Assembly (NCBI GenBank): GCA_028281825.1
Contig: JANQJC010000025.1
Span: 1-64,000 of the forward strand
Direction: 5' to 3'
Source of the DNA: Flavobacteriales bacterium
GTDB taxonomy: Bacteria; Bacteroidota; Bacteroidia; JANQJC01
DNA length: 64,000 nucleotides
In this document: piece after piece, positions 1 through 64,000 of the stretch
Numbering within the stretch: the first letter of the stretch is position 1
Layout: each line of letters begins with the position of its first letter
Notes under the pieces: generated by a model
What the model saw: the letters and a program-made list of their open reading frames with translations, nothing else
Databases searched by the model: none
Told to the model about the DNA's origin: nothing
Translations under genes and position numbers: made by a program

Positions 1-2
1 AC

Positions 3-602
3 GGTGCTGGTACAACTAGTTCGCTAAACAATATAGCTGCTGGCTCTTATTGCGTACTGATTGATGATGGTAATGAATGTACACTTGATACAACTATTGT
101 GCTTACCTCAAATAGTAACCTGAGCGTAGATGCGATTAATAATGGTAATAACGTTTTGGTTGCAAGCTCAAACCAACCTGGCACAACCTACCAGTGGTAC
201 TATAATGGGCAGCCCATTGCAGGTGCAACAGATAGTGTATATGAGCCAACGCAATCTGGTGTTTATTATGTTATAGGAACCACAGCTGATGGATGTGTGG
301 ATCAATCATTGTATTTCGAGATAAGCGTAGTTGACGGAATAGAGGAAGAGATTTTAGATGAATTACACATACATCCAAACCCGGCTACTGACCAACTTTT
401 CGTAATAGGAGAATTAAGAAGTGGGAAGAAGCTAGCCGTTGAAATCTATGCTGCCACAGGTCAGTTGGTTTATGCTAAAGAATACAATTCTCTGTCTGGT
501 AATGTCATCATTCCAGTATACCAGTATAGTGAGGGCATGTACTTGGTGAAACTAGCTATTGACAATAATGTAAGACTAGAGAAAATTGTCATTGAAAGAT
601 AA
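3..602 (+). CDS. C-terminal part of a secreted SprB-repeat/Ig-like protein with T9SS C-terminal sorting domain (5' truncated by window edge)
   Basis: Frame is open from the window start (GAGTTSSLNNIAAGSYCVLIDDGNECTLDTTIVLTSN...), so the listed start at 99 is not the true start; C-terminus 'LHIHPNPATDQLFV...GMYLVKLAIDNNVRLEKIVIER' is a typical T9SS type A sorting tail. Confidence 0.85.
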   Translation, partial: GAGTTSSLNNIAAGSYCVLIDDGNECTLDTTIVLTSNSNLSVDAINNGNNVLVASSNQPGTTYQWYYNGQPIAGATDSVYEPTQSGVYYVIGTTADGCVDQSLYFEISVVDGIEEEILDELHIHPNPATDQLFVIGELRSGKKLAVEIYAATGQLVYAKEYNSLSGNVIIPVYQYSEGMYLVKLAIDNNVRLEKIVIER

Positions 603-624
603 AGGGGAGTGATTTTTGATTATT

Positions 625-660
625 AAAAAAGGCCGCAAGCTAATTCACTCGCGGCCTTTT
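625..660. terminator. bidirectional intrinsic terminator between convergent genes
   Basis: aaaaaa-ggccgc-aagctaattcactc-gcggcc-tttt. Confidence 0.8.
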
Positions 661-681
661 ATGTATTAGATATTACGAGAG

Positions 682-1707
682 CTATTTTTTAGCATATTCC
701 ATTAATTGGTTTAGCGTAGTGGTTAAGTACTTTGAAGATGCTTTATATGCCCCGTCAACGTACTTTTTACCGTCGCAATCCAGAAACTGTATATTACTTG
801 TTTTTACATCGTCGGCAGGCACAACAATTGTCCACGCTCCAGCATCATAAGCCTGATTATTTTCGGCCTTAGCTGTTGACTTGAATTTGAGCTTTCTATC
901 AAACACACCATCTATTTCCAGGTTCTTTTTCATTGGCATAAAAGCTGTTGCTTCGGGCCCAAACTTGTTTGTTGCAAACAGGTATTGGCTATTTGTCTTA
1001 TCAGCTTCTAGTCTGAAATATGGTGATGCCACAACTTTAGCCAAACCGCCCACAGCACCTTTTAGCATTTTACTGCCGCCTGATTCTGATTCTTCCATGA
1101 ATGGAATATATAAGTTAACGTTAGCCACAATCACTTTTCCCAACTCAAAAGAAACCTTGTGGTCTTTAGGGATAAACTTTTTCTTCTCTTTGCCTGATGC
1201 CGTTACTTTCTTTACCATATACTCAAATCCCTTTGGTGTTGACATCAAATAACCAGGCATTTGTGCTGTGTTCAATTTGCCACCTTCAATTCTTTCAAAG
1301 TCCTCAAAAGGACTGGTTTTAGCAGCTTCGTCAATAGATACGATTTCAAACCCCTCTTTTTTCAAGTGCTCCACATACTCATTGTAAAGTTTGGTAGTGT
1401 TTTCAATTAGGGCGTTTTCGTTTACGCCATTAAGTGCCACAGACAAACTTGCTGATGCAGAGCCTCTATGGCCTGATGCACCACCGCCATCATAGCCTGC
1501 GCGGGCGTAATCTGAGTCAAAGTAAACAACCTGATAGAATACCCTAAACTCATTGATGTAAACTTTTTTGGCTGCTTTTTTCAGCTTCTTTTCAGCATAC
1601 CCGCCGGCAGCACGACCTGATTTTAGTTCAATTTCGCCATTGATTGTTTGTGCCATACTCATTACTGAGATGGTTGCACAAACAATGATTGATAACAACT
1701 TTTTCAT
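682..1707 (-). CDS. secreted hypothetical protein
   Basis: 341-aa ORF with signal peptide MKKLLSIIVCATISVMSMAQ. Confidence 0.75.
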   Translation of the reverse strand: MKKLLSIIVCATISVMSMAQTINGEIELKSGRAAGGYAEKKLKKAAKKVYINEFRVFYQVVYFDSDYARAGYDGGGASGHRGSASASLSVALNGVNENALIENTTKLYNEYVEHLKKEGFEIVSIDEAAKTSPFEDFERIEGGKLNTAQMPGYLMSTPKGFEYMVKKVTASGKEKKKFIPKDHKVSFELGKVIVANVNLYIPFMEESESGGSKMLKGAVGGLAKVVASPYFRLEADKTNSQYLFATNKFGPEATAFMPMKKNLEIDGVFDRKLKFKSTAKAENNQAYDAGAWTIVVPADDVKTSNIQFLDCDGKKYVDGAYKASSKYLTTTLNQLMEYAKK

Positions 1708-1874
1708 TTTATTAGGTTTTGGTTTATAAATGTGAGAGCAAAGATAGGTAGGATGTTAAGTAGGACCAATACGGTAAAAGGCGTATTTTCTGATAGCCAC
1801 TATCTTGTAGAAGTATATTTCAGAAATAGAATTTGTTTTTAATTCAATGTCTAAACGGGTAAGATGATGCCAAC

Positions 1875-1903
1875 AAAAAAGGCGGGCCAATTGGCCCGCC
1901 TTT
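1875..1903 (-). terminator. intrinsic terminator of gltA
   Basis: Perfect palindrome ggcgggccaattggcccgcc flanked by A-run/T-run just downstream of the gltA stop. Confidence 0.8.
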
Positions 1904-1923
1904 CCAAAATATCAAAGCGATTA

Positions 1924-3210
1924 TTATCTGTTGTTGATAGGAGTATAATCTCTCACAGTAGGACCAGTATATATCTGGCGTGGCCTGCCGATAGGCTCCT
2001 TGCGGTTAATCATTTCTTGCCATTGAGCAATCCATCCTGGTAGCCTACCCATTGCAAACATCACTGTAAACATATCAGTTGGTATACCAATAGCCTTGTA
2101 AATAATGCCTGAATAGAAGTCTACGTTTGGATAAAGCTTCCTTTCGATGAAGTAATCATCCCTCAAGGCTACTTCTTCTAGTTTTTTGGCCAGGTCAAGA
2201 ATCGGGTCTTGGATGCCTAGGTTTTCCAACACATCATCACAAGCTTTCTTGATAATTTTGGCACGGGGGTCAAAGTTTTTGTAAACCCTGTGTCCAAAGC
2301 CCATCAATTTGAATGGGTCGTTTTTGTCTTTAGCCTTTTCTACCCACTTTTCAATGCTACCACCATCTTTCCTTACTTTATCCAGCATTTCAATCACTGC
2401 TTGGTTGGCACCACCATGCAATGGTCCCCATAGTGCAATAACACCAGCAGAGATGGATGAGTAAAGGTTAGCTTTAGAAGAGCCTACCAGTCTTACCGTA
2501 GAAGCAGAGCAGTTTTGCTCATGGTCAGCATGTAGGATAAGTAGTTTATCCAATGCGTCAGCAATCACCGGATTGATTTCGTATTCTTCAGTTGGCATTG
2601 AGAACATCATATTCATAAAGTTCTCGATGTAGTTGAATTTGTTTTGGGGATATACTACTGGATGACCTACAGAGTTCTTGTATGACCAAGCAGCAATAGT
2701 AGATATCTTAGCAATAAGCCTTGTAATTGTTAAATCAACTGAATCTATATCCCTATCTGCGTCTTGTGATTCTGGGTAGAATGTAGAAAGTGTGCAAAGC
2801 ATTGAAGCTAAAACCGCCATTGGATGTGCCTTACGAGGATAGGCCTCATAAAATTGCTTCATATCCTCGTGGATAAGGGTATGGCGAGTTATCTTGTTGT
2901 TAAAGTCTTTAAACTGTTCTTTGGTCGGTAGCTCACCCTTAATAAGCAAGTATGCAACTTCTAAAAAAGTCGAATGCTCTGCTAGCTGCTCTATAGGGTA
3001 TCCGCCATAACGCAAAATACCCTTCTCTCCATCAAGAAAAGTAATCGCACTCTCAGTAGCACCAGTATTTTTGTAGCCTGAGTCTAGTGTAATATAACCA
3101 GTTTCTCCTCTCAGGCCTTTGATGTCAATAGCCTTTTCTCCTTCTGATCCGGTAACAACCGGTAAATTGTAGGTCTGTCCGTCCAGTTTAATTTCTGCTG
3201 TTTCGCTCAT
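1924..3210 (-). CDS. gltA: citrate synthase
   Basis: 428 aa; LHADHEQNCSASTVRLVGSSKANLYSSISAGVIALWGPLHGGANQAV, GFGHRVYKNFDPRA motifs. Confidence 0.97.
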   Translation of the reverse strand: MSETAEIKLDGQTYNLPVVTGSEGEKAIDIKGLRGETGYITLDSGYKNTGATESAITFLDGEKGILRYGGYPIEQLAEHSTFLEVAYLLIKGELPTKEQFKDFNNKITRHTLIHEDMKQFYEAYPRKAHPMAVLASMLCTLSTFYPESQDADRDIDSVDLTITRLIAKISTIAAWSYKNSVGHPVVYPQNKFNYIENFMNMMFSMPTEEYEINPVIADALDKLLILHADHEQNCSASTVRLVGSSKANLYSSISAGVIALWGPLHGGANQAVIEMLDKVRKDGGSIEKWVEKAKDKNDPFKLMGFGHRVYKNFDPRAKIIKKACDDVLENLGIQDPILDLAKKLEEVALRDDYFIERKLYPNVDFYSGIIYKAIGIPTDMFTVMFAMGRLPGWIAQWQEMINRKEPIGRPRQIYTGPTVRDYTPINNR

Positions 3211-3404
3211 TAATAAAGGGATTTTTGAATTTTCCGAAAATCGGCACGATTATACGAAAAAAGTTTTTATTCAAAGCTCTTTAACAGGGGATATTTGCTA
3301 ATGTTTATCGATTATGACAAAAAAAGTTGGAATGAAGCCAAAAACAAGCTTAAAAAGTAACAGAAACTTAAAATGAAGTAAAAAGATAAAGGGGTAATAC
3401 CTGT

Positions 3405-3863
3405 CTATTTTTCTCCCCTTCGTTTTCTTAATTCATCCAATAGTTTCATTTTAAATCGTTCTTCAGCTTTGTAGAGTAGGGCAACTTTTTTCAAAGGAAT
3501 AACTTTCTTAAACTCGTCAAAGTACTTTTTTCGTAGTGCTAATTCCCTTTCGGCCGTTTCAAACTCAATGCGCAAGGCATCTTCAATATCTGCATCACTC
3601 ATGATATCAAAGTCCAACATCATGCCAGCTTCAATACGGTTAGTCCACTTGTCTTTTCTAACCACCTTTAGCTCTTCTTCCAATTGGTTATATACAGGCC
3701 AAAACTGTTGAGCTTCCTGGGGTGAAAGGTTAAGCTCTTGAGTGATAAAAGCAATTTTAAGGGCTTCTATTTTTTCTTGTTTTTCTTTCCATCGGCTGCC
3801 AGGCTGTGCAAAGGCTCCAAGCGATAGGACAAAGGTTAAGAGGTATATCAATAAGGTTCTCAT
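3405..3863 (-). CDS. periplasmic Spy/CpxP-like 'sensor of ECF-type sigma factor' protein
   Basis: Start moved to MRTLLIYLL...(signal peptide); LNLSPQEAQQFWPVYNQLEEEL motif; follows ECF sigma and membrane gene. Confidence 0.65.
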   Translation of the reverse strand: MRTLLIYLLTFVLSLGAFAQPGSRWKEKQEKIEALKIAFITQELNLSPQEAQQFWPVYNQLEEELKVVRKDKWTNRIEAGMMLDFDIMSDADIEDALRIEFETAERELALRKKYFDEFKKVIPLKKVALLYKAEERFKMKLLDELRKRRGEK

Positions 3864-3876
3864 TTTATAAAAAATA

Positions 3877-4362
3877 TTAGAGGTCGTTTGCAATAGTACT
3901 TATATCCACGTTATTCTGTATCAAGTAATTGATAATAGCGTCTTCATCATTCAGATCTTCAAAAGGTAAGTCACCCTCAATCACTGCGTCTGTCATCATA
4001 CTTTCAAGAAATAAGTCTTCTTCCAGTAATGCGAGCTCTTCTTCGGTAAATTGGTCAAGCACTTCTTCAGCCGAAGCAAACTCAGTTACGGTGGTTTGCT
4101 TGGTATTAAAGATAGCTTGTGAAGCAACCAATAAACCCACTAGTAGAACAGATGCGGCTATTGCTATCCTGGGTTGGAAAATAGAGATAATCACTCCACT
4201 TTTCCTTTCCTTTTCTTCTGCAATACGGCTGATTACTTTAGAGGGTAATTCATCAAAATACTCATCAGGTACTTTAAAAGAGTTACCCTTGCCAATTGCA
4301 TGCAATTGTGGTGCATCCTTTTCAGGATTAAAGTTGTCGCTATAATTACTTTTGGTTTCCAT
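3877..4362 (-). CDS. single-TM probable anti-sigma-like protein
   Basis: One central TM segment (RIAIAASVLLVGLLVASQAIF), acidic periplasmic half, directly downstream of ECF sigma. Confidence 0.6.
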   Translation of the reverse strand: METKSNYSDNFNPEKDAPQLHAIGKGNSFKVPDEYFDELPSKVISRIAEEKERKSGVIISIFQPRIAIAASVLLVGLLVASQAIFNTKQTTVTEFASAEEVLDQFTEEELALLEEDLFLESMMTDAVIEGDLPFEDLNDEDAIINYLIQNNVDISTIANDL

Positions 4363-4395
4363 TGCTTATATATGATTCAAATTTCAGCTAAAGGT

Positions 4396-4959
4396 TTAAT
4401 TCTCAGTTAAATAAATCTCAATTTTCTTTACTGCCAGGTGATAAGAAGCCTTGAGTGCCCCCACTGAAGTGCCCAATATTTCCGATATCTCTTCGTACTT
4501 TAAGTCCTCAAAATATTTCATGTTAAAGACAAGTCTCTGCTTCTCTGGCAGCTTTAGAATAGCCTGGTGCAATTTCTTTTGAATGGCTTCACCACTAAAG
4601 TAAACATCGCTCTCCAGGCTTTCTGATAGTTTATGTTCCACATCAACCATGGGGATAAACATTGCAGTGCGTTTTTTCTTTAAGAATGAGAGAGCTTCAT
4701 TGGTGGCGATTCGGTATAGCCAGGTATATAGCTTACTCTCCTCTCTAAAATTTCCCAAGCCTTTCCATACTTTGATAAAAGTATTTTGCAGTACATCATC
4801 AGTATCATCATGGTCAATTACAATTCTACGGATGTGCCAGTATAGCTTTTGTTGATATCTGCGTATAAGCAGGCTAAACGCAAGGTTACGTGTTTCCTGC
4901 GCTTTGAATTGACGGATAAGTTCTTTGTCTGACTCGCTGCTCATGGCTGGCTTTTGCAT
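4396..4959 (-). CDS. ECF-family RNA polymerase sigma factor
   Basis: Sigma70 region 2 (DDVLQNTFIKVWKGLGNFREESKLYTWLYRIATNEALSFLKKK) and region 4 (LPEKQRLVFNMKYFEDLKYEEISEILGTSVGALKASYHLAVKKIE). Confidence 0.95.
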   Translation of the reverse strand: MQKPAMSSESDKELIRQFKAQETRNLAFSLLIRRYQQKLYWHIRRIVIDHDDTDDVLQNTFIKVWKGLGNFREESKLYTWLYRIATNEALSFLKKKRTAMFIPMVDVEHKLSESLESDVYFSGEAIQKKLHQAILKLPEKQRLVFNMKYFEDLKYEEISEILGTSVGALKASYHLAVKKIEIYLTEN

Positions 4960-4991
4960 GAAGCAGACAAAAGTTGTGCCGAGTTTGGTAT

Positions 4992-5966
4992 TTACTTTCT
5001 GGCGATGACTCTCTCCACCGCTTGAACGATATCAGGAGTGTCAAGGCCATACTTGGCTAGTAGTTGTTCCGGCTTTCCACTTTCACCAAACTTATCATCC
5101 ACTGCTACCATTTCAATAGGTGCAGGGTAGTGCATCCCCAATGCTTGGGCAATTGAATCTCCCAAACCACCGTTGCGTTGATGTTCTTCTGCAGTCACTG
5201 CACATTTCGTCTTCTTCACACTTTCTATAACTGCTTCTACATTTAAAGGTTTAATGGTGTGGATATTAATTAATTCAGCATTGATGCCTTTTGCTTCCAA
5301 TTCTTTAATAGCAGCAATTGCTTTCCAAACCAAATGTCCTGTGGCGAAGATGGTAACATCACTACCTTCTTTCATCATCAATGCCTTGCCTATCTCAAAC
5401 TTTTGGTCTGCAGGGGTAAAGTTAGCCACCTTTGGTCTTCCAAAGCGGAGATACACCGGGCCATCCCATTCTGTTATGGCCATCGTTGCAGCATATGTTT
5501 GGTTATAATCGCATGGGTTGATTACCGTCATATGAGGTAGCATCTTCATCATACCGATGTCTTCTAATATTTGGTGAGTAGCACCATCTTCACCTAATGT
5601 GAGCCCTGCATGTGAAGCACATATCTTTACATTTTTACCTGAGTAAGCTATAGATTGACGGATTTGGTCATAAACCCTGCCAGTTGAGAAATTGGCAAAC
5701 GTACCCGTGAATGGGATTTTACCACCAATGGTCAACCCTGCTGCAACACCCATCATGTTGGCTTCTGCTATACCTACTTGAAAAAACCTATCTGGAAACT
5801 CTTTCGCAAAAGCGTTCATTTTTAGTGAGCCAGTAAGGTCAGCACATAGCGCTACCACATTTGGGTTTTGTTTTCCCAATTCGGTAAGGGCCGCACCAAA
5901 TCCTGAACGGGTATCTTTATCATCACTTAATTTTTCAAAATACATGGGCTGAGTAGATGTTTCCAA
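4992..5966 (-). CDS. transketolase C-terminal subunit
   Basis: 324 aa; Pyr domain and C-terminal domain motifs (MHYPAPIEMVAVDDKFGESGKPEQLLAKYGL). Confidence 0.92.
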   Translation of the reverse strand: METSTQPMYFEKLSDDKDTRSGFGAALTELGKQNPNVVALCADLTGSLKMNAFAKEFPDRFFQVGIAEANMMGVAAGLTIGGKIPFTGTFANFSTGRVYDQIRQSIAYSGKNVKICASHAGLTLGEDGATHQILEDIGMMKMLPHMTVINPCDYNQTYAATMAITEWDGPVYLRFGRPKVANFTPADQKFEIGKALMMKEGSDVTIFATGHLVWKAIAAIKELEAKGINAELINIHTIKPLNVEAVIESVKKTKCAVTAEEHQRNGGLGDSIAQALGMHYPAPIEMVAVDDKFGESGKPEQLLAKYGLDTPDIVQAVERVIARK

Positions 5967-6000
5967 GGTTATTTGCTTTTAAATATGGTAAAAAAATCAG

Positions 6001-7428
6001 TTAGTATAGTTTAATTACTTCAGAACTTCCAGATTCTATTTTGAATGATTTTTCAATGGTATAAATAGACTTTTTAGAATTCTTAGGGCGGAAAACGGCG
6101 CGATACCTTCCTGGCAATAGCACCAGTGTTTCTTGCTGGCTTTCTACGCGTATGTTGTATATCAATTTTAGTTCATTACCATCCTCATGATATACACTAG
6201 CATACCCCGCTGATTGCTTCAGTATATTGGCAATGCCAGGTTGCGGAATGGCTACTTTTGTAGTGTGACTTTGCTTAATCTCTACATCGCTCACATACAT
6301 TCTTGGCATGGTAAGTATTTCCAAATCATATTTCCCAACTATATATCGCTCTTTGTCCATGAAATCCTGCACGTGTAGGGTTTGCATTTCGCCAGCTTTT
6401 CGCACAATGGCTTTCAATTCTTTATAGTCACTCCTGCCATCAGCGCGTAAATCAAGGTCACCTTGTGGCGCATCGATAGCTATTATTGTATGCTTGCCTG
6501 GGGTAAGTGTAACGCTATCCACAAAAGATGGAGGGATAGTATGGGCTACCACTCGGTAGGTTGGCAATGGGTCGATTACTAGGGTGTCGGGATTACCATG
6601 GTTATCCATTGTATGCACAAAATTGTAAAGCACTTTGCTCGACTGGCTATGGTAAAAAGTCATGTTAACGTTAGTTTCTGTTGGATTGCCTGCAACATCT
6701 AATAGATTAACTTGGGCCGTAGTAGAATTCAATGCTTGAGAAATAACCACATTTAGGGCGGTTTTGAATGTCCTTGTATCACTTGCATCGTAAAAGTTAC
6801 CCACACATTCAAACTGTTTGATTAGGTCTTTATCCAGTCCAACGCCAATCACAAAAGGTTTTAACACAATTCCTTTTGCTTGAAGTGCCTGCGAAAGGGC
6901 GCAAGGGTCACCATCACACTCCTCAATACCGTCAGTTATCAGGATGATAATATTCCGGCAATTGTCGCAGCTAGGAAAATCTTTGGCTGATTGTTCCAAA
7001 GAGTAGGCAATAGGTGTTGTGCCTTTGGGTTGAATAAGTTGCAGTTTGTTCTTGATGTTGGGGATATTACCCTTATAGAATGGAACTTCCAGCTTGGTGT
7101 CTTTGCAATCACGCATGGAATTGGATACATATTGTGATTGGTGCCCATAGGCCCTCAATGCCAATTCAAGGTGGTCCACATATTTAAGGCTATCCAATAA
7201 TTCATTCAGGAGCTTTTTGGCGACATCTATTTTCATTTTGCCATCCATTTGCCCAAACATGCTTTGCGAACCATCAAAAACGAAAAGAATGCGCGTAAGG
7301 GGTTTTTCTTGTGCTACTTCCTGCGCATTAGCAGTATAGGCCAAGCTTATCAAGCATATTAGTACTAGAGCAAAATGCTTGATACTAGTTTTTGCAAAGG
7401 ATGCAATTGTATATTTCAATTGAACCAT
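6001..7428 (-). CDS. secreted VWA-domain protein
   Basis: Start moved to MVQLKYTIAS... (ATG at 7428); signal peptide; MIDAS-like DGSQSMFG, 'IILITDGIEECDGDPC'. Confidence 0.85.
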   Translation of the reverse strand: MVQLKYTIASFAKTSIKHFALVLICLISLAYTANAQEVAQEKPLTRILFVFDGSQSMFGQMDGKMKIDVAKKLLNELLDSLKYVDHLELALRAYGHQSQYVSNSMRDCKDTKLEVPFYKGNIPNIKNKLQLIQPKGTTPIAYSLEQSAKDFPSCDNCRNIIILITDGIEECDGDPCALSQALQAKGIVLKPFVIGVGLDKDLIKQFECVGNFYDASDTRTFKTALNVVISQALNSTTAQVNLLDVAGNPTETNVNMTFYHSQSSKVLYNFVHTMDNHGNPDTLVIDPLPTYRVVAHTIPPSFVDSVTLTPGKHTIIAIDAPQGDLDLRADGRSDYKELKAIVRKAGEMQTLHVQDFMDKERYIVGKYDLEILTMPRMYVSDVEIKQSHTTKVAIPQPGIANILKQSAGYASVYHEDGNELKLIYNIRVESQQETLVLLPGRYRAVFRPKNSKKSIYTIEKSFKIESGSSEVIKLY

Positions 7429-7463
7429 TTTATATGCAACTGCACAAACCGTGCAGAAATTGG

Positions 7464-8372
7464 CTAGTAATCTCCCAAAGTTTCTTCCAACTGGGCTAAT
7501 GCAGCCTCTAATTGTTGGTCGTTTGGAGCAATACCATGCCATGCGTGTGAACCCATCATAAAGTCAACTCCCTCGCCCATTTCCGTCTTCATTAGCACAA
7601 CTACAGGCACACCTTTCCCTAAGTGATTTTCTTTTGCTTCAGTCAGGGTTGAAATAATACTTTCAAAACTGCTTCCGTCCATTTCCATCACATCCCAGCC
7701 AAATGATTTCCATTTAGCTGATAAATCTCCCAAATCCATCACGTCTTTGGTGTCACCATCTATCTGTCTTCCATTAACGTCAATGGTTGCAATGATATTG
7801 TCTACTTTGTGGGCTGCGCCAAACATGGCAGCTTCCCATATTTGGCCTTCTTGCAATTCACCATCTCCATGCAGGCTGTACACAATATGATGGTCGTTGT
7901 TCAATTTTTTTGAAAGCGCCGCGCCCAATGCAACTGACAAGCCTTGACCAAGTGAGCCAGAGGCAACCCTTATTCCTGGCAGTCCTTCTTCAGTAGCTGG
8001 GTGGCCTTGCAGCCTTGAATCCAGTTTACGAAAAGTGTTTAGTTCTGACACTTCAAAATAGCCATATCTGGCCAGTGTACTATACCAAATAGGTGAAATA
8101 TGCCCATTAGAGAGAAAAAACACATCTTCGCCATTGCCATCCATGGTAAAGTTTTTGGCATCAGGCTTCATGATTTGATGGTAAAGGGCAAGAAAAAATT
8201 CAGTACAACCCAGTGAGCCTCCTGGGTGGCCCGATTGCACTGCATGAACCATTCTTACAATATCCCTTCTGGTTTGTGATGCTAGTCTTTCTAACTCGTA
8301 AATATCAGGCATAACTTTACTCAGTTTTTGTCTTTCTTCTAGTATTGATGATTGGGTTGAGGTAGTAGGCAT
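7464..8372 (-). CDS. transketolase N-terminal subunit
   Basis: TPP-binding domain: GHPGGSLGCTEFFLALYHQIM, HGDGELQEGQIWEAAMFGAAHKVDNIIATIDVN. Confidence 0.93.
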   Translation of the reverse strand: MPTTSTQSSILEERQKLSKVMPDIYELERLASQTRRDIVRMVHAVQSGHPGGSLGCTEFFLALYHQIMKPDAKNFTMDGNGEDVFFLSNGHISPIWYSTLARYGYFEVSELNTFRKLDSRLQGHPATEEGLPGIRVASGSLGQGLSVALGAALSKKLNNDHHIVYSLHGDGELQEGQIWEAAMFGAAHKVDNIIATIDVNGRQIDGDTKDVMDLGDLSAKWKSFGWDVMEMDGSSFESIISTLTEAKENHLGKGVPVVVLMKTEMGEGVDFMMGSHAWHGIAPNDQQLEAALAQLEETLGDY

Positions 8373-8677
8373 GAGCTCGGCTGTTATGGTCTCAAAAGTA
8401 GGTATTTTGAACCCTTTTACCGACTTCTGTTAATAACTTTTGATAAGATGAATCTAGTCAGGAAAGAAAGAAAACCAGAGGTTTGTCTATCTAAAGAGTA
8501 ATAACATCAGAGAAGTTATATATAATTTTGTAATTACCTGACTATCAGCAATATCCAATAATGACTTTGTTTATTCTGCTTGTCTTTATATGGACACAGC
8601 TTAACGAATTAGCAAGGCAGAAGCGTTATTCAACACGTATTTTCACTTGGCGGAAATACAAAAAAAAATTCATAAAT

Positions 8678-9088
8678 ATGAATCTTCTAAATAAAGTAGT
8701 TTTTATCGATGATGACATCTACACCAATGAGTACCATAAGAGGTTTGCTGCTAAAGTCGGTTTAGCTAAGGAAGTAATTTGTTTTGAGACAGGTGAGAAA
8801 GCATTGGAGTACCTGAAGGCAATTACCGAGAAATATGATTTTCCAGAATTGATATTGGCGGATATAAACATGCCACAAATGAACGGACATGAGTTTGTGA
8901 AAGAGGTGTCAAATATGTATGGCTACAATCCATTGAGAACTGTGGTTGCTTTTTTGACAGCTTCAAAGGATGCGAAGGATATGTTGAAGGCGAATGAAGA
9001 AGATGTGGAATTTTACTACTGGAAGCCGTTGGATGAAAAATTGTTAGCAACCATACTAAATGACGGGTTTGGAATCAAATTAAATTGA
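8678..9088 (+). CDS. stand-alone response regulator receiver protein
   Basis: VVFIDDD acidic pocket, LILADINMPQMNGHEF phospho-Asp, WKPL; ATG at 8678 preferred to 8561. Confidence 0.85.
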   Translation: MNLLNKVVFIDDDIYTNEYHKRFAAKVGLAKEVICFETGEKALEYLKAITEKYDFPELILADINMPQMNGHEFVKEVSNMYGYNPLRTVVAFLTASKDAKDMLKANEEDVEFYYWKPLDEKLLATILNDGFGIKLN

Positions 9089-9516
9089 TGGATATGGAGA
9101 TTCTTAAGAAAGCTGTTTTTGTGGATGATGATAAGTTTGTAAATATGTATCACAAACAACTGACATCTAAAGTTGGGCTGGCAAAGGAAGTGCATTTTTT
9201 CGAAGATGCTGAAGAAGCACTTTCTTACCTAAAAGGCATTCAGAGTGAAGAAGAGTTTCCTGAACTTATTTTGGTTGACATTAATATGCCGAAAATAGAT
9301 GGGCATCAATTTGTAAAAACCGTAAATCAACTGGATAATTATAATCCCAATCAGGTGATGATGGCATTTTTAACCAATTCCAAGGATATTAAAGATGTGA
9401 TTAAGGCAGATGAGGATAAAGTGAATTATTACTACTGGAAGCCATTGAACTTCAAGCTAATCGATAAACTGCTTTATGACGGTTTTAGCCTCAGGCTTAT
9501 GGAGGAATATGGATAA
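9085..9516 (+). CDS. stand-alone response regulator receiver protein (paralogue of preceding gene)
   Basis: LILVDINMPKIDGHQF, VNYYYWKPLNFKLIDKLLYDGF; ATGA overlap with the upstream receiver. Confidence 0.87.
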   Translation: MMDMEILKKAVFVDDDKFVNMYHKQLTSKVGLAKEVHFFEDAEEALSYLKGIQSEEEFPELILVDINMPKIDGHQFVKTVNQLDNYNPNQVMMAFLTNSKDIKDVIKADEDKVNYYYWKPLNFKLIDKLLYDGFSLRLMEEYG

Positions 9517-9618
9517 AGAATCTTACACGGCAAATATGCATATTAATATAATTCGTTGATTTTTCTGTAAAGTCCTTAAAATCTTACATTGTGGACAAAA
9601 CTTATAAAGTGAGGGAAG

Positions 9619-11133
9619 ATGCAGCAGGTAATTGAATTTTTTCAAAAACTCTTTCTTGTTGAAAGTTGGCCACCAAGATGGTACTGTGGCAAATGGACTG
9701 ATTTTCACGGCTGGCTTTATATTCTCTCTGACCTTGCGATTTGGGCAGCGTACTTTGCTATTCCATTGCTATTGATAAGATTTTTATCTCAGAAAAAGGG
9801 CATTCCCCTACCTTCAGTTTTTTTGCTATTTGGGGCATTTATACTCTTATGCGGAATGACGCATTTTATGGATGCCATTATCTTTTGGTGGCCAGCATAC
9901 AGGTTAAGCGCACTAATCAGATTTTTTACTGCTGTAGTTTCTTGGGCAACGGTTTTTGCTCTTTTTAAGTTTTTCCCTATAGCACTGAGTTTGCGTACTT
10001 CTGAGGAACTGGAAGAGGAAAACAGAAAGAGGCAAGAATCTGAGCAAATGTTCAAGAATTTGCTTGAGGCTACTCCTGATGCCTTGGTTATAGTGAATCA
10101 GGAAGGAAATATAGAATTGGTAAACAAGCAATGTGAAAATGTATTTGGGTATGCTAAAGAGGAATTAATTGGACAAAAAGTGGAAATGCTAATACCCAAC
10201 AGCTTTATAGCTGAGCAAAATGGACATAGAAACAGTTTTTTTGCTAATCCTAAAATACATTCATTGGAGGGTAATTTGGAATTGGGCGGCTTAAGAAAGA
10301 ACGGTCAGGGATTCCCTGTTGAAATAAGCTTGAGCCCTCTGCAAACTGAGAGTAAGCTGCTGGTGTCTGCTGCAATAAGGGATGTAACCATGCGCAAGGA
10401 AGCAGAAGTGAAACTCAAACAGTTTAATGAGAAGCTAGACCAGAAGAATAAGGAATTGGAGCAGTTTGTTTATGTGGCGTCACATGATTTACAAGAGCCA
10501 ATCAGAACTATTAACAGTTTTGTAAACCTTTACAAATCAGAGTTTGGAGATACTCAAAGTGATGAAGCTATTGAATATCTTCAGTTTATTCAAGGTGCAG
10601 GTGAAAGAGCGCAACAACTAATCGTAGACCTGTTGGATTATTCAAAGCTAGAGAGAAACAGGAAATTAGCAAAAGTTAATCTAAATAAGATAATCGATAA
10701 TGTAAAGAGTGACCTTGCTGTTAAAATAGCTGATAAAAAAGCAGAGATAAGGGTAGGGAATTTACCTACCTTACAAGGTTATGAGACTGGTTTGAGACTA
10801 CTGTTTCAAAACCTTATTAGTAATGCAATAAAATTTGCAAGAGACGGGTTTGGTCCTCTTGTAGAAATATCCTCGAAAGAAGGTGACAATGAATGGGAGT
10901 TTTCTGTTAAAGACAATGGTATTGGCTTTTCAGAAGAGTTTAAGGAGAAGGTTTTTGTAATATTCAAGCGTTTACATCCCAAGAGTAAATATGAGGGTAC
11001 TGGTATTGGTTTAGCCCATTGCAGAAAAATTGTAGAACTACATAATGGAAGAATTTGGGCCGATTCAGTGCCTGGAGAAGGGAGTACTTTTTATTTTACC
11101 ATATCAACTAATTTAAATGAAGAAGAAGCTTAG
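9619..11133 (+). CDS. ETR1-like (ethylene-binding-domain) PAS histidine kinase
   Basis: N-terminal three-TM domain SD(x6)Y(xx)IP...GAFILLCGMTHFMD matching plant ETR1/SynEtr1; PAS domain; HisKA VYVASHDLQEPIRTINSF; HATPase N/G boxes (NLISNAIKFA, VKDNGIGF, GTGIGLAHCRKIVELHNGRIWADS). Confidence 0.9.
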   Translation: MQQVIEFFQKLFLVESWPPRWYCGKWTDFHGWLYILSDLAIWAAYFAIPLLLIRFLSQKKGIPLPSVFLLFGAFILLCGMTHFMDAIIFWWPAYRLSALIRFFTAVVSWATVFALFKFFPIALSLRTSEELEEENRKRQESEQMFKNLLEATPDALVIVNQEGNIELVNKQCENVFGYAKEELIGQKVEMLIPNSFIAEQNGHRNSFFANPKIHSLEGNLELGGLRKNGQGFPVEISLSPLQTESKLLVSAAIRDVTMRKEAEVKLKQFNEKLDQKNKELEQFVYVASHDLQEPIRTINSFVNLYKSEFGDTQSDEAIEYLQFIQGAGERAQQLIVDLLDYSKLERNRKLAKVNLNKIIDNVKSDLAVKIADKKAEIRVGNLPTLQGYETGLRLLFQNLISNAIKFARDGFGPLVEISSKEGDNEWEFSVKDNGIGFSEEFKEKVFVIFKRLHPKSKYEGTGIGLAHCRKIVELHNGRIWADSVPGEGSTFYFTISTNLNEEEA

Positions 11134-11530
11134 CTGTATTTTACTGATTGATGATGATGAACCTACGAATTATTATAATAGTAAGGTTGTAAAAAAAGCA
11201 GATTGTTGCAAACGAATACAAATATGCCTTGGTGTAGATGAAGCAATTGCATTTTTGAAAAATGGGGATGGGGAGGATTATCCAAGCCCTGAATTAATAT
11301 TTCTTGATATTAATATGCCAGGCAAGGACGGTTGGGATTTTTTGGATGAATATAGCTCTTTGTCTGAAGAAGCAAAAGGGGATGTTGTTGTGGCAATGTT
11401 GACGACTTCTCTCAATCCGGCGGATGAAGAAAAAGCTTTTGAGAAAGGAGCTAAGGGGTTTGCGCGAAAGCCCCTTTCAATTGAGCAAATCCATAATATA
11501 ATCAAGAAACACTTACCTGAATATTGGTAA
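11117..11530 (+). CDS. stand-alone response regulator receiver protein, overlaps kinase 3' end
   Basis: LLIDDDEPTNYYN, LIFLDINMPGKDGWDFLDEY, ARKPLS. Confidence 0.9.
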   Translation: MKKKLSCILLIDDDEPTNYYNSKVVKKADCCKRIQICLGVDEAIAFLKNGDGEDYPSPELIFLDINMPGKDGWDFLDEYSSLSEEAKGDVVVAMLTTSLNPADEEKAFEKGAKGFARKPLSIEQIHNIIKKHLPEYW

Positions 11531-11558
11531 GTGTTCCTTCAAGTGTTAAAGGTTTTTT

Positions 11559-11587
11559 ATCAATCTACTTTGGTAGGTTGATTTTTA
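11559..11587 (+). terminator. intrinsic terminator upstream of sucC
   Basis: atcaatctac-tttg-gtaggttgat (10-bp stem with one G-U) followed by ttttatct. Confidence 0.65.
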
Positions 11588-11629
11588 TCTTAAAAAGCAT
11601 ACTTTTGGGCTTCCAAACAAATATTAGCC

Positions 11630-12841
11630 ATGAACATTCACGAATATCAAGCCAAGTCAATCTTAAAGGGTTTTGGAGTAGCCATACAAGAAGGTATTGT
11701 TGCTGACACTCCAGAAAAAGCAGTAGAAGCTGCAAAGCAGTTGAACAAGGAAACAGGCACTGATTGGTGGGTGATAAAAGCCCAAATACATGCAGGTGGC
11801 CGTGGTAAGGGTAAGATAGTTGGCACTGAGCAAAGAGGTGTTGCATTAGCTAAATCGTTGGATGATGTAAAAACAATTTCTGGCAATATATTAGGTGGAA
11901 CTTTGGTTACCTTGCAGACTGGCGAAGCAGGCAAGCAAGTAAATAAAATACTTGTTGCTCAAGATGTGTACTATCCAGGGGATAGCGAGCCTAATGAGTT
12001 CTATATGAGTGTATTGCTTAACAGGACAACTGGCCGCAATATGATAATGTATAGCACTGAAGGTGGTATGGATATCGAGAAAGTGGCTGAAGAAACCCCA
12101 CACCTGATATTTAAAGAAGAAGTAGACCCAAAGGTTGGTTTAATGCCATTCCAAGCGAGAAAGGTAGCTTTCAACCTGGGGCTTTCAGGTCAAGCTTTCA
12201 AAGAGATGGCCAAATTTGTTACAGCACTTTATAGAGCTTATGAAGAGTCAGACTCAAGTATGTTTGAAATCAACCCGGTGTTAAAAACCTCTGATGATAA
12301 AATCATAGCAGTAGATGCTAAAGTAAGCTTAGATGATAGTGCACTTTTCCGTCATAAGGACTATATTGAGTTGAGAGATAAGTCTGAAGAAGACCCTACT
12401 GAGGTTGAAGCAGGTGAGAATAACTTGAATTATGTGAAGTTGGATGGTAATGTGGGGTGTATGGTAAACGGAGCAGGTTTGGCGATGGCTACCATGGACA
12501 TCATTAAACTATCAGGTGGTGACCCTGCCAACTTCCTGGATGTGGGTGGTACTGCTGACGCCGCAAGGGTGGAACAAGCATTCCGTATCATTTTGAAAGA
12601 CCCTGCTGTTAAGGCTATCCTGGTAAATATTTTCGGAGGTATTGTTCGTTGTGACCGCGTGGCACAAGGTGTCGTGGATGCTTACAAGAATATGGGTAAT
12701 ATAGACGTGCCAATTATCGTAAGGCTGCAAGGAACGAACGCCGAAGAAGCTAAGAAGATTATTGACGAGTCAGGACTGAAAGTTCAATCTGCTATCCTGC
12801 TTCAGGAAGCTGCTGAGAGAGTAAAAGAAGTCCTGGCTTAA
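11630..12841 (+). CDS. sucC: succinyl-CoA ligase (ADP-forming) subunit beta
   Basis: MNIHEYQAKSILKGFGV; ATP-grasp; GGDPANFLDVGGTADAARVEQAFRIIL, VNIFGGIVRCDRVAQGVV. Confidence 0.97.
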   Translation: MNIHEYQAKSILKGFGVAIQEGIVADTPEKAVEAAKQLNKETGTDWWVIKAQIHAGGRGKGKIVGTEQRGVALAKSLDDVKTISGNILGGTLVTLQTGEAGKQVNKILVAQDVYYPGDSEPNEFYMSVLLNRTTGRNMIMYSTEGGMDIEKVAEETPHLIFKEEVDPKVGLMPFQARKVAFNLGLSGQAFKEMAKFVTALYRAYEESDSSMFEINPVLKTSDDKIIAVDAKVSLDDSALFRHKDYIELRDKSEEDPTEVEAGENNLNYVKLDGNVGCMVNGAGLAMATMDIIKLSGGDPANFLDVGGTADAARVEQAFRIILKDPAVKAILVNIFGGIVRCDRVAQGVVDAYKNMGNIDVPIIVRLQGTNAEEAKKIIDESGLKVQSAILLQEAAERVKEVLA

Positions 12842-13384
12842 TCAGAATTTTAGAAATCCCTCTATTTGTTTTTCGAGTGCCTCAATAGTAGGGGCATCAC
12901 TGAGCATGTCATCTTCATAAACCATTTGGTGAACCCTTGAGATTGGTATTTTCCTGGAGTATACTTCTGCACCCATGTGATGGAAAACATCTGTCAGGTG
13001 GTCCATGCCACGAATGTTTCCTGCCCTGCCACTGGCAACGCCAACAAGAGCTACCCTCTTACCCCTGAAAAATTTCGGGTCGGTTGCATCAATAAAAAAC
13101 TTGAAAATACCAGGAAAACTACCATTATACTCGGGTGATATTACTACCAGCCTATCTGAAGGAGAAATGTACTCCTTAACAAGTCTTTCAAACTCTTCAT
13201 CCACTCCATCAAAAGAATTGTTTTCTATGGCCCGTGCCATCACGCGCTCAAACGGAAGAATTTTGGTTTCTATCCCCTTTGAGTCTAGTAATTCAGCATA
13301 TGCATTTGCAATCCGCAGTGTGTAACTATCAGGCCTATTGGTAGAAGAAATTATGGTAATCATAGTAAGTTTTCTGACTGACAT
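12842..13384 (-). CDS. NADPH-dependent FMN reductase family protein
   Basis: MITIISSTNRPDSYTLRIANAY, VVISPEYNGSFPGIFKFFIDAT. Confidence 0.85.
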   Translation of the reverse strand: MSVRKLTMITIISSTNRPDSYTLRIANAYAELLDSKGIETKILPFERVMARAIENNSFDGVDEEFERLVKEYISPSDRLVVISPEYNGSFPGIFKFFIDATDPKFFRGKRVALVGVASGRAGNIRGMDHLTDVFHHMGAEVYSRKIPISRVHQMVYEDDMLSDAPTIEALEKQIEGFLKF

Positions 13385-13393
13385 AAGAGAACA

Positions 13394-13891
13394 TCAGTCT
13401 TCAGAGATTTGTTCCAGGTAACCAGGGTCTTTTTCAAAAATGGCTTTACCCAGGTAATAAATGTCGTCGTTTTTAACGTTGTCGAAATAAGGTAGCGTTC
13501 TTTCCTTTAATGCGGCGCCAAAGTAATACCAGTCATCTTTTTCTATATAATCCAACTCATTTACAGAAGGATTTACAAGGGTTCTCCCCACATAGTATAA
13601 ATCATTATCCTTTATATAGGCTAGCGAAGTATCATTTAATTCCAAAAGCGTTTTGCATAGATAATACAGGTCGTTTTGCTCAATCCTTTCGAGCAACTCA
13701 GGGTCATGCTTTAAGATGGTATGCCCGAAATAGTAAAAATCATTGCCTTTGTATTCCTGTTGGGCTTTGGCTCGATAACTGAAAGAAAACAAGATAAGCA
13801 GCAAAAGACTAGTTTCTCTCACTGCTTTTAGTAAAATGAATATTGGTTTACTAGCCTTCAAATGAAGCAATCGTTTTCTTAATAATATCAA
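13394..13891 (-). CDS. secreted protein made of five ~23-aa 'ND.YY.GkaL' tandem repeats
   Basis: Signal-peptide-like N-terminus, then five degenerate repeats visible by eye ([11 protein letters not shown] / [11 protein letters not shown] / [11 protein letters not shown] / [11 protein letters not shown] / [11 protein letters not shown]). Confidence 0.7.
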
Positions 13892-15110
13892 CGCAATCCA
13901 TCATTTGCTCCTCGGTGATTACAAGAGGTGGGGCAAACCTGATTATATCTCCGTGAGTTGGTTTTGCCAATAAGCCGTTTTCCATCAATCTCACACATAC
14001 ATCCCAGGCGTTTTTACCTTCTGCATTTTTGATAACAATAGCATTTAAAAGGCCTTTACCTCTCACTGTAGTTATCATTTCAGTTTCAATGCTGTTTAGT
14101 TCATCTCTCAATATCTTACCCAATCTATTAGCATTCTCAGCAAGTTTTTCTTCTTGAACTACTTCTAATGCAGCTATTGCCACATTGGCTGCAATTGGGT
14201 TGCCCCCGAAAGTTGAACCATGCTGGCCAGGCTTGATGGTGAGCATAATTTCATCGTCTGCCAATACCGCTGATACTGGGTATAAACCGCCAGAAACAGC
14301 CTTGCCAAGTATCAACACATCAGGCCTAACGTTGTCGTATTCGCTAGCTAAAAGTTTACCTGTCCTTGCGATACCAGTTTGTACTTCGTCAGCCATAAAT
14401 AGCACATTATTCTTTTTACACAGGTCAAAGCAAGTTGATAGGTAACCTTCATCTGGCACCATCACACCAGCTTCTCCTTGAATAGGTTCTACCAAAAATG
14501 CTGCCACATTTTTATCGGCTAATTCTTTTTCGAGTGCAGCTGTGTCGTTATACGGTATTCTCACAAACCCAGGTGTATATGGTCCGAAGTCAGAATAGGC
14601 ATCAGGGTCGTTTGAGGCTGATATTATGCTAATAGTTCTACCATGAAAGTTATTCTCGCACACAATCACTTTAGCCTTATTTTCTTCAACACCTTTTACT
14701 GTATAGGCCCATTTTCTAGCCAGCTTGATAGCCGTTTCAACGGCTTCAGCGCCAGTATTCATAGGCAATACTTTATCGTAACCAAAGTAAGTGGTGATGA
14801 ATTTCTCGTATTTACCCAATTCACTATTGTAAAAAGCCCTTGAAGTAAGTGGAAGCCTGTTGGCTTGTTCCACTAAGGCATTCACAATTTTAGGGTGAGC
14901 ATGACCTTGGTTAACCGCAGAGTAAGCCGAAAGAAAGTCATAGTACTTTTTGCCTTCTGTATCCCAAACGTAAACGCCTTCTCCTTTTTCAAGTACAACA
15001 GGCAGCGGGTGATAATTATGCGCACCATAACGGTCTTCAAGCTCCATTGCTTTTTGCGCTCTAGTTTTTTCTGTCATTACACTTTCCATTGTTGTTCTAT
15101 TTTGCTTCAA
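13851..15110 (-). CDS. rocD: ornithine--oxo-acid transaminase
   Basis: Class III aminotransferase: [79 protein letters not shown]. Confidence 0.96.
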
Positions 15111-15201
15111 AGATAGCCAAATGACATTGAATAAAGGGGTGAGTTAACTAAGATTAACAAGTGATACTGGTGAACACTTTCAATCCTGCGCTATTTACCA
15201 G

Positions 15202-15209
15202 TACCTTTG
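15202..15209 (+). promoter_or_regulatory. putative Bacteroidota -7 element (TAnnTTTG)
   Basis: tacctttg 24 nt upstream of the 15233 ATG. Confidence 0.4.
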
Positions 15210-15232
15210 GGGGCTTATAAAGAAATCAGGAT

Positions 15233-16087
15233 ATGATAGTTGTTGGTGAAATGAATCTTTTGAGAGCGGATAGAAAGACGCTTAACGGCATTTACCTTGT
15301 AGATGACCGTGACGGAGCCGAAGTGCTTTTGCCCAATAAATACATACCCGAAGATTTAGAGCTTGGTGATGAGATTGATGTATTTGTTCATCATGACTCT
15401 GAGAACAGGCCTATTGCCACCACACTCACCCCTAAGCTAAAAGTGGATGGTTTTGCTTTTTTAGAAGCAAAACAAATGACTAAGGTGGGAGTTTTTATGG
15501 AGACTGGTTTAGCGAAGGATTTGTTAATTCCACCCCCATTGATGGCAAAACCTATGAGCGTAGGGCAGACTTATTTGGTGTATACCTTTAAAGATAAAGT
15601 GAGTGGCCGATTGGTGGGAACAACCAAAATACGAGAGTACCTTAAGTATGACCATATAACTGTGAAGTCAGGTGAAGAAGTAGACCTAATGGTATACGAT
15701 AGCACCAACTTAGGATATAAGGTGGTTATCAATGAAAAGCATGAGGGCTTGCTTTATCATAATGAGGTATTTCAGCCAGTGAAGATTGGTGACACGCTGA
15801 AGGGGTTTATCAAAACCATACGTGAGGGCAATAAAATTGATGTGAGGTTGCAGCGCTCTGGGGTAAAGAATATTGAGCCGTCTGCTCAAAAGATATTAGA
15901 TAAGCTAAAAGCCAGTAAAGGTGTACTTCGCTTGAATGATAATAGCAGCCCTGAGGATATCACTGCGGAACTTCAAATGAGTAAAAAGGCTTTCAAGAAA
16001 GCTATCGGGAGCTTGTACAAGCAAAGGCTCATCCGTATTGCAGGTGATGGAATACACCTGATAGATAGAAAGGGAAGGAAGAAATAG
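15233..16087 (+). CDS. CvfB-like S1 RNA-binding domain protein
   Basis: S1-like repeats plus C-terminal winged helix (LQMSKKAFKKAIGSLYKQRLIRI.GDGIHLI), as in CvfB/YitL. Confidence 0.88.
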   Translation: MIVVGEMNLLRADRKTLNGIYLVDDRDGAEVLLPNKYIPEDLELGDEIDVFVHHDSENRPIATTLTPKLKVDGFAFLEAKQMTKVGVFMETGLAKDLLIPPPLMAKPMSVGQTYLVYTFKDKVSGRLVGTTKIREYLKYDHITVKSGEEVDLMVYDSTNLGYKVVINEKHEGLLYHNEVFQPVKIGDTLKGFIKTIREGNKIDVRLQRSGVKNIEPSAQKILDKLKASKGVLRLNDNSSPEDITAELQMSKKAFKKAIGSLYKQRLIRIAGDGIHLIDRKGRKK

Positions 16088-16088
16088 G

Positions 16089-16298
16089 CTATTTCTTAAA
16101 ATACCCAATAATATCACTACCATAAGCTACCAGGTCACCATCTTTAAATAAACTGGGTCGTATATAAACCTTTACAGGAGGGGTTTCATTCTCTTGGTCA
16201 ATATTCACGACTCGGATTTCAGTGCCATTCGCCTTGATGAAATCCACAACTTCATCGCACTCGTGGCAATCATCGCCTATGTATAAAGTGTAACTCAT
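16089..16298 (-). CDS. glutaredoxin-like/thioredoxin-fold small protein
   Basis: MSYTLYIGDDCHECDEVVDFI: CxxC motif in glutaredoxin context. Confidence 0.65.
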   Translation of the reverse strand: MSYTLYIGDDCHECDEVVDFIKANGTEIRVVNIDQENETPPVKVYIRPSLFKDGDLVAYGSDIIGYFKK

Positions 16299-16975
16299 CC
16301 CAATTTGTCAAGATCCCTGATAAGGATTGATTTCCGGTCAAAGTTAATCAGGTTGTTAGCTTTTAGTTCATTGAGTATGGTAGTCACCGTTTGTCTTGAG
16401 GTAGCTGTTAGGTTAGCCATATCCTGATGCGTAAGGTTGTGTTCAATCAAGGTTTCAAAACCTACCTTGCGCCCTCTTTCTCTGCCCAAGTCTCTAATAA
16501 ACTCAATAATCCTCGTTCTCGAATCTTTAAAAACAAGAGCTTCTAATTTTCTTTCCAGCTTCACCAACCTATCACCAATTTGCTTAGTTACTTTGATATT
16601 GAAATCCGCATTATGGCGCATGATATCTAAAGCATCTTCCACACTCAACGTGCAAAAACGAACATTATCGTCCATGGCTTTTGCCCAATCATTCCGGGTT
16701 TCATAGCCAGCAAGCCCTAGTTCTCCAAACATTTCACCAGGGTATAGAATAGTTTTGATTACTTCTTTACCATCTTCAGAATAGGTACCAATTTTAACTC
16801 TACCTTCTTTTAGGAAAAACACCACTTTCGACGGCTCGTTCGGAAAATAGATATAGCTATCCTTTTCCGCCGTTTTCATGGTGGTTTTCTCATCCATCTC
16901 TTTCAACTCGCCTTCACTTAAATCGTCCAGGAGGCTTATTTTTTCAAGATACCAGAGTTTTGAGCTTGGGTTCAT
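16295..16975 (-). CDS. Crp/Fnr family transcriptional regulator
   Basis: cNMP-binding domain plus HTH (LTHQDMANLTATSRQTVTTILNELK). Confidence 0.93.
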   Translation of the reverse strand: MNPSSKLWYLEKISLLDDLSEGELKEMDEKTTMKTAEKDSYIYFPNEPSKVVFFLKEGRVKIGTYSEDGKEVIKTILYPGEMFGELGLAGYETRNDWAKAMDDNVRFCTLSVEDALDIMRHNADFNIKVTKQIGDRLVKLERKLEALVFKDSRTRIIEFIRDLGRERGRKVGFETLIEHNLTHQDMANLTATSRQTVTTILNELKANNLINFDRKSILIRDLDKLG

Positions 16976-17089
16976 TTATGGTGATTTGGTACAAATATAA
17001 TCAAGGAATCATATGATGAATTATAACGCGAGATATATTAGGTTTGTTCATCATGAGGGTGAATATGGTGTGCTCAAAGTAAATTATTG

Positions 17090-17097
17090 TAAATTTG
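17090..17097 (+). promoter_or_regulatory. putative -7 element (TAAATTTG) of the tRNA-Leu gene
   Basis: TAnnTTTG match 10 nt upstream of the tRNA 5' end. Confidence 0.45.
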
Positions 17098-17106
17098 TAC
17101 ACCCTT

Positions 17107-17190
17107 GCCCAGGTGGTGAAATTGGTAGACACGCTACTTTGAGGGGGTAGTGGCCGAAAGGCCGTGCTGGTTCGAGTCCAGTCTTGGGCA
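17107..17190 (+). tRNA. tRNA-Leu (anticodon GAG)
   Basis: GCCCAGG/CTTGGGC acceptor stem, ctact-TTGAGGG-ggtag anticodon arm, long variable arm tggccgaaaggccg, ctggTTCGAGTccag T arm; CCA not encoded. Confidence 0.97.
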
Positions 17191-17219
17191 CAGTTTTTTA
17201 GGAGGCAATTATCAAGACT

Positions 17220-18104
17220 TTGAATATCAAAAATACACTCATATTATCAATAACATTAGTTATTACAATGCTAATAACCAATAATGTTTGCGCGCAAGAA
17301 ATCATTTTTTGCGAAGGTAATACAGAACGTGGTGAGCCGAGAGGAGAACTAAAAGACGAGTGGAAGTTGAGCAAAGAAGGTACCAAGGTTCACATGCTTT
17401 ACAATAATGGGAAAACAACCATTAACTACGCCAAATTGTACGTATTGATTGAGGAGAAAGAACCTAAGGAAAACCCTGAAAAGCTGACGATTACAGTAAA
17501 CAGGCAAAACAACTGGGCAGCCATCGACTATACTTTTAAAAAGGCTGGGGAGTACATGATATCCATTTTTGGGATTGATAATAACATTTTGGCATCTAAG
17601 AAGATTATGATTACGGGACCTGGAGCGCAAGTGACTGAGACTATGAAAATAGAAAGAATAGAGACATCACTAAAACTACCAGGCCAGAAAAAAGAAGTAG
17701 AAGAAGAGAAGGCGGCAACTCGCGGTATGAACTTTAGCAAAGAGGAAGTGGCAAAAGTACATACGTATGATGGCAGTAAGCTAAGCTTTGGTCAAGGTTT
17801 TGATGAAAAACTAGTGAAGCCATCAAATCAGTTTGCATTGGGTAAGTCTGGTGTTTATGTAGCCATGTTGTTGGAGAACCCTAATCCCTTGAATACATCA
17901 ACGGTTACCATTGATGTTTGGAAGAAAAATAGCGAAGGCAAATACATTGAACATGTAGGGGCTAAGGAAGTGAAGGTGAAAAGTGACAAAAAAGCAGCCG
18001 ACTTTCATTATTCGTTCACCAAACCGGGTGAATACAAAGTTTCCATCTTTAGTGGTGATTTTACCTGGATTTGCTCAGACTACCTTACTATTTACGGAGA
18101 ATAA
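17220..18104 (+). CDS. secreted hypothetical protein
   Basis: 294 aa, signal peptide ILSITLVITMLITNNVCAQ; two related beta-rich modules (KAGEYMISIFG / KPGEYKVSIFS). Confidence 0.75.
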   Translation: MNIKNTLILSITLVITMLITNNVCAQEIIFCEGNTERGEPRGELKDEWKLSKEGTKVHMLYNNGKTTINYAKLYVLIEEKEPKENPEKLTITVNRQNNWAAIDYTFKKAGEYMISIFGIDNNILASKKIMITGPGAQVTETMKIERIETSLKLPGQKKEVEEEKAATRGMNFSKEEVAKVHTYDGSKLSFGQGFDEKLVKPSNQFALGKSGVYVAMLLENPNPLNTSTVTIDVWKKNSEGKYIEHVGAKEVKVKSDKKAADFHYSFTKPGEYKVSIFSGDFTWICSDYLTIYGE

Positions 18105-19103
18105 CTATTCCTTTACCAACTTCAACTTATCCAATTCCTGAGTGATAAAAGCAACTTCATCGGTGATTAAACTAATATCACCCGTTTTGGCGTTTTGAGT
18201 AGCTTGTGCAGCATTGCGGGCACCTACTAAAGCAATGGTGATACCTGGCTGCTCTAATGTCCATCGGAGAACTAATTGCGCTAATGTGGCTCTTTTTTCT
18301 TTCGCCATCGGACGCAGCTTATCCAAAAAAGCTCCGGTTCTTTTCAGGTTCTCGTCGTTATAGAAATAGATGCTTTTCCTGTGGTCACCTGCGCTGAACC
18401 GGTGGCCAGGTTTCATTTTGCCTGTGAGTAAGCCGCGCTCTAGCGGGCTATAAGCCAATATGGATTTGTTGTTCTCGATACAATAAGGTACTACATCTTC
18501 CTCAATACCGCGTTTTACCATGCTGTAGGGCACTTGATTGGAAACTATGCCCAAAGTTTGTTCAGCTTCTTTCATCAACTCTGCTGAGTAGTTGCATACT
18601 CCTGCATAACGCACTTTGCCTTGTTCTATCAACTTTGCAACAGCCTCCATTGACTCATTAACAGGAGTGGTTTTATCAGGCCAATGGATTTGATACAGAT
18701 CTATATAATCTGTTTTGAGCCTTCTCAGGCTGTCCTCACACTCTTTAATGATACTTTCCTTGCCGGCATAGCGGTGTATTTCCACATCATTTCCATCATT
18801 GTCTTTGCTTCTAAAACCAGGAGTGTCCAGCTTGGCATCCCAGCGCATCCCAAATTTGGTAAGTATCTGCACTTTATCTCTAGGTATATCCTTAATGGCT
18901 TCACCTACTATTTCTTCACTCACACCCATACCATAAATCGGGGCTGTATCAATGGAGGTAACTCCTAAGTCATAACCAGCCCTGATGCCTTCAATGGCGT
19001 CTTTGCTTTCGTTTCCACCCCACATCCATCCTCCAGCGGCCCATGCGCCAAAGGTTATTTCTGATACTTTAAGGTCACTATTCCCTATTTGATTGTATTT
19101 CAT
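18105..19103 (-). CDS. aldo/keto reductase
   Basis: GVTSIDTAPIYGMGVSEEIVGEAI, YIDLYQIHWPD, GVCNYSAELM. Confidence 0.94.
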   Translation of the reverse strand: MKYNQIGNSDLKVSEITFGAWAAGGWMWGGNESKDAIEGIRAGYDLGVTSIDTAPIYGMGVSEEIVGEAIKDIPRDKVQILTKFGMRWDAKLDTPGFRSKDNDGNDVEIHRYAGKESIIKECEDSLRRLKTDYIDLYQIHWPDKTTPVNESMEAVAKLIEQGKVRYAGVCNYSAELMKEAEQTLGIVSNQVPYSMVKRGIEEDVVPYCIENNKSILAYSPLERGLLTGKMKPGHRFSAGDHRKSIYFYNDENLKRTGAFLDKLRPMAKEKRATLAQLVLRWTLEQPGITIALVGARNAAQATQNAKTGDISLITDEVAFITQELDKLKLVKE

Positions 19104-19827
19104 TTTTTGGTTTTCTTTTTTGCGCCTTAATTTCTAACCCCAATTTGACCCCCAGATGCAAAGAGGGTATACTCACTCCTCCTCTTTGGCGATGATAGTC
19201 ATAGTATTGACGATTTACGTTGCCATTAAATGTCTCAAAATAATAAGCTTTGTGTCTTAGTCCTAATCCCCAATAAAAATCTAATGTTGGTGATACTCGT
19301 TTTCCAGGAGCCAACAACGCGCTGTATCCCATTAATACTCTAAGGCAGTATACATCAAGGTTTTCTGACCGAACGCCATTAAAACTATGGTCTGCACCGG
19401 CAGTGTAATTATAATATTCATACTCTACATAATCTTTAACAAACCCTAAATGGCGGTAGAAGAAGTTAAGTTCGATGTAAGCTCTTTTCTGTTTCCCAAA
19501 TAAGCGTTTTCCACTGGCTGCGAGCAATACACCTGAATAGTGGTCGTTGTAAAGTCCGGCAGCATAATAGCCTGGTCTGAAGAAATCGCCCCCAATTCTG
19601 TGTCCTATAGTTGTGTAATTTATGTCTATGTCATTCGAAGGTCTGGAACGATAACCAAAGGTAACGCCAAGCATATATTTGTTGAACTGCTTTTCAAAAG
19701 TTAGTCGGTATTCATAGAATAAATACTGGGAAGGGAGAGTACTAATTCTATATATTACCGTGCTATCTTGAGCTGTAGCACTAACCGAAAGAATGAGTAA
19801 AAGAAGTGAGCATAACAATTTTCTCAT
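19078..19827 (-). CDS. secreted/outer-membrane hypothetical protein
   Basis: Signal peptide MRKLLCSLLLLILSVSATAQ; beta-barrel-like aromatic pattern; overlaps aldo/keto reductase start by 26 nt. Confidence 0.72.
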   Translation of the reverse strand: MRKLLCSLLLLILSVSATAQDSTVIYRISTLPSQYLFYEYRLTFEKQFNKYMLGVTFGYRSRPSNDIDINYTTIGHRIGGDFFRPGYYAAGLYNDHYSGVLLAASGKRLFGKQKRAYIELNFFYRHLGFVKDYVEYEYYNYTAGADHSFNGVRSENLDVYCLRVLMGYSALLAPGKRVSPTLDFYWGLGLRHKAYYFETFNGNVNRQYYDYHRQRGGVSIPSLHLGVKLGLEIKAQKRKPKNEIQSNRE

Positions 19828-20008
19828 AGTGTTACTTTATTTCCAAATATAATGAAAAGCGAAATCATTTTGTTAAATGGGAGTGAAATAGGGGATGAGT
19901 TGTTATTATGATAACTACCATAAATATCAGCGCAAAACATGATGGAGGTCATTAGGAATAACCTGATAATCAGTCTATTTTAGCGATGGCGTACTTCATA
20001 AGTATTAC

Positions 20009-20806
20009 ATGGTAGTATTAAAATGGATAATATGGGCACTGGCTATCTATGTGGTGATAGTGATAATTTTCTATTTCATCCAACACTATTTCTTTTTTCA
20101 TCCTGAGAAGCTACCTGAATTTTTTCACTTCAAATATGATGAAGAGTTTGAAGAGTTTATTATTGATGCTCCTGATGGAAATCACATTGATGCATTACTT
20201 TTTAGGGCAGAAAACCCTAAAGGTGTCGTGCTGTATTTTAAAGGAAACACAAGATCGATAAAGGGTTGGAGTAAATTTAGAAGTGATTTTCTAAAAGCTG
20301 GTTACGACTTTTTTATATTTGATTACCCAGGGTTTGGGAAAAGCACAGGCTCGCCAACAGAGAAGGAAATATTTGACGATACCCAAGCTGTTTATGAGAA
20401 AGTGATGGAACTATACCCAGAGGATGAGATAGTAATCTACGGTCGCTCATTGGGTAGTGGCTTTGCTGCCCGGATTGCCAACTTATATAGCCCTAAACTA
20501 TTGATACTGGATTCTCCGTTTTACAGCATGCATAAGTTGGCAAACTACTATAGTTGGATACTGCCACTAAAAATGATACTGAAGCTGCATGTTCCACTTA
20601 ATGAGTATATAAAGACCATGAGATGCCCGGTAGTTATATTTCACGGTAACAGGGATAGGGTGATACCCTACAAGTTTAGCACACAATTGAAAGAAGAAAA
20701 TCCTGAGAAGGTGAAGTTAATTACTATCAATAAGGGAAAACACAATAATTTACCTACTTTTCCAGAGTATCATAAGCAAGTGATTGATTTATTGAAGTCT
20801 TTATAG
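20009..20806 (+). CDS. alpha/beta hydrolase, membrane-anchored
   Basis: N-terminal TM; GRSLGSG nucleophile elbow; HGNRDRVIPY Asp; GKHNNLPTF His. Confidence 0.9.
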   Translation: MVVLKWIIWALAIYVVIVIIFYFIQHYFFFHPEKLPEFFHFKYDEEFEEFIIDAPDGNHIDALLFRAENPKGVVLYFKGNTRSIKGWSKFRSDFLKAGYDFFIFDYPGFGKSTGSPTEKEIFDDTQAVYEKVMELYPEDEIVIYGRSLGSGFAARIANLYSPKLLILDSPFYSMHKLANYYSWILPLKMILKLHVPLNEYIKTMRCPVVIFHGNRDRVIPYKFSTQLKEENPEKVKLITINKGKHNNLPTFPEYHKQVIDLLKSL

Positions 20807-21613
20807 GTGAATACCGCTCTTATAATAGTTGGATGCATTATTGGTGCTTTTGCTTTGGGCAACTTAATGACCTTTTCCCTGCAATATTATTTCTTGTTTC
20901 GCCCCAGCAAATTGCCCGATGATTATGAATATAATTTTAAGCCTTATTTTGAAGAAGTAAACTTAAATACCCCAACCAATGGAAAAATAAATGCCTTGTG
21001 GTTCAGAAATAGGGCTGATGTATCTGGTAAAGGGGTGGTAATCTACTTTCATGGTAATAGGGGAAATCTTACCAGGTGGGGCGATATTTATGAAGGTCAA
21101 TTCCAGGAGTTAGGGGTAGATCTGTTTGTGATTGATTACAGGGGCTATGGAAAGAGTAAAGGGAGAAGAAGCCAACGCTTGTTTTTTGAGGATGCCAAAG
21201 CTGCGTATATATATGTTAGTCAGTACTATCCACCAGATAAAGTAACCATTTATGGTAGAAGTATTGGCAGTGGTATGGCTAGTTTTTTGGCGTCAAGGGT
21301 AGATGCCAGAAAGTTGATACTGGAAACCCCATTCGCTTCTATATCCGACCTTTTTCATTCTTATTATCCCTTTTTGCCCAAATGGTTCATATTCAAATTC
21401 CCTTTTAATAACAAGAGACACCTCAAAAAGGTCAAATATCCAATAGTGGTGTTTGCAAGCGGAAGGGATGGAGTAACACCATTGAGGAGTTCACAGCCAA
21501 TAAAAAAGTCACTTAAAGAAGGAGACAAGTTTATCGTGATTAAAGAAGCCAATCACGGGAATTTGTTGCTGTTTGAAGAGTTCAGGGAAGCGCTAAAACG
21601 AGAATTATATTAA
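20807..21613 (+). CDS. alpha/beta hydrolase, membrane-anchored (tandem paralogue, GTG start)
   Basis: GRSIGSG elbow; SGRDGVTPL; ANHGNLLLF; begins directly after the TAG of the upstream paralogue. Confidence 0.88.
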   Translation: MNTALIIVGCIIGAFALGNLMTFSLQYYFLFRPSKLPDDYEYNFKPYFEEVNLNTPTNGKINALWFRNRADVSGKGVVIYFHGNRGNLTRWGDIYEGQFQELGVDLFVIDYRGYGKSKGRRSQRLFFEDAKAAYIYVSQYYPPDKVTIYGRSIGSGMASFLASRVDARKLILETPFASISDLFHSYYPFLPKWFIFKFPFNNKRHLKKVKYPIVVFASGRDGVTPLRSSQPIKKSLKEGDKFIVIKEANHGNLLLFEEFREALKRELY

Positions 21614-21623
21614 CTAGCATTAA

Positions 21624-22115
21624 TTAAGCTAGTTGAATATTCATTTCCTCTAAATTTACCAACTCGCTAATTATTCTGCCGATTTCATAAGGTACATTAT
21701 TACTAACGTTACTTAGGTCGTCAGGGTCTCTGAAGCCTAAGGTATGACAGTACTCATGTGCATAATGACCAGCTAGCTCAGCGATTGATAATGCATCAAA
21801 CATATTCTTAAAAGTAAATATCTTTAAACCCATTGTATACCCCACAGCAGCAGGGCTATAGGTATAGTCAAGAGATAGATTTAGATCTGCTTCATTATCA
21901 GTTTGGGTCCCCTTTTCTTGCCCTGACATTATTATTTTATAGATTTCTTCATTAGTAAGATGTTTATCTGTTTCAAAAGGGTTGTGATTAATGATTAAGT
22001 TTTGGAACTCTTGCATATTAGCGGCAGTCCTAAAGCCAGTTAAAGCACTTCTTAGGGTAGGCTCGTCACCCTGTGTATAGCCGTAAGCATTAACCACCTT
22101 AATTTGTAAATGCAT
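21624..22115 (-). CDS. metzincin-like putative metalloprotease (HEXXHXXGXXD)
   Basis: AGHYAHEYCHTLGFRDPDD contains the extended zinc-binding motif; no obvious signal peptide. Confidence 0.6.
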   Translation of the reverse strand: MHLQIKVVNAYGYTQGDEPTLRSALTGFRTAANMQEFQNLIINHNPFETDKHLTNEEIYKIIMSGQEKGTQTDNEADLNLSLDYTYSPAAVGYTMGLKIFTFKNMFDALSIAELAGHYAHEYCHTLGFRDPDDLSNVSNNVPYEIGRIISELVNLEEMNIQLA

Positions 22116-22133
22116 AGTAATTAATTATAAGGA

Positions 22134-23465
22134 TTATCTAACAGAGAATAAAACACCTAAACTTCCAAAATAATGCCACCTAGGATCAAAAATTTTCGAA
22201 TCAAATTCGGGAGAGCGATACACTGAACGGAATTGTATTGCCCAGGAACTAATTCCTTCGTCTCCTTTTCTTTTCTTGTCAAAAGCTATAACTCCACCCC
22301 ATTCAAATTCAAATAAAGTGGTGTTTGGCCACCTTTTATCCATCATGTATTGGTTGTTTCTGTATATCCTTTGTCCCACAAGCATTGAGTTTCTGAACAT
22401 GAAAGTAGTGTTGATTCTACCATAAGCAAAGATTTCGGGTACGTTCTTAAGGAAATTACGGGTCTTGCATTTACACTTTTCTTTTTTCTTGAGACTTTCG
22501 CAATCTTCGTACCTATTATCATTGTTATCTCTAAACTGGAAACTTGCGCTATTGAGCGAAGCCCAACCGCCGTTCCAGCGGGCTTGATTTCCATCTTTCA
22601 GATAACCAACTCGTCCATAAAGCCCTGTAAAAAGTCTATCATAATAACCAACTGAGCCACCCAAATTCCAACCTGCATCCAGAATGTTTCTCCCAATGTC
22701 TTTGGCTTTTTTGCAAGGGTACAAATTAAATAATGGCCTGAAGCGATTATATTCTAGCAACAGAGTAGGGACTCCGCCCAGTGAAATTTGAGTGTTCCAG
22801 CCCTTGGGGTCTTCAGGGCGACCAGGTACCAAATGTTTGTGTGCAAACGATTGAAATTCGTATCCTAGTTGAGTACCAAACATTCCATAATTAATGGTGA
22901 AAGTATGAAATATGTCTACTGGTTTATAGGGAGTAAATGAAGGGTCATCAAGTTTTGCACATTTCTTTTCCTGACATTTTGTGAGTTTCTTTCCTTCGCT
23001 TTCATATTTAGCGCATTTTTTTTCAATGCAATAATAACGGCGTCTAGTAACTGATTTTTGTTTATGAAATGACGTTGACGTGGACAAGTATATGAGAAAA
23101 GCAAATGGCCTATCACCAACAATAGGGTTAACACTATCTATTATCAATGGGGTGAAGGCTGTGCCACCCACTGCAACTGAAGAAGAATATGGAGTAAAAT
23201 TAGCATCAAATTCACCTATTTTTTTTATTGGCCAAAAGAAAAAGAAGTCATTTAAGTCTTTGTGTGAGTATATAAAACACGTACCCTGTGTATAATTTCT
23301 ATCCTCATTGCGCGAGGCTGGAAATTTGAACAAATAATCCTGGTCTGTTTGTATAAAAAACGAACCTGGGGTTCGCATGTTTTGGGCATGTGAATAGTTA
23401 AATGGAACTATGAGGCTAATTGCTAGTAATGTATAGGAAAGAAAAGCAGCAGTGTTTTTTCTCAT
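22134..23465 (-). CDS. LpxR-like (DUF2219) outer membrane lipid A deacylase family protein
   Basis: DRNYTQGTCFIYSH, GDRPFAFLIYLSTS, MFGTQLGYEFQSFAHKHL...PKGWNTQI resemble LpxR-family motifs; start moved to MRKNTAAFLSYTLL. Confidence 0.65.
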   Translation of the reverse strand: MRKNTAAFLSYTLLAISLIVPFNYSHAQNMRTPGSFFIQTDQDYLFKFPASRNEDRNYTQGTCFIYSHKDLNDFFFFWPIKKIGEFDANFTPYSSSVAVGGTAFTPLIIDSVNPIVGDRPFAFLIYLSTSTSFHKQKSVTRRRYYCIEKKCAKYESEGKKLTKCQEKKCAKLDDPSFTPYKPVDIFHTFTINYGMFGTQLGYEFQSFAHKHLVPGRPEDPKGWNTQISLGGVPTLLLEYNRFRPLFNLYPCKKAKDIGRNILDAGWNLGGSVGYYDRLFTGLYGRVGYLKDGNQARWNGGWASLNSASFQFRDNNDNRYEDCESLKKKEKCKCKTRNFLKNVPEIFAYGRINTTFMFRNSMLVGQRIYRNNQYMMDKRWPNTTLFEFEWGGVIAFDKKRKGDEGISSWAIQFRSVYRSPEFDSKIFDPRWHYFGSLGVLFSVR

Positions 23466-23554
23466 GGTTGGTTTGGATAGCAATATAAAACAATATTACT
23501 AAAATAAAATCGAAAGTTCTTGTTTGTCCGTCAGAGTTTTCAAAGCGCAAAACA

Positions 23555-23587
23555 AAAAAGCCCTTCTCGAGTGAAGGGCTTTTTTTA
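23555..23587. terminator. intrinsic (bidirectional) terminator
   Basis: aaaaa-gcccttc-tcga-gtgaagggc-ttttttt. Confidence 0.8.
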
Positions 23588-23605
23588 AGATGTTATTTAT
23601 AATGC

Positions 23606-23971
23606 CTATTGCACACAGTATACTTTAGTCTCAACCTCAGACGAGACAACAGTTGGGCTATCCGCAATAAACTGCAAGTATAACTCATAATCAATACTGT
23701 CCATTAACGCATTCTGGCCGCATACCTGTTTAGAAACAAAAATGATTACACCATCACTATCCTTCACCGTAAAAGTTTTGCAATAATAGGTTGCAAGCAA
23801 GTCTTTTTCGTAAGTGGCAATCTCACTTTTGGTGCCACACTTCTCTTCTGCATAATGGATAGTATTGCCAACTGCATCTTTCACCTTACAGGTGTAACAC
23901 TTTTTACATGCTACGGTACCAATTATCAAGGCTACCAGAATAGTTGGTAATATGAGAGCTTTATTTTTCAT
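23606..23971 (-). CDS. small cysteine-rich putative lipoprotein
   Basis: Signal peptide with lipobox-like ...IIGTVACKKC; several further cysteines. Confidence 0.65.
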   Translation of the reverse strand: MKNKALILPTILVALIIGTVACKKCYTCKVKDAVGNTIHYAEEKCGTKSEIATYEKDLLATYYCKTFTVKDSDGVIIFVSKQVCGQNALMDSIDYELYLQFIADSPTVVSSEVETKVYCVQ

Positions 23972-24009
23972 CTTAGGTCAATGTGTGTTCTAAAACACCT
24001 TATACTGTA

Positions 24010-24630
24010 TTACGATTCTGAAGTTTCAGATTCTACAGCAGTTGAATCAGAAGCAGCACCTTCTTCATCCATAGGTATTTCTTCTATTTCCGGCTCCGGA
24101 TCAGGTAAACTTTCAACATGAGCTTTCAAATCGTTAAGACCTTGGTCAAAAACAGGCCCCATCCATTTATCCATCATTAAGCCCATATATCTGGCAATTG
24201 GGTTACTACCCATATCGGTTTCCATTCCCCAAGTTACCTTGGTTCCTTCACCTTCTGGCTCAAGCTTGAAAAACCCTTTTCCAGTTCCCTGTTCTCCAAA
24301 GTCTAATTCCGACTCAATATAGCTGGTGGGTTCACTCTTGACTATAGTTTGAGTCCCAGAGCCAACGTTTTTCACTTCACTTGTCCATGAGTCAGAATGC
24401 CCTACACCAGACTCAGGTCCGCTATATTCATGTGTCATATTTGGATCCATCTCTTGCCATGGAGACCAAGCTGTCCAGTTGGGGAAACTGTTTAATTGAT
24501 TAAACACTTTTTCAGCTGGAGCATTTACTACTATTGAGCGCTCCACATGAACTTCAGGAGAGATTAAAAATCCGCCCAACGCAACTAAGACGATAATGAC
24601 TAATAAGCCAATGAGTACTTTTTTTAACAT
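24010..24630 (-). CDS. SRPBCC (polyketide cyclase/START-like) family protein with N-terminal TM
   Basis: HVERSIVVNAPAEKVFNQLNSFPNWTAWSPWQEMDP. Confidence 0.88.
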   Translation of the reverse strand: MLKKVLIGLLVIIVLVALGGFLISPEVHVERSIVVNAPAEKVFNQLNSFPNWTAWSPWQEMDPNMTHEYSGPESGVGHSDSWTSEVKNVGSGTQTIVKSEPTSYIESELDFGEQGTGKGFFKLEPEGEGTKVTWGMETDMGSNPIARYMGLMMDKWMGPVFDQGLNDLKAHVESLPDPEPEIEEIPMDEEGAASDSTAVESETSES

Positions 24631-24668
24631 GGTTTTTGGTTTTTTTGAGGTTAGTATTTAAAATTGAT

Positions 24669-25754
24669 TTAAGTGACTTCTAGCATCCAGTTATGCACAT
24701 CAGTTTCAATCCCAGCACGTATTTTTGTCAAGCGGTCTCTTATTTGAAGTGAGATAGTGCGTTCTTCCAAAGGCCTAAGGTAATAATCTTTGTTGTTGTA
24801 TCCAATAGCAGAGAAATGAGCAATGGTAACGGCTGTTCCAACGCCAAATGCATCATCAAGCCTTCCCTCTTCAGCGGCCGTGATTACTTCGTCTACACTT
24901 ACCCTTCTCTCTTCCACTTCTATACCTATGTCTCTGGCAAGGGTCAAAACACTATCACGGGTAACGCCTTTTAAGATAGTATCCCCGACAGGCGGTGTTA
25001 CAATTTTTCCGTCTATTATAAACATAACGTTCATAGTGCCTGACTCCTCAAAGTACTTATGCTCTTTGGCATCGGTCCATAAAATTTGTTGGTATCCTTT
25101 TTCCCTGGCAAGAATGGTTGGGTACATGGCAGCACCGTAGTTGCCAGCAGATTTTGCATACCCTATGCCACCTTTCACTGCACGTGCAAAATCGGTTTCT
25201 ATCAAAACCTTTACGGGTTCTGAATAATAATAACCAGCTGGTGAAGCGATGATAACAAGAGCATATTCATTAGCTGGGCGCACGCCTAGTAAGGCCTCAG
25301 TGCCAAATAAAACGGGCCTCAGATATAAAGAGTGTCCAACAGTTTCTGGCACCCACCCAGCATCTGTAGTCACCAATTGCTTAAGGGCTTCTAAAAAGAA
25401 GTCTTCTGGTATTTGTGGCATACACATGCGCTCTCCAGAGACATTCATTCTCCTTATATTATCCATAGGACGGAAAAGAAATACTTTCCCTTCCTGGTTT
25501 CTATATGCTTTCAAGCCCTCGAATACGCTTTGCCCATAGTGCAAAGCAGCCATGGCAGGCGGTAATGATATATTTCTAAATGGTTGTATGGTGGCGTCTT
25601 GCCATTTGCCATCAAAGTAGTGAGATATAAAAATGTGGTCGGTAAAATGATTGCCAAAGCTCAGGTTGTTGAAATCAACTTCACTTAGTTTTGAACTATC
25701 TGATTGTTGTATAACAATTGGAATAGTATCGGTTGTTATGCTGTCTATGCTCAT
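24669..25754 (-). CDS. ilvE: branched-chain amino acid aminotransferase
   Basis: Class IV aminotransferase; AMAALHYGQSVFEGLKAYR, KSAGNYGAAM, EESGTMNVMFI. Confidence 0.95.
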   Translation of the reverse strand: MSIDSITTDTIPIVIQQSDSSKLSEVDFNNLSFGNHFTDHIFISHYFDGKWQDATIQPFRNISLPPAMAALHYGQSVFEGLKAYRNQEGKVFLFRPMDNIRRMNVSGERMCMPQIPEDFFLEALKQLVTTDAGWVPETVGHSLYLRPVLFGTEALLGVRPANEYALVIIASPAGYYYSEPVKVLIETDFARAVKGGIGYAKSAGNYGAAMYPTILAREKGYQQILWTDAKEHKYFEESGTMNVMFIIDGKIVTPPVGDTILKGVTRDSVLTLARDIGIEVEERRVSVDEVITAAEEGRLDDAFGVGTAVTIAHFSAIGYNNKDYYLRPLEERTISLQIRDRLTKIRAGIETDVHNWMLEVT

Positions 25755-25777
25755 GTTCTAAAAGTAGGAAAAAACTT

Positions 25778-28144
25778 TTAATAGCGAATTACTTTTACTG
25801 TTTCAACTCTGCCTTGATTTTGATATAGGTTCAAGAAATATACACCTTTTGAAACGTTTGGCTGTATTGTGAATTTTTGGTTATTTCCTGATAAATCCTG
25901 GGTTAAGATAGTCTTTCCTGTTATGTCTATCATTTCTAGTATATAACTTCCCTGAGTGTTAACTAGCTCAAGTGTAATTTCATTGGAAAATGGGTTAGGC
26001 CATGCTTTTAAACTAGGCTTCGAAGATTCTTGAATGCCAATACCAACATATTCTTCAACGAAGAAATGGTCAAGCCCTGCTTCAACCAAATGACCGGGTT
26101 GATTGTCAGCAGCTTCCACTATCAGCTTCATTTGTGAGGTGAGAGCAATTTCTTCTTTAACCAGGTAGCTTCTATGTTGCCATGAACTATTGTTAGGAGA
26201 GTTATGGCCTACTTGCTCTAGCGTTACTGTAGTCTGCCCATTGTCTAGTATTATTTTCATGGGGTCGTTGGGTGTATCACCTGGTGAGCCACCATCATTA
26301 AAGAACCATCTTTTAAAATGTAATCGTGGGTTGGTATATCCGGTAAGGTCAAATGTAGGCGAGGCAAGTATGGTTGCTCCATCGTCTATATCATCATCAC
26401 CGGCATCACCACCGCCGTTGCCAGTTACATAGGCCATGCCAGAGCAATCACCTGTCACATCATCTTCGGGGTTTGACTCCGTTCCGTCGTAATTAGTGCC
26501 TATTGGATTGCCCCTTTCCCAGATGCCAGTGCTGGCATTGCCAGTTACCGTCCAACCAAAGTCGAAAGAGAAATCATCATATATACCTTCATCAAGAGAT
26601 ATGGTAACTACCCCTGTAGAGTTAGTAATCACTCCGTTGTCACACGTAGTGATGTAACCCCACTGCCCGGCAGTAATCTGATAATCGCCTGAGTAAAATG
26701 TTGGGACGCCAAAGTTGCCAGCGCTATCAGCTTGAAGGTCGAAACCGAAATTGTTGCTATTCAGCTTAACAAATGCGAATGGGATTCCATCACCTGATTG
26801 GCCATCAACAACCTTGCCTTGCATACTGAATGGGATATCCGGTACCATCTGCACATCGAGTGTAGTCACTACTCCATTAGTTAGTGTAATCCCAGTAATA
26901 GTTTCAGTGATGTACCCAGCCTTTGAAAACTCAACTGTATAAGTCCCAGCCTGGTAATGCCCAGTAGAGTAATTACCCGTGATATTGGTACTATCTATTA
27001 CAGGTGTGCCGGTAACCGTAATATGTACATTATTGAGGGGTATACTGGTGTTAATATCCGTTATCACGCCCTTTAAATAACAAGCGGGAGTATAATCAAA
27101 CGAAAGGACATATAATCCTGTTTCGATGTCAGAGACTAAGATGTTTCCAGAAGGCAGATAAGGCCAGGCGCCCCAAGCACCGTTGAAGCCATTACCTGAG
27201 AAGTTGGGAGAAGTATCATAGAAGCCAACTTCAACCAAACTACTAGGGAAGTTTGCATCTAGTATGGTAAGTCCGCTTGCATAATTAGAGTTCACCAAAA
27301 ACCCATTGATATAATGGGTGTTGTGAGGAATAACACCTGTTCCAGGGTATGATTGATAACCATCGAGATAGGTAATGTCCTGAAAATCTGATACGTCGTA
27401 AGCAGCTATAAATCCACTGCTCACTTCATCTGTGGTAAAAGCATAGTGATTATCATCACTTGGCCATACATTATGACTTGCATTATTAGGAGTATTGAAG
27501 GTTGTCATTATGGTTGAGTTGGCTTTGTCTGCCACGTCAACAATAGCGCAAAAACCATCATCAACGCAAGCAGCCCAAAGAGTATCCCCACGCACAAAAC
27601 CGTCATGAACGTAGTAGTCGTCAAACCTACCTACTTCAACAGGGTTCATTGGGTCTTGATTTAGATCCAATATAATCGCCCCACCATTGCCATTATTCGC
27701 TCCAAACAAATAGGCATAGCCATTTTCATCGATAAAAATGTTGTGGGCTGTAGAAAAGGAAAAGGTATCACCAGTATAGTAAGTCACTGGCAGGTTAGTT
27801 GAATCGGGCAGGCCATTCATGTCAATGATTACCATTCCACCACCACCGGCATCGTTTACTCCATACATATATCCATTCCACTCAAAAGGGTCGCGCCAGA
27901 TAGTTGATGGGCCAGACTCATAAAAAACCTCGGTAGGATTGGTAGGGTCAGTAACATCAACTATAGAAAAGCCAGAATGCGCCCCAACCAGGGCAAACTC
28001 ATGATTGTTTATTACACAGCCGCGTACTTCGCTCAATTCTTCATTATAAGCCAGATGACCAAGTTTGGTCACATTTAAGGAATCTTGGGCGGCAGCAGTG
28101 AAAGAGATTGTTGCCAGTATGATGGTTAAGAAGTGTTTTTTCAT
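25778..28144 (-). CDS. choice-of-anchor B / LVIVD-repeat protein with carboxypeptidase-regulatory-like domain and T9SS sorting tail
   Basis: LNVTKLGHLAYNEELSEVRGCVINNHEFALVGAHSGFSIVDVTDPTNP; C-terminus LKAWPNPFSNEITLEL...GVYFLNLYQNQGRVETVKVIRY. Confidence 0.88.
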   Translation of the reverse strand: MKKHFLTIILATISFTAAAQDSLNVTKLGHLAYNEELSEVRGCVINNHEFALVGAHSGFSIVDVTDPTNPTEVFYESGPSTIWRDPFEWNGYMYGVNDAGGGGMVIIDMNGLPDSTNLPVTYYTGDTFSFSTAHNIFIDENGYAYLFGANNGNGGAIILDLNQDPMNPVEVGRFDDYYVHDGFVRGDTLWAACVDDGFCAIVDVADKANSTIMTTFNTPNNASHNVWPSDDNHYAFTTDEVSSGFIAAYDVSDFQDITYLDGYQSYPGTGVIPHNTHYINGFLVNSNYASGLTILDANFPSSLVEVGFYDTSPNFSGNGFNGAWGAWPYLPSGNILVSDIETGLYVLSFDYTPACYLKGVITDINTSIPLNNVHITVTGTPVIDSTNITGNYSTGHYQAGTYTVEFSKAGYITETITGITLTNGVVTTLDVQMVPDIPFSMQGKVVDGQSGDGIPFAFVKLNSNNFGFDLQADSAGNFGVPTFYSGDYQITAGQWGYITTCDNGVITNSTGVVTISLDEGIYDDFSFDFGWTVTGNASTGIWERGNPIGTNYDGTESNPEDDVTGDCSGMAYVTGNGGGDAGDDDIDDGATILASPTFDLTGYTNPRLHFKRWFFNDGGSPGDTPNDPMKIILDNGQTTVTLEQVGHNSPNNSSWQHRSYLVKEEIALTSQMKLIVEAADNQPGHLVEAGLDHFFVEEYVGIGIQESSKPSLKAWPNPFSNEITLELVNTQGSYILEMIDITGKTILTQDLSGNNQKFTIQPNVSKGVYFLNLYQNQGRVETVKVIRY

Positions 28145-28296
28145 AAATAAGTAAGAGTTGCGCTGCTAAGATAAGCCTTTCCAGTGCTTCTGGGTGTTAT
28201 CTTTTGGACAGATTGGGCAAAGGCAAGGATGGAGGTGTAGTGATTGAGGATAAATTTCTACTTTTAACGACTTAGTGTCACTTTCTTATACACCTA

Positions 28297-30045
28297 ATGA
28301 ATTTTACTGAAGCACTAGATAATCCAAAGGTAGTATTCGTATCAATTTTGGCGGTAGTGTTGGTGCTTTATGGTAGTTCCATCACTTTTGAGAAAGTGCT
28401 TGATGATACTATCATTGCAGAGCATCCCTACGTACTGGAAGGAATAAGCGCGACGGGTAAAATTTTTAGCAGTGGGTTTTTGAAGGCATATAACGGGGTG
28501 AGCGTTTCCTACAGGCCTTTGTCTACCTTTACTTTTGCACTAGACCAAACCCTAACGGGTGGCAGTCCAGCGGCAAGGCATTTTATCAATCTTGTGTTAT
28601 ATGCCCTATGCGGGTTCTTGATTTGGCTGCTCTCAAAATCTTGGTTTCCCAGGCAGAAAAATTGGTTTCATGCGATGCTGATGGTGTTGTTCATTGCCCA
28701 TCCTATACATACCGAGGTGGTAAGTAACATGAAGAGTAGGGACGAAATACTTACACTTCTGCTGCTATTGGCTAGTTTATTTTTTTTGGACAAATACATA
28801 TTGAAAAAAGAGAATCTATCACTAGGTTTAAGTGTGGGTTTCTTTTTTCTCTCCCTGCTTTGCAAGGAGAGTGCCGTAAGTTTTATAGTTATAATTCCGT
28901 TGGTATTATACGTGTTCTACAAACAATCCTGGAAGGAAATAGGCAAAACCATAGTGCCTTTTGCAGCACCCTTTGTGGTTTACTTTTTAATCCGCTTGAT
29001 GGTGTTAGATGGTGTTTCAGCTACAGGTTTGACCCATGTGCTCAATAATTCTTTTGTTGAATCTACAGGAATTATAGACAGGCTAGCTAGCAGTAGTTAC
29101 CTGCTGTTGCTTTATTTTCAAAAGCTGGTGGCACCTGTTGGTTTGTGTTGGGATTATGGTTATCCTATTATCAAACATATTCCGCTGTCAAGTGGCTTAG
29201 GAATAGCATATGTAATTGGTGCAATGGCACTTGCTGCATTGGGTGTTTATCTGCTTATCAAAAGGAACGTTTTTGGCTGGGCAATCATTTGTACTATAGC
29301 TTCATTGGGGCTAGTGCTCAACTTTCTGGTACTGATTGGTGCCAACTTTGCAGAGCGGTTTTTGTTTACACCATCCCTGTTTTTTGTAATTGCGTTGGCA
29401 GTGGCATTTGCTTATGGTTTAAACCAATATAGATACCAAAACATTACCAAAGGGCTTTTGGCTGTTGTATTGATATTTTATAGTTACCAGACTTTTACCC
29501 GAAACCTGGATTGGAAAAACCCCGAGACGCTTTTTCTATCATCACTTGAAGTGCATCCTGAAAGCACGAGGGTACAAACCAGCGTTGGGACGTTGTATCG
29601 CGGTAAAGCTGAGCAAACGCCTCCATCCCCACAGCAAGAGAGGTTGTATATGAAAGCCCTTAAGCACTATGAATTGGCTATTAAGGCTTTAGATGAAAAT
29701 TTTGAGGCTTGGTTTAATACTGGAGTTATTTACCAGAATACTGGCAGGCTAGACTTGGCTGAGAAGTGTTTCAGTAAGGTTGTTGAAATTAACGCAGAAT
29801 ATACGGGAGCTTATAATAATCTGGGTTTCATCAATTTCAGTAAGAAAGACTACAAAACCGCCTTAGGTTTTTTCACGAAAGCGGATAGCTTGCAACCCAA
29901 TAATCCTAAGGTGATTGGGAACATTGCTTCTGCTTACCATAATATGAAGCAATATGATAAAGCAAGGACTTACTATGAGAAGTCACTCAATCTCAATCCG
30001 AATCAACCAGATGTGCGGGCTAATTATGGTAAGTTGCCCAGGTAA
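28297..30045 (+). CDS. multi-TM TPR protein (TMTC/DUF1736-like membrane protein)
   Basis: Multiple TM segments then C-terminal TPRs (AWFNTGVIYQNTGRLDLAEKCFSKVVEIN etc.). Confidence 0.82.
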   Translation: MNFTEALDNPKVVFVSILAVVLVLYGSSITFEKVLDDTIIAEHPYVLEGISATGKIFSSGFLKAYNGVSVSYRPLSTFTFALDQTLTGGSPAARHFINLVLYALCGFLIWLLSKSWFPRQKNWFHAMLMVLFIAHPIHTEVVSNMKSRDEILTLLLLLASLFFLDKYILKKENLSLGLSVGFFFLSLLCKESAVSFIVIIPLVLYVFYKQSWKEIGKTIVPFAAPFVVYFLIRLMVLDGVSATGLTHVLNNSFVESTGIIDRLASSSYLLLLYFQKLVAPVGLCWDYGYPIIKHIPLSSGLGIAYVIGAMALAALGVYLLIKRNVFGWAIICTIASLGLVLNFLVLIGANFAERFLFTPSLFFVIALAVAFAYGLNQYRYQNITKGLLAVVLIFYSYQTFTRNLDWKNPETLFLSSLEVHPESTRVQTSVGTLYRGKAEQTPPSPQQERLYMKALKHYELAIKALDENFEAWFNTGVIYQNTGRLDLAEKCFSKVVEINAEYTGAYNNLGFINFSKKDYKTALGFFTKADSLQPNNPKVIGNIASAYHNMKQYDKARTYYEKSLNLNPNQPDVRANYGKLPR

Positions 30046-31302
30046 TTACTCTTGGTAGGGTCTTTTTCCGCCCCCAAAGTTGTACTTATAAGTTACCCCG
30101 GTCATTAAGGTATTGCGCAAAGGGTGATTGCTTTCAGTTGGAATTAAATAACTTGTATTTATCTCAAATCCCATAAAGCCAACCCCTAAACCGATGGTGA
30201 AGAATTTTCTATTGCCTTTGGAATAATCCTCATGAAAATATCCACCTCTTAAAGCAGCAAAAAGTTGATTCTTATATACAAATCGGCCTTCAAGCCCGAT
30301 TTTATGTATCAATTCTCTTATCTCTTCTTGTGCTCCACCAGGGGCATCATAAAATGATTGTAACATTCCTTGAAAAGCATTTACATTGGGGTCATACCCT
30401 TCAGCAATGACTGGAGAACCATCTGGGTTATAGACAATGTTGCCAATACTATCAAGCTGATAAGACGGTGGAGTAGGGACTAGAAGCTTCGCCATTTCAT
30501 AATTAAAATCTCCAGCTATGTATGTACTATCACCTTTAAGTTTTATTCTGGGGCTAATCATAAAACCGAGTTTCAGTTCAGTATGTACAAACTCGTCTTG
30601 AGGTGTGTATATAAAATTGTACCTATCGTCAACTGGTTCAAAGTAAGATATTTTGTTGCCTGCATTAAGTACTGAGAATCCGATACTATATCCCATATCC
30701 ACTATTGTATCCAGAATTGTCCGATTAGCATAGTTTAGCCCCAGATCTGCTAAAAGGATTTGCCCTGCCTTGAAACCCCCTAATTCACCATACACGTCAG
30801 AATGAATGTACTTAAGGGAAGTACCTATTGCAAATCCTCTCAATGTTCTGTAAGCGTATCGGAGAGACATGCTTTGTTCATAAGGTTTGTGAGAGCCAAT
30901 TGGTATTCCAATAGGGTCCGTAAATGTTATTTCGCCTCGATTGAAACCCGTATAATCAAAACCAACAGCATGTCTTTTGTTTATTTCAGCAGCAATGCCG
31001 GCATTGATAATGTATAAGTCTGAGATAAAAGCTCTTAGCCAAGGGGAGTGTGAAACTTTTGCGGATATGTAGGGTCTGCCAATGGCCAGTAAAGCTGGAT
31101 TGTGATAAAGCCCTGCGTTTTGATAAAAGCCCGTATTTGATACTCCTGCCCAAGCCTTACCAGATGAAGGAATGTCTGTCACTATTCCAAGAAAGACGGC
31201 TTGCGGAGATATAACATTTAAGTCATTAGATTGAGCCTGGGTTGGGTTGTATGAGATGATAGACAAAAAAACTAGTAGAGAAAGTAGAAGTAACTTTTTC
31301 AT
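30046..31302 (-). CDS. type IX secretion outer membrane protein PorV-like
   Basis: Signal peptide; YHNPALLAIGRPYISAKVSHSPWLRAFISDLYIINAGIAAEI...GEITFTDPIG matches the PorV pattern. Confidence 0.75.
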   Translation of the reverse strand: MKKLLLLSLLVFLSIISYNPTQAQSNDLNVISPQAVFLGIVTDIPSSGKAWAGVSNTGFYQNAGLYHNPALLAIGRPYISAKVSHSPWLRAFISDLYIINAGIAAEINKRHAVGFDYTGFNRGEITFTDPIGIPIGSHKPYEQSMSLRYAYRTLRGFAIGTSLKYIHSDVYGELGGFKAGQILLADLGLNYANRTILDTIVDMGYSIGFSVLNAGNKISYFEPVDDRYNFIYTPQDEFVHTELKLGFMISPRIKLKGDSTYIAGDFNYEMAKLLVPTPPSYQLDSIGNIVYNPDGSPVIAEGYDPNVNAFQGMLQSFYDAPGGAQEEIRELIHKIGLEGRFVYKNQLFAALRGGYFHEDYSKGNRKFFTIGLGVGFMGFEINTSYLIPTESNHPLRNTLMTGVTYKYNFGGGKRPYQE

Positions 31303-31377
31303 TAGGCGTGATTTCCAAACAAAGTTAACGAAAAAATACTAAGCAAATTGTAAATACAACCTCTATGAAGTAAGTGG

Positions 31378-34230
31378 CTAGAATTCAAGGCCTAGCTGTG
31401 CAGAGCCACTTCCCGAACCTTTATCGCTAGATTTTTTGGGTTCTGGCTTCTTCTCTTCTTCTTTCTTGGGTTTTTCCTTCTTAACTGATAACTCAACTTC
31501 AACTGGCTTTTCAGGCTTGGTTTCGGCTTTGGGCTTTTCTTCCTTTTCAGGTTTTGGTATGTCTTCTGCCTTAGGCTTGTCTTCAGCTACTCGTGTTTCA
31601 TCACTACTACCGTTATCATTCCCATCATCCTTACTTTTAGGGTTTTCTGATTCTTCAGGCTCTTCATAGGGTAGTGGTTCGAGCAAGTCAACAGAGTTGA
31701 GTGTATGGGTTGTGAGCCTATTGCCTTGAGCCTTGAGGCCTTTGACTGAGATAAAGTCGACCATGTTAATCACTTCAGGTTCTCGTTGGTCTTTATTCTG
31801 CTCTTTCCTAAAATTGAGTTGTATTTGTGGTATCCAATCGCTGGAAACTATTTCCAGTTGTGAGTTTTCATGCTCACTGATGAACTTGACTTTTTTGTCC
31901 GTTTTTTCCACTAAGAAACGCTTTACATAGTAGAGTTTCTTATCCCCATCAAAATAAACTACAGATAATGGTTTTTTAGGGTTCCACTTTTCTATCAGTA
32001 TCATGTCTTCATCAAAGTGTGTGTCCAGGCTATATGGGGTAAGTTTATACTCGCCACTTTGCATAACAGTAAGTATAAGGTCTTCACCCAGGAATTCGCC
32101 TAGAAGTTCACCACGCTCATCTACATTCAAGCGCTGAACGGTATCATCAAACCATATCTTTCTTGCCCCCAGAGTTGACACCCCTTCCTCACTCTTCACT
32201 ATTTTTCTCACGGGGTTTTTAGTGAGGATGTTGCCCTTAGAGTTACGCCCTTTGATGGCCAATTCACTAAAGTCAAAATCAAAGTTGAGTTTTTTGATTT
32301 TTGGTAGTGCCTTATGGTGAATAGTGATTACTTCAGCCTCACCATTAGGATTAGCAGTGAAATATAGCACACTAGAACCTTTGGTTCCTGCCGTTAGATC
32401 ATACTCTTTATCACGGGTAATGCTAGTTACTGCAAAGCGTTTAACCATGGTCTTGCCTTTAGGTCCATCACGGTATACCATATTGTAAATCGTACGCTCG
32501 TCGCTTTTTTTCCATACGTTCACATGGATAACATTTTTGCCAACATAGGTCTTGTCATCAGCCTTTACCACCATCATCACACCATCTTCGCGAAAAATAA
32601 TGACATCATCTATATCTGAACACTCACAGATAAATTCATCTTTTTTGAGGCTGTTGCCATACCCAACAAACCCTTCAGCCCTGTTAACATATAGCTTTTC
32701 GTTTTTCACGGCCACCCTTGCAGCTTCAATATTGTCGAATGGCTTTATTTCGGTTTTTCTTTCCCTGCCTTCGCTGTATTTTTTCTTCAGGTTTTTGTAA
32801 TACTCAATGGCATAATCTACCAGATTGTCCAAATGGTGTTGAACTTGATCTAAGGCATCTTCCAAGCCCTTGATATGTTCATCAGCTTTGAAGGAATCGA
32901 ACTTGGAAATGCGTTTGATTTTTATCTCTGTAAGGCGAATGATATCATCCTCGGTAACTTCTCTTTTGAGTTTTTTCTTGTGTGGCTCCAAGCCTTTGTC
33001 AATAGCCGAAATAACGCCTTCCCAAGTTTCTTCTTCCTCAATATCGCGATATATGCGGTTCTCAATAAATATCTTTTCTAGAGAAGAGAAGTGCCATGCT
33101 TCCAGCAATTCCGCTTTCTTGATTTCCAACTCCATTTTGAGTAGGTCAAGCGTTTGCTGGGTGCATATTCTCAATATCTCATTTACATCAAGAAATTTTG
33201 GTTTCTCGTCCTCAATGATACAGGCATTTGGTGAGATAGAAACTTCACAATCGGTAAAGCTGTAGAGTGCGTCAATGGTCTTATCAGGCGATATACCTGA
33301 AGCCAGGTGTATAATTATCTCGACATGTTCAGCAGTATTATCTTCTACTTTTTTAATTTTGATTTTGCCCTTATCGTTGGCTTTAACGATAGAGTCAATC
33401 AATGAAGTAGTTGTAGTACCGTACGGTATTTCAGTAATTACAAGTGCCTTTTTGTCCAGTTGTGATATGCGGGCACGTACCCTTACTTTTCCACCTCTTA
33501 GGCCTCCATTGTAATTGGAAAAGTCGGCCATACCACCACTTGGGAAGTCAGGAACTATATTGGTTTTCTTTCCCTTTAAAACATCAATGGAGCCGTCAAT
33601 CAATTCCACGAAGTTGTGAGGTAATATCTTACTTGCTAAACCTACCGCTATGCCTTCAACACCTTGGGCCAATAGCAGTGGAAATTTAACTGGGAGTGTA
33701 ATGGGTTCCTTGTTTCTTCCATCATATGAGGCCTGCCAGCGTGTGGTTTTTGGATTGAAGACAACTTCAAGTGCAAACTTGGAGAGTTTGGCTTCAATAT
33801 ACCTGGGAGCCGCAGCTGAGTCACCTGTAAGTATGTTCCCCCAGTTACCCTGAGTGTCTATCAATAAGCTTTTTTGACCTAAGCCCACTAAGGCATCGCC
33901 GATTGAAGCATCACCATGGGGGTGGTACTTCATGGTATTACCAATGATGTTCGCGACCTTATGGAAACGGCCATCATCCATTTCTCTCATGGCGTGGAGT
34001 ATCCTGCGCTGAACGGGTTTTAGGCCATCTTCAATTGCAGGCACAGAGCGCTCAAGGATTACATAGGAAGCGTAATCCAGGAACCAATTCTTATACATCC
34101 CAGATATATGGATAATGGAAGAGCCCTGCTCATCACCAACTTCTTCACCGGCATCCTCCAACTCGTGTTCTTCTTCTGGATTCTCAGGTTCTATGTCGTC
34201 TTTTTTGCTCACTTTCTTTTTGGTGCTCAT
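31378..34230 (-). CDS. parC: DNA topoisomerase IV subunit A (gyrA/parC family)
   Basis: SYVILERSVPAIEDGLKPVQRRILHAM, TQGNWGNILTGDSAAAPRYIEAKLS; charged C-terminal tail ending QLGLEF. Confidence 0.9.
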   Translation of the reverse strand: MSTKKKVSKKDDIEPENPEEEHELEDAGEEVGDEQGSSIIHISGMYKNWFLDYASYVILERSVPAIEDGLKPVQRRILHAMREMDDGRFHKVANIIGNTMKYHPHGDASIGDALVGLGQKSLLIDTQGNWGNILTGDSAAAPRYIEAKLSKFALEVVFNPKTTRWQASYDGRNKEPITLPVKFPLLLAQGVEGIAVGLASKILPHNFVELIDGSIDVLKGKKTNIVPDFPSGGMADFSNYNGGLRGGKVRVRARISQLDKKALVITEIPYGTTTTSLIDSIVKANDKGKIKIKKVEDNTAEHVEIIIHLASGISPDKTIDALYSFTDCEVSISPNACIIEDEKPKFLDVNEILRICTQQTLDLLKMELEIKKAELLEAWHFSSLEKIFIENRIYRDIEEEETWEGVISAIDKGLEPHKKKLKREVTEDDIIRLTEIKIKRISKFDSFKADEHIKGLEDALDQVQHHLDNLVDYAIEYYKNLKKKYSEGRERKTEIKPFDNIEAARVAVKNEKLYVNRAEGFVGYGNSLKKDEFICECSDIDDVIIFREDGVMMVVKADDKTYVGKNVIHVNVWKKSDERTIYNMVYRDGPKGKTMVKRFAVTSITRDKEYDLTAGTKGSSVLYFTANPNGEAEVITIHHKALPKIKKLNFDFDFSELAIKGRNSKGNILTKNPVRKIVKSEEGVSTLGARKIWFDDTVQRLNVDERGELLGEFLGEDLILTVMQSGEYKLTPYSLDTHFDEDMILIEKWNPKKPLSVVYFDGDKKLYYVKRFLVEKTDKKVKFISEHENSQLEIVSSDWIPQIQLNFRKEQNKDQREPEVINMVDFISVKGLKAQGNRLTTHTLNSVDLLEPLPYEEPEESENPKSKDDGNDNGSSDETRVAEDKPKAEDIPKPEKEEKPKAETKPEKPVEVELSVKKEKPKKEEEKKPEPKKSSDKGSGSGSAQLGLEF

Positions 34231-34281
34231 AGACACAAAATCTTGTGTCTCTATATATATGTTTTGTTTTTTACCAATTCG

Positions 34282-36132
34282 CTATGCTGCGTCTTCTACC
34301 AGGTCTTTTTCTACTTTCAAATTCTCAATGATGAAGTCCTGTCTGTCTGGGGTGTTTTTGCCCATGTAGAATTTCAACATTTGTGGTACTCCATCATCTT
34401 TACTGATAATAACCGGGTCAAGACGGATATCCTTACCGATAAAGTACTTGAATTCTTCGGGTGATATTTCGCCCAAACCTTTAAATCGGGTTATCTCTGG
34501 GTTTTTACCCAACTTTTCCATTGCCTCTAATTTCTCTTCTTCACTATAGCAATAGATGGTTTCTTTCTTATTCCTCACACGAAAGAGCGGTGTCTGCAAG
34601 ATATACAGGTGCCCTTTCTTCACCAAATCAGGGAAGAATTGCAGGAAGAAGGTTATCAATAGTAAACGAATGTGCATTCCATCTACATCGGCATCAGTAG
34701 CGATTACTACGTTATTATAGCGCAATTCATCCATGCCTTCTTCAATGTTCAAGGCATTTTGTAAAAGGTTGAACTCTTCGTTTTCGTATACAATCTTCTT
34801 GGTCAGGCCATAGCAATTCAGGGGCTTACCCTTCAGGCTAAACACGGCTTGGGTAGCCACATCACGGGCTGTTGTGATGGAACCACTAGCTGAGTCACCC
34901 TCGGTGATAAAGATGGTGCTCTCCAACCTTCGCTCTTCTTTAATATCATTGTAATGAACCTTGCAATCCCTCAATTTTCTATTATGAACGGCAGCAGCCT
35001 TAGCACGTTTTTTGGCTAACTGCTTGATGCCTGCCATGTCTTTGCGTTCACGCTCTGACTGGAGTATCTTTTTTAACAAGGCATTGGCAACTTCCTCATT
35101 CTTATGAAGGAAATTATCCAAAGCTGTCTTCATGAAGTCACCCACAAAAGCTTTAACAGATTGCCCATCAGGCTCCATATATTGTGAACCCAGCTTGGTT
35201 TTGGTTTGCGATTCAAACACTGGTTCAATCACTTTCACAGAAACAGCTGCAATGATGGATGCACGCACATCTACTGCATCAAAATCTTTTTTGTAAAAAT
35301 CACGAATGGTTTTAACTACAGCCTCACGAAAGGCTCCTTGATGGGTGCCACCCATCGTGGTGTGCTGGCCATTCACAAAAGAGTAGTAGTCTTCACCATA
35401 GCCATTACCGTGCGTCATGGCTATTTCAATATCATCACCACTAAGGTGTATAATAGGGTATTGTATCTCTTCGTCTATCTTATGCTCCAGCAGGTCTTTT
35501 AAGCCATTCTCTGACTTGATTTTGTTTCCATTGAAGTAAATGGTCAACCCAGTATTCAGATAGGCATAGTTCCAGAGCATATTCTCGATATACTCATTGA
35601 TAAAATGGTATTTGCCAAAAATCGCTTCGTCAGGAGTGAACTTTACCAGGGTGCCATGGCGCTGACCACTTTCGTCAACGGGATGGTCAGTAGATATATT
35701 CCCCTGCTCAAACTCGGCTACTTTTTTCTTGCCTTCACGAACTGATTGCACCAGAAACTCACTGGAGAGTGCATTTACCGCTTTAGTCCCCACACCGTTC
35801 AAACCAACGGACTTTTTAAAGACAGCACTATCATATTTGGCACCGGTGTTTATCTTCGAAACACAATCAATCACCTTACCCAGAGGAATGCCACGGCCAT
35901 AGTCGCGAACTTTTACCAGGCTGTCTTTTACAGTTACCTCAATTACCTTACCATGGCCCATCACGTATTCATCAATGCAGTTGTCTATCACCTCTTTTAA
36001 GAGGATATAGATGCCATCATCTTGTGAAGAGCCATCACCCAACTTACCGATGTACATACCAGGCCTCAAGCGAATGTGTTCGCTCCACGATAAGGACTTA
36101 ATACTATCTTCGGTATATTGTTGTTCTGCCAT
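34282..36132 (-). CDS. parE: DNA topoisomerase IV subunit B (gyrB/parE family)
   Basis: [51 protein letters not shown] motif; start moved to MAEQQYTED. Confidence 0.92.
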
Positions 36133-36363
36133 TTCTATAAAGTTTTTGGTTGCCCACAAAAAGGGCGAGGGTTACCTCTCTTAATACTTTAAGGGTGGAA
36201 GGCTCGTAAAATTATAAAACATTAGTAATATCAGGGGATGTAGCCCTGAAAGTTACCAACACATTATTCACAAAAAGTGGTGGTTTTACCCTCTGAAAGA
36301 GTTTGGAGGCAGGTTGCCCTATTTATAAAACCCTAAAAGGGACTTTAAGCCCTTTCATGGTGA

Positions 36364-37461
36364 TTAAACATTAAACCTGAAGTGCATGATATCGCCATCT
36401 TGTACCACATATTCTTTGCCTTCTGCGCGCATCTTGCCTTGCTCTTTCACAGCCGTCTCAGATCCAAGCTGAACGAAATCAGCATATTTGATGGTTTCCG
36501 CTCGGATAAAGCCTTTTTCAAAGTCAGAATGGATGACACCAGCTGCTTGTGGGGCTGTCATGCCTTTATTGATAGTCCATGCACGGACTTCTTTTTCTCC
36601 CGCGGTAAAATAGGTTTGTAAGTCTAATAAGCTATAAGCGGCTTTTATCAATTTGTTTACACCAGGTTCAGTCAGTCCCACATCGTTAAGGAATTCCATT
36701 CTTTCCTCATAGGTTTCTAGCTCAGCGATATCGGCTTCTAAAGCTGCAGAAATCAAGATTACTTCAGCATTTTCATCCTTTACGGCTTCTTTCACTTTTT
36801 CACTATGCTCATTGCCATCTACTACCGAATCTTCGTCCATGTTGCAGACATAAAGCACAGGCTTACTGGTCAATAGGAATAATTCTCCTACTAACTCCAT
36901 TTCTTTGACATCTAAGGGCGCAGTGCGTGCTGATTTAGCTTGAAGCAGGTGGTCTTTTACTTTGCTTAGCACGTCAAACGTGCGCTTGGCATCCTTGTCG
37001 CCTACCTGAGCCTGTTTCTTTACTTTCTCAATACGTTTTTCAACTACTTCAAGGTCTTTCAACTGAAGCTCATAATCAATGGTCTCTTTATCACGAATTG
37101 GATTAACGCTGCCATCAACGTGGGTTACGTTATCATTTTCAAAGCACCTTAAAACATGGATGATGGCATCTGTTTCACGAATGTTGCCTAAGAACTGATT
37201 GCCCAATCCTTCACCCTTACTGGCGCCTTTCACCAAGCCTGCAATGTCCACAATCTCGATGGTAGTTGGTAACACCTTTTGTGGTTTTACCAGTTCGGCC
37301 AGTTTTTCCAGCCTATCATCAGGTACGGTTATCACACCCACATTAGGCTCAATGGTACAAAAAGGGAAGTTAGCTGCCTGTGCTTTGGCATTAGTCAAAC
37401 AATTGAACAAAGTAGATTTGCCTACATTGGGCAAGCCTACAATTCCACATTTCAAGCTCAT
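36364..37461 (-). CDS. ychF: redox-regulated/Obg-like ATPase YchF
   Basis: [42 protein letters not shown]-terminal TGS domain. Confidence 0.97.
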
Positions 37462-37539
37462 AAAATAATCTGTAAAAATTCAGGGGTGCAAATATAGGGA
37501 TTATGGAGGGAAATTCGGAGTAAAGTTATCAGGCTATTT

Positions 37540-37758
37540 CTACCTTAGAAATACTTTTAAATCATCCTCAGACCAAGTGGATGTTTGAAGGATTTTCTTC
37601 TTGTAATTGTCCATAGTCTTGGCTCTATCCTCTTTTTGCTTATGCAGAAGGAAATCCAGGAAATTGTCAATTTCCTTTTTGGCCAACTTGCTTAACTGTC
37701 CATATTTGGTTGCTATGTCATTTACCTTGCTCAAAGTGCTTTTGATTTCTTTTATCAA
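37540..37758 (-). CDS. small hypothetical protein (DUF2281/antitoxin-like)
   Basis: KKEIDNFLDFLLHKQK...ILQTSTWSEDDLKVF; composition plausible but short. Confidence 0.5.
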   Translation of the reverse strand: MIKEIKSTLSKVNDIATKYGQLSKLAKKEIDNFLDFLLHKQKEDRAKTMDNYKKKILQTSTWSEDDLKVFLR

Positions 37759-37793
37759 AGATACGGAAAAATTGGGGGATTTATCTTTTCAAA

Positions 37794-38102
37794 TCAATGG
37801 TTTTTATCCTCTTCGAGGTTATTATTTTCCAGGAAAATAGTAGCTATAAGAAATAATGCTAAAGCTACATCAACAACATTCCAAATCAGCCTACCCAATG
37901 CGATTTTTACAAAAGGCTGAAAAAGTAAAGCTATTGCACTGTATACAAAAGGCATGACCTTGTTCCCAATCGCAAAACTATGGTAAGCTAAATAGCCGCA
38001 GCCTGCAAATACGGCAAACCTTACAAATTGGTAATAGCCATAGGGCATGTTAAAAAGGCAGAGCAGAAGAATGAACGCAAGACCTATTTTGAGGATTTTC
38101 AA
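37794..38102 (-). CDS. small multi-TM protein (DUF6804-like)
   Basis: MPYGYYQFVRFAVFAGCGYLAYHSF...; four predicted TM stretches. Confidence 0.65.
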   Translation of the reverse strand: MKILKIGLAFILLLCLFNMPYGYYQFVRFAVFAGCGYLAYHSFAIGNKVMPFVYSAIALLFQPFVKIALGRLIWNVVDVALALFLIATIFLENNNLEEDKNH

Positions 38103-38305
38103 ACGTCGTTTGATTTAAGGGTTTTTATGCTCCAACGAATAGCATAGAATAAGTATCTCAAGAAAAATAGTACGATGAATGCCATTATTGCACCGATAAT
38201 TCTAAACTTCTTACAATCGTCTTCATTAAAAAGAGAGTTAAGCCATTTATTTGAAGCAGAATGCTCCAAATCAAAAATTTCATTATTCAATCGGATTCGT
38301 TCCAT
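38099..38305 (-). CDS. small single-TM protein
   Basis: ATG at 38305 (MERIRLNNEIFDLEHSASNKWLN...), ATGA overlap with the DUF6804-like gene. Confidence 0.5.
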   Translation of the reverse strand: MERIRLNNEIFDLEHSASNKWLNSLFNEDDCKKFRIIGAIMAFIVLFFLRYLFYAIRWSIKTLKSNDV

Positions 38306-38328
38306 ATCACAGTTTTTAAAAGCTGTCA

Positions 38329-38759
38329 CTAATTTTTTGGAGGGGGTGGGGGTAGCACTAATTCTTTCTTTTTTAAGTCAGATAAAGGAGGTAGTTCATC
38401 TATTTTACCCTCTGAATAAGTTTGGGATAGTGTAGTATTAGAAAGTCTATCGTTAGATTTTGAGACTTCTTCATTTACATCATCAAACTTATCTTTGACA
38501 ACAAAATCTTCGGATATTTGTGTGTCGGAGCTTTCAGTCGCAGTATTTATTGCTTTTTGTAAAGAATCACAAAGAAGGGTAACTGCTTGCAGAGAATCCT
38601 TTTTGGTATCTATGCTGTATTATTTTCAAGGGAGTATCTTAGGTAATGATAACCATTTGAAAGTAATGGAAGAAGTGCGGCTAATCCTCCAATTACAAAG
38701 ACTAAGAGAAAAATTAAAAACTCTCTAGCAATTATTTTTTTAGTCCGTTTATGCATCAT
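38329..38759 (-). pseudogene. frameshifted TM-anchored periplasmic protein gene (two frames)
   Basis: Frame 1: MMHKRTKKIIAREFLIFLLVFVIGGLAALLPLLSNGYHYLRYSLENNTA*(38610); frame 2 open 38619-38329: YSIDTKKDSLQAVTLLCDSLQKAINTATESSDTQISEDFVVKDKFDDVNEEVSKSNDRLSNTTLSQTYSEGKIDELPPLSDLKKKELVLPPPPPKN*. Confidence 0.6.
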
Positions 38760-38886
38760 TAAACTTCTTGAGTGACTGTGATAGAACAAACTGTTCAAGA
38801 TTTTGATGATTTGAAAATATACAATTTCTTTGTTTTTTCTAATAAACTGAGGACTTTCAAAAAATACCCTAATTTCGAGGCCGAAC

Positions 38887-39540
38887 ATGATAAGCGCGAA
38901 AAATATCACTAAGAATTATGGCGCCTTGCAAGTGCTGAAGGGGGTTGACCTTGAAGTGAAGCAAGGGGAAATAATCAGTATTGTGGGGGCTTCAGGGGCT
39001 GGTAAATCTACCTTGCTGCATATTATCGGCACCTTGGATAAGCCAGACAATGGTGAAGTAACGGTAGATGGTGTGAAGGTGCAATATATGAGTGATAAGT
39101 CGCTTTCTACTTTTCGTAATCAGAAGATTGGTTTCGTGTTCCAGTTCCATCATTTGTTGCCTGAGTTTACAGCTCTGGAGAATGTTTGCATCCCTGCATA
39201 TATCAATCGTAAATCAAAGGCAGAGACAGAAGCCAAGGCTTCTGGAATACTTGAATTTTTGGGGTTGAAAGATAGGTTGCATCATAAGCCTTCCGAACTT
39301 TCTGGTGGCGAGCAGCAAAGGGTAGCTATAGCCCGTGCATTGATTAATGACCCTGCGGTGATATTGGCTGATGAGCCTAGTGGTAACTTGGACTCAAATA
39401 CCGCTAAGGAGCTTCATGAAATGTTCTTTACCCTACGTGAGAAATATGGGCAAACCTTTGTGATTGTGACTCATAACATAGAGCTAGCCGAAATGGCTGA
39501 CCGCAAACTCACCATGACAGACGGCAAGATAGACGCCTGA
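38887..39540 (+). CDS. lolD: LolD-like ABC transporter ATP-binding protein
   Basis: [58 protein letters not shown]. Confidence 0.9.
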
Positions 39541-39615
39541 TTGGGAATAAAAATCCCTCTGTTTGCGTAACTTTTTGGGTAAATTAGCATAAGAATAGGC
39601 TAAAACACCCCGCAA

Positions 39616-41283
39616 ATGAAGCATTATCTATTATCAATTTTTTCCTTTTGTATTTTGTTGGCGCCTACCTATTTATATGCCCAGGATGACATGGCCCTGC
39701 AAATGATGGAGAATGGTGAAGAGTATATCAAGGGCAAGGTGATATTGAAAGTGAAGCCTGGGTATCGTTCTCAATGTACTTTCAATTCTGTTGATGTTCT
39801 AGCCTTGAAAGCCGTTTTTGAAGGATTGAAGTATAAAAGGATAATCAAGAAATTTCCAAACTCGCAAGCACCCGACAGAAAATATAATGACTGGGGTAAG
39901 GAGATGGTGGATATCTCTCTGATTTATGAATTGTATTTGCCATTAGATGCAGAAGTATTCAAAGCGGTGGGGCAATTAATGGCTACAGGTGTTTTAGAGT
40001 ATGCCCAAGCTGATTACGTGAGCTATCCGCATTATGTACCAAATGATTCTCACTTGAATAACGTAATGCCTTACCATTTTGACAATATCCAAGCTTACCA
40101 GGCCTGGGATAGTATACAAGGGGATACTAATACTATTATTGGTATCACAGAGACTAGCTTTGATTTGAACCATCCCGAGTTGATTAACCAGATACAGTAT
40201 AATTATGCTGACCCAGTGAATGGAACAGACGATGATAATGACGGCTACACGGATAACTATGCAGGTTGGGATTTGTATGATGATGACAACAACCTTTTTA
40301 TCAATAACGACATACATGGAACAGCGGTGGCTGGCATTGCTTCAGCAGATGTAGATAATAATGTTGGTTATGCTGGTATTGGCTTCAATTGCAGATTTAT
40401 GCCAGTAAAAGTGGGTAATGCTTCAACCATCACAAAGGGATATGACGGTATTGTATACTGCGTGGATAGAGGGTGTAAAGTAGTCAACTGCTCATGGGGT
40501 AATACTACCTTCAACCCATTGGCGCAGGATATTATAGATTACGCGGTTATAAATAATGATGCAGTTGTTGTTGCATCTGCTGGTAATATTGACTCAACCG
40601 CCTATTACTATCCAGCCTCATATGAGTATGTATTAAGTGTAACGAGTGTGGACTCAGACGATAAGTTCAATAACCCCAGTGGCCCGCATACCAGGAATGA
40701 TTCAGTTGATTTGTGTGCTCCGGGATATGGGGTTTATACTACAGCTACCTTTGGTGGTGTTTATTACTATTCTCCACCCCAAGGAGGTACTTCAATGGCA
40801 GCGCCTATAGTGTCAGGTTTGGCTGGTTTGATTAGATCGCGTTATCCCTGTTACAACGCTATCCAGGTGATGGATACCATCAAAGCGAATACTGATATAA
40901 TAGACACCATAACCGATAACATTCCTTTTGTAGGTATGTTGGGAACAGGACGTGTGAATGCTTACAAGCCAATGTTGGCGCCTCCCTGCATGTTGGTAGG
41001 TGAAGTTGAAAAAGAGCGCCAGTCCAGTGAACTTATAGTATATCCAAACCCAGCCAATGATAGGGTTAACTTTAACATATACATCCAACAAGAAGGTATG
41101 ATAACCGTTAGGTTGCTCAACTATCTGGGGCAAGATATTTACAGTGAGCAAAGGACCAATTTAATTCCTGGTGAAAACAGGTTATCACTTAGCCTTAATG
41201 GTATATCAAATGGTACTTATTTTGTGCAGGTATTGGGTGATGAATTCTCTTATTCCCGCAAACTGATTATCGCTGGAAAGTAA
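39616..41283 (+). CDS. subtilisin-like (S8) serine protease with T9SS sorting tail
   Basis: IGITETSFDLNHPEL, DIHGTAVAGI, GGTSMAAPIVSGLAGL; C-terminus LIVYPNPANDRVNFNI...GTYFVQVLGDEFSYSRKLIIAGK. Confidence 0.93.
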   Translation: MKHYLLSIFSFCILLAPTYLYAQDDMALQMMENGEEYIKGKVILKVKPGYRSQCTFNSVDVLALKAVFEGLKYKRIIKKFPNSQAPDRKYNDWGKEMVDISLIYELYLPLDAEVFKAVGQLMATGVLEYAQADYVSYPHYVPNDSHLNNVMPYHFDNIQAYQAWDSIQGDTNTIIGITETSFDLNHPELINQIQYNYADPVNGTDDDNDGYTDNYAGWDLYDDDNNLFINNDIHGTAVAGIASADVDNNVGYAGIGFNCRFMPVKVGNASTITKGYDGIVYCVDRGCKVVNCSWGNTTFNPLAQDIIDYAVINNDAVVVASAGNIDSTAYYYPASYEYVLSVTSVDSDDKFNNPSGPHTRNDSVDLCAPGYGVYTTATFGGVYYYSPPQGGTSMAAPIVSGLAGLIRSRYPCYNAIQVMDTIKANTDIIDTITDNIPFVGMLGTGRVNAYKPMLAPPCMLVGEVEKERQSSELIVYPNPANDRVNFNIYIQQEGMITVRLLNYLGQDIYSEQRTNLIPGENRLSLSLNGISNGTYFVQVLGDEFSYSRKLIIAGK

Positions 41284-41346
41284 ATTCTGCTAGTCTTTGC
41301 ATTTCAATCACGAGTGCATTTTTTACATTTGCACAAATTTCAATGC

Positions 41347-41889
41347 ATGGACATAAGTCAAATAGTATCGGTTTCAGGTCATGGTGGCCTCTTTAAAGTT
41401 ATCAGTCAGATAAAGAATGGCATTATTGTCGAAGGTCTTGAAGATCAGAAGAGAATGCCTATTTACGCATCACAAAAGGTGGTAGCCTTAGAGGATATCA
41501 GTATATATACTTACACCGATGATATTCCATTGAAAGAGGTATTACTAACCATTCAAGAAACCTTGAAGAGTGAGCAGGCACCAGAAGGTAAAAAGGCTAG
41601 TGCCAATGACTTAAAGTCTTTCATGGAGACAGTAATGCCCGATTATGACAAAGAAAGGGTTTATGTTTCCGACATCAAGAAGCTGGCCAAGTGGTATAAT
41701 ATTCTGAACTCATTGGGATATATCACCAAAGAGGAAGCCAAGGAAAAAGAAGAAAAACCTAAAACTACAGCTGATACCAAGAAAGGGACTAAAAAAGCAG
41801 AGAAAAAGCCTAAGCAAGCATCAAAAGCATCTGCTAAACCAAAGGGCGGAGCCAGACAAGCTAAGTCGTCCGGCTCGAAAAAGGGCTAA
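41347..41889 (+). CDS. DUF5606 family protein with Lys/Ala-rich tail
   Basis: MDISQIVSVSGHGGLFKVISQIKNGIIVEGLEDQKRMPIYASQKVVALEDISIYT; basic C-terminus. Confidence 0.85.
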   Translation: MDISQIVSVSGHGGLFKVISQIKNGIIVEGLEDQKRMPIYASQKVVALEDISIYTYTDDIPLKEVLLTIQETLKSEQAPEGKKASANDLKSFMETVMPDYDKERVYVSDIKKLAKWYNILNSLGYITKEEAKEKEEKPKTTADTKKGTKKAEKKPKQASKASAKPKGGARQAKSSGSKKG

Positions 41890-41903
41890 TAAACTTATTG
41901 ATT

Positions 41904-43631
41904 ATGGATTTGAAACAAGTAGAGATTCCTGTGAGGGAAAAGCGTAGGTTTTTACCTGATGGTTTAATTATTGACTCTTGGAATGCCATCGAACCTTATT
42001 TTCTAGACCTGGAGAAAAGGGAGTTTAATTCAATTGAAGATTTGCAAGAGTGGTTGCTTGACCGCAGTGAGTTAGAGGCTGTTCTTGAAGAAGACTTGGC
42101 CTGGCGTTACATCAAAATGAATATTGATACTACAGACAAAGAATTGGCTAAAGCATTCCAGTTTTTTGTGACGGAGGTACAGCCCAAGATAGCACCATTT
42201 GACAATAAATTTGATAAAAAATTTGTTGACAGCCCTTATCTGAAAGAGCTAGACCAGGATAAGTATTATATCTACTTACGTGCAGTGAAAAAGCAAATGG
42301 AGATTTTTAGGGATGAGAATATTCCATTGTTTACTGAAATGCAGACAGAGCAACAAAAGTTTGGTAACATCTCTGGTGCCCAAACCATAGCATATGGTGG
42401 TGAAGAAATGACCATGCAACAGGCCAGTAAACTTCTAAAAGATACTGATAGGGCAAAGAGGGAAGAAGTTTTTCTTTTGATGAAAGCTCGCAAACTGAAA
42501 GATGTTGATGCACTTGATGAGCTTTATAGTGCACTTGTAAAATTGAGACATCAGATAGCAGTTAACGCGGGCTTTGAGAATTACAGGGATTACAAATTTG
42601 CTGAGCTAGGGCGTTTTGACTACTCGGTGCAGGATTGCTTTGATTTTCATCAAGCTATTGGTAGCGAGTTGGTGCCGTTGAATAACCAACTAAATGAGAA
42701 GCGCAAGCAAGACTTGGGTGTCGAGAAACTAAAGCCTTGGGATATGGCAGTAGACCCTACTGGTAAAGCTCCACTCAAGCCAGTTGAAGATAATGAAGAA
42801 CTGATTAATAAAACTATTGAGTGTTTCAAAACTATTAGGCCTTACTTTGGTGAGTGCTTAGCGATAATGAAGGAGATGGGACACCTTGACTTGGGGTCAA
42901 AAGTGGGTAAGGCACCAGGTGGGTTCAATTATCCATTATACGAAATTGGTGTTCCGTTTATCTACATGAATTCAGTGGGCACTTTCAGGGATATGATTAC
43001 CATTATCCATGAAGGTGGGCATGCAATTCATTCTTTCTTAAGCAGGGATTTGGAGATTACCGCGTTTAAAAACCTTCCTTCAGAAGTAGCTGAGTTAGCC
43101 TCAATGGGTATGGAGTTGCTTTCGATGGACTACTGGCAGTTCTTTTTTGACAGTGAAGAGGATTTGAAAAGGGCTAAAAAAGAGCATCTGGAAACTATCC
43201 TTGAGATTTTGCCTTGGGTGGCAACTATTGATAAATTTCAACATTGGGTGTATGAGAACCCAAACCATGGCGCTGAAGAAAGAGGCAATAAGTGGGTCGA
43301 AATACTGGGTGAGTTTGGTAGCAGTGTAATTGATTGGAGTGGGCATGAGGACAGCAAGGCAACTTCTTGGCAGAAGCAAATGCACCTGTTTGAAGTACCT
43401 TTCTACTATATTGAGTATGCTATTGCCCAATTGGGTGCTATTGCCCTTTGGAAATCGTTTAAGGAAAACCCAGAACAAACATTGGATAACTACCAAAAAG
43501 CTTTGAGCTTAGGTTATACAGTCACCATTGGTGAAATTTATGAAGCTGCTGGTATCCGTTTTGATTTCTCGAAAGAATACGTTCACGAAATAGTTGAATT
43601 CGTTAAAGGCGAGTTAGCACAGGTTTCTTAA
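41904..43631 (+). CDS. M3 family oligoendopeptidase (PepF-like)
   Basis: TIIHEGGHAIHSF zinc motif (HEXXH). Confidence 0.94.
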   Translation: MDLKQVEIPVREKRRFLPDGLIIDSWNAIEPYFLDLEKREFNSIEDLQEWLLDRSELEAVLEEDLAWRYIKMNIDTTDKELAKAFQFFVTEVQPKIAPFDNKFDKKFVDSPYLKELDQDKYYIYLRAVKKQMEIFRDENIPLFTEMQTEQQKFGNISGAQTIAYGGEEMTMQQASKLLKDTDRAKREEVFLLMKARKLKDVDALDELYSALVKLRHQIAVNAGFENYRDYKFAELGRFDYSVQDCFDFHQAIGSELVPLNNQLNEKRKQDLGVEKLKPWDMAVDPTGKAPLKPVEDNEELINKTIECFKTIRPYFGECLAIMKEMGHLDLGSKVGKAPGGFNYPLYEIGVPFIYMNSVGTFRDMITIIHEGGHAIHSFLSRDLEITAFKNLPSEVAELASMGMELLSMDYWQFFFDSEEDLKRAKKEHLETILEILPWVATIDKFQHWVYENPNHGAEERGNKWVEILGEFGSSVIDWSGHEDSKATSWQKQMHLFEVPFYYIEYAIAQLGAIALWKSFKENPEQTLDNYQKALSLGYTVTIGEIYEAAGIRFDFSKEYVHEIVEFVKGELAQVS

Positions 43632-43726
43632 TAGTTGTACGGGTGTAGTCAGTCCCGAGATATCATGCAAACGCCGTTCAGAGATACCGAATCTTCATTG
43701 AATTTCGCTTGGCAACGGGGTTGTGT

Positions 43727-44116
43727 TCGCGGGCGTAGACCCGCGATCTCAACCGTACCAGTCTAAAGCTAAATCGTTCCAGTTAGGATTGTCTTTCTCT
43801 ATTAGCTCATTTTTCTATTGGCGAAGCCACTTCTTAATTCGTTTTTCTTGCTTTTTAGTCTCAGTAGCAGTGCTAAAAGATTGGTGCCAAACTAGTCTGT
43901 TACAGTTATATTTGTTTATGAAACCTGCAACCTGTTTGGTTTTGTGTTCTTCTACTCTCCTTTTTAGGTTGTTCGTGAAGCCTGTATATAATACCGAGTT
44001 GGATTTATTGGTGAGTATGTAAACCCAATATGCACGTTGCATAGTTTTGATGTTTGGTGAGTAAAGATAAATACAAGGCTGGGATCGCGGGTCTTCGCCT
44101 TGCTTCGCCCGCGAAG
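43727..44116. mobile_element. ~390-bp GIY-YIG element bounded by inverted palindromic repeats (copy A)
   Basis: Left end ttcgcgggcgtagacccgcgatctcaacc (43727-43755); right end ggctgggatcgcgggtcttcgccttgcttcgcccgcgaag (44077-44116) is its reverse complement with an 11-nt longer hairpin loop. Confidence 0.65.
43815..44042 (-). CDS. GIY-YIG nuclease superfamily small protein
   Basis: MQRAYWVYILTNKSNSVLYTGFTNNLKRRVEEHK. Confidence 0.9.
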   Translation of the reverse strand: MQRAYWVYILTNKSNSVLYTGFTNNLKRRVEEHKTKQVAGFINKYNCNRLVWHQSFSTATETKKQEKRIKKWLRQ

Positions 44117-44179
44117 AGTAAGGTGCCTTATTCTCTTCAGATTATGGGTTTTCGTTTCACTGCTCCCGCAATAGATGGG

Positions 44180-44824
44180 TTACTCTCCCATTTCCTGCTC
44201 CCTCAAGGCCTTGCCACGTGCGGCTATTAGTTCGTGGGTAAACATAGCGCCATTATTCTTGAATAGGTTGTAGAACTTAAGCTTGTTGTTCATGGATTCC
44301 ATCAGCCACTTCTTGTCGTCCTCGTTCTCGGTCTCAAACATTTCGTCAAACACTTTTTCTGTTTCATCTTGCAGCCAATCCAGTAGTGTGCGCCCGTCGT
44401 GTTTTTCCACCAGGTTCATATCCACCTGCATTTCATACACCATCATAAAAGCCACCGATAGCGAGTTCTCATACACTACTTTTCTCAGTATTGACCCGCC
44501 TTCAAACCCAGGCTCATCTTTACAAATCATGCATGGGTAATTTTGCTGAACCCATGCCTTTATTTTAGCGGCACTGTTTTGGTTGCTTTTCCTCTGAATT
44601 TGGTTTTTGATAAGTACCGAACTGTTGTTTTCTATATCATTGCAAATGTTCCTATTGAAAGAGTTGCTTGACTTGCAATCAGGCTCTTTTTGTTCAATAA
44701 TCTTAGTTTGTTCGGGTGGTTTTATTCCACCAGAAGTGTGCACTTGGCCTATTGCTGTAATGTTCAATGCTAACAGCGATAGCAGGCAGATAAACCACTG
44801 GATGTTTCTTTTTGATTCTGTCAT
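44180..44824 (-). CDS. secreted hypothetical protein
   Basis: 214 aa with signal-like hydrophobic N-terminus FICLLSLLALNITAIGQ. Confidence 0.7.
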   Translation of the reverse strand: MTESKRNIQWFICLLSLLALNITAIGQVHTSGGIKPPEQTKIIEQKEPDCKSSNSFNRNICNDIENNSSVLIKNQIQRKSNQNSAAKIKAWVQQNYPCMICKDEPGFEGGSILRKVVYENSLSVAFMMVYEMQVDMNLVEKHDGRTLLDWLQDETEKVFDEMFETENEDDKKWLMESMNNKLKFYNLFKNNGAMFTHELIAARGKALREQEMGE

Positions 44825-44835
44825 CGTTGGCCGTA

Positions 44836-45852
44836 TTAAATGATGTTCACTTCTCTTTCGAGTTCCACTCCAAATTTGTTCTTTACTGATACCTTAATCT
44901 GTTCTGAAAGGTCAAAAATATCAATACCTTTTGCATTTCCATAATTTACCAATACCAAGGCTTGTTTGTCATGCACGCCATAGTCACCAAGTTTTTTCCC
45001 TTTCCAGCCACTTTGCTCTATCAGCCAGCCAGCGGCTAGTTTTACATGGGCAGTATCAATAGGGTAGGAAGCTAAATTGGGATAATCTTTGCGAATTTTA
45101 TCAGCCAACTCAACAGGCACAACTGGGTTTTTAAAAAAGCTGCCTGCATTACCAATTTTACTGGGGTCGGGCAATTTACTGCTGCGAATGTTGATAACTG
45201 CCTGGCTAATGGCACTGATACTCAATTCAGTCACACCCATATTCTCAAGTTCTTGCTCAATTGCGCCATAACTGGTATTAAATTGTGCTGTTCTTTTCAA
45301 TCGGTATGCAACTGAAGTTATGATATACTTGTCTTTGGCTGTGTTCTTAAAGATACTTTCTCGGTATCCGAAATTACATTCATCAAGCTTGAAAATAACT
45401 TCCTCACCGGATGACATATCAACAGCCGTTAGTTGATGAAATACATCTTTTATCTCAACGCCATAGGCACCTATGTTTTGCATAGGGCTGGCTCCAACAT
45501 TTCCAGGTATTAATGACAGGTTTTCAATGCCTGCATACCCATTACTTACACAATGCATCACAAATTGGTGCCAGTTTTCACCCGCACCAGCCTTAATAAC
45601 AAGGTTTTCTCCATCATCTTCCACCAACTCAATGCCCTTGAAATCATTCTTAATCACTAAGCCATCATAGTCTTTCGTAAAAAGGATATTACTGCCACCA
45701 CCAAGAATTAGTTTGGGGGAAGTATTGAAGTTTTTCCATCCACGCAACTCATTGAAATCGTCTACTGACGTGCAAGTCGCCATGTGCTTGGCATTCGCTT
45801 CTATACCAAAAGTGTTGTAAGGTTTAAGGGCAACGTTATCTTCTATCTGCAT
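44836..45852 (-). CDS. murB: UDP-N-acetylmuramate dehydrogenase
   Basis: LKPYNTFGIEANAK, ILGGGSNILF, IPGNVGASPMQNIGAYGVEI. Confidence 0.96.
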   Translation of the reverse strand: MQIEDNVALKPYNTFGIEANAKHMATCTSVDDFNELRGWKNFNTSPKLILGGGSNILFTKDYDGLVIKNDFKGIELVEDDGENLVIKAGAGENWHQFVMHCVSNGYAGIENLSLIPGNVGASPMQNIGAYGVEIKDVFHQLTAVDMSSGEEVIFKLDECNFGYRESIFKNTAKDKYIITSVAYRLKRTAQFNTSYGAIEQELENMGVTELSISAISQAVINIRSSKLPDPSKIGNAGSFFKNPVVPVELADKIRKDYPNLASYPIDTAHVKLAAGWLIEQSGWKGKKLGDYGVHDKQALVLVNYGNAKGIDIFDLSEQIKVSVKNKFGVELEREVNII

Positions 45853-45858
45853 ATCCTA

Positions 45859-47124
45859 TCAATTGGTTGCCTGTTCTACAGGTTTAGTATCAAGTATTTC
45901 CTTAAGCCTTTCCATAATTTTTGTTGTTGCCCCAGTGTTCTCCTGCATGTAGGTAGCTACACGCCCTCTAGCAGCTTCTAATTGAGACTCTTCAAAAAAC
46001 AAATCGTTAATCTTATGATTGATATTGCGGAAAGCATACACAGCAAAAGCACCACCTACGTTTGTCAGGTCGCCTGCTTCCTGGAATTTCTGAAAATTTG
46101 GCCCAAATAATATGGGGATATGAAAAGCAGCAGGTTCTAATATATTATGAATACCCTTATCAAACCCTCCGCCAACATAGGCTAAGTCAGCATACTGGTA
46201 GAGGTGGGCTAACTGGCCAATAGTGTCAACAATAATTACATCGGCGTTCTTCACATTTTCTTCATTAAGCTGGCTAAATAGAACGCAGTTTAGCTCAATT
46301 TTACCAATCAACTTTTCAATCTCAACAGCATCAATTTCATGCGGAACTATAATATACTTGAATTCGTCCTCACGTTTCTTAATCAACAGTGTCATCATTA
46401 GATTGTCTTTGGCCCAGGTACTGCCTGCAATAATGAGCTTTCGTTCACCTTTAAACTGCTCTATCAATGGAAACTTTTGAGGTTTTGAGGCTATTTCAAT
46501 TACCCTGTCAAAGCGGGTGTCACCTACAATCTCCACTTGAGTAATCCCATGTTTGTTAAGCAATCTTAAGGAATCTTTACCTTGCACAAAGAAGAGATTA
46601 ACCAATTTTAATTTTTCCAAAAACCATTTACCCTTTGGCTTAAAAAAATGTTGGTCGGGCCTAAAAACCGCTGATACATATACTATTGGGATGTTTTTGT
46701 CGTGCAGCGTTTGAATAAAGTTGAACCAGAAATCATACTTCACAAAAAGTGCGATTTTTGGATTTACAGCTTCCACAAACCGTATTGCATTTTCTTGGGT
46801 ATCAGCGGGTAGGTAAAAAATGTAATCGGCATGTGGGTAGTTTTTTCTTATTTCATACCCACTTGGGGAGAAGAAAGTCAGTAATATCTTATAGTTAGGA
46901 TAATCTTTTTTGAATTGCTCCAACACTGGCCTGCCTTGCTCAAACTCACCCAATGAGGCACAGTGAAACCAGGCTATGTCAGCGTTTTTATCAATGGTGC
47001 TCTCTATTCTTTCCAGCAGGTCTTTTCGTCCTTCTACCCACTTAGCGGCTTTTTTATTCCACATGGCAGTAAGCCTGGCCCCAAGCACATACATTTTTAT
47101 GGAAAAATTATAGGAGCGCTGCAT
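45859..47124 (-). CDS. waaA: 3-deoxy-D-manno-octulosonic acid (Kdo) transferase
   Basis: WFHCASLGEFEQGRPVLEQFKKDYPNYKILLTFFSPSGYE; YVGGGFDKGIHNILEPAAFHIPILFGP. Confidence 0.95.
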   Translation of the reverse strand: MQRSYNFSIKMYVLGARLTAMWNKKAAKWVEGRKDLLERIESTIDKNADIAWFHCASLGEFEQGRPVLEQFKKDYPNYKILLTFFSPSGYEIRKNYPHADYIFYLPADTQENAIRFVEAVNPKIALFVKYDFWFNFIQTLHDKNIPIVYVSAVFRPDQHFFKPKGKWFLEKLKLVNLFFVQGKDSLRLLNKHGITQVEIVGDTRFDRVIEIASKPQKFPLIEQFKGERKLIIAGSTWAKDNLMMTLLIKKREDEFKYIIVPHEIDAVEIEKLIGKIELNCVLFSQLNEENVKNADVIIVDTIGQLAHLYQYADLAYVGGGFDKGIHNILEPAAFHIPILFGPNFQKFQEAGDLTNVGGAFAVYAFRNINHKINDLFFEESQLEAARGRVATYMQENTGATTKIMERLKEILDTKPVEQATN

Positions 47125-47127
47125 TGC

Positions 47128-47880
47128 TTAATCGTAATAGGTTCTTACTGAGCCTCGCTTATAAAAGGGGATAATCCAACCTATCCTCGCGCCATATAGC
47201 ATGTCAAAGCGTTGACTATCATCTGTAGTCATAGTATCAAAATTATAGTTGCGCCTATTCTTGGTCCAGGCCTGAGTAATATCAATACCAATATAGAAAT
47301 TGAACAACCTGCTATTGCTCAGGTTAAGATATCCTACAAATTGGTTGATGGCAAAACCATTGGTAAGCCTGTCATAACCTTTCTTGGTGTCATCAGTGAG
47401 TTGCGGGGCGGTATTATTGGCAACATCAATTCTAATTTTGTGTTGCAAAAGACCAGCACCTGCCAGTATAAAAATTCCACTGCTGGGATTGCGATTGAGA
47501 ACAGGTAAAACCCAACCACCTTTCAGTGATGTATAAAAACCGCGCTCATAAAGCACAACATCGGCAGCCAAACCATCTTCACCAATGATTACCCCTTGCT
47601 CGGTTTTCAGGTTATCCAAGATGCCGTTTTCTATAATATCATTTCCAAAAATGATGTCAAACTCAACGCCATACACCAGGTTGTTTTTCAACTTATGGAG
47701 AAATGAAACACCAACATTAGAGTTAGCGCCAAACCTATCAGCCAAATCCCCTCCAGGTATTTGATAAGCATAAGAAAGTGAAGCCATAGGAATGCTCAGG
47801 ATAGAGTCCTTTACATTCACTTGTGATAGGCTGCTAAGGCTTAGCAGGCAAAAGAAAGCGATACTTAAGTGCAGTTTCAT
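47128..47880 (-). CDS. outer membrane beta-barrel-like protein
   Basis: Start moved to MKLHLSIAFFCLLSLSSLSQ (ATG at 47880); porin-like aromatic/glycine pattern. Confidence 0.72.
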   Translation of the reverse strand: MKLHLSIAFFCLLSLSSLSQVNVKDSILSIPMASLSYAYQIPGGDLADRFGANSNVGVSFLHKLKNNLVYGVEFDIIFGNDIIENGILDNLKTEQGVIIGEDGLAADVVLYERGFYTSLKGGWVLPVLNRNPSSGIFILAGAGLLQHKIRIDVANNTAPQLTDDTKKGYDRLTNGFAINQFVGYLNLSNSRLFNFYIGIDITQAWTKNRRNYNFDTMTTDDSQRFDMLYGARIGWIIPFYKRGSVRTYYD

Positions 47881-48268
47881 GTTCAAGCGCAAACTTACTA
47901 CTATTTCACTGAGCTTGAGAAGGCTAGACATTGAATTATTCACCAAGTGATGTGTAAATAGTCTAAAAATAAACATAATTTATAAAATATACAATGTTAT
48001 TCGCAGCTCAAGATTTTCCGTGAGTCCCTCGAGGGTGTCTATGAAACTTTGTTTACTTTGTAAATAAATTGTAATGTACACTCAATTAACAACATCATGC
48101 AACCTGCTAAAAACAGCAGCTTTAACCATTGGTCAACAAACAATATTTAGTATAAAAAATTGCCCTTCAGGTAATCTAACAAAACTACCCTCCAGTAATT
48201 CCTTTTATAGTCGAATATTAAGCCCATATTACACGTTATTTCTGGTTTCTATTTCAAGGTTTTTTAGT

Positions 48269-48276
48269 TAAGTTTG
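48269..48276 (+). promoter_or_regulatory. putative -7 element (TAAGTTTG) of etfB
   Basis: TAnnTTTG match 37 nt upstream of the etfB ATG. Confidence 0.4.
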
Positions 48277-48312
48277 CAGCCGCTTTATAAATCTATCAAA
48301 ATTCAATAAAAA

Positions 48313-49053
48313 ATGAAGATATTAGTATGCATCAGTAAAGTGCCTGACACTACGTCAAAGATTGCTTTTACTGATGGCAACACCAAGTTTGATGAAACAA
48401 ACGTTCAATTTATTGTTAACCCATACGATGAATGGTATGCACTTGTGCGTGCACTTGAGATTACTGAGCAAGGTGGTGGCAGCGTAACTGTTGTTAATGT
48501 TGGTCCAGCTGCCAACGAGCCGACTATACGCAAGGCATTGGCTATCGGTGCTCACGAAGCTGTTCGTATTGACGGTGAGCCAGGTGAGGCTTTCTATGTA
48601 GCTACTCAAATTGCTGAGTACGCTAAAGACAAAGGCTTTGATGTTATACTTACAGGTAAAGAAACAATTAACTTCAACGGTGCTGAGGTAGGCGGTATGA
48701 TTGCTGGGCTTTTAGACCTTCCTTACATCTCTCTGGCTAGCGACCTTCAGGTAAATGGTAGTACAGCTACTTTGAAAAGAGTAATTGAGGGTGGTTATGA
48801 AATGGTTGAAGTAAACGGCCCATTTGTAGCCAGCGCTCAAAAAGGTATGGCAGAAGCAAGAATACCAAACATGCGTGGTATCATGGCTGCCAGAACTAAA
48901 CCTTTGAATGTAGTACCAGCTGTTCCGGTTGACACTTTAACCTCTGTTAAAGTATTTGGTACTCCTCCACCTAAGTCTGATGTTAAATACATCGATGCGG
49001 AGAACCCAGGGCAATTAGTGGAGCTATTGCACACTGAAGCTAAAGTGATATAA
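48313..49053 (+). CDS. etfB: electron transfer flavoprotein subunit beta
   Basis: MKILVCISKVPDTTSKIAF; NPYDEWYALVRALEI. Confidence 0.96.
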   Translation: MKILVCISKVPDTTSKIAFTDGNTKFDETNVQFIVNPYDEWYALVRALEITEQGGGSVTVVNVGPAANEPTIRKALAIGAHEAVRIDGEPGEAFYVATQIAEYAKDKGFDVILTGKETINFNGAEVGGMIAGLLDLPYISLASDLQVNGSTATLKRVIEGGYEMVEVNGPFVASAQKGMAEARIPNMRGIMAARTKPLNVVPAVPVDTLTSVKVFGTPPPKSDVKYIDAENPGQLVELLHTEAKVI

Positions 49054-49087
49054 TTTATTAACCTGATTTTTTAAAAAACGATATAAA

Positions 49088-50062
49088 ATGTCTGTACTGG
49101 TTTTTGTAGATACCGTTGACGGAAAAGTAAAAAAGTCGTCTCTTGAGGCGGTTTATTATGGAAAAAAGACTGCTGAGCTAGTTGGTGGCGAGTGCGTTGC
49201 TCTTGCTTTCAATGGTTCAGACTTGGAGAGCCTTGGTAACGTTGGTGCTTCAAAAGTATTAAACGTTGCTGATGAAAAACTAAAGCAATTTGACCCATCT
49301 GTGTACACAGAGGCTATCAAACAAGCAGCCAATTCAGTTGGTGCTAAAGTAGTTGTGTTTGTTCAGGACTCAACTGGTAAGTCATTAGCTGCAAGGCTTT
49401 CTGCTAAATCAAAAGCAGGTTTGGTAAGTGGTGCTACTACATTGCCAACTGTTGATGGTGGTTTCAAAGTAAAGAAAAATGTATTCTCAGGTAAAGCCTG
49501 GGCCGAGTACGAAATACATACCGATGAGAAAGTGATATCAATCATGGCTAACTCATTGCAAGTGGAGAAATCAGATGCAACTGCTCCTGTTGAGGGCTTG
49601 AGCCTTGACTTAGGTGGTGTTAATGCTTCACTAACGGTGAAAGAAGTAAGCAAAGCTGCTGCAGGTGGCGCTGCTCCATTGCCAGAAGCTGAGTTGGTGG
49701 TTTCTGCCGGTCGTGGTTTGAAAGGGCCTGAAAACTGGGGTATGGTTGAAGAAATGGCTGAGATTTTGGGAGCTACAACTGCATGCTCTAGGCCAGTTGC
49801 TGATAGCGATTGGAGGCCTCACCATGAGCACGTTGGGCAAACGGGTGTTGCCATTAGGCCAAATCTGTATATTGCTATTGGTATTTCGGGTGCCATCCAA
49901 CACTTGGCTGGTGTAAACCAAAGTAAAGTGATTGTAGTAATTAATAAAGACCCTGAAGCACCATTCTTCAAGGCTGCTGACTATGGTATCGTTGGTGATG
50001 CCTTTGAAGTAGTGCCTAAATTGAATGAGGCATTCCGTAAGTTTAAAGAGAGTAACGGCTAA
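49088..50062 (+). CDS. etfA: electron transfer flavoprotein subunit alpha
   Basis: VVSAGRGLKGPENWGMVEEMAEILGATTACSRPVADSDWRPHHEHVGQTGVAIRPNLYIAIGISGAIQHLAG. Confidence 0.96.
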   Translation: MSVLVFVDTVDGKVKKSSLEAVYYGKKTAELVGGECVALAFNGSDLESLGNVGASKVLNVADEKLKQFDPSVYTEAIKQAANSVGAKVVVFVQDSTGKSLAARLSAKSKAGLVSGATTLPTVDGGFKVKKNVFSGKAWAEYEIHTDEKVISIMANSLQVEKSDATAPVEGLSLDLGGVNASLTVKEVSKAAAGGAAPLPEAELVVSAGRGLKGPENWGMVEEMAEILGATTACSRPVADSDWRPHHEHVGQTGVAIRPNLYIAIGISGAIQHLAGVNQSKVIVVINKDPEAPFFKAADYGIVGDAFEVVPKLNEAFRKFKESNG

Positions 50063-50117
50063 TTTTTCATACCTTAGTAAAAACCTGTTACTGAGCTTGT
50101 TGCCAAAGGCGTCTTAG

Positions 50118-50732
50118 ATGAGCATGAAGAAGATAAGACTGGAAATCATCGGGCTTTCTTATAGCCAGACACAATCAGGAGCCTATGCACTGGTGCTGGC
50201 AGAAGTAGAGGGTAATAGGCGTTTGCCTATTATCATCGGAAGCCCTGAAGCACAGTCCATAGCCATTGAGTTGGAGAAAATGACACCAACCAGGCCACTC
50301 ACACACGACCTTTTCAAAAGTTTTGCTGAAGCCTTTACTATTGAGGTAAAAGAAGTAATTATCTACAACCTGGTTGAAGGTATTTTCTTTGCAAAACTGA
50401 TATGCGTAAAAGGAGAAGATGAAGTGGAGATTGACTCCCGCACCTCTGATGCTATTGCTTTGGCAACAAGATTTGATTGTCCGATTTATACTTACGAGTT
50501 TATATTATCATCCGCTGGTATAATACTAGAAGAAACAGAAATGGGAGAAGTGGGGCCTGCAGAACCTGCTGAAGCCGAAACTGTTTCTTCTGGCGAAGGC
50601 GGAAAAAAAGGATTCAGTGCATCCAGTGAAGAAGAACTGAAAGAAATGCTTAAGGATGCTATCGAGAAAGAAGACTACGAGCGCGCTTCCAAAATCCGTG
50701 ACGAACTCAACGGACGCAAAAAATCTAATTAA
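50118..50732 (+). CDS. bifunctional nuclease (DUF151) family protein with C-terminal UVR motif
   Basis: GLSYSQTQSGAYALVLAEVEGNRRLPIIIGSPEAQSIAIELE; AIEKEDYERASKIRDEL. Confidence 0.92.
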   Translation: MSMKKIRLEIIGLSYSQTQSGAYALVLAEVEGNRRLPIIIGSPEAQSIAIELEKMTPTRPLTHDLFKSFAEAFTIEVKEVIIYNLVEGIFFAKLICVKGEDEVEIDSRTSDAIALATRFDCPIYTYEFILSSAGIILEETEMGEVGPAEPAEAETVSSGEGGKKGFSASSEEELKEMLKDAIEKEDYERASKIRDELNGRKKSN

Positions 50733-50820
50733 GCACTCTCTTTCCACCTTAAGTCCTAAAACTTAACACAACCCTTCTTAAAAATTCCCTTATTTTCGGA
50801 ACTTCAACGCATTCGCACCC

Positions 50821-52266
50821 ATGCAAAAGTTTCGGATTTTACTACTGTTAACAGTCATGCTCTTTGGGCTTTTGCCTGTCATGGCAGGCAGCTTAGAAGT
50901 AGTAAACGATACCATTTCGACTGTTCAGTCGCAGACTACAGTGGTGCCGCCATCCATGCAAAAGGGTGAAGTCAACTTTACAGCCATAGCAAAGGGCTTA
51001 CTGGGTTTATTCTCATTGATAGTCATTGCTTTCCTGTTCAGTAGAAACCGCAGGGCCATCAATTGGAGATTGGTAATTATTGGTCTTTGCCTTCAGTTTA
51101 CCTTTGCCATATTGGTACTCAAGGTAACCTTAGTTGAACAATTTTTTGACTATTTCAGCAGCTTCTTTGTCACCTTGCTCTCTTTTACCAAAGCCGGGTC
51201 TTCCTTCCTCTTTGGCGAGATGGTGAATATTGAAGGTTCGCTCGGTTATGTATTCGCCTTTCAAATTTTACCTACAATCGTATTCTTCTCAGCACTCACA
51301 AGTGTGCTTTTCTATCTGGGTTGGCTTCAAAAGCTGGTTTATGTGTTTGCCTGGGTGATGAAGAAAACCATGCGCCTATCAGGGGCAGAAAGTCTTGCTG
51401 CAGCTGGTAATATATTCTTGGGACAAACAGAATCGCCGCTACTTGTAAAGCCTTACATCGAGAAAATGACCCGCTCAGAACTTTTATGCCTTATGTCAGG
51501 CGGTATGGCAACCATTGCAGGCGGTGTGCTGGCGGCATACATCGTCTTCTTAGGTGGTAATGATGAGATGCTGCAACTGTTCTATGCCAGGCATCTGTTG
51601 GCAGCTTCTATCATGTCGGCTCCAGCAGCTATTGTAGTTTCAAAAATACTGTTACCTGAGACTGAAAAGTTTAATGAAGAACTGAGCCTACCCAAAGAAA
51701 AAATGGGTAAAAACGTGTTAGAAGCCCTATCTAATGGCACGGTAGATGGCATTAAGCTAGCAGTAAACGTAGGGGGGATGTTGCTGGTGTTCATTGCCTT
51801 TATAGCCATGTTCAATTATATCGTTCAAAATAAGTTTGCTGAGTGGGTAGGCTTGAACGAATGGGCGATATCTTTTAGCAATGGCAGGTATGATGGTTTC
51901 TCGCTCCAGTTTATTTTAGGATATGTTTGTGCCCCATTGGTATGGTTACTGGGTGTTTGCAAAGAGGACATGGTGTTAGTAGGCCAATTGCTTGGAGAAA
52001 AAACGGTACTTAACGAGTTTGTTGCATACGCTACCCTCGGTGAAATGAAAGCACAGAACCTTTTTCACGAGCAAAAATCAGTAATCATGTCAACCTATAT
52101 CCTTTGTGGGTTTGCTAATTTCGCTTCAATAGGTATCCAGATAGGGGGAATTGGGGTGTTGGCACCATCCCGAAGAACCCACCTTTCAGAATTAGGTATG
52201 AGGGCGTTGCTAGGCGGGGCACTTGCCTGCCTTTTTACTTCCGTTATTGTTGGAATGTTAATGTAG
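50821..52266 (+). CDS. NupC-family concentrative nucleoside transporter
   Basis: Multi-TM; FLGQTESPLLVKPYIEKMTRSELLCLMSGGMATIAGGVLAAY. Confidence 0.93.
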   Translation: MQKFRILLLLTVMLFGLLPVMAGSLEVVNDTISTVQSQTTVVPPSMQKGEVNFTAIAKGLLGLFSLIVIAFLFSRNRRAINWRLVIIGLCLQFTFAILVLKVTLVEQFFDYFSSFFVTLLSFTKAGSSFLFGEMVNIEGSLGYVFAFQILPTIVFFSALTSVLFYLGWLQKLVYVFAWVMKKTMRLSGAESLAAAGNIFLGQTESPLLVKPYIEKMTRSELLCLMSGGMATIAGGVLAAYIVFLGGNDEMLQLFYARHLLAASIMSAPAAIVVSKILLPETEKFNEELSLPKEKMGKNVLEALSNGTVDGIKLAVNVGGMLLVFIAFIAMFNYIVQNKFAEWVGLNEWAISFSNGRYDGFSLQFILGYVCAPLVWLLGVCKEDMVLVGQLLGEKTVLNEFVAYATLGEMKAQNLFHEQKSVIMSTYILCGFANFASIGIQIGGIGVLAPSRRTHLSELGMRALLGGALACLFTSVIVGMLM

Positions 52267-52277
52267 TATTAAGTGCT

Positions 52278-52862
52278 TTAAAACCTGTCCACTGCCTGTG
52301 CAGTTACACTATTAATAGTGTAGGAGTATAGCATCTTACCATTATTGGTATCTTTCACCTGAAGCTTCACCGGAATACTACCCGCCTGCAATTTTTCAGC
52401 TGGGCCAAGTAGTCCTCTTTGCATAAACGCGGGGAAATCAGAAATATTTAATGGCGTCTCGTTGGTCAACCAATACTCAACGATGTGCTCTTTAGCCTGT
52501 ATGGTATACTTGGTACAGGCATATCCTTGCATTTTAGTTGCAGTTCCTTCTTCAGTCACTACATAGCCATTCACATCATAGCCTGTTTTCTCGAAGCTCG
52601 CAGCAGGGATATTGATAGTCTCGCCGCCAGAAATCATTTTGGTAGAACCATTCTCGGCAACAATGGTGTAAGTCAGCATTTGGTCACCAGATTGCGCATT
52701 AAAGTCAAGGCTGTGTTTGTTGTTCTTGATAAACCATTCAATATTGGCAGTTTCCTGTGTATTAGTATTGATAGCCACCATGCTTATCTTGCCCTCAAAG
52801 CCAGATTGAGCAAAAACAGAAACTGTTAAAAATAAAGCGGAAAGTGTATTTAAAATCTTCAT
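52278..52862 (-). CDS. secreted DUF4412-like protein
   Basis: Signal peptide; FEGKISMVAINTNTQETANIEWFIKNNKHSLDF..GYACTKYTI. Confidence 0.65.
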   Translation of the reverse strand: MKILNTLSALFLTVSVFAQSGFEGKISMVAINTNTQETANIEWFIKNNKHSLDFNAQSGDQMLTYTIVAENGSTKMISGGETINIPAASFEKTGYDVNGYVVTEEGTATKMQGYACTKYTIQAKEHIVEYWLTNETPLNISDFPAFMQRGLLGPAEKLQAGSIPVKLQVKDTNNGKMLYSYTINSVTAQAVDRF

Positions 52863-52880
52863 TGTGATGTCTCTTATGTA

Positions 52881-54383
52881 TTATGGTCCAACCTGCCCCT
52901 TAATAAATGATGTTTGATATGTATTGTCAGGAATAGTAGTATTAAATCCATTGCGCTTGATGGCATATCCCGCATTACCCGGTGGGGGTGGTGGGAATGG
53001 AATAGGAATAGCTACGTTATTCACTACTGGTATTGAAACCTGCCCAACAAATGGTACATTAATAATCAATGTAGCTGAAAGTGTAAGGTTAAAGGCTCCT
53101 TGTGTTCCTGGATAACCGTAATTACCACCATCACCACCTATCGCATTCGGGTTAAGGGTAATCACCACTGAGGGCACGTTGATTGGAATAGGGTAGTTAA
53201 GTACACCACCGTTACCACCAAGCCCCAATACGCCAGGCGTTCCTGGCAATCCATTGGCATATGCCGACAGACCAATAATACCAGTTGGAGGAGTGCCTCC
53301 AACACTGCCGCCAGCGCCACCACCACCGCCAGCACCTAAAAAGATACCAAAGGTTACAAAGTTCACTGGAGGAGGTAAGGTATAACTAAGCGCGAAAGCC
53401 ATGCCACTTCCGCCGCCGCCGCCGCCCCAAATAAAGCCGTTATTCTGAACTGTTGCATCGATAGTCAAATGCATGGCATCACCACCATTGTCACCAGCAC
53501 CAGTCAGTGGAGGTGACTGACTTGGGTCATATGCCCTACCGCCATTACCGCCGTCACCAATGATGTACCCATTGTTGGTAATAGCCACAACAGAACCAGA
53601 TGGAATTGCAGTACCTGTAGTAAATGCAGGGCTGGCATTGGTGTCACTCGTCAAGAATACACCACTGGCAATATCACAAGTCACACAAATCGGTTGACTG
53701 GTTGGTGCTAATGGATGTTGTATATAAAGCTCAGTGCCAAGGTCAAACTTCAAAGCGCTATTTATCACAGACACATGATAGCATTGCGTAACTGTAATGG
53801 TATAAATTTCATTTTGAGTAGTGGTGCCACAAAGGCCTTGTATCACTACTGGGTATGAACCCGCAGGCGTTAGTGGGCTTACATCAAATGTAACCGTAAC
53901 CTGCCCACTTGAAAATTGTGGGTTAGGGTTGATAGTATAAGTAATACCCTGCGGAAAAGAGCCTACCACCGACATCAATATATCTTGTGGATTGCCATTG
54001 GTTTGACTGATGTTAAGCGTTACTGATACTTGATTATTAGTCACATGGTCTACAGTATCACCGGTTGAGCTAGCTGTCATGGTAAAATAGCAATCATTGC
54101 AGCTTCCAAGTATAAATGGTATCCAGCACTGGCCATTCCAAAACTCCATCAAGCTATCCGTTGTATTGAAGATTTGCAAGCCTGGAGCAGGGTTCACAAT
54201 TGCGCTGCGTTGTGCAGTTGTTAATCTTGGTGGCAAGAAACCCCTTGTAGAGTCTGATAGCTCCAAAATAGCTGATGGGTCAGGGGTAAAAGTGCCAATA
54301 CCCACATTATTGGTTTGTGAAAAAACTTGTTGAGTAGCCAGTAAACCTGCTAAAACAATCAAGAACCGAGTAAAAAATTTCAT
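52881..54383 (-). CDS. secreted protein with glycine-rich phage-adhesin-like C-terminal region
   Basis: Start moved to MKFFTRFLIVLAG; NNGYIIGDGGNGGRA / NNGFIWGGGGGGSGM / GAGGGGGAGGSVGG / LGLGGNGG / IGGDGGNYGYPG. Confidence 0.75.
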   Translation of the reverse strand: MKFFTRFLIVLAGLLATQQVFSQTNNVGIGTFTPDPSAILELSDSTRGFLPPRLTTAQRSAIVNPAPGLQIFNTTDSLMEFWNGQCWIPFILGSCNDCYFTMTASSTGDTVDHVTNNQVSVTLNISQTNGNPQDILMSVVGSFPQGITYTINPNPQFSSGQVTVTFDVSPLTPAGSYPVVIQGLCGTTTQNEIYTITVTQCYHVSVINSALKFDLGTELYIQHPLAPTSQPICVTCDIASGVFLTSDTNASPAFTTGTAIPSGSVVAITNNGYIIGDGGNGGRAYDPSQSPPLTGAGDNGGDAMHLTIDATVQNNGFIWGGGGGGSGMAFALSYTLPPPVNFVTFGIFLGAGGGGGAGGSVGGTPPTGIIGLSAYANGLPGTPGVLGLGGNGGVLNYPIPINVPSVVITLNPNAIGGDGGNYGYPGTQGAFNLTLSATLIINVPFVGQVSIPVVNNVAIPIPFPPPPPGNAGYAIKRNGFNTTIPDNTYQTSFIKGQVGP

Positions 54384-54564
54384 TTGTAAGCGCTTATGGT
54401 AGTCCTTCAAATTATCAAGGTTGCAAAAATTATGATTTTTATCGAGAAACGCAATGACAATTAGATGAATAGGGCTTTTTCTGTGATGATTGTGCAGTCT
54501 CTTTTGAATATTAAGTCATTCAATTACTTTTATCCAGCACTTATTATCATGGTTAGAAGCATTT

Positions 54565-55770
54565 ATGTTCTTCAACAACTACCAAATATTCATATACATC
54601 AGCCTCTTTGTAATTGCATTTGGGCTGGTGAGGTATTTTACTAAGCTCAGGCTGGTAAGAAACCTGGTGCTCAGTTTTGCCAATTTAATAGTGTTGCTCT
54701 TTTTTGTGAAAGAGCACAGTCTTATTGTCATTTCTGTGCTTAGCCTTTTGGTATTTGTTGCAGGGCAGTTATTGCAACGGCGCAACTTGAACTGGCTGCT
54801 TTACTTCATGGTTAGCCTGATGATAGTACTCTTTAGTATTCGCAACTATCCATATGTGCAGCAGCTACTGGAGCAGAGTTACTTCTCCTTTGTAAACACA
54901 CCCATACTCTCCGTACAAAAGGTTGGTTTGTCTTACATCTTGTTTAGGTATGTGCACTGGCTGGTGGAGTCATCCAAAAGAACTATCCATCAATCAGACT
55001 TTCTCACTTTTCTTAGTTATATATTCTTCTTTCCAACCTTTTTGGCAGGGCCTATAGACCAATACAATAATTTCCATTACTGGTTGGGTAATGCAAGGTT
55101 TATATACAATCGTAGCCTCTTTTTTGCGGGTGTGATGAGGGCATTTATTGGTGCAGTGAAAACACTGGGTGTGGTCCCCTTTGTAATTGACTACGCTACT
55201 GACTACAACCTTTTGTTGCCTTACTTCTCACCTGCGATGGCAGTTTTTGTCGGCGCACTTTTCTATTCATTGTATATTTATTTTGATTTCTCGGGCTATA
55301 GTGATATTGCTATTGGTACAGCTTACATGCTGGGTATCAAAATACCTGAAAACTTCAATAACCCATACTTCTCAGATAGTTTGAGGGAGTTTTGGCGCAG
55401 GTGGCATATTACCTTTTCATTGTTCTTGCGGCTTTATGTTTTCAAGCCATTCATCAATCTTTATAATCGTATTATCAATCCCAGGCACAGGCTGTTGGTA
55501 TCTATCATTAGTTATTTGTCCACCTTCTTGGTGTGCGGCCTGTGGCATGGAGAAACCATCAATTTCGCCTGGTGGGGTTTGTGGCATGGCGTTGGATTGT
55601 CCATCAACAAATTATGGACAGTAAAAGTAGTTGAGAAAAGCAGCTTTGGCTCCTCGTTTTGGTATCGAATGGTAAGTATACTAGTTACTTTTATCTATGT
55701 GAGTATAGGCTGGATATTTTTTCACTACAAGGCGAATGAACTCGGCAAAATTTTTGAATTGATATCATGA
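54565..55770 (+). CDS. MBOAT family O-acyltransferase (DltB/AlgI-like)
   Basis: Multi-TM; FPTFLAGPIDQY, DFSGYSDIAIGTAYMLGIKIPENFNNPYFSDSLREFWRRWHITFSLFLRLYVF, LVCGLWHGETINFAWWGLWHG. Confidence 0.95.
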   Translation: MFFNNYQIFIYISLFVIAFGLVRYFTKLRLVRNLVLSFANLIVLLFFVKEHSLIVISVLSLLVFVAGQLLQRRNLNWLLYFMVSLMIVLFSIRNYPYVQQLLEQSYFSFVNTPILSVQKVGLSYILFRYVHWLVESSKRTIHQSDFLTFLSYIFFFPTFLAGPIDQYNNFHYWLGNARFIYNRSLFFAGVMRAFIGAVKTLGVVPFVIDYATDYNLLLPYFSPAMAVFVGALFYSLYIYFDFSGYSDIAIGTAYMLGIKIPENFNNPYFSDSLREFWRRWHITFSLFLRLYVFKPFINLYNRIINPRHRLLVSIISYLSTFLVCGLWHGETINFAWWGLWHGVGLSINKLWTVKVVEKSSFGSSFWYRMVSILVTFIYVSIGWIFFHYKANELGKIFELIS

Positions 55771-56879
55771 AACTGATGCACACCTTCTATAAAACTTCAT
55801 CTCTTGCCCGCAATGGTATCTTCTTGCTGGTAAGTGTTGTTGTGCTCTTGGGGGTGCTATTTATTCCTGACTTTAAGTGGAAGGAAACTTCAAGGCAAGT
55901 ATATTCTATACCGGGCATTAATCTCAAGTATGATGATGAACCTTTTGTTAGCCACTTTTTCAAATCAATCAAAGCTAATGATGGTTATTTGATATTGGGC
56001 ACTTCAGAGTCGTCTTCTTTAAAAGGGGGTAATTATTACGATTACCTGAACAGTGATATTGAGGTACGGGAGAGTTTCTCTGTGCTGGCTGGTGCAGGCC
56101 GTACTGGTGGTTTGTACATTCCATTGTTTATCAATCACAAAAAAGAAGTGAAAGGGCTTAGGGTCATCTACCTGATAAACCCCGTGTATTGGGGTAGCAA
56201 TTTGAGCCAGGTGAATAAAGAGTATTGGAGCCGATACAGTAACTACGGCTACAGTTCTGGTATCGAATTGAGCGAAAAGGAAAAGGCATTCTACCAACCT
56301 GTTCAAGAGTATTATGATAAAATCAACCTGTTTGAAAAGGCTACTTACACTATCGAGTATTGGATAAGAAATGTTCGGGAGCCATATTTTAATCATTTAA
56401 CTTTTTTACTTAATCCAAAAAAATATGAGGAAAGGATTACCTATGTGAAAAAGGGAGCTAAAGATTTGAGCGCATATCCGCTTTTCGGACAAATTGATAC
56501 TGAAGAAATTGACACAAGCAGAAGCCATGCTTTTAATTTTCACAACCCAGATTGGTTCAAATCCGTTGACTTGAAAGGGGATTACAGGTATGAGGAACTA
56601 TCAGCTTTTGTTGACCTGTGCCAATACCTGGATATTCAGGCTACCTTTATTTTAGGGCCGTATAATGAGCGTTTTATCAAGCATTATGATGTCGGTAGCT
56701 TAAGCCCATACGTGGATGTAACTCAAAAACTAAAGACCATGCTCGAAGAAAAGGGCGCTGACTATATTGATGCAACGGATATCTCACAGGCTCCCGGGGC
56801 ATTTATTGACCACCAGCATCATTCAAGTTATGGTGGTTATCTGCTGTATCAAAAGATTAAACAACACTTAGAAAAATGA
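55767..56879 (+). CDS. DltD-like membrane-anchored SGNH-type protein
   Basis: N-terminal TM; GTSESS nucleophile-like block; C-terminal DHQHHSSYGGYLLYQKI (D..H block); ATGA overlap with the MBOAT gene. Confidence 0.7.
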   Translation: MKLMHTFYKTSSLARNGIFLLVSVVVLLGVLFIPDFKWKETSRQVYSIPGINLKYDDEPFVSHFFKSIKANDGYLILGTSESSSLKGGNYYDYLNSDIEVRESFSVLAGAGRTGGLYIPLFINHKKEVKGLRVIYLINPVYWGSNLSQVNKEYWSRYSNYGYSSGIELSEKEKAFYQPVQEYYDKINLFEKATYTIEYWIRNVREPYFNHLTFLLNPKKYEERITYVKKGAKDLSAYPLFGQIDTEEIDTSRSHAFNFHNPDWFKSVDLKGDYRYEELSAFVDLCQYLDIQATFILGPYNERFIKHYDVGSLSPYVDVTQKLKTMLEEKGADYIDATDISQAPGAFIDHQHHSSYGGYLLYQKIKQHLEK

Positions 56880-56989
56880 AAAAGTTGGTTTATAAAATAG
56901 TAGTGAAGTTGATAATACTGGTGCTATTGGTATACCTATTAATGTATTCCAGCGGGGAGGATATCCCATATATCTATGCAGGTTTTTAG
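56876..56989 (+). CDS. DltX-like membrane microprotein (37 aa), not in ORF track
   Basis: MKKLVYKIVVKLIILVLLVYLLMYSSGEDIPYIYAGF*; one TM helix and terminal PYIYAGF; ATGA overlap with the DltD-like gene. Confidence 0.75.
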   Translation: MKKLVYKIVVKLIILVLLVYLLMYSSGEDIPYIYAGF

Positions 56990-56997
56990 AAAAAAAA

Positions 56998-57028
56998 TTT
57001 GGAGATACCAAAAATGTATTTACCTTTG
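56998..57028 (+). promoter_or_regulatory. Bacteroidota sigma promoter of tetR-family gene
   Basis: TTTG (56998-57001)-N19-TACCTTTG (57021-57028), exact TTTG-N19-TAnnTTTG. Confidence 0.75.
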
Positions 57029-57043
57029 TGAGTGATTACTCAC
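57028..57043. promoter_or_regulatory. TetR-type operator O1 (autoregulatory)
   Basis: gtgagt-gatt-actcac inverted repeat abutting the -7 element and directly upstream of the ATG. Confidence 0.7.
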
Positions 57044-57048
57044 TTTTT

Positions 57049-57573
57049 ATGACTGAGAAACAAGAGAAAATATTGAATGAAGCCTTGAGGTTGTTTGCCC
57101 AAAATGGCTACAATGCCACCAGCACCAGTCAGGTGGCAAAGGCAGCTGGTGTATCTGAGGGGCTTATTTTTCGTCATTATGGAAACAAAGAGGGTTTGTT
57201 GCAGGCCATTATAGCCTTGGGTGAAGAGAGCTTAAAGAAGCTCTTTTCTGAAGTGATTTTTCAGACAGAACCTAAGGATGTGATACGTAAAACTTTGGAG
57301 CTTCCTTTCACTATTCCAGATACAGAGCATGAGTTCTGGCGTTTGCAGTACAAGCTAAAGTGGGAGTTGAAAGAACAGAATCACGCCAAGATGGAGCCAT
57401 TGCTTCTAGCGCTCACCAATGCCTTTACCAAGTTAGGATATAAGCAGCCAGACTTAGAGGCTGAGATATTGGCACTTATAATGGACGGCATTGGCGGTGC
57501 GATATTAAAAGGTACATTGCAAAAAAGCCGAAAGGATACAGTAGACTTTTTGAAAAAGAAATACGGAGTATAA
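57049..57573 (+). CDS. TetR/AcrR family transcriptional regulator
   Basis: EKILNEALRLFAQNGYNATSTSQVAKAAGVSEGLIFRHYGNKEGLLQAII; the ORF-track GTG at 57028 lies in the operator. Confidence 0.93.
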   Translation: MTEKQEKILNEALRLFAQNGYNATSTSQVAKAAGVSEGLIFRHYGNKEGLLQAIIALGEESLKKLFSEVIFQTEPKDVIRKTLELPFTIPDTEHEFWRLQYKLKWELKEQNHAKMEPLLLALTNAFTKLGYKQPDLEAEILALIMDGIGGAILKGTLQKSRKDTVDFLKKKYGV

Positions 57574-57590
57574 AAAAATTGAACAAATAA

Positions 57591-57606
57591 GTAAGTGAGT
57601 ACTTAC
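57591..57606. promoter_or_regulatory. TetR-type operator O2 upstream of the NAD-dependent reductase
   Basis: gtaagt-gagt-acttac, same consensus GTRAGTGAKTACTYAC as O1. Confidence 0.7.
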
Positions 57607-57637
57607 TTAAATATATTAACCATACAATACAGAAACC

Positions 57638-58687
57638 ATGACAACAATTAACAAAAACAAACCAGTGGCGGTAACAGGTGCAACAGGCTACCTGGCAGGT
57701 TGGATAGTTAAAAAACTATTAGACGAAGGTTTAACCGTTCACGCTGCGGTGCGCAACCCTGATAAAAAAGAGAAAACCAAGCATTTAGAAGAAATGGCTA
57801 CCAACAGCAAGGGTGAAATCAAGTTCTTTAGGGCTGACTTGCTTTCTGAGGGTAGCTATGATGAAGCTATGAAGGATTGTGAGTTAGTCATTCATACCGC
57901 ATCGCCATTTTTCCTCAATGTGAAAGACCCACAAAAAGACTTGGTTGACCCTGCCTTGAATGGCACCCGCAATGTGCTTAATTCAGTGAATAGAACTGAG
58001 AGCGTAAAACGTGTAGTACTCACCAGTAGCTGCGCAGCTATTTATGGAGACAATATAGATATACAAAAGGCGCCTAACCAGACCTTGACCGAAGATATCT
58101 GGAATACCACCAGTAACTTAAAGCACCAGGCCTATTCTTATTCTAAAACTATGGCTGAAAAAGAAGCCTGGAAAATGAAAGAGGCTCAAAACCGTTGGGA
58201 TTTGGTAGTAATGAACCCTTGCTTTATTCTTGGTCCGGCAACCAACCCTCATGCAAATGGAGAAAGCTTGAACTTCATTAAGCAAATGGGCGATGGTACT
58301 ATGAAGTTTGGTGCGCCGCCATTCCACATGGGCATGGTAGATGTTCGCGATGTAGCTGAAGCACATTTCAAGGGTGGGTTTACACCTTCAGCCAGTGGTC
58401 GCCATATACTGAAAGGAAAAGAGGCCTCTGTACTTGACCTGGCTAATATGCTAAGGCCCAACTATGGGGATAAGTATCCATTGCCAAAAAGTGAACTGCC
58501 TAAATTTATGGTATGGCTGATGGCGCCAATGGTAGGTATGAAACGCAAAGAAGTAAAACGGACCTTAGGCTATCCATGGAGAGCTGATAACAGCAAAAGT
58601 ATCAATGAGCTAGGGATGAAATACAGGCCATTGGAAACCACCATCAATGATTTCTTTGGCCAAATGGTGGAAGAAGGGGTTATATAA
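57638..58687 (+). CDS. NAD-dependent epimerase/dihydroflavonol-4-reductase-like aldehyde reductase (extended SDR)
   Basis: VAVTGATGYLAGWIVKKLLDEGLTVHAAVR; YSYSKTMAEKEAW (YxxxK). Confidence 0.92.
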   Translation: MTTINKNKPVAVTGATGYLAGWIVKKLLDEGLTVHAAVRNPDKKEKTKHLEEMATNSKGEIKFFRADLLSEGSYDEAMKDCELVIHTASPFFLNVKDPQKDLVDPALNGTRNVLNSVNRTESVKRVVLTSSCAAIYGDNIDIQKAPNQTLTEDIWNTTSNLKHQAYSYSKTMAEKEAWKMKEAQNRWDLVVMNPCFILGPATNPHANGESLNFIKQMGDGTMKFGAPPFHMGMVDVRDVAEAHFKGGFTPSASGRHILKGKEASVLDLANMLRPNYGDKYPLPKSELPKFMVWLMAPMVGMKRKEVKRTLGYPWRADNSKSINELGMKYRPLETTINDFFGQMVEEGVI

Positions 58688-58771
58688 ATGAGACAGGTAG
58701 AGACGCAATATTTTGTGCCTCACGTGTGCCATAAGAGTCTCAATACCTAATACTTAATACCAATTACTAAA

Positions 58772-59443
58772 ATGATAAAAGCAATCATCACCGGAACCAC
58801 AGGCATGGTAGGCAAGGGAGTTTTGCTCGAGTGCCTGGAAAATGAAAATGTAGAGTCTGTTTTGGTAGTCAATCGAAGGTCGCTGGGCATGCAGCATCCT
58901 AAGCTGAAGGAGGTCATCCATAGGGATTTCTACAATATCGATGCGATTAGAGAAGAGCTAAAAGGTTATAACGCTTGCTACTTCTGCATGGGAGTATCTG
59001 CGGTTGGCTTGTCCAGCGAGGAGTATTACAAACTCACCTATACACTCACTACCCATTGGGCAGATACCCTGGTGGGGTTAAACCCAGATATGACCTTTTG
59101 TTATGTATCAGGTGATGGGACATCAACCGAGGAAAATAGCCGAATGGAGTGGGCTAATGTAAAAGGTAAAACAGAAAACTACATTCTCTCCTTGCCTTTT
59201 AAGGACAGTTATGCCTTTCGCCCCGGGATGATACAACCACTAAAAGGAGTGGTGCCCAGCTCAAAGCTTTATAGAAGACTAATTACCATTTTCAAGCCCT
59301 TGTTTGGATTGGTGAAAGCCATCGCCAAAAATTCTATTACCACCAGTGTAAATATTGGCTTGGCAATGATACATGTTACCTTGAAGGCTTCAGGGAAAAA
59401 GCACCTGCACAATAAGGATATTAACCAACTCGCGGGTGAATAG
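58772..59443 (+). CDS. NAD(P)H-binding atypical SDR protein
   Basis: KAIITGTTGMVGKGVLLECLEN; LPFKDSYAFRPGMIQPLKG. Confidence 0.87.
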   Translation: MIKAIITGTTGMVGKGVLLECLENENVESVLVVNRRSLGMQHPKLKEVIHRDFYNIDAIREELKGYNACYFCMGVSAVGLSSEEYYKLTYTLTTHWADTLVGLNPDMTFCYVSGDGTSTEENSRMEWANVKGKTENYILSLPFKDSYAFRPGMIQPLKGVVPSSKLYRRLITIFKPLFGLVKAIAKNSITTSVNIGLAMIHVTLKASGKKHLHNKDINQLAGE

Positions 59444-59457
59444 ATTAACTTAGCGGA

Positions 59458-60042
59458 ATGGCATCGCAAGATATTGAGTGCTTATTTGAACAATCTAATA
59501 ATATAGAAGTAAAACGCTTTTGGAAGGAGTTAGAAGCTGCTATTGGACGAGAATTTTCTGGTGAAACAGTCCTTGACTTGGGGTGCAGTTTTTCAGCGTT
59601 ATTTGTTAATCTCTTGGAGAACAACTCCGAGAAGCTGATGAAGTATTGGGGTATCGAAAAGCTGAGTGAAAAAGAGATAGAAAAATCCGGTGCTTTTTCA
59701 TCAAAAACCTTTTATATTGAATATGATACCAGTATTGAAGAGTTCATAGAAAGGGATATAGCACAAAAGTTCTCACTTATTTTCTTGAGAAATGTACTTC
59801 ATTATATAGCGCCTAAGTATGACGATAAAATCATTGACTTCCTCAATAATCATCTATTAAACGAAGGCATTATATACATAGAGGTCATACCCCATACATG
59901 CCCAATAAATCATGGTAGGAAATATCCGTTTGATGAGGGACGTTACAAGAGGTATCTCAAGGCATTCAGCGTGGTGTCATCATATGAATATGGAGTCACA
60001 GATAAGCACCAATTAAAGGCGACATTAAAATTCGTCGAATGA
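59458..60042 (+). CDS. putative SAM-dependent methyltransferase
   Basis: TVLDLGCSFSALFVNLLE; SLIFLRNVLHYI. Confidence 0.7.
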   Translation: MASQDIECLFEQSNNIEVKRFWKELEAAIGREFSGETVLDLGCSFSALFVNLLENNSEKLMKYWGIEKLSEKEIEKSGAFSSKTFYIEYDTSIEEFIERDIAQKFSLIFLRNVLHYIAPKYDDKIIDFLNNHLLNEGIIYIEVIPHTCPINHGRKYPFDEGRYKRYLKAFSVVSSYEYGVTDKHQLKATLKFVE

Positions 60043-60099
60043 TTATTAACATGTTATCAACAATTCCTGTGTTTTGTTGAAAATATGAGCGCCCCGAAG

Positions 60100-60130
60100 T
60101 TGAGCAAGGCAGATTTTTAGTATATTTTTG
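60100..60130 (+). promoter_or_regulatory. putative parA promoter
   Basis: TTG (60100-60102)-N20-TATTTTTG (60123-60130). Confidence 0.5.
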
Positions 60131-60155
60131 TGACTATCCAAACTATGACGGAATT

Positions 60156-60971
60156 ATGGGAAAGATAATAGCTATTGCCAACCAAAAAGGTGGCGTTGGT
60201 AAAACAACTACTGCCATTAATTTGGCGGCCAGTCTTGCAGTTTTAGAATATAAAGTATTACTCGTTGATGCCGACCCACAGGCCAACTCAACATCGGGGG
60301 TGGGCTTTGATCCCCGCAATGTAAAAACAAGTATTTATGAATGCCTCGTAGGTGAAACCAACCCAAAGGATATCATCCTGGAGACAGAAACGCCCAATAT
60401 GTGGTTACTGCCAGCACATATTGATTTGGTAGGTGCTGAGATTGAAATGATTAACCTGCCCAACCGCGAAAAGGTGATGCGCAAGATGTTTGAAGGCATC
60501 AAGGATGATTACGATTTTGTGATTATTGATTGCTCCCCTTCTCTTGGACTGCTAACTATCAATGCATTAACAGGTGCTGATTCTGTCATCATACCAGTGC
60601 AATGCGAGTATTTTGCTTTGGAAGGCTTGGGTAAGTTGTTAAACACCATTAAGATTGTCCAGACCCGCCTGAATACTGACCTCTCAATAGAAGGTATGCT
60701 ACTCACCATGTATGATAGCCGTTTGCGTTTATCCAACCAAGTGGTAGAAGAAGTGAAAACTCACTTCCAAAATATGGTGTTTGATACCATTATTCAGAGA
60801 AATACCCGTTTGGGTGAGGCACCAAGCTTTGGGCAAACCATTATCATGCACGATGCCAGCTCAAGAGGTGCAGTCAACTACCTGAACCTTGCAAGAGAAC
60901 TGCTCCAAAAAAACGGAATGACAAAGATTGACGAGTCGGAGAAAATAATACCAGTTATAAATGAGCAATAA
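60156..60971 (+). CDS. parA: chromosome partitioning ParA/Soj ATPase
   Basis: KIIAIANQKGGVGKTTTAINLAASLA. Confidence 0.96.
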   Translation: MGKIIAIANQKGGVGKTTTAINLAASLAVLEYKVLLVDADPQANSTSGVGFDPRNVKTSIYECLVGETNPKDIILETETPNMWLLPAHIDLVGAEIEMINLPNREKVMRKMFEGIKDDYDFVIIDCSPSLGLLTINALTGADSVIIPVQCEYFALEGLGKLLNTIKIVQTRLNTDLSIEGMLLTMYDSRLRLSNQVVEEVKTHFQNMVFDTIIQRNTRLGEAPSFGQTIIMHDASSRGAVNYLNLARELLQKNGMTKIDESEKIIPVINEQ

Positions 60972-61857
60972 GAAAGGGGCATTAGGCAGGGGCCTGAGTG
61001 CACTGCTCGAAGATAATAGTACAGACGTCACCAACAACCAACCTCAGGGTGCGGTTGTAGGTTCTGTATCCAATATCCAATTAGACCATATTGAGGCCAA
61101 CCCATTTCAGCCGCGTACTGAGTTTGAACAGGAAGCCCTTGAGGAACTGGCAACATCTATCAAAGAGTTAGGTGTTATTCAACCAGTAACGGTTCGCAAG
61201 CTGGGTTTTGATAAATACCAACTGATATCGGGTGAAAGGCGCTTTCGTGCATCAAAACTAGCAGGACTAACTGAAGTGCCTGCGTATGTACGTGTGGCTA
61301 ATGACCAAACTATGTTGGAGATGGCCTTGGTAGAGAATATCCAAAGGGAAGAACTCAACGCCATTGAAGTATCGATAAGCTATAAGCGTCTGATAGATGA
61401 ATGTAAGCTTACTCAGGAGGCTTTGAGTGAAAGGGTAGGGAAGAAGCGTTCTACCATAGCCAACTACATTCGATTACTCAAGCTGCCACCAGAGATACAA
61501 GTCGCACTCCAGAACAATGAGTTAACCATGGGTCATGCCCGTGCATTGGTCAACTTACCAGACGATGATACTCAACTAGCCATTTTTGACCAGATAGTAA
61601 AGAATGCCCTTTCAGTAAGGCAAGTAGAGAACATTGTGCGTGAGTTAGGTGAGGGGGGCAGCCTAAAGAGGAAGAAAGGTACAACAACTCCAGTAACACT
61701 TTCTTATGATATGCAAAGGGTTAGAAACAGCTTGAAAGACATGTTGGAAACCCCTGTGGAAGTAAAAGCCAGTAAAACAGGTAAAGGTCAAATTGTCATC
61801 AAGTTCAAGTCAGAAGCTGAATTGAGGGAAATGGCTAAGAAACTTGGGGTGGAGTAA
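60961..61857 (+). CDS. parB: chromosome partitioning protein ParB/Spo0J
   Basis: IEANPFQPRTEFEQEALEELATSIKELGVIQPVTVRK, GERRFRASKLAGL; HTH. Confidence 0.96.
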   Translation: MSNKKGALGRGLSALLEDNSTDVTNNQPQGAVVGSVSNIQLDHIEANPFQPRTEFEQEALEELATSIKELGVIQPVTVRKLGFDKYQLISGERRFRASKLAGLTEVPAYVRVANDQTMLEMALVENIQREELNAIEVSISYKRLIDECKLTQEALSERVGKKRSTIANYIRLLKLPPEIQVALQNNELTMGHARALVNLPDDDTQLAIFDQIVKNALSVRQVENIVRELGEGGSLKRKKGTTTPVTLSYDMQRVRNSLKDMLETPVEVKASKTGKGQIVIKFKSEAELREMAKKLGVE

Positions 61858-61871
61858 TTATTCTTGGCATG

Positions 61872-62228
61872 TCAGGGTATTTCTTTCCCTGTCATTCTGA
61901 GCGTAGCGGAAGAATCTACAATATTCTCATTCAAAAATTTCCAACTAGGATTAAAAGAAGTAATAAGTTCTTCTTTTTTCTTCCTAACCCATCCCTTTAT
62001 TTGTTTTTCTCTTGCGATGGCTTGATCTATCCACTGAAATCGTTCCCAATAAATAAGATAAGTGCAATTGTATTTAGTCGTGAACTTAAACTCCTTATTA
62101 TTATTGGTGTTTTCATTATGTTCAATTAATCGACGTTTTAAGTCATTGGTAACACCTATGTATAAAACACTCTTATTGTGATTAGTTAAGATGTAAACAT
62201 AATAGTTGTGTGTGCCAAATGTTTTCAT
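61872..62228 (-). CDS. GIY-YIG nuclease superfamily small protein; C-terminus read through the repeat
   Basis: NYYVYILTNHNKSVLYIGVTNDLKRRLIEHN; tail DSSATLRMTGK is encoded by the terminal repeat. Confidence 0.9.
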   Translation of the reverse strand: MKTFGTHNYYVYILTNHNKSVLYIGVTNDLKRRLIEHNENTNNNKEFKFTTKYNCTYLIYWERFQWIDQAIAREKQIKGWVRKKKEELITSFNPSWKFLNENIVDSSATLRMTGKEIP

Positions 62229-62275
62229 TACATATTGTTCACAAAGGTAGATTCTTCCGCTACGCTTAGAATGAC
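61891..62275. mobile_element. 385-bp GIY-YIG element bounded by 29-bp inverted repeats (copy B)
   Basis: 61891-61919 gtcattctgagcgtagcggaagaatctac; 62247-62275 gtagattcttccgctacgcttagaatgac: inverted, 28/29 identical. Confidence 0.75.
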
Positions 62276-62279
62276 AAAA

Positions 62280-64000
62280 CTACTTCCTCACTACTTTTAT
62301 ATTCTCACAACCAGCTTCAGTGCACCAACGCACGAAGTATACCCCTGAGTCACTTTCAGCCATTGAGATTATCTTTTTGCCTTGCGAAGCACGAAAGCTC
62401 TCGTGAAGGATTTCCTTACCAACAACATCATAAACGTTCAGTTGAACCATCCTTTCATTAGGCTCTGCGTATTCAATTGTAAGTCGGTCACTAAATGGGT
62501 TGGGATAAACCTTAAGCTCACTTTTTTCTATCTCAATCACTGAAATTGGCTCTGCCCCGCTGTATATCTTCACGTTGTCAATCACCAAACTATTTCCTCG
62601 CCTATTCTTTCCTACAAATTTTACCAGTATATCACTTCCATCCGCGAACTGCGCAATATCAATAATGGTATCATTCCAGTGTTGGGGCAGACTGGGTAAA
62701 AAGCCTTGCACTTTGTCTTCATCTACCACAGTATTCAAGTCCTCACCACCTGCAAAAAAAACACGACTCCAATTTTGTCCGCAGTCATTTGAAATATCAA
62801 TACCCACTGTATCACTCAGTACATTATGTCTATGTTGATAAGCATAGTTAAACTTAAGCCATAAGGGGCCACCATTTGGCGTCGTTATTCTTGGGGTCAC
62901 AATCTCATCAATTTGATTGTGGGGCACTTGGCTAAAAAACCTCATATACATGGAGGTTTGTCCCCCATCAACACCTAAAGTAGATATGGTATCCCATGTA
63001 AAGTTGAAGTTTGGGTTGTTGATATACCAATGTGAGTGCCCTAGGTTCACAGCTTCAAACTGCTCAATAAATGGTATAGACTCAACACCCCTGTAATTGA
63101 AACGCGCAATACGAGTGTTGTTTATTGAGTCTAATTCAGTAATGTTTGCAACGGGTTCCACATTCACCATAAGTTCGTAATTGCTGCTTTGCGGCATAGT
63201 CAGATTCGGTAGGATTATAGTGGTGCTTTGCCCAGCTTGTAATGTTCCAGTCCAGTTGTAGGTGTTGGTATTTGTACCTACCAGGCCATAATAGATAGTA
63301 GCATCGGTAATGGTACTATCACCCAGGTTTTCAAGCTTGATTGTAGGTGTTATGTTGTCATCACAAGTATAACTGAAGTTAGGGTCTTGTATTTCAGTAA
63401 TGGCTATATCAAATGGTGAAGTATGCGGTGGAACAGGAGTATGGCTCTGCGCCAAATAGTTGAAAGCCGCCAGTACATCAATCATGCCCCTACCATAACT
63501 GTTGTCTTCTCCCACTGGGCCTAGGTCAATTGCCGTATAGTATAGCGCCAAAAGTATTTCCTCGCCTGTTAGGTAGGGAAAAGCTTCTTTCAGCAAGAGT
63601 ACTGCACCAGTAGCGTGTGGCCCCGCCATCGAAGTTCCTTGATAGGAATCATAACCTCCGTTGACTACTGCGGAGCGTACATTAACACCTGGGGCAACAA
63701 CTTCAGGTTTTATTATCTGTATGCTATCTCCCCAACAGGTAGTTGGTCCGCGGCTAGAGAAGCTGGCTATTGGCAATGAGTCATAATAATGATTCACGGC
63801 ACCCACAGTAAACGAATTTACCACTCCGGTATTTATATGAAATGGGTAGGACATAGTGCTATCCCCAGGTCCGTCATTGCCCGCAGAAGCCACGTTTGCT
63901 ATACCAGCTGCTTCAATAGTAGTGAGCATATCTGCAAAATAACCTGTGCACAAAGTGGTGTCGTCAACTACTACAAAGCCCCACGAGTTATTAATGGCAT
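62280..64000 (-). CDS. subtilisin-like (S8) protease with T9SS sorting tail (5' truncated by window edge)
   Basis: AINNSWGFVVVDDTTLCTGYF continues open to the window edge; ASAGNDGPGD, GTSMAGPHATGAVLLL; C-terminus LKVYPNPFSDRLTIEY...GVYFVRWCTEAGCENIKVVRK. Confidence 0.92.
   Translation of the reverse strand, partial: AINNSWGFVVVDDTTLCTGYFADMLTTIEAAGIANVASAGNDGPGDSTMSYPFHINTGVVNSFTVGAVNHYYDSLPIASFSSRGPTTCWGDSIQIIKPEVVAPGVNVRSAVVNGGYDSYQGTSMAGPHATGAVLLLKEAFPYLTGEEILLALYYTAIDLGPVGEDNSYGRGMIDVLAAFNYLAQSHTPVPPHTSPFDIAITEIQDPNFSYTCDDNITPTIKLENLGDSTITDATIYYGLVGTNTNTYNWTGTLQAGQSTTIILPNLTMPQSSNYELMVNVEPVANITELDSINNTRIARFNYRGVESIPFIEQFEAVNLGHSHWYINNPNFNFTWDTISTLGVDGGQTSMYMRFFSQVPHNQIDEIVTPRITTPNGGPLWLKFNYAYQHRHNVLSDTVGIDISNDCGQNWSRVFFAGGEDLNTVVDEDKVQGFLPSLPQHWNDTIIDIAQFADGSDILVKFVGKNRRGNSLVIDNVKIYSGAEPISVIEIEKSELKVYPNPFSDRLTIEYAEPNERMVQLNVYDVVGKEILHESFRASQGKKIISMAESDSGVYFVRWCTEAGCENIKVVRK

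Follow-up and report, generated by a model that had tools for sequence, protein, structure and literature searches.

A putative AzoEtr1-type ethylene receptor and its probable response regulator in a Flavobacteriales bacterium

Direct proof of ethylene perception by bacteria is confined to cyanobacteria and Azospirillum (PMC11819568). AzoEtr1 from A. brasilense binds 14C-ethylene when present in yeast, and function was not rescued by its mutants D35A and C75A (PMC11819568). SynEtr1 (slr1212) from Synechocystis PCC 6803 is presented in the accounts of PMC11819568 and PMC6682694 as a bacterial ETR-type receptor with a phosphorelay to a regulator, and its likeness to the system reported here is one by description. 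SynEtr1 is paired with slr1213 and senses light through a GAF chromophore, whereas no GAF domain was found by Pfam in the protein described below. Seven residues are known as requirements for ethylene binding by ETR1 (PMC6682694, PMC11819568). Its copper ligands are Cys65 and His69, with Asp25 nearby (PMC12643061, PMC6586836, PMC13012798), and models place the Asp in a salt bridge with a Lys that is conserved (PMC13012798). Cyanobacterial receptors possess a single N-terminal Cys, as opposed to two in plants (PMC6682694).

The locus was analyzed within a window of 64,000 nucleotides, i.e., the whole stretch of DNA covering positions 1 to 64,000 of the forward strand of contig JANQJC010000025.1 (assembly GCA_028281825.1). 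The kinase gene and its N-terminal domains are as follows.

9619..11133, + strand: putative ethylene receptor histidine kinase, 504 aa (ORF, Pfam, homologues and structure matches of the kinase part)
9706..9993, + strand: predicted ETR1-type three-helix transmembrane sensor domain (Pfam, alignments, AlphaFold2)
Residues about 144-257 of the kinase: PAS domain

The ORF 9619-11133 on the + strand is exact, with an ATG start, 504 aa and no internal stops, while the antisense strand contains many stops in the one frame inspected. Its domain content was directly apparent from Pfam. Residues 30-125 matched ETR1_N (PF25487, 'Ethylene receptor 1-like, N-terminal domain') with E=2e-32 and 111.7 bits at a cut-off of 27. 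Further matches were obtained to PAS_9 (residues 153-257; 2.8e-15, above cut-off), HisKA (residues 280-346; 7.3e-10, 39.2 bits vs. a cut-off of 26.9) and HATPase_c (residues 388-496; 8e-25, 87.9 bits vs. a cut-off of 26.4). The protein thus carries an ETR1-type and a PAS domain ahead of a complete HisKA-HATPase kinase. In the PDB, the kinase half matched many solved histidine kinases (best match 3e-45), and the PAS region resembled FixL-type PAS structures. Among the NCBIfam matches listed, no equivalog scored above its cut-off.

AzoEtr1 shares this organization, with a three-helix ETR domain carrying all seven residues, one PAS domain and a HisKA-HATPase kinase. Its gene was identified in A. 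brasilense Sp7 (L136), where it encodes 525 aa, matching the length given in PMC11819568. The window protein (504 aa) is similar to it over the full length (4e-29) with 22% identity, and D35, C75, H79 and K98 of AzoEtr1 align with D38, C78, H82 and R101 of the window protein. Both differ in the N-terminal motif (PHGxCxxWRP in AzoEtr1, WPPRWxCGxWTxFHGW in the window protein) and in the basic residue of helix 3, which is Lys98 in AzoEtr1 and Arg101 here. Moreover, AzoEtr1 stems from an Alphaproteobacterium, and no Asn-type paralogue has been described for it. A single-domain response regulator gene, AzoRR(etr1), overlaps the 3' end of azoetr1, as is the case in the window.

The seven key residues of the window protein are D38, Y45, I48, P49, I75, C78 and H82, which match AzoEtr1 and the cyanobacterial domains column by column. 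Conservation of these residues was observed directly: Y45, P49, I75, C78 and H82 were invariant in 59 aligned Bacteroidota sequences, and D38 and I48 were at least 90% conserved. Because of this conservation, the seven-residue pattern is not a product of chance. All seven were retained in 110 of the 134 domains collected. At helix-3 position 101, where Arg replaces the Lys modelled as the partner of the Asp (K91 in ETR1, K98 in AzoEtr1), either Arg or Lys was present in 117 of the 123 sequences retaining the Asp, and five sequences combined Asp with Leu. Cys23, located N-terminally and immediately ahead of the sensor domain, occurred in 124/134 domains. Arabidopsis ETR1 likewise has the seven ethylene-binding residues and a three-helix sensor, and its K91 position is basic, corresponding to Arg in the window protein. 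It differs by its GAF and receiver domains, its two N-terminal cysteines and plant signalling via CTR1. The Arabidopsis ETR1 sequence in the alignments served as a secondary check only.

A preliminary description, derived from the letters of the DNA, had proposed a PAS histidine kinase with an ETR1-type domain for Cu(I) and ethylene, and the profile match, the AzoEtr1 alignment and the conservation among orthologues all point to such a domain. The spacing it had given for the seven ETR1 residues was recovered exactly. The peptide it had quoted is present in the protein, but spans residues 37-85 rather than 38-82, with S37 as its first residue and D38 as the Asp. The profile search and the orthologue comparison that it had named as possible refutations returned ETR1_N and invariant C78/H82, respectively.

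AlphaFold2, applied to the window domain with 58 homologues, predicted helices at residues 28-58, 65-88 and 94-124 with a mean pLDDT of 88.8 and a pTM of 0.72. This check of the N-terminus, also proposed beforehand, yielded three long helices, and the sensor domain comprises three predicted transmembrane helices. EPR data on ETR1 are only partly consistent with AlphaFold (PMC13012798), and therefore the model is taken to back the three helices only. Neither a fold match at E<=0.001 (Foldseek) nor a sequence match for the sensor domain was found in the PDB, in line with the fact that an experimental ETR transmembrane structure does not exist (PMC13012798).

Three receiver genes surround the kinase gene.

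8681..9088, + strand: single-domain response regulator (Response_reg 6.5e-13), in start-stop overlap with the gene 9088..9516
9088..9516, + strand: single-domain response regulator (Response_reg 3.9e-14), separated by a 102-base gap from the kinase gene downstream
11117..11530, + strand: single-domain response regulator, 137 aa (Response_reg 2e-13)

The last 17 bases of the kinase gene are shared with the start of the gene 11117-11530. In related Bacteroidota loci, a receiver gene was located directly downstream of the kinase gene in 44 of 80 cases and was not found at this position in the other 36. Since azoetr1 and azorr show the same layout, since 44/80 loci carry a receiver and since the paralogue described below does likewise, the 11117-11530 regulator is the probable cognate partner of the window kinase. 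The two upstream receivers, 8681-9088 and 9088-9516, were considered as conserved partners as well, and this was unsupported by the relatives (80 loci). An output domain is absent from all three receivers. Further upstream, as read from the translations, the transketolase on the minus strand (4992-8372) appears as two separate half genes, 7464-8372 and 4992-5966; the ORF 6001-7542 between them is unrelated and possibly encodes a von Willebrand A domain protein.

In order to describe the distribution of the family, ETR1_N was scored in Bacteroidota genomes, and a match over the Pfam cut-off was present in 22 of 399. In one family, that of genome G180, it was present in 30 of 200 sampled genomes. 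A GTDB scan with a profile built only from the close branch confirmed 159 relatives, of which the best 80 were retained; because of this profile, the 80 named loci are biased to the close branch. Spirosoma, Fibrisoma, Larkinella, Dyadobacter, Mucilaginibacter, Niastella, Ferruginibacter and others are among these best 80 of 159. A viral scan with the close-branch profile returned no relatives. The 59 other genomes listed beside the window genome all share the class only.

In the tree, the window branch (support 99/98) was set apart from PHGxCYxW-type domains of Bacteroidota. It is marked by the branch-specific motif WPxRWxCGxWxxFHGW ahead of helix 1, the Cys of which is Cys23. By sequence, the window kinase is a member of this large Bacteroidota branch, which includes Spirosoma, Dyadobacter, Mucilaginibacter, Larkinella and Chitinophagaceae. 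The ETR1_N domains of these kinases (L033-L112) are 52-70% identical to that of the window protein, with the same motif and frequently with a neighbouring receiver gene. They differ in length (about 380 to 1500 aa), and many lack or multiply the domains following the sensor. A literature search retrieved neither a characterised Bacteroidota ETR1_N kinase (Spirosoma, Mucilaginibacter etc.) nor data on binding or expression for any member of this phylum. The preliminary description had placed such domains in plants, cyanobacteria and scattered bacteria; the window protein is less exceptional than this implied, as the family is widespread in Bacteroidota and one case from the Proteobacteria has already been characterised. 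In a separate locus (G056:C1:1439822-1440222; L006, L010, L123, L127), the sensor domain of an ETR kinase extended across two frames, an apparent frameshift.

Taken together, the window kinase and its regulator are described as a two-component system with a putative ethylene receptor, of the same type as AzoEtr1. That the kinase detects ethylene by means of Cu(I) is considered likely on sequence evidence, with a probability of roughly 0.8. By analogy with AzoEtr1, SynEtr1 and ETR1, from which copper loading, ethylene binding, topology and phosphotransfer are inferred, the three N-terminal helices would build a dimeric bundle, in which C78 and H82, assisted by D38, would hold one Cu(I) per monomer as the attachment site for ethylene. 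The D38-Arg101 pair would connect the binding site with helix 3. Ethylene binding would act through the PAS linker to alter the activity of the HisKA-HATPase kinase, and the phosphate would go to the receiver protein of the gene 11117-11530, which overlaps the kinase gene at its downstream end, and possibly also to both upstream receivers. The PAS domain may respond to a further signal. A Cu-transporting P-type ATPase was detected in the window genome (533 bits, cut-off 397) together with several HMA proteins, and such proteins were present in nearly all control genomes; copper handling thus exists, as it does in most bacteria, which permits copper loading and does not go beyond that. No ACC deaminase scored above cut-off in the window genome, so that an independent link to plants is not provided. 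If receptor and partner are real across soil, freshwater and plant-associated Bacteroidota, ethylene sensing would extend to a major phylum, and cultured carriers are at hand for testing (Spirosoma, Mucilaginibacter, Dyadobacter).

C78 and H82 might instead bind copper in a sensor of Cu(I) or redox state, answering copper supply or oxygen rather than ethylene. The copper ligands are conserved as well as any residue, Cys23 is nearly universal, and Cu(I) stiffens ETR1 itself (PMC12643061). Moreover, Cys23 is also lost in five of six kinases without copper ligands, a hint of a metal or disulfide role, with about two independent events according to the tree. However, Y45, I48, P49 and I75, which act in ethylene binding and not in copper ligation, are about equally conserved, and a pure copper sensor would have no obvious need for them. 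In addition, the single Cys of cyanobacterial receptors was proposed to form a dimer disulfide (PMC6682694), and the bacterial members tested bind ethylene as far as stated in PMC11819568, where SynEtr1 is cited. A copper or redox sensor is therefore regarded as unlikely. Slightly less probable still is that the domain binds another small ligand in the Bacteroidota branch, for instance CO, a different alkene or a volatile of microbial origin. Retuning of this kind is conceivable for bacterial ETR1-type domains, the branch is separate and well supported with an N-terminal motif of its own, and among its named members are bacteria from water and soil for which plant contact is not evident. Every mapped ethylene-binding residue is nevertheless unchanged, and the segment in which the motif differs precedes helix 1 and is not part of the binding site as mapped.

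It is highly improbable that the sensor domain is a relict or non-signalling and that the kinase is controlled mainly via PAS. The copper ligands have been lost in L158, L164, L165 and L168-L170 of one Bacteroidota family, and the domain can consequently decay while the kinase persists. In the window copy, by contrast, the site is intact, and the strong branch-wide conservation indicates selection on the sensor. The six copies without copper ligands are short ETR-like kinases of about 343-365 aa, in which His82 is replaced by Gln, Phe or Tyr and Cys23 is mostly lost too. These kinases may sense something without copper.

Three features go beyond the preliminary description: the regulator that probably partners the kinase, the additional receiver genes, and a paralogue with Asn in place of the Asp. 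This paralogue is a second ETR1_N kinase in the window genome (G000:C53:74901; locus L002:1501-3042), with 373 aa and no PAS domain. Over residues 1-134 it is 61% identical to the window protein. It carries Asn at Asp38 and Leu at Arg101 and retains the Tyr, Ile, Pro, Ile, Cys and His, and a receiver gene lies downstream of it as well. According to a 2026 review (PMC13012798), the corresponding D25N mutant of ETR1 still functions, with its affinity reduced about 100-fold. By this analogy it is possible, albeit doubtful, that the window genome encodes two natural ethylene receptors that differ in affinity. The window copy (Asp38/Arg101) would be the canonical one. In the paralogue, ethylene binding would be weaker by a factor of about 100 and its coupling to helix 3 would be altered, and this protein would signal to a receiver of its own. 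Such a pair, if true, would allow a wider ethylene range to be read, or one output at low ethylene and another at high ethylene. The Asn/Leu combination is a natural version of the ETR1 mutation studied for its affinity effect, and both copies offer a direct test of how affinity and signalling depend on the Asp-Lys/Arg link.

Copies with Asn or Ser plus Leu were also present in L021, L142, L150 and L114; in L021 and L114 this copy was the sole ETR gene found in the genome. Joint loss of Asp38 and the basic residue at position 101 is no more than suggestive. On raw counts of the first set, with kinship ignored, Fisher's test gave p of about 1e-6. Coupled loss did not hold once relatedness was considered, as the tree left one well supported independent pair and significance was not reached, and it was contradicted by the added L170 and by the five Asp-with-Leu sequences. 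A distant ETR-like domain with Asn for Asp and without the N-terminal Cys was encoded on a plasmid (L138) of Chondrinema litorale, a seaweed bacterium.

Follow-up and report, generated by a model that had tools for sequence, protein, structure and literature searches.

The dra operon of Bordetella is a Gram-negative dlt operon, and the relay model for DltX is said to stem from the main DltX paper, which appeared in Nature Microbiology in 2023. DltX relays D-alanine from DltB to DltD through the tyrosine of an FXYXXF motif (PMC12148441). In PatA and other MBOATs this motif is fused to the enzyme, and acyl-Tyr relay chemistry has been established for both DltX and PatA (PMC12148441). According to a 2025 paper, no DltX-like microprotein occurs in MBOAT/SGNH pathways other than Dlt, where the MBOAT itself bears the motif as a fusion (PMC12148441). 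DltX has been described as a Firmicute protein, and dlt genes occur in a few Gram-negatives, among which Dickeya and Pectobacterium were named (PMC5541007). The account of DltX from which the initial annotation of the present locus started (a microprotein, its motif and a tyrosine relay) agrees with published descriptions (PMC12148441, PMC11035591).

Organization of the three-gene cassette

The window (the whole 64,000-nt stretch of DNA that was analyzed, from JANQJC010000025.1) contained an MBOAT gene, a DltD-like gene and a microprotein gene, in this order, forming one overlapping three-gene unit with the following features:

54565..55770, + strand: DltB-like MBOAT, 401 aa (Pfam MBOAT, E = 9.8e-24; best predicted-fold match DltB, 6bug/8jem)
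55546..55548, + strand: codon of the MBOAT catalytic His328 (GLWHG), invariant and aligned with DltB His336
55767..56879, + strand: DltD-like SGNH acyltransferase with an N-terminal TM helix, 370 aa (Pfam DltD, 34.9 bits; cut-off 22.7)
56004..56006, + strand: codon of Ser80 of GTSE in the DltD-like protein, invariant in 9/9, putative nucleophile by analogy with the SGNH family
56876..56989, + strand: DltX-like microprotein MKKLVYKIVVKLIILVLLVYLLMYSSGEDIPYIYAGF, 37 aa, conserved in 9/9 genomes
56897..56947, + strand: the one TM segment in the microprotein, spanning approximately residues 8-24 (a 17-residue stretch gave the hydropathy maximum of 2.85; boundaries set by eye)
56969..56986, + strand: C-terminal shuttle hexapeptide Y-I-Y-A-G-F, with Y34 and F37 unchanged across the nine homologues (FXYXXF is a known motif, PMC12148441)
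56975-56977, + strand: codon of the central Tyr34 of the microprotein, invariant in nine homologues

The microprotein ATG overlapped the stop of the DltD-like gene by 4 nt (ATGA, 56876-56879), and the DltD-like gene overlapped the MBOAT gene in the same manner (55767-55770). The ATGA-coupled 37-aa ORF proposed in the initial annotation was thus recovered with the same extent and sequence, and its single TM helix was borne out by the one hydrophobic segment. The positive-inside rule would place the basic N-terminus of the microprotein inside. The host had been taken for a member of the Bacteroidota, which fits the Por_Secre_tail protein encoded at 62280-63953 in the window, a sign that the genome belongs to a T9SS-bearing bacterium. 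A small NAD-epimerase-like gene was located near the cassette in the window (58772-59443) and a similar one in genome G261 (L096:2889-3557), which may be due to chance.

In the window's genome, no MBOAT other than that of the cassette was found. The model of the cassette MBOAT, of moderate confidence (pLDDT 62), matched DltB best among PDB folds (6bug, E = 1.6e-8; 8jem) and human HHAT less well, and its His281 and His328 aligned with His289 and His336 of DltB. The 12 best PDB fold matches of the DltD-like model (pLDDT 80) were all DltD (3bma, 6o93, 7dxm, 6pfx), with PatB far behind. GTSE (Ser80) and D348xxH351 were invariant in the nine DltD-like proteins, and Asp348 and His351 of this DxxH are putative triad partners of Ser80. 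The MBOAT scored 185.9 bits against the DltB equivalog TIGR04091, below the 375-bit cut-off; this score was dropped as a sign of DltB identity since fused MBOATs scored alike (173-194 bits). Sequence searches of the PDB with the microprotein or DltD profile returned nothing useful.

Two cassette MBOATs from other genomes were longer (633 aa, L096:7268-9169; 636 aa, L105:10241-12151), with about 230 extra C-terminal residues that appeared beta-rich by eye; this region had no Pfam match in the L096 protein. A fused acyl-carrier domain in the longer MBOATs of G261 and G181 was rejected, no ACP being recognized by Pfam.

Conservation of the microprotein and its likeness to DltX

The window held 580 ORFs with lengths of 25-75 aa, of which only the microprotein ended in [FY]xYxxF, against an expected count of 0.14 from residue frequencies. 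The motif alone was therefore just mildly unusual and a conservation test was needed. The DltD-like protein was searched against 395 genomes of the same class, which gave five other genomes with the cassette, and searches around one of these gave three more, i.e., nine cassette genomes with the window's own. Family- and order-rank searches around the window's genome yielded no further cassette genome, and a phylum-wide draw of genomes added none.

Conservation in relatives, on whose failure the reading had been staked beforehand, was found in all nine cassette genomes: each encoded a single-TM ORF of 36-40 aa whose ATG fell inside the DltD-like gene, at its 3' end. The nine C-termini were PYIYAGF, EYIYANF, VYLYANF, SFMYADF, PYMYLEF, SYLYIDF, PYLYLEF, SFLYANF and SYLYANF. 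The terminal P-[FY]-I-Y-x-x-F initially read from the window accordingly stood in its core, as [FY]-[ILM]-Y-x-x-F in 9/9, with Tyr at the first motif position in seven; its proline did not, this residue being P, E, V or S. L21, Y34 and F37 were invariant in the nine-sequence alignment. A spurious ORF, i.e., a hydrophobic stretch left open by chance after dltD, would be in line with the short length and the mild rarity of the motif; it is extremely improbable given that length, place, overlap and motif were kept in nine genomes at 24-49% protein identity, with motif codons varying synonymously (e.g., TAT/TAC and GCA/GCC/GCG/GCT). It is conservation, rather than the motif alone, that makes the ORF significant. 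A conserved gene of fewer than 40 codons is likely to be missed by usual gene calling.

In an order of 42 genomes, all eight that carry the DltD-like gene, and only these, matched the microprotein profile strongly (E = 5e-14 to 6e-18); the best match among the remaining 34 had E = 0.009. The co-occurrence (one-sided Fisher 8e-9) shows absence elsewhere more than presence, because these eight genomes had built the profile. In genome G306, the DltD-like frame of the cassette carried an in-frame TAG near the contig edge (L095:1-1440), and the MBOAT was off the contig.

A contig scan with the window's MBOAT returned only generic fused MBOATs, and 80 such relatives from a public genome collection, of which 79 were complete at the C-terminus, were used as controls. 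All 79 carried the motif at their own C-terminus, typically as PFIYFRF or PFIYFQF and in one case (L044) in the relaxed form PMYAAF, and none of the 7,122 small ORFs around the 80 control loci ended in [FY]xYxxF. No fused C-terminal motif was found in the cassette MBOATs (that of G306 being off its contig), the window's protein ending in NELGKIFELIS. As the controls were fused and the cassette MBOATs were tail-less and accompanied by the microprotein, the motif was present for each MBOAT either fused or next door. Both kinds adjoined in genome G236 (L094:5890-8239), where the microprotein gene was immediately followed by that of a 472-aa MBOAT ending in GSQFIYFQF. This fused-motif MBOAT was accompanied by a second gene (326 aa), likewise downstream of the cassette. 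On a Leptolinea (Chloroflexota) plasmid (L122:2780-4379), a 47-aa ORF ending in PLWIYQGF preceded an MBOAT without fused motif, and no SGNH gene was seen beside them.

In the tree of MBOAT cores, the fused type fell on one side of a branch with 100/99 support, and cassette MBOATs grouped together in a clade of their own (99/98), apart from Firmicute DltB; the union of cassette MBOATs and DltB was not firmly supported (85/59). A first tree that included the C-terminal columns displayed the same split.

The microprotein matched the Pfam DltX profile (PF12459) to its last position (43/43) with 18.2 bits (E = 0.0018), below the gathering cut-off of 25 bits, and is therefore called DltX-like rather than DltX. 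The microprotein of the closest relative reached 14.3 bits, and the other six tested gave no Pfam DltX match. Comparison of the microprotein profile with authentic DltX gave 82% (E = 1e-5) in a gap-free alignment; the controls gave 33% for fused MBOAT tails and 4% for an unrelated TM segment. Once the last seven residues were removed, the likeness dropped to 11%. The motif and the position it occupies thus account for the likeness, which leaves descent from DltX unproved by the peptide: from its sequence, common descent and convergence cannot be told apart. Two DltX traits were found nonetheless, a single TM helix with an FxYxxF-type motif at the very C-terminus (9/9 homologues) and, by gene order and folds, encoding alongside DltB- and DltD-like partners.

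Probable acyl donor, proposed relay and acceptor

Were the trio an ordinary Dlt D-alanylation system, D-Ala-DltC would be the donor, and dltA and dltC would lie elsewhere in the genome or in an assembly gap. The DltB- and DltD-like nature of the partners is in keeping with this, as are an assembly that is 96% complete in 144 contigs and the region of the DltC-docking helix HC of DltB, whose length was kept in cassette MBOATs and shortened in the fused MBOATs sampled. However, no DltC above cut-off was obtained in six cassette genomes; five had no match at all, and the sole match belonged to a separate operon in G306. DltA-like ligases were likewise absent from the window's genome, which gave only partial weak matches (best E 2e-14), and from G236 and G261 at a threshold of 1e-20, while the other cassette genomes except G306 gave just distant adenylating enzymes in the DltA search. 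No ligase or carrier gene was recognized beside the cassettes whose neighborhoods were read. In addition, the basic residue at the position of DltB Lys312, which contacts DltC (PMC11035591), was lost in 8/8 cassette MBOATs read. These negative results for DltC (six genomes) and DltA (the window's genome) make a D-Ala-DltC donor unlikely, and an ordinary Dlt system is improbable. The missing DltA and DltC together with the loss of the Lys312 basic residue favor acyl-CoA or a housekeeping acyl-ACP, one of which is probably the donor; D-alanine is unlikely as the acyl group. The lack of DltA and DltC, which the initial annotation had overlooked, is the more unusual part of the cassette.

Genome G306 holds both systems, since besides the cassette it carries, on contig 96 (L127:6504-12140), a separate dltC-dltD-dltX-dltB-dltA cluster with a 48-aa microprotein ending in FIYQQF, followed by a proline-dehydrogenase-like gene. 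The DltB of this cluster displayed Asn (GLWNG) in place of the catalytic His336.

Small TM subunits often merely stabilize complexes, and the microprotein could likewise be a structural or assembly subunit only, its tyrosine not acylated and the SGNH protein acylated directly by the MBOAT. This is unlikely, as conservation lies in the C-terminal motif rather than in the helix, and as the motif occupies the very C-terminus in 9/9 homologues, an arrangement shared with DltX and PatA, which relay by acyl-Tyr. The role first proposed for the microprotein, an acyl-relay peptide equivalent to DltX in a Gram-negative cassette, is on the other hand supported by its conservation in nine genomes, the DltB and DltD folds of its partners, the MBOAT without fused motif and a likeness to DltX exceeding that of the controls.

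A DltB-DltX-DltD-like relay with an acyl-Tyr34 intermediate, working without DltA and DltC in a Gram-negative T9SS-bearing host, is thus quite likely; its chemistry, complex, donor, acyl group and acceptor are what we infer. The three overlapping genes would encode one inner-membrane machine, in which a cytoplasmic thioester would supply the MBOAT with the acyl group, to be passed through the enzyme's central tunnel to Tyr34, a residue close to the C-terminal, extracytoplasmic end of the microprotein. This tethered peptide could then swing to the periplasmic SGNH protein and hand the acyl group over to Ser80, from which the SGNH enzyme would esterify an envelope glycan. In genome G411 (L105:12197-17343), the cassette was located within a nonulosonic-acid-type glycan locus containing genes for NeuB, a cytidylyltransferase, an aminotransferase and polysaccharide export, which points to a surface glycan as acceptor there; the neighbors of the window's cassette gave no clue to the acceptor.

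Comparison with described MBOAT-SGNH systems

The peptide shares with DltX of the Firmicute dltXABCD operons its small size, single TM helix, basic N-terminus and extracytoplasmic C-terminus with an FxYxxF-type hexapeptide, as well as its genetic partnership with a DltB-like MBOAT and a DltD-like SGNH protein. It differs in length (36-40 aa, against about 43-50 for DltX) and position, being encoded last and overlapping dltD whereas DltX is encoded first; unlike the Firmicute dlt operons, the cassette has neither dltA nor dltC and resides in a Gram-negative host.

The PatA/PatB and AlgI-type pairs of Gram-negative O-acetylation have in common with the cassette the proposed transfer from an acyl-Tyr hexapeptide to an SGNH serine (PMC12148441) and the lack of a carrier protein. 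In these pairs the MBOAT itself bears the hexapeptide, fused to it by way of two additional TM helices, while that of the cassette is encoded by a separate gene, and the cassette MBOAT and SGNH folds are nearer to DltB and DltD than to PatB. The dlt operons of Dickeya and Pectobacterium (PMC5541007) also bring DltB- and DltD-like proteins into Gram-negatives, but they include genes for the D-Ala ligase and the carrier, both of which are missing from the cassette.

No description of a free-standing shuttle without DltA/DltC was found in the open-access literature, and the published generalization that non-Dlt MBOAT/SGNH pathways have no DltX-like microprotein (PMC12148441) does not hold for the cassette. 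It is fairly probable that the cassette represents a third arrangement of bacterial MBOAT-SGNH acylation, in which a DltB/DltD/DltX-like trio without DltA/DltC transfers an acyl group from acyl-CoA or a housekeeping acyl-ACP to a Gram-negative surface glycan. If so, the separable shuttle peptide would be independent of D-alanylation, which opens the questions of the donor needed by a DltB-like MBOAT and of the relation between fused and split shuttles. The cassette separates a free-standing shuttle peptide from the D-Ala/DltC donor, two elements so far always described together.
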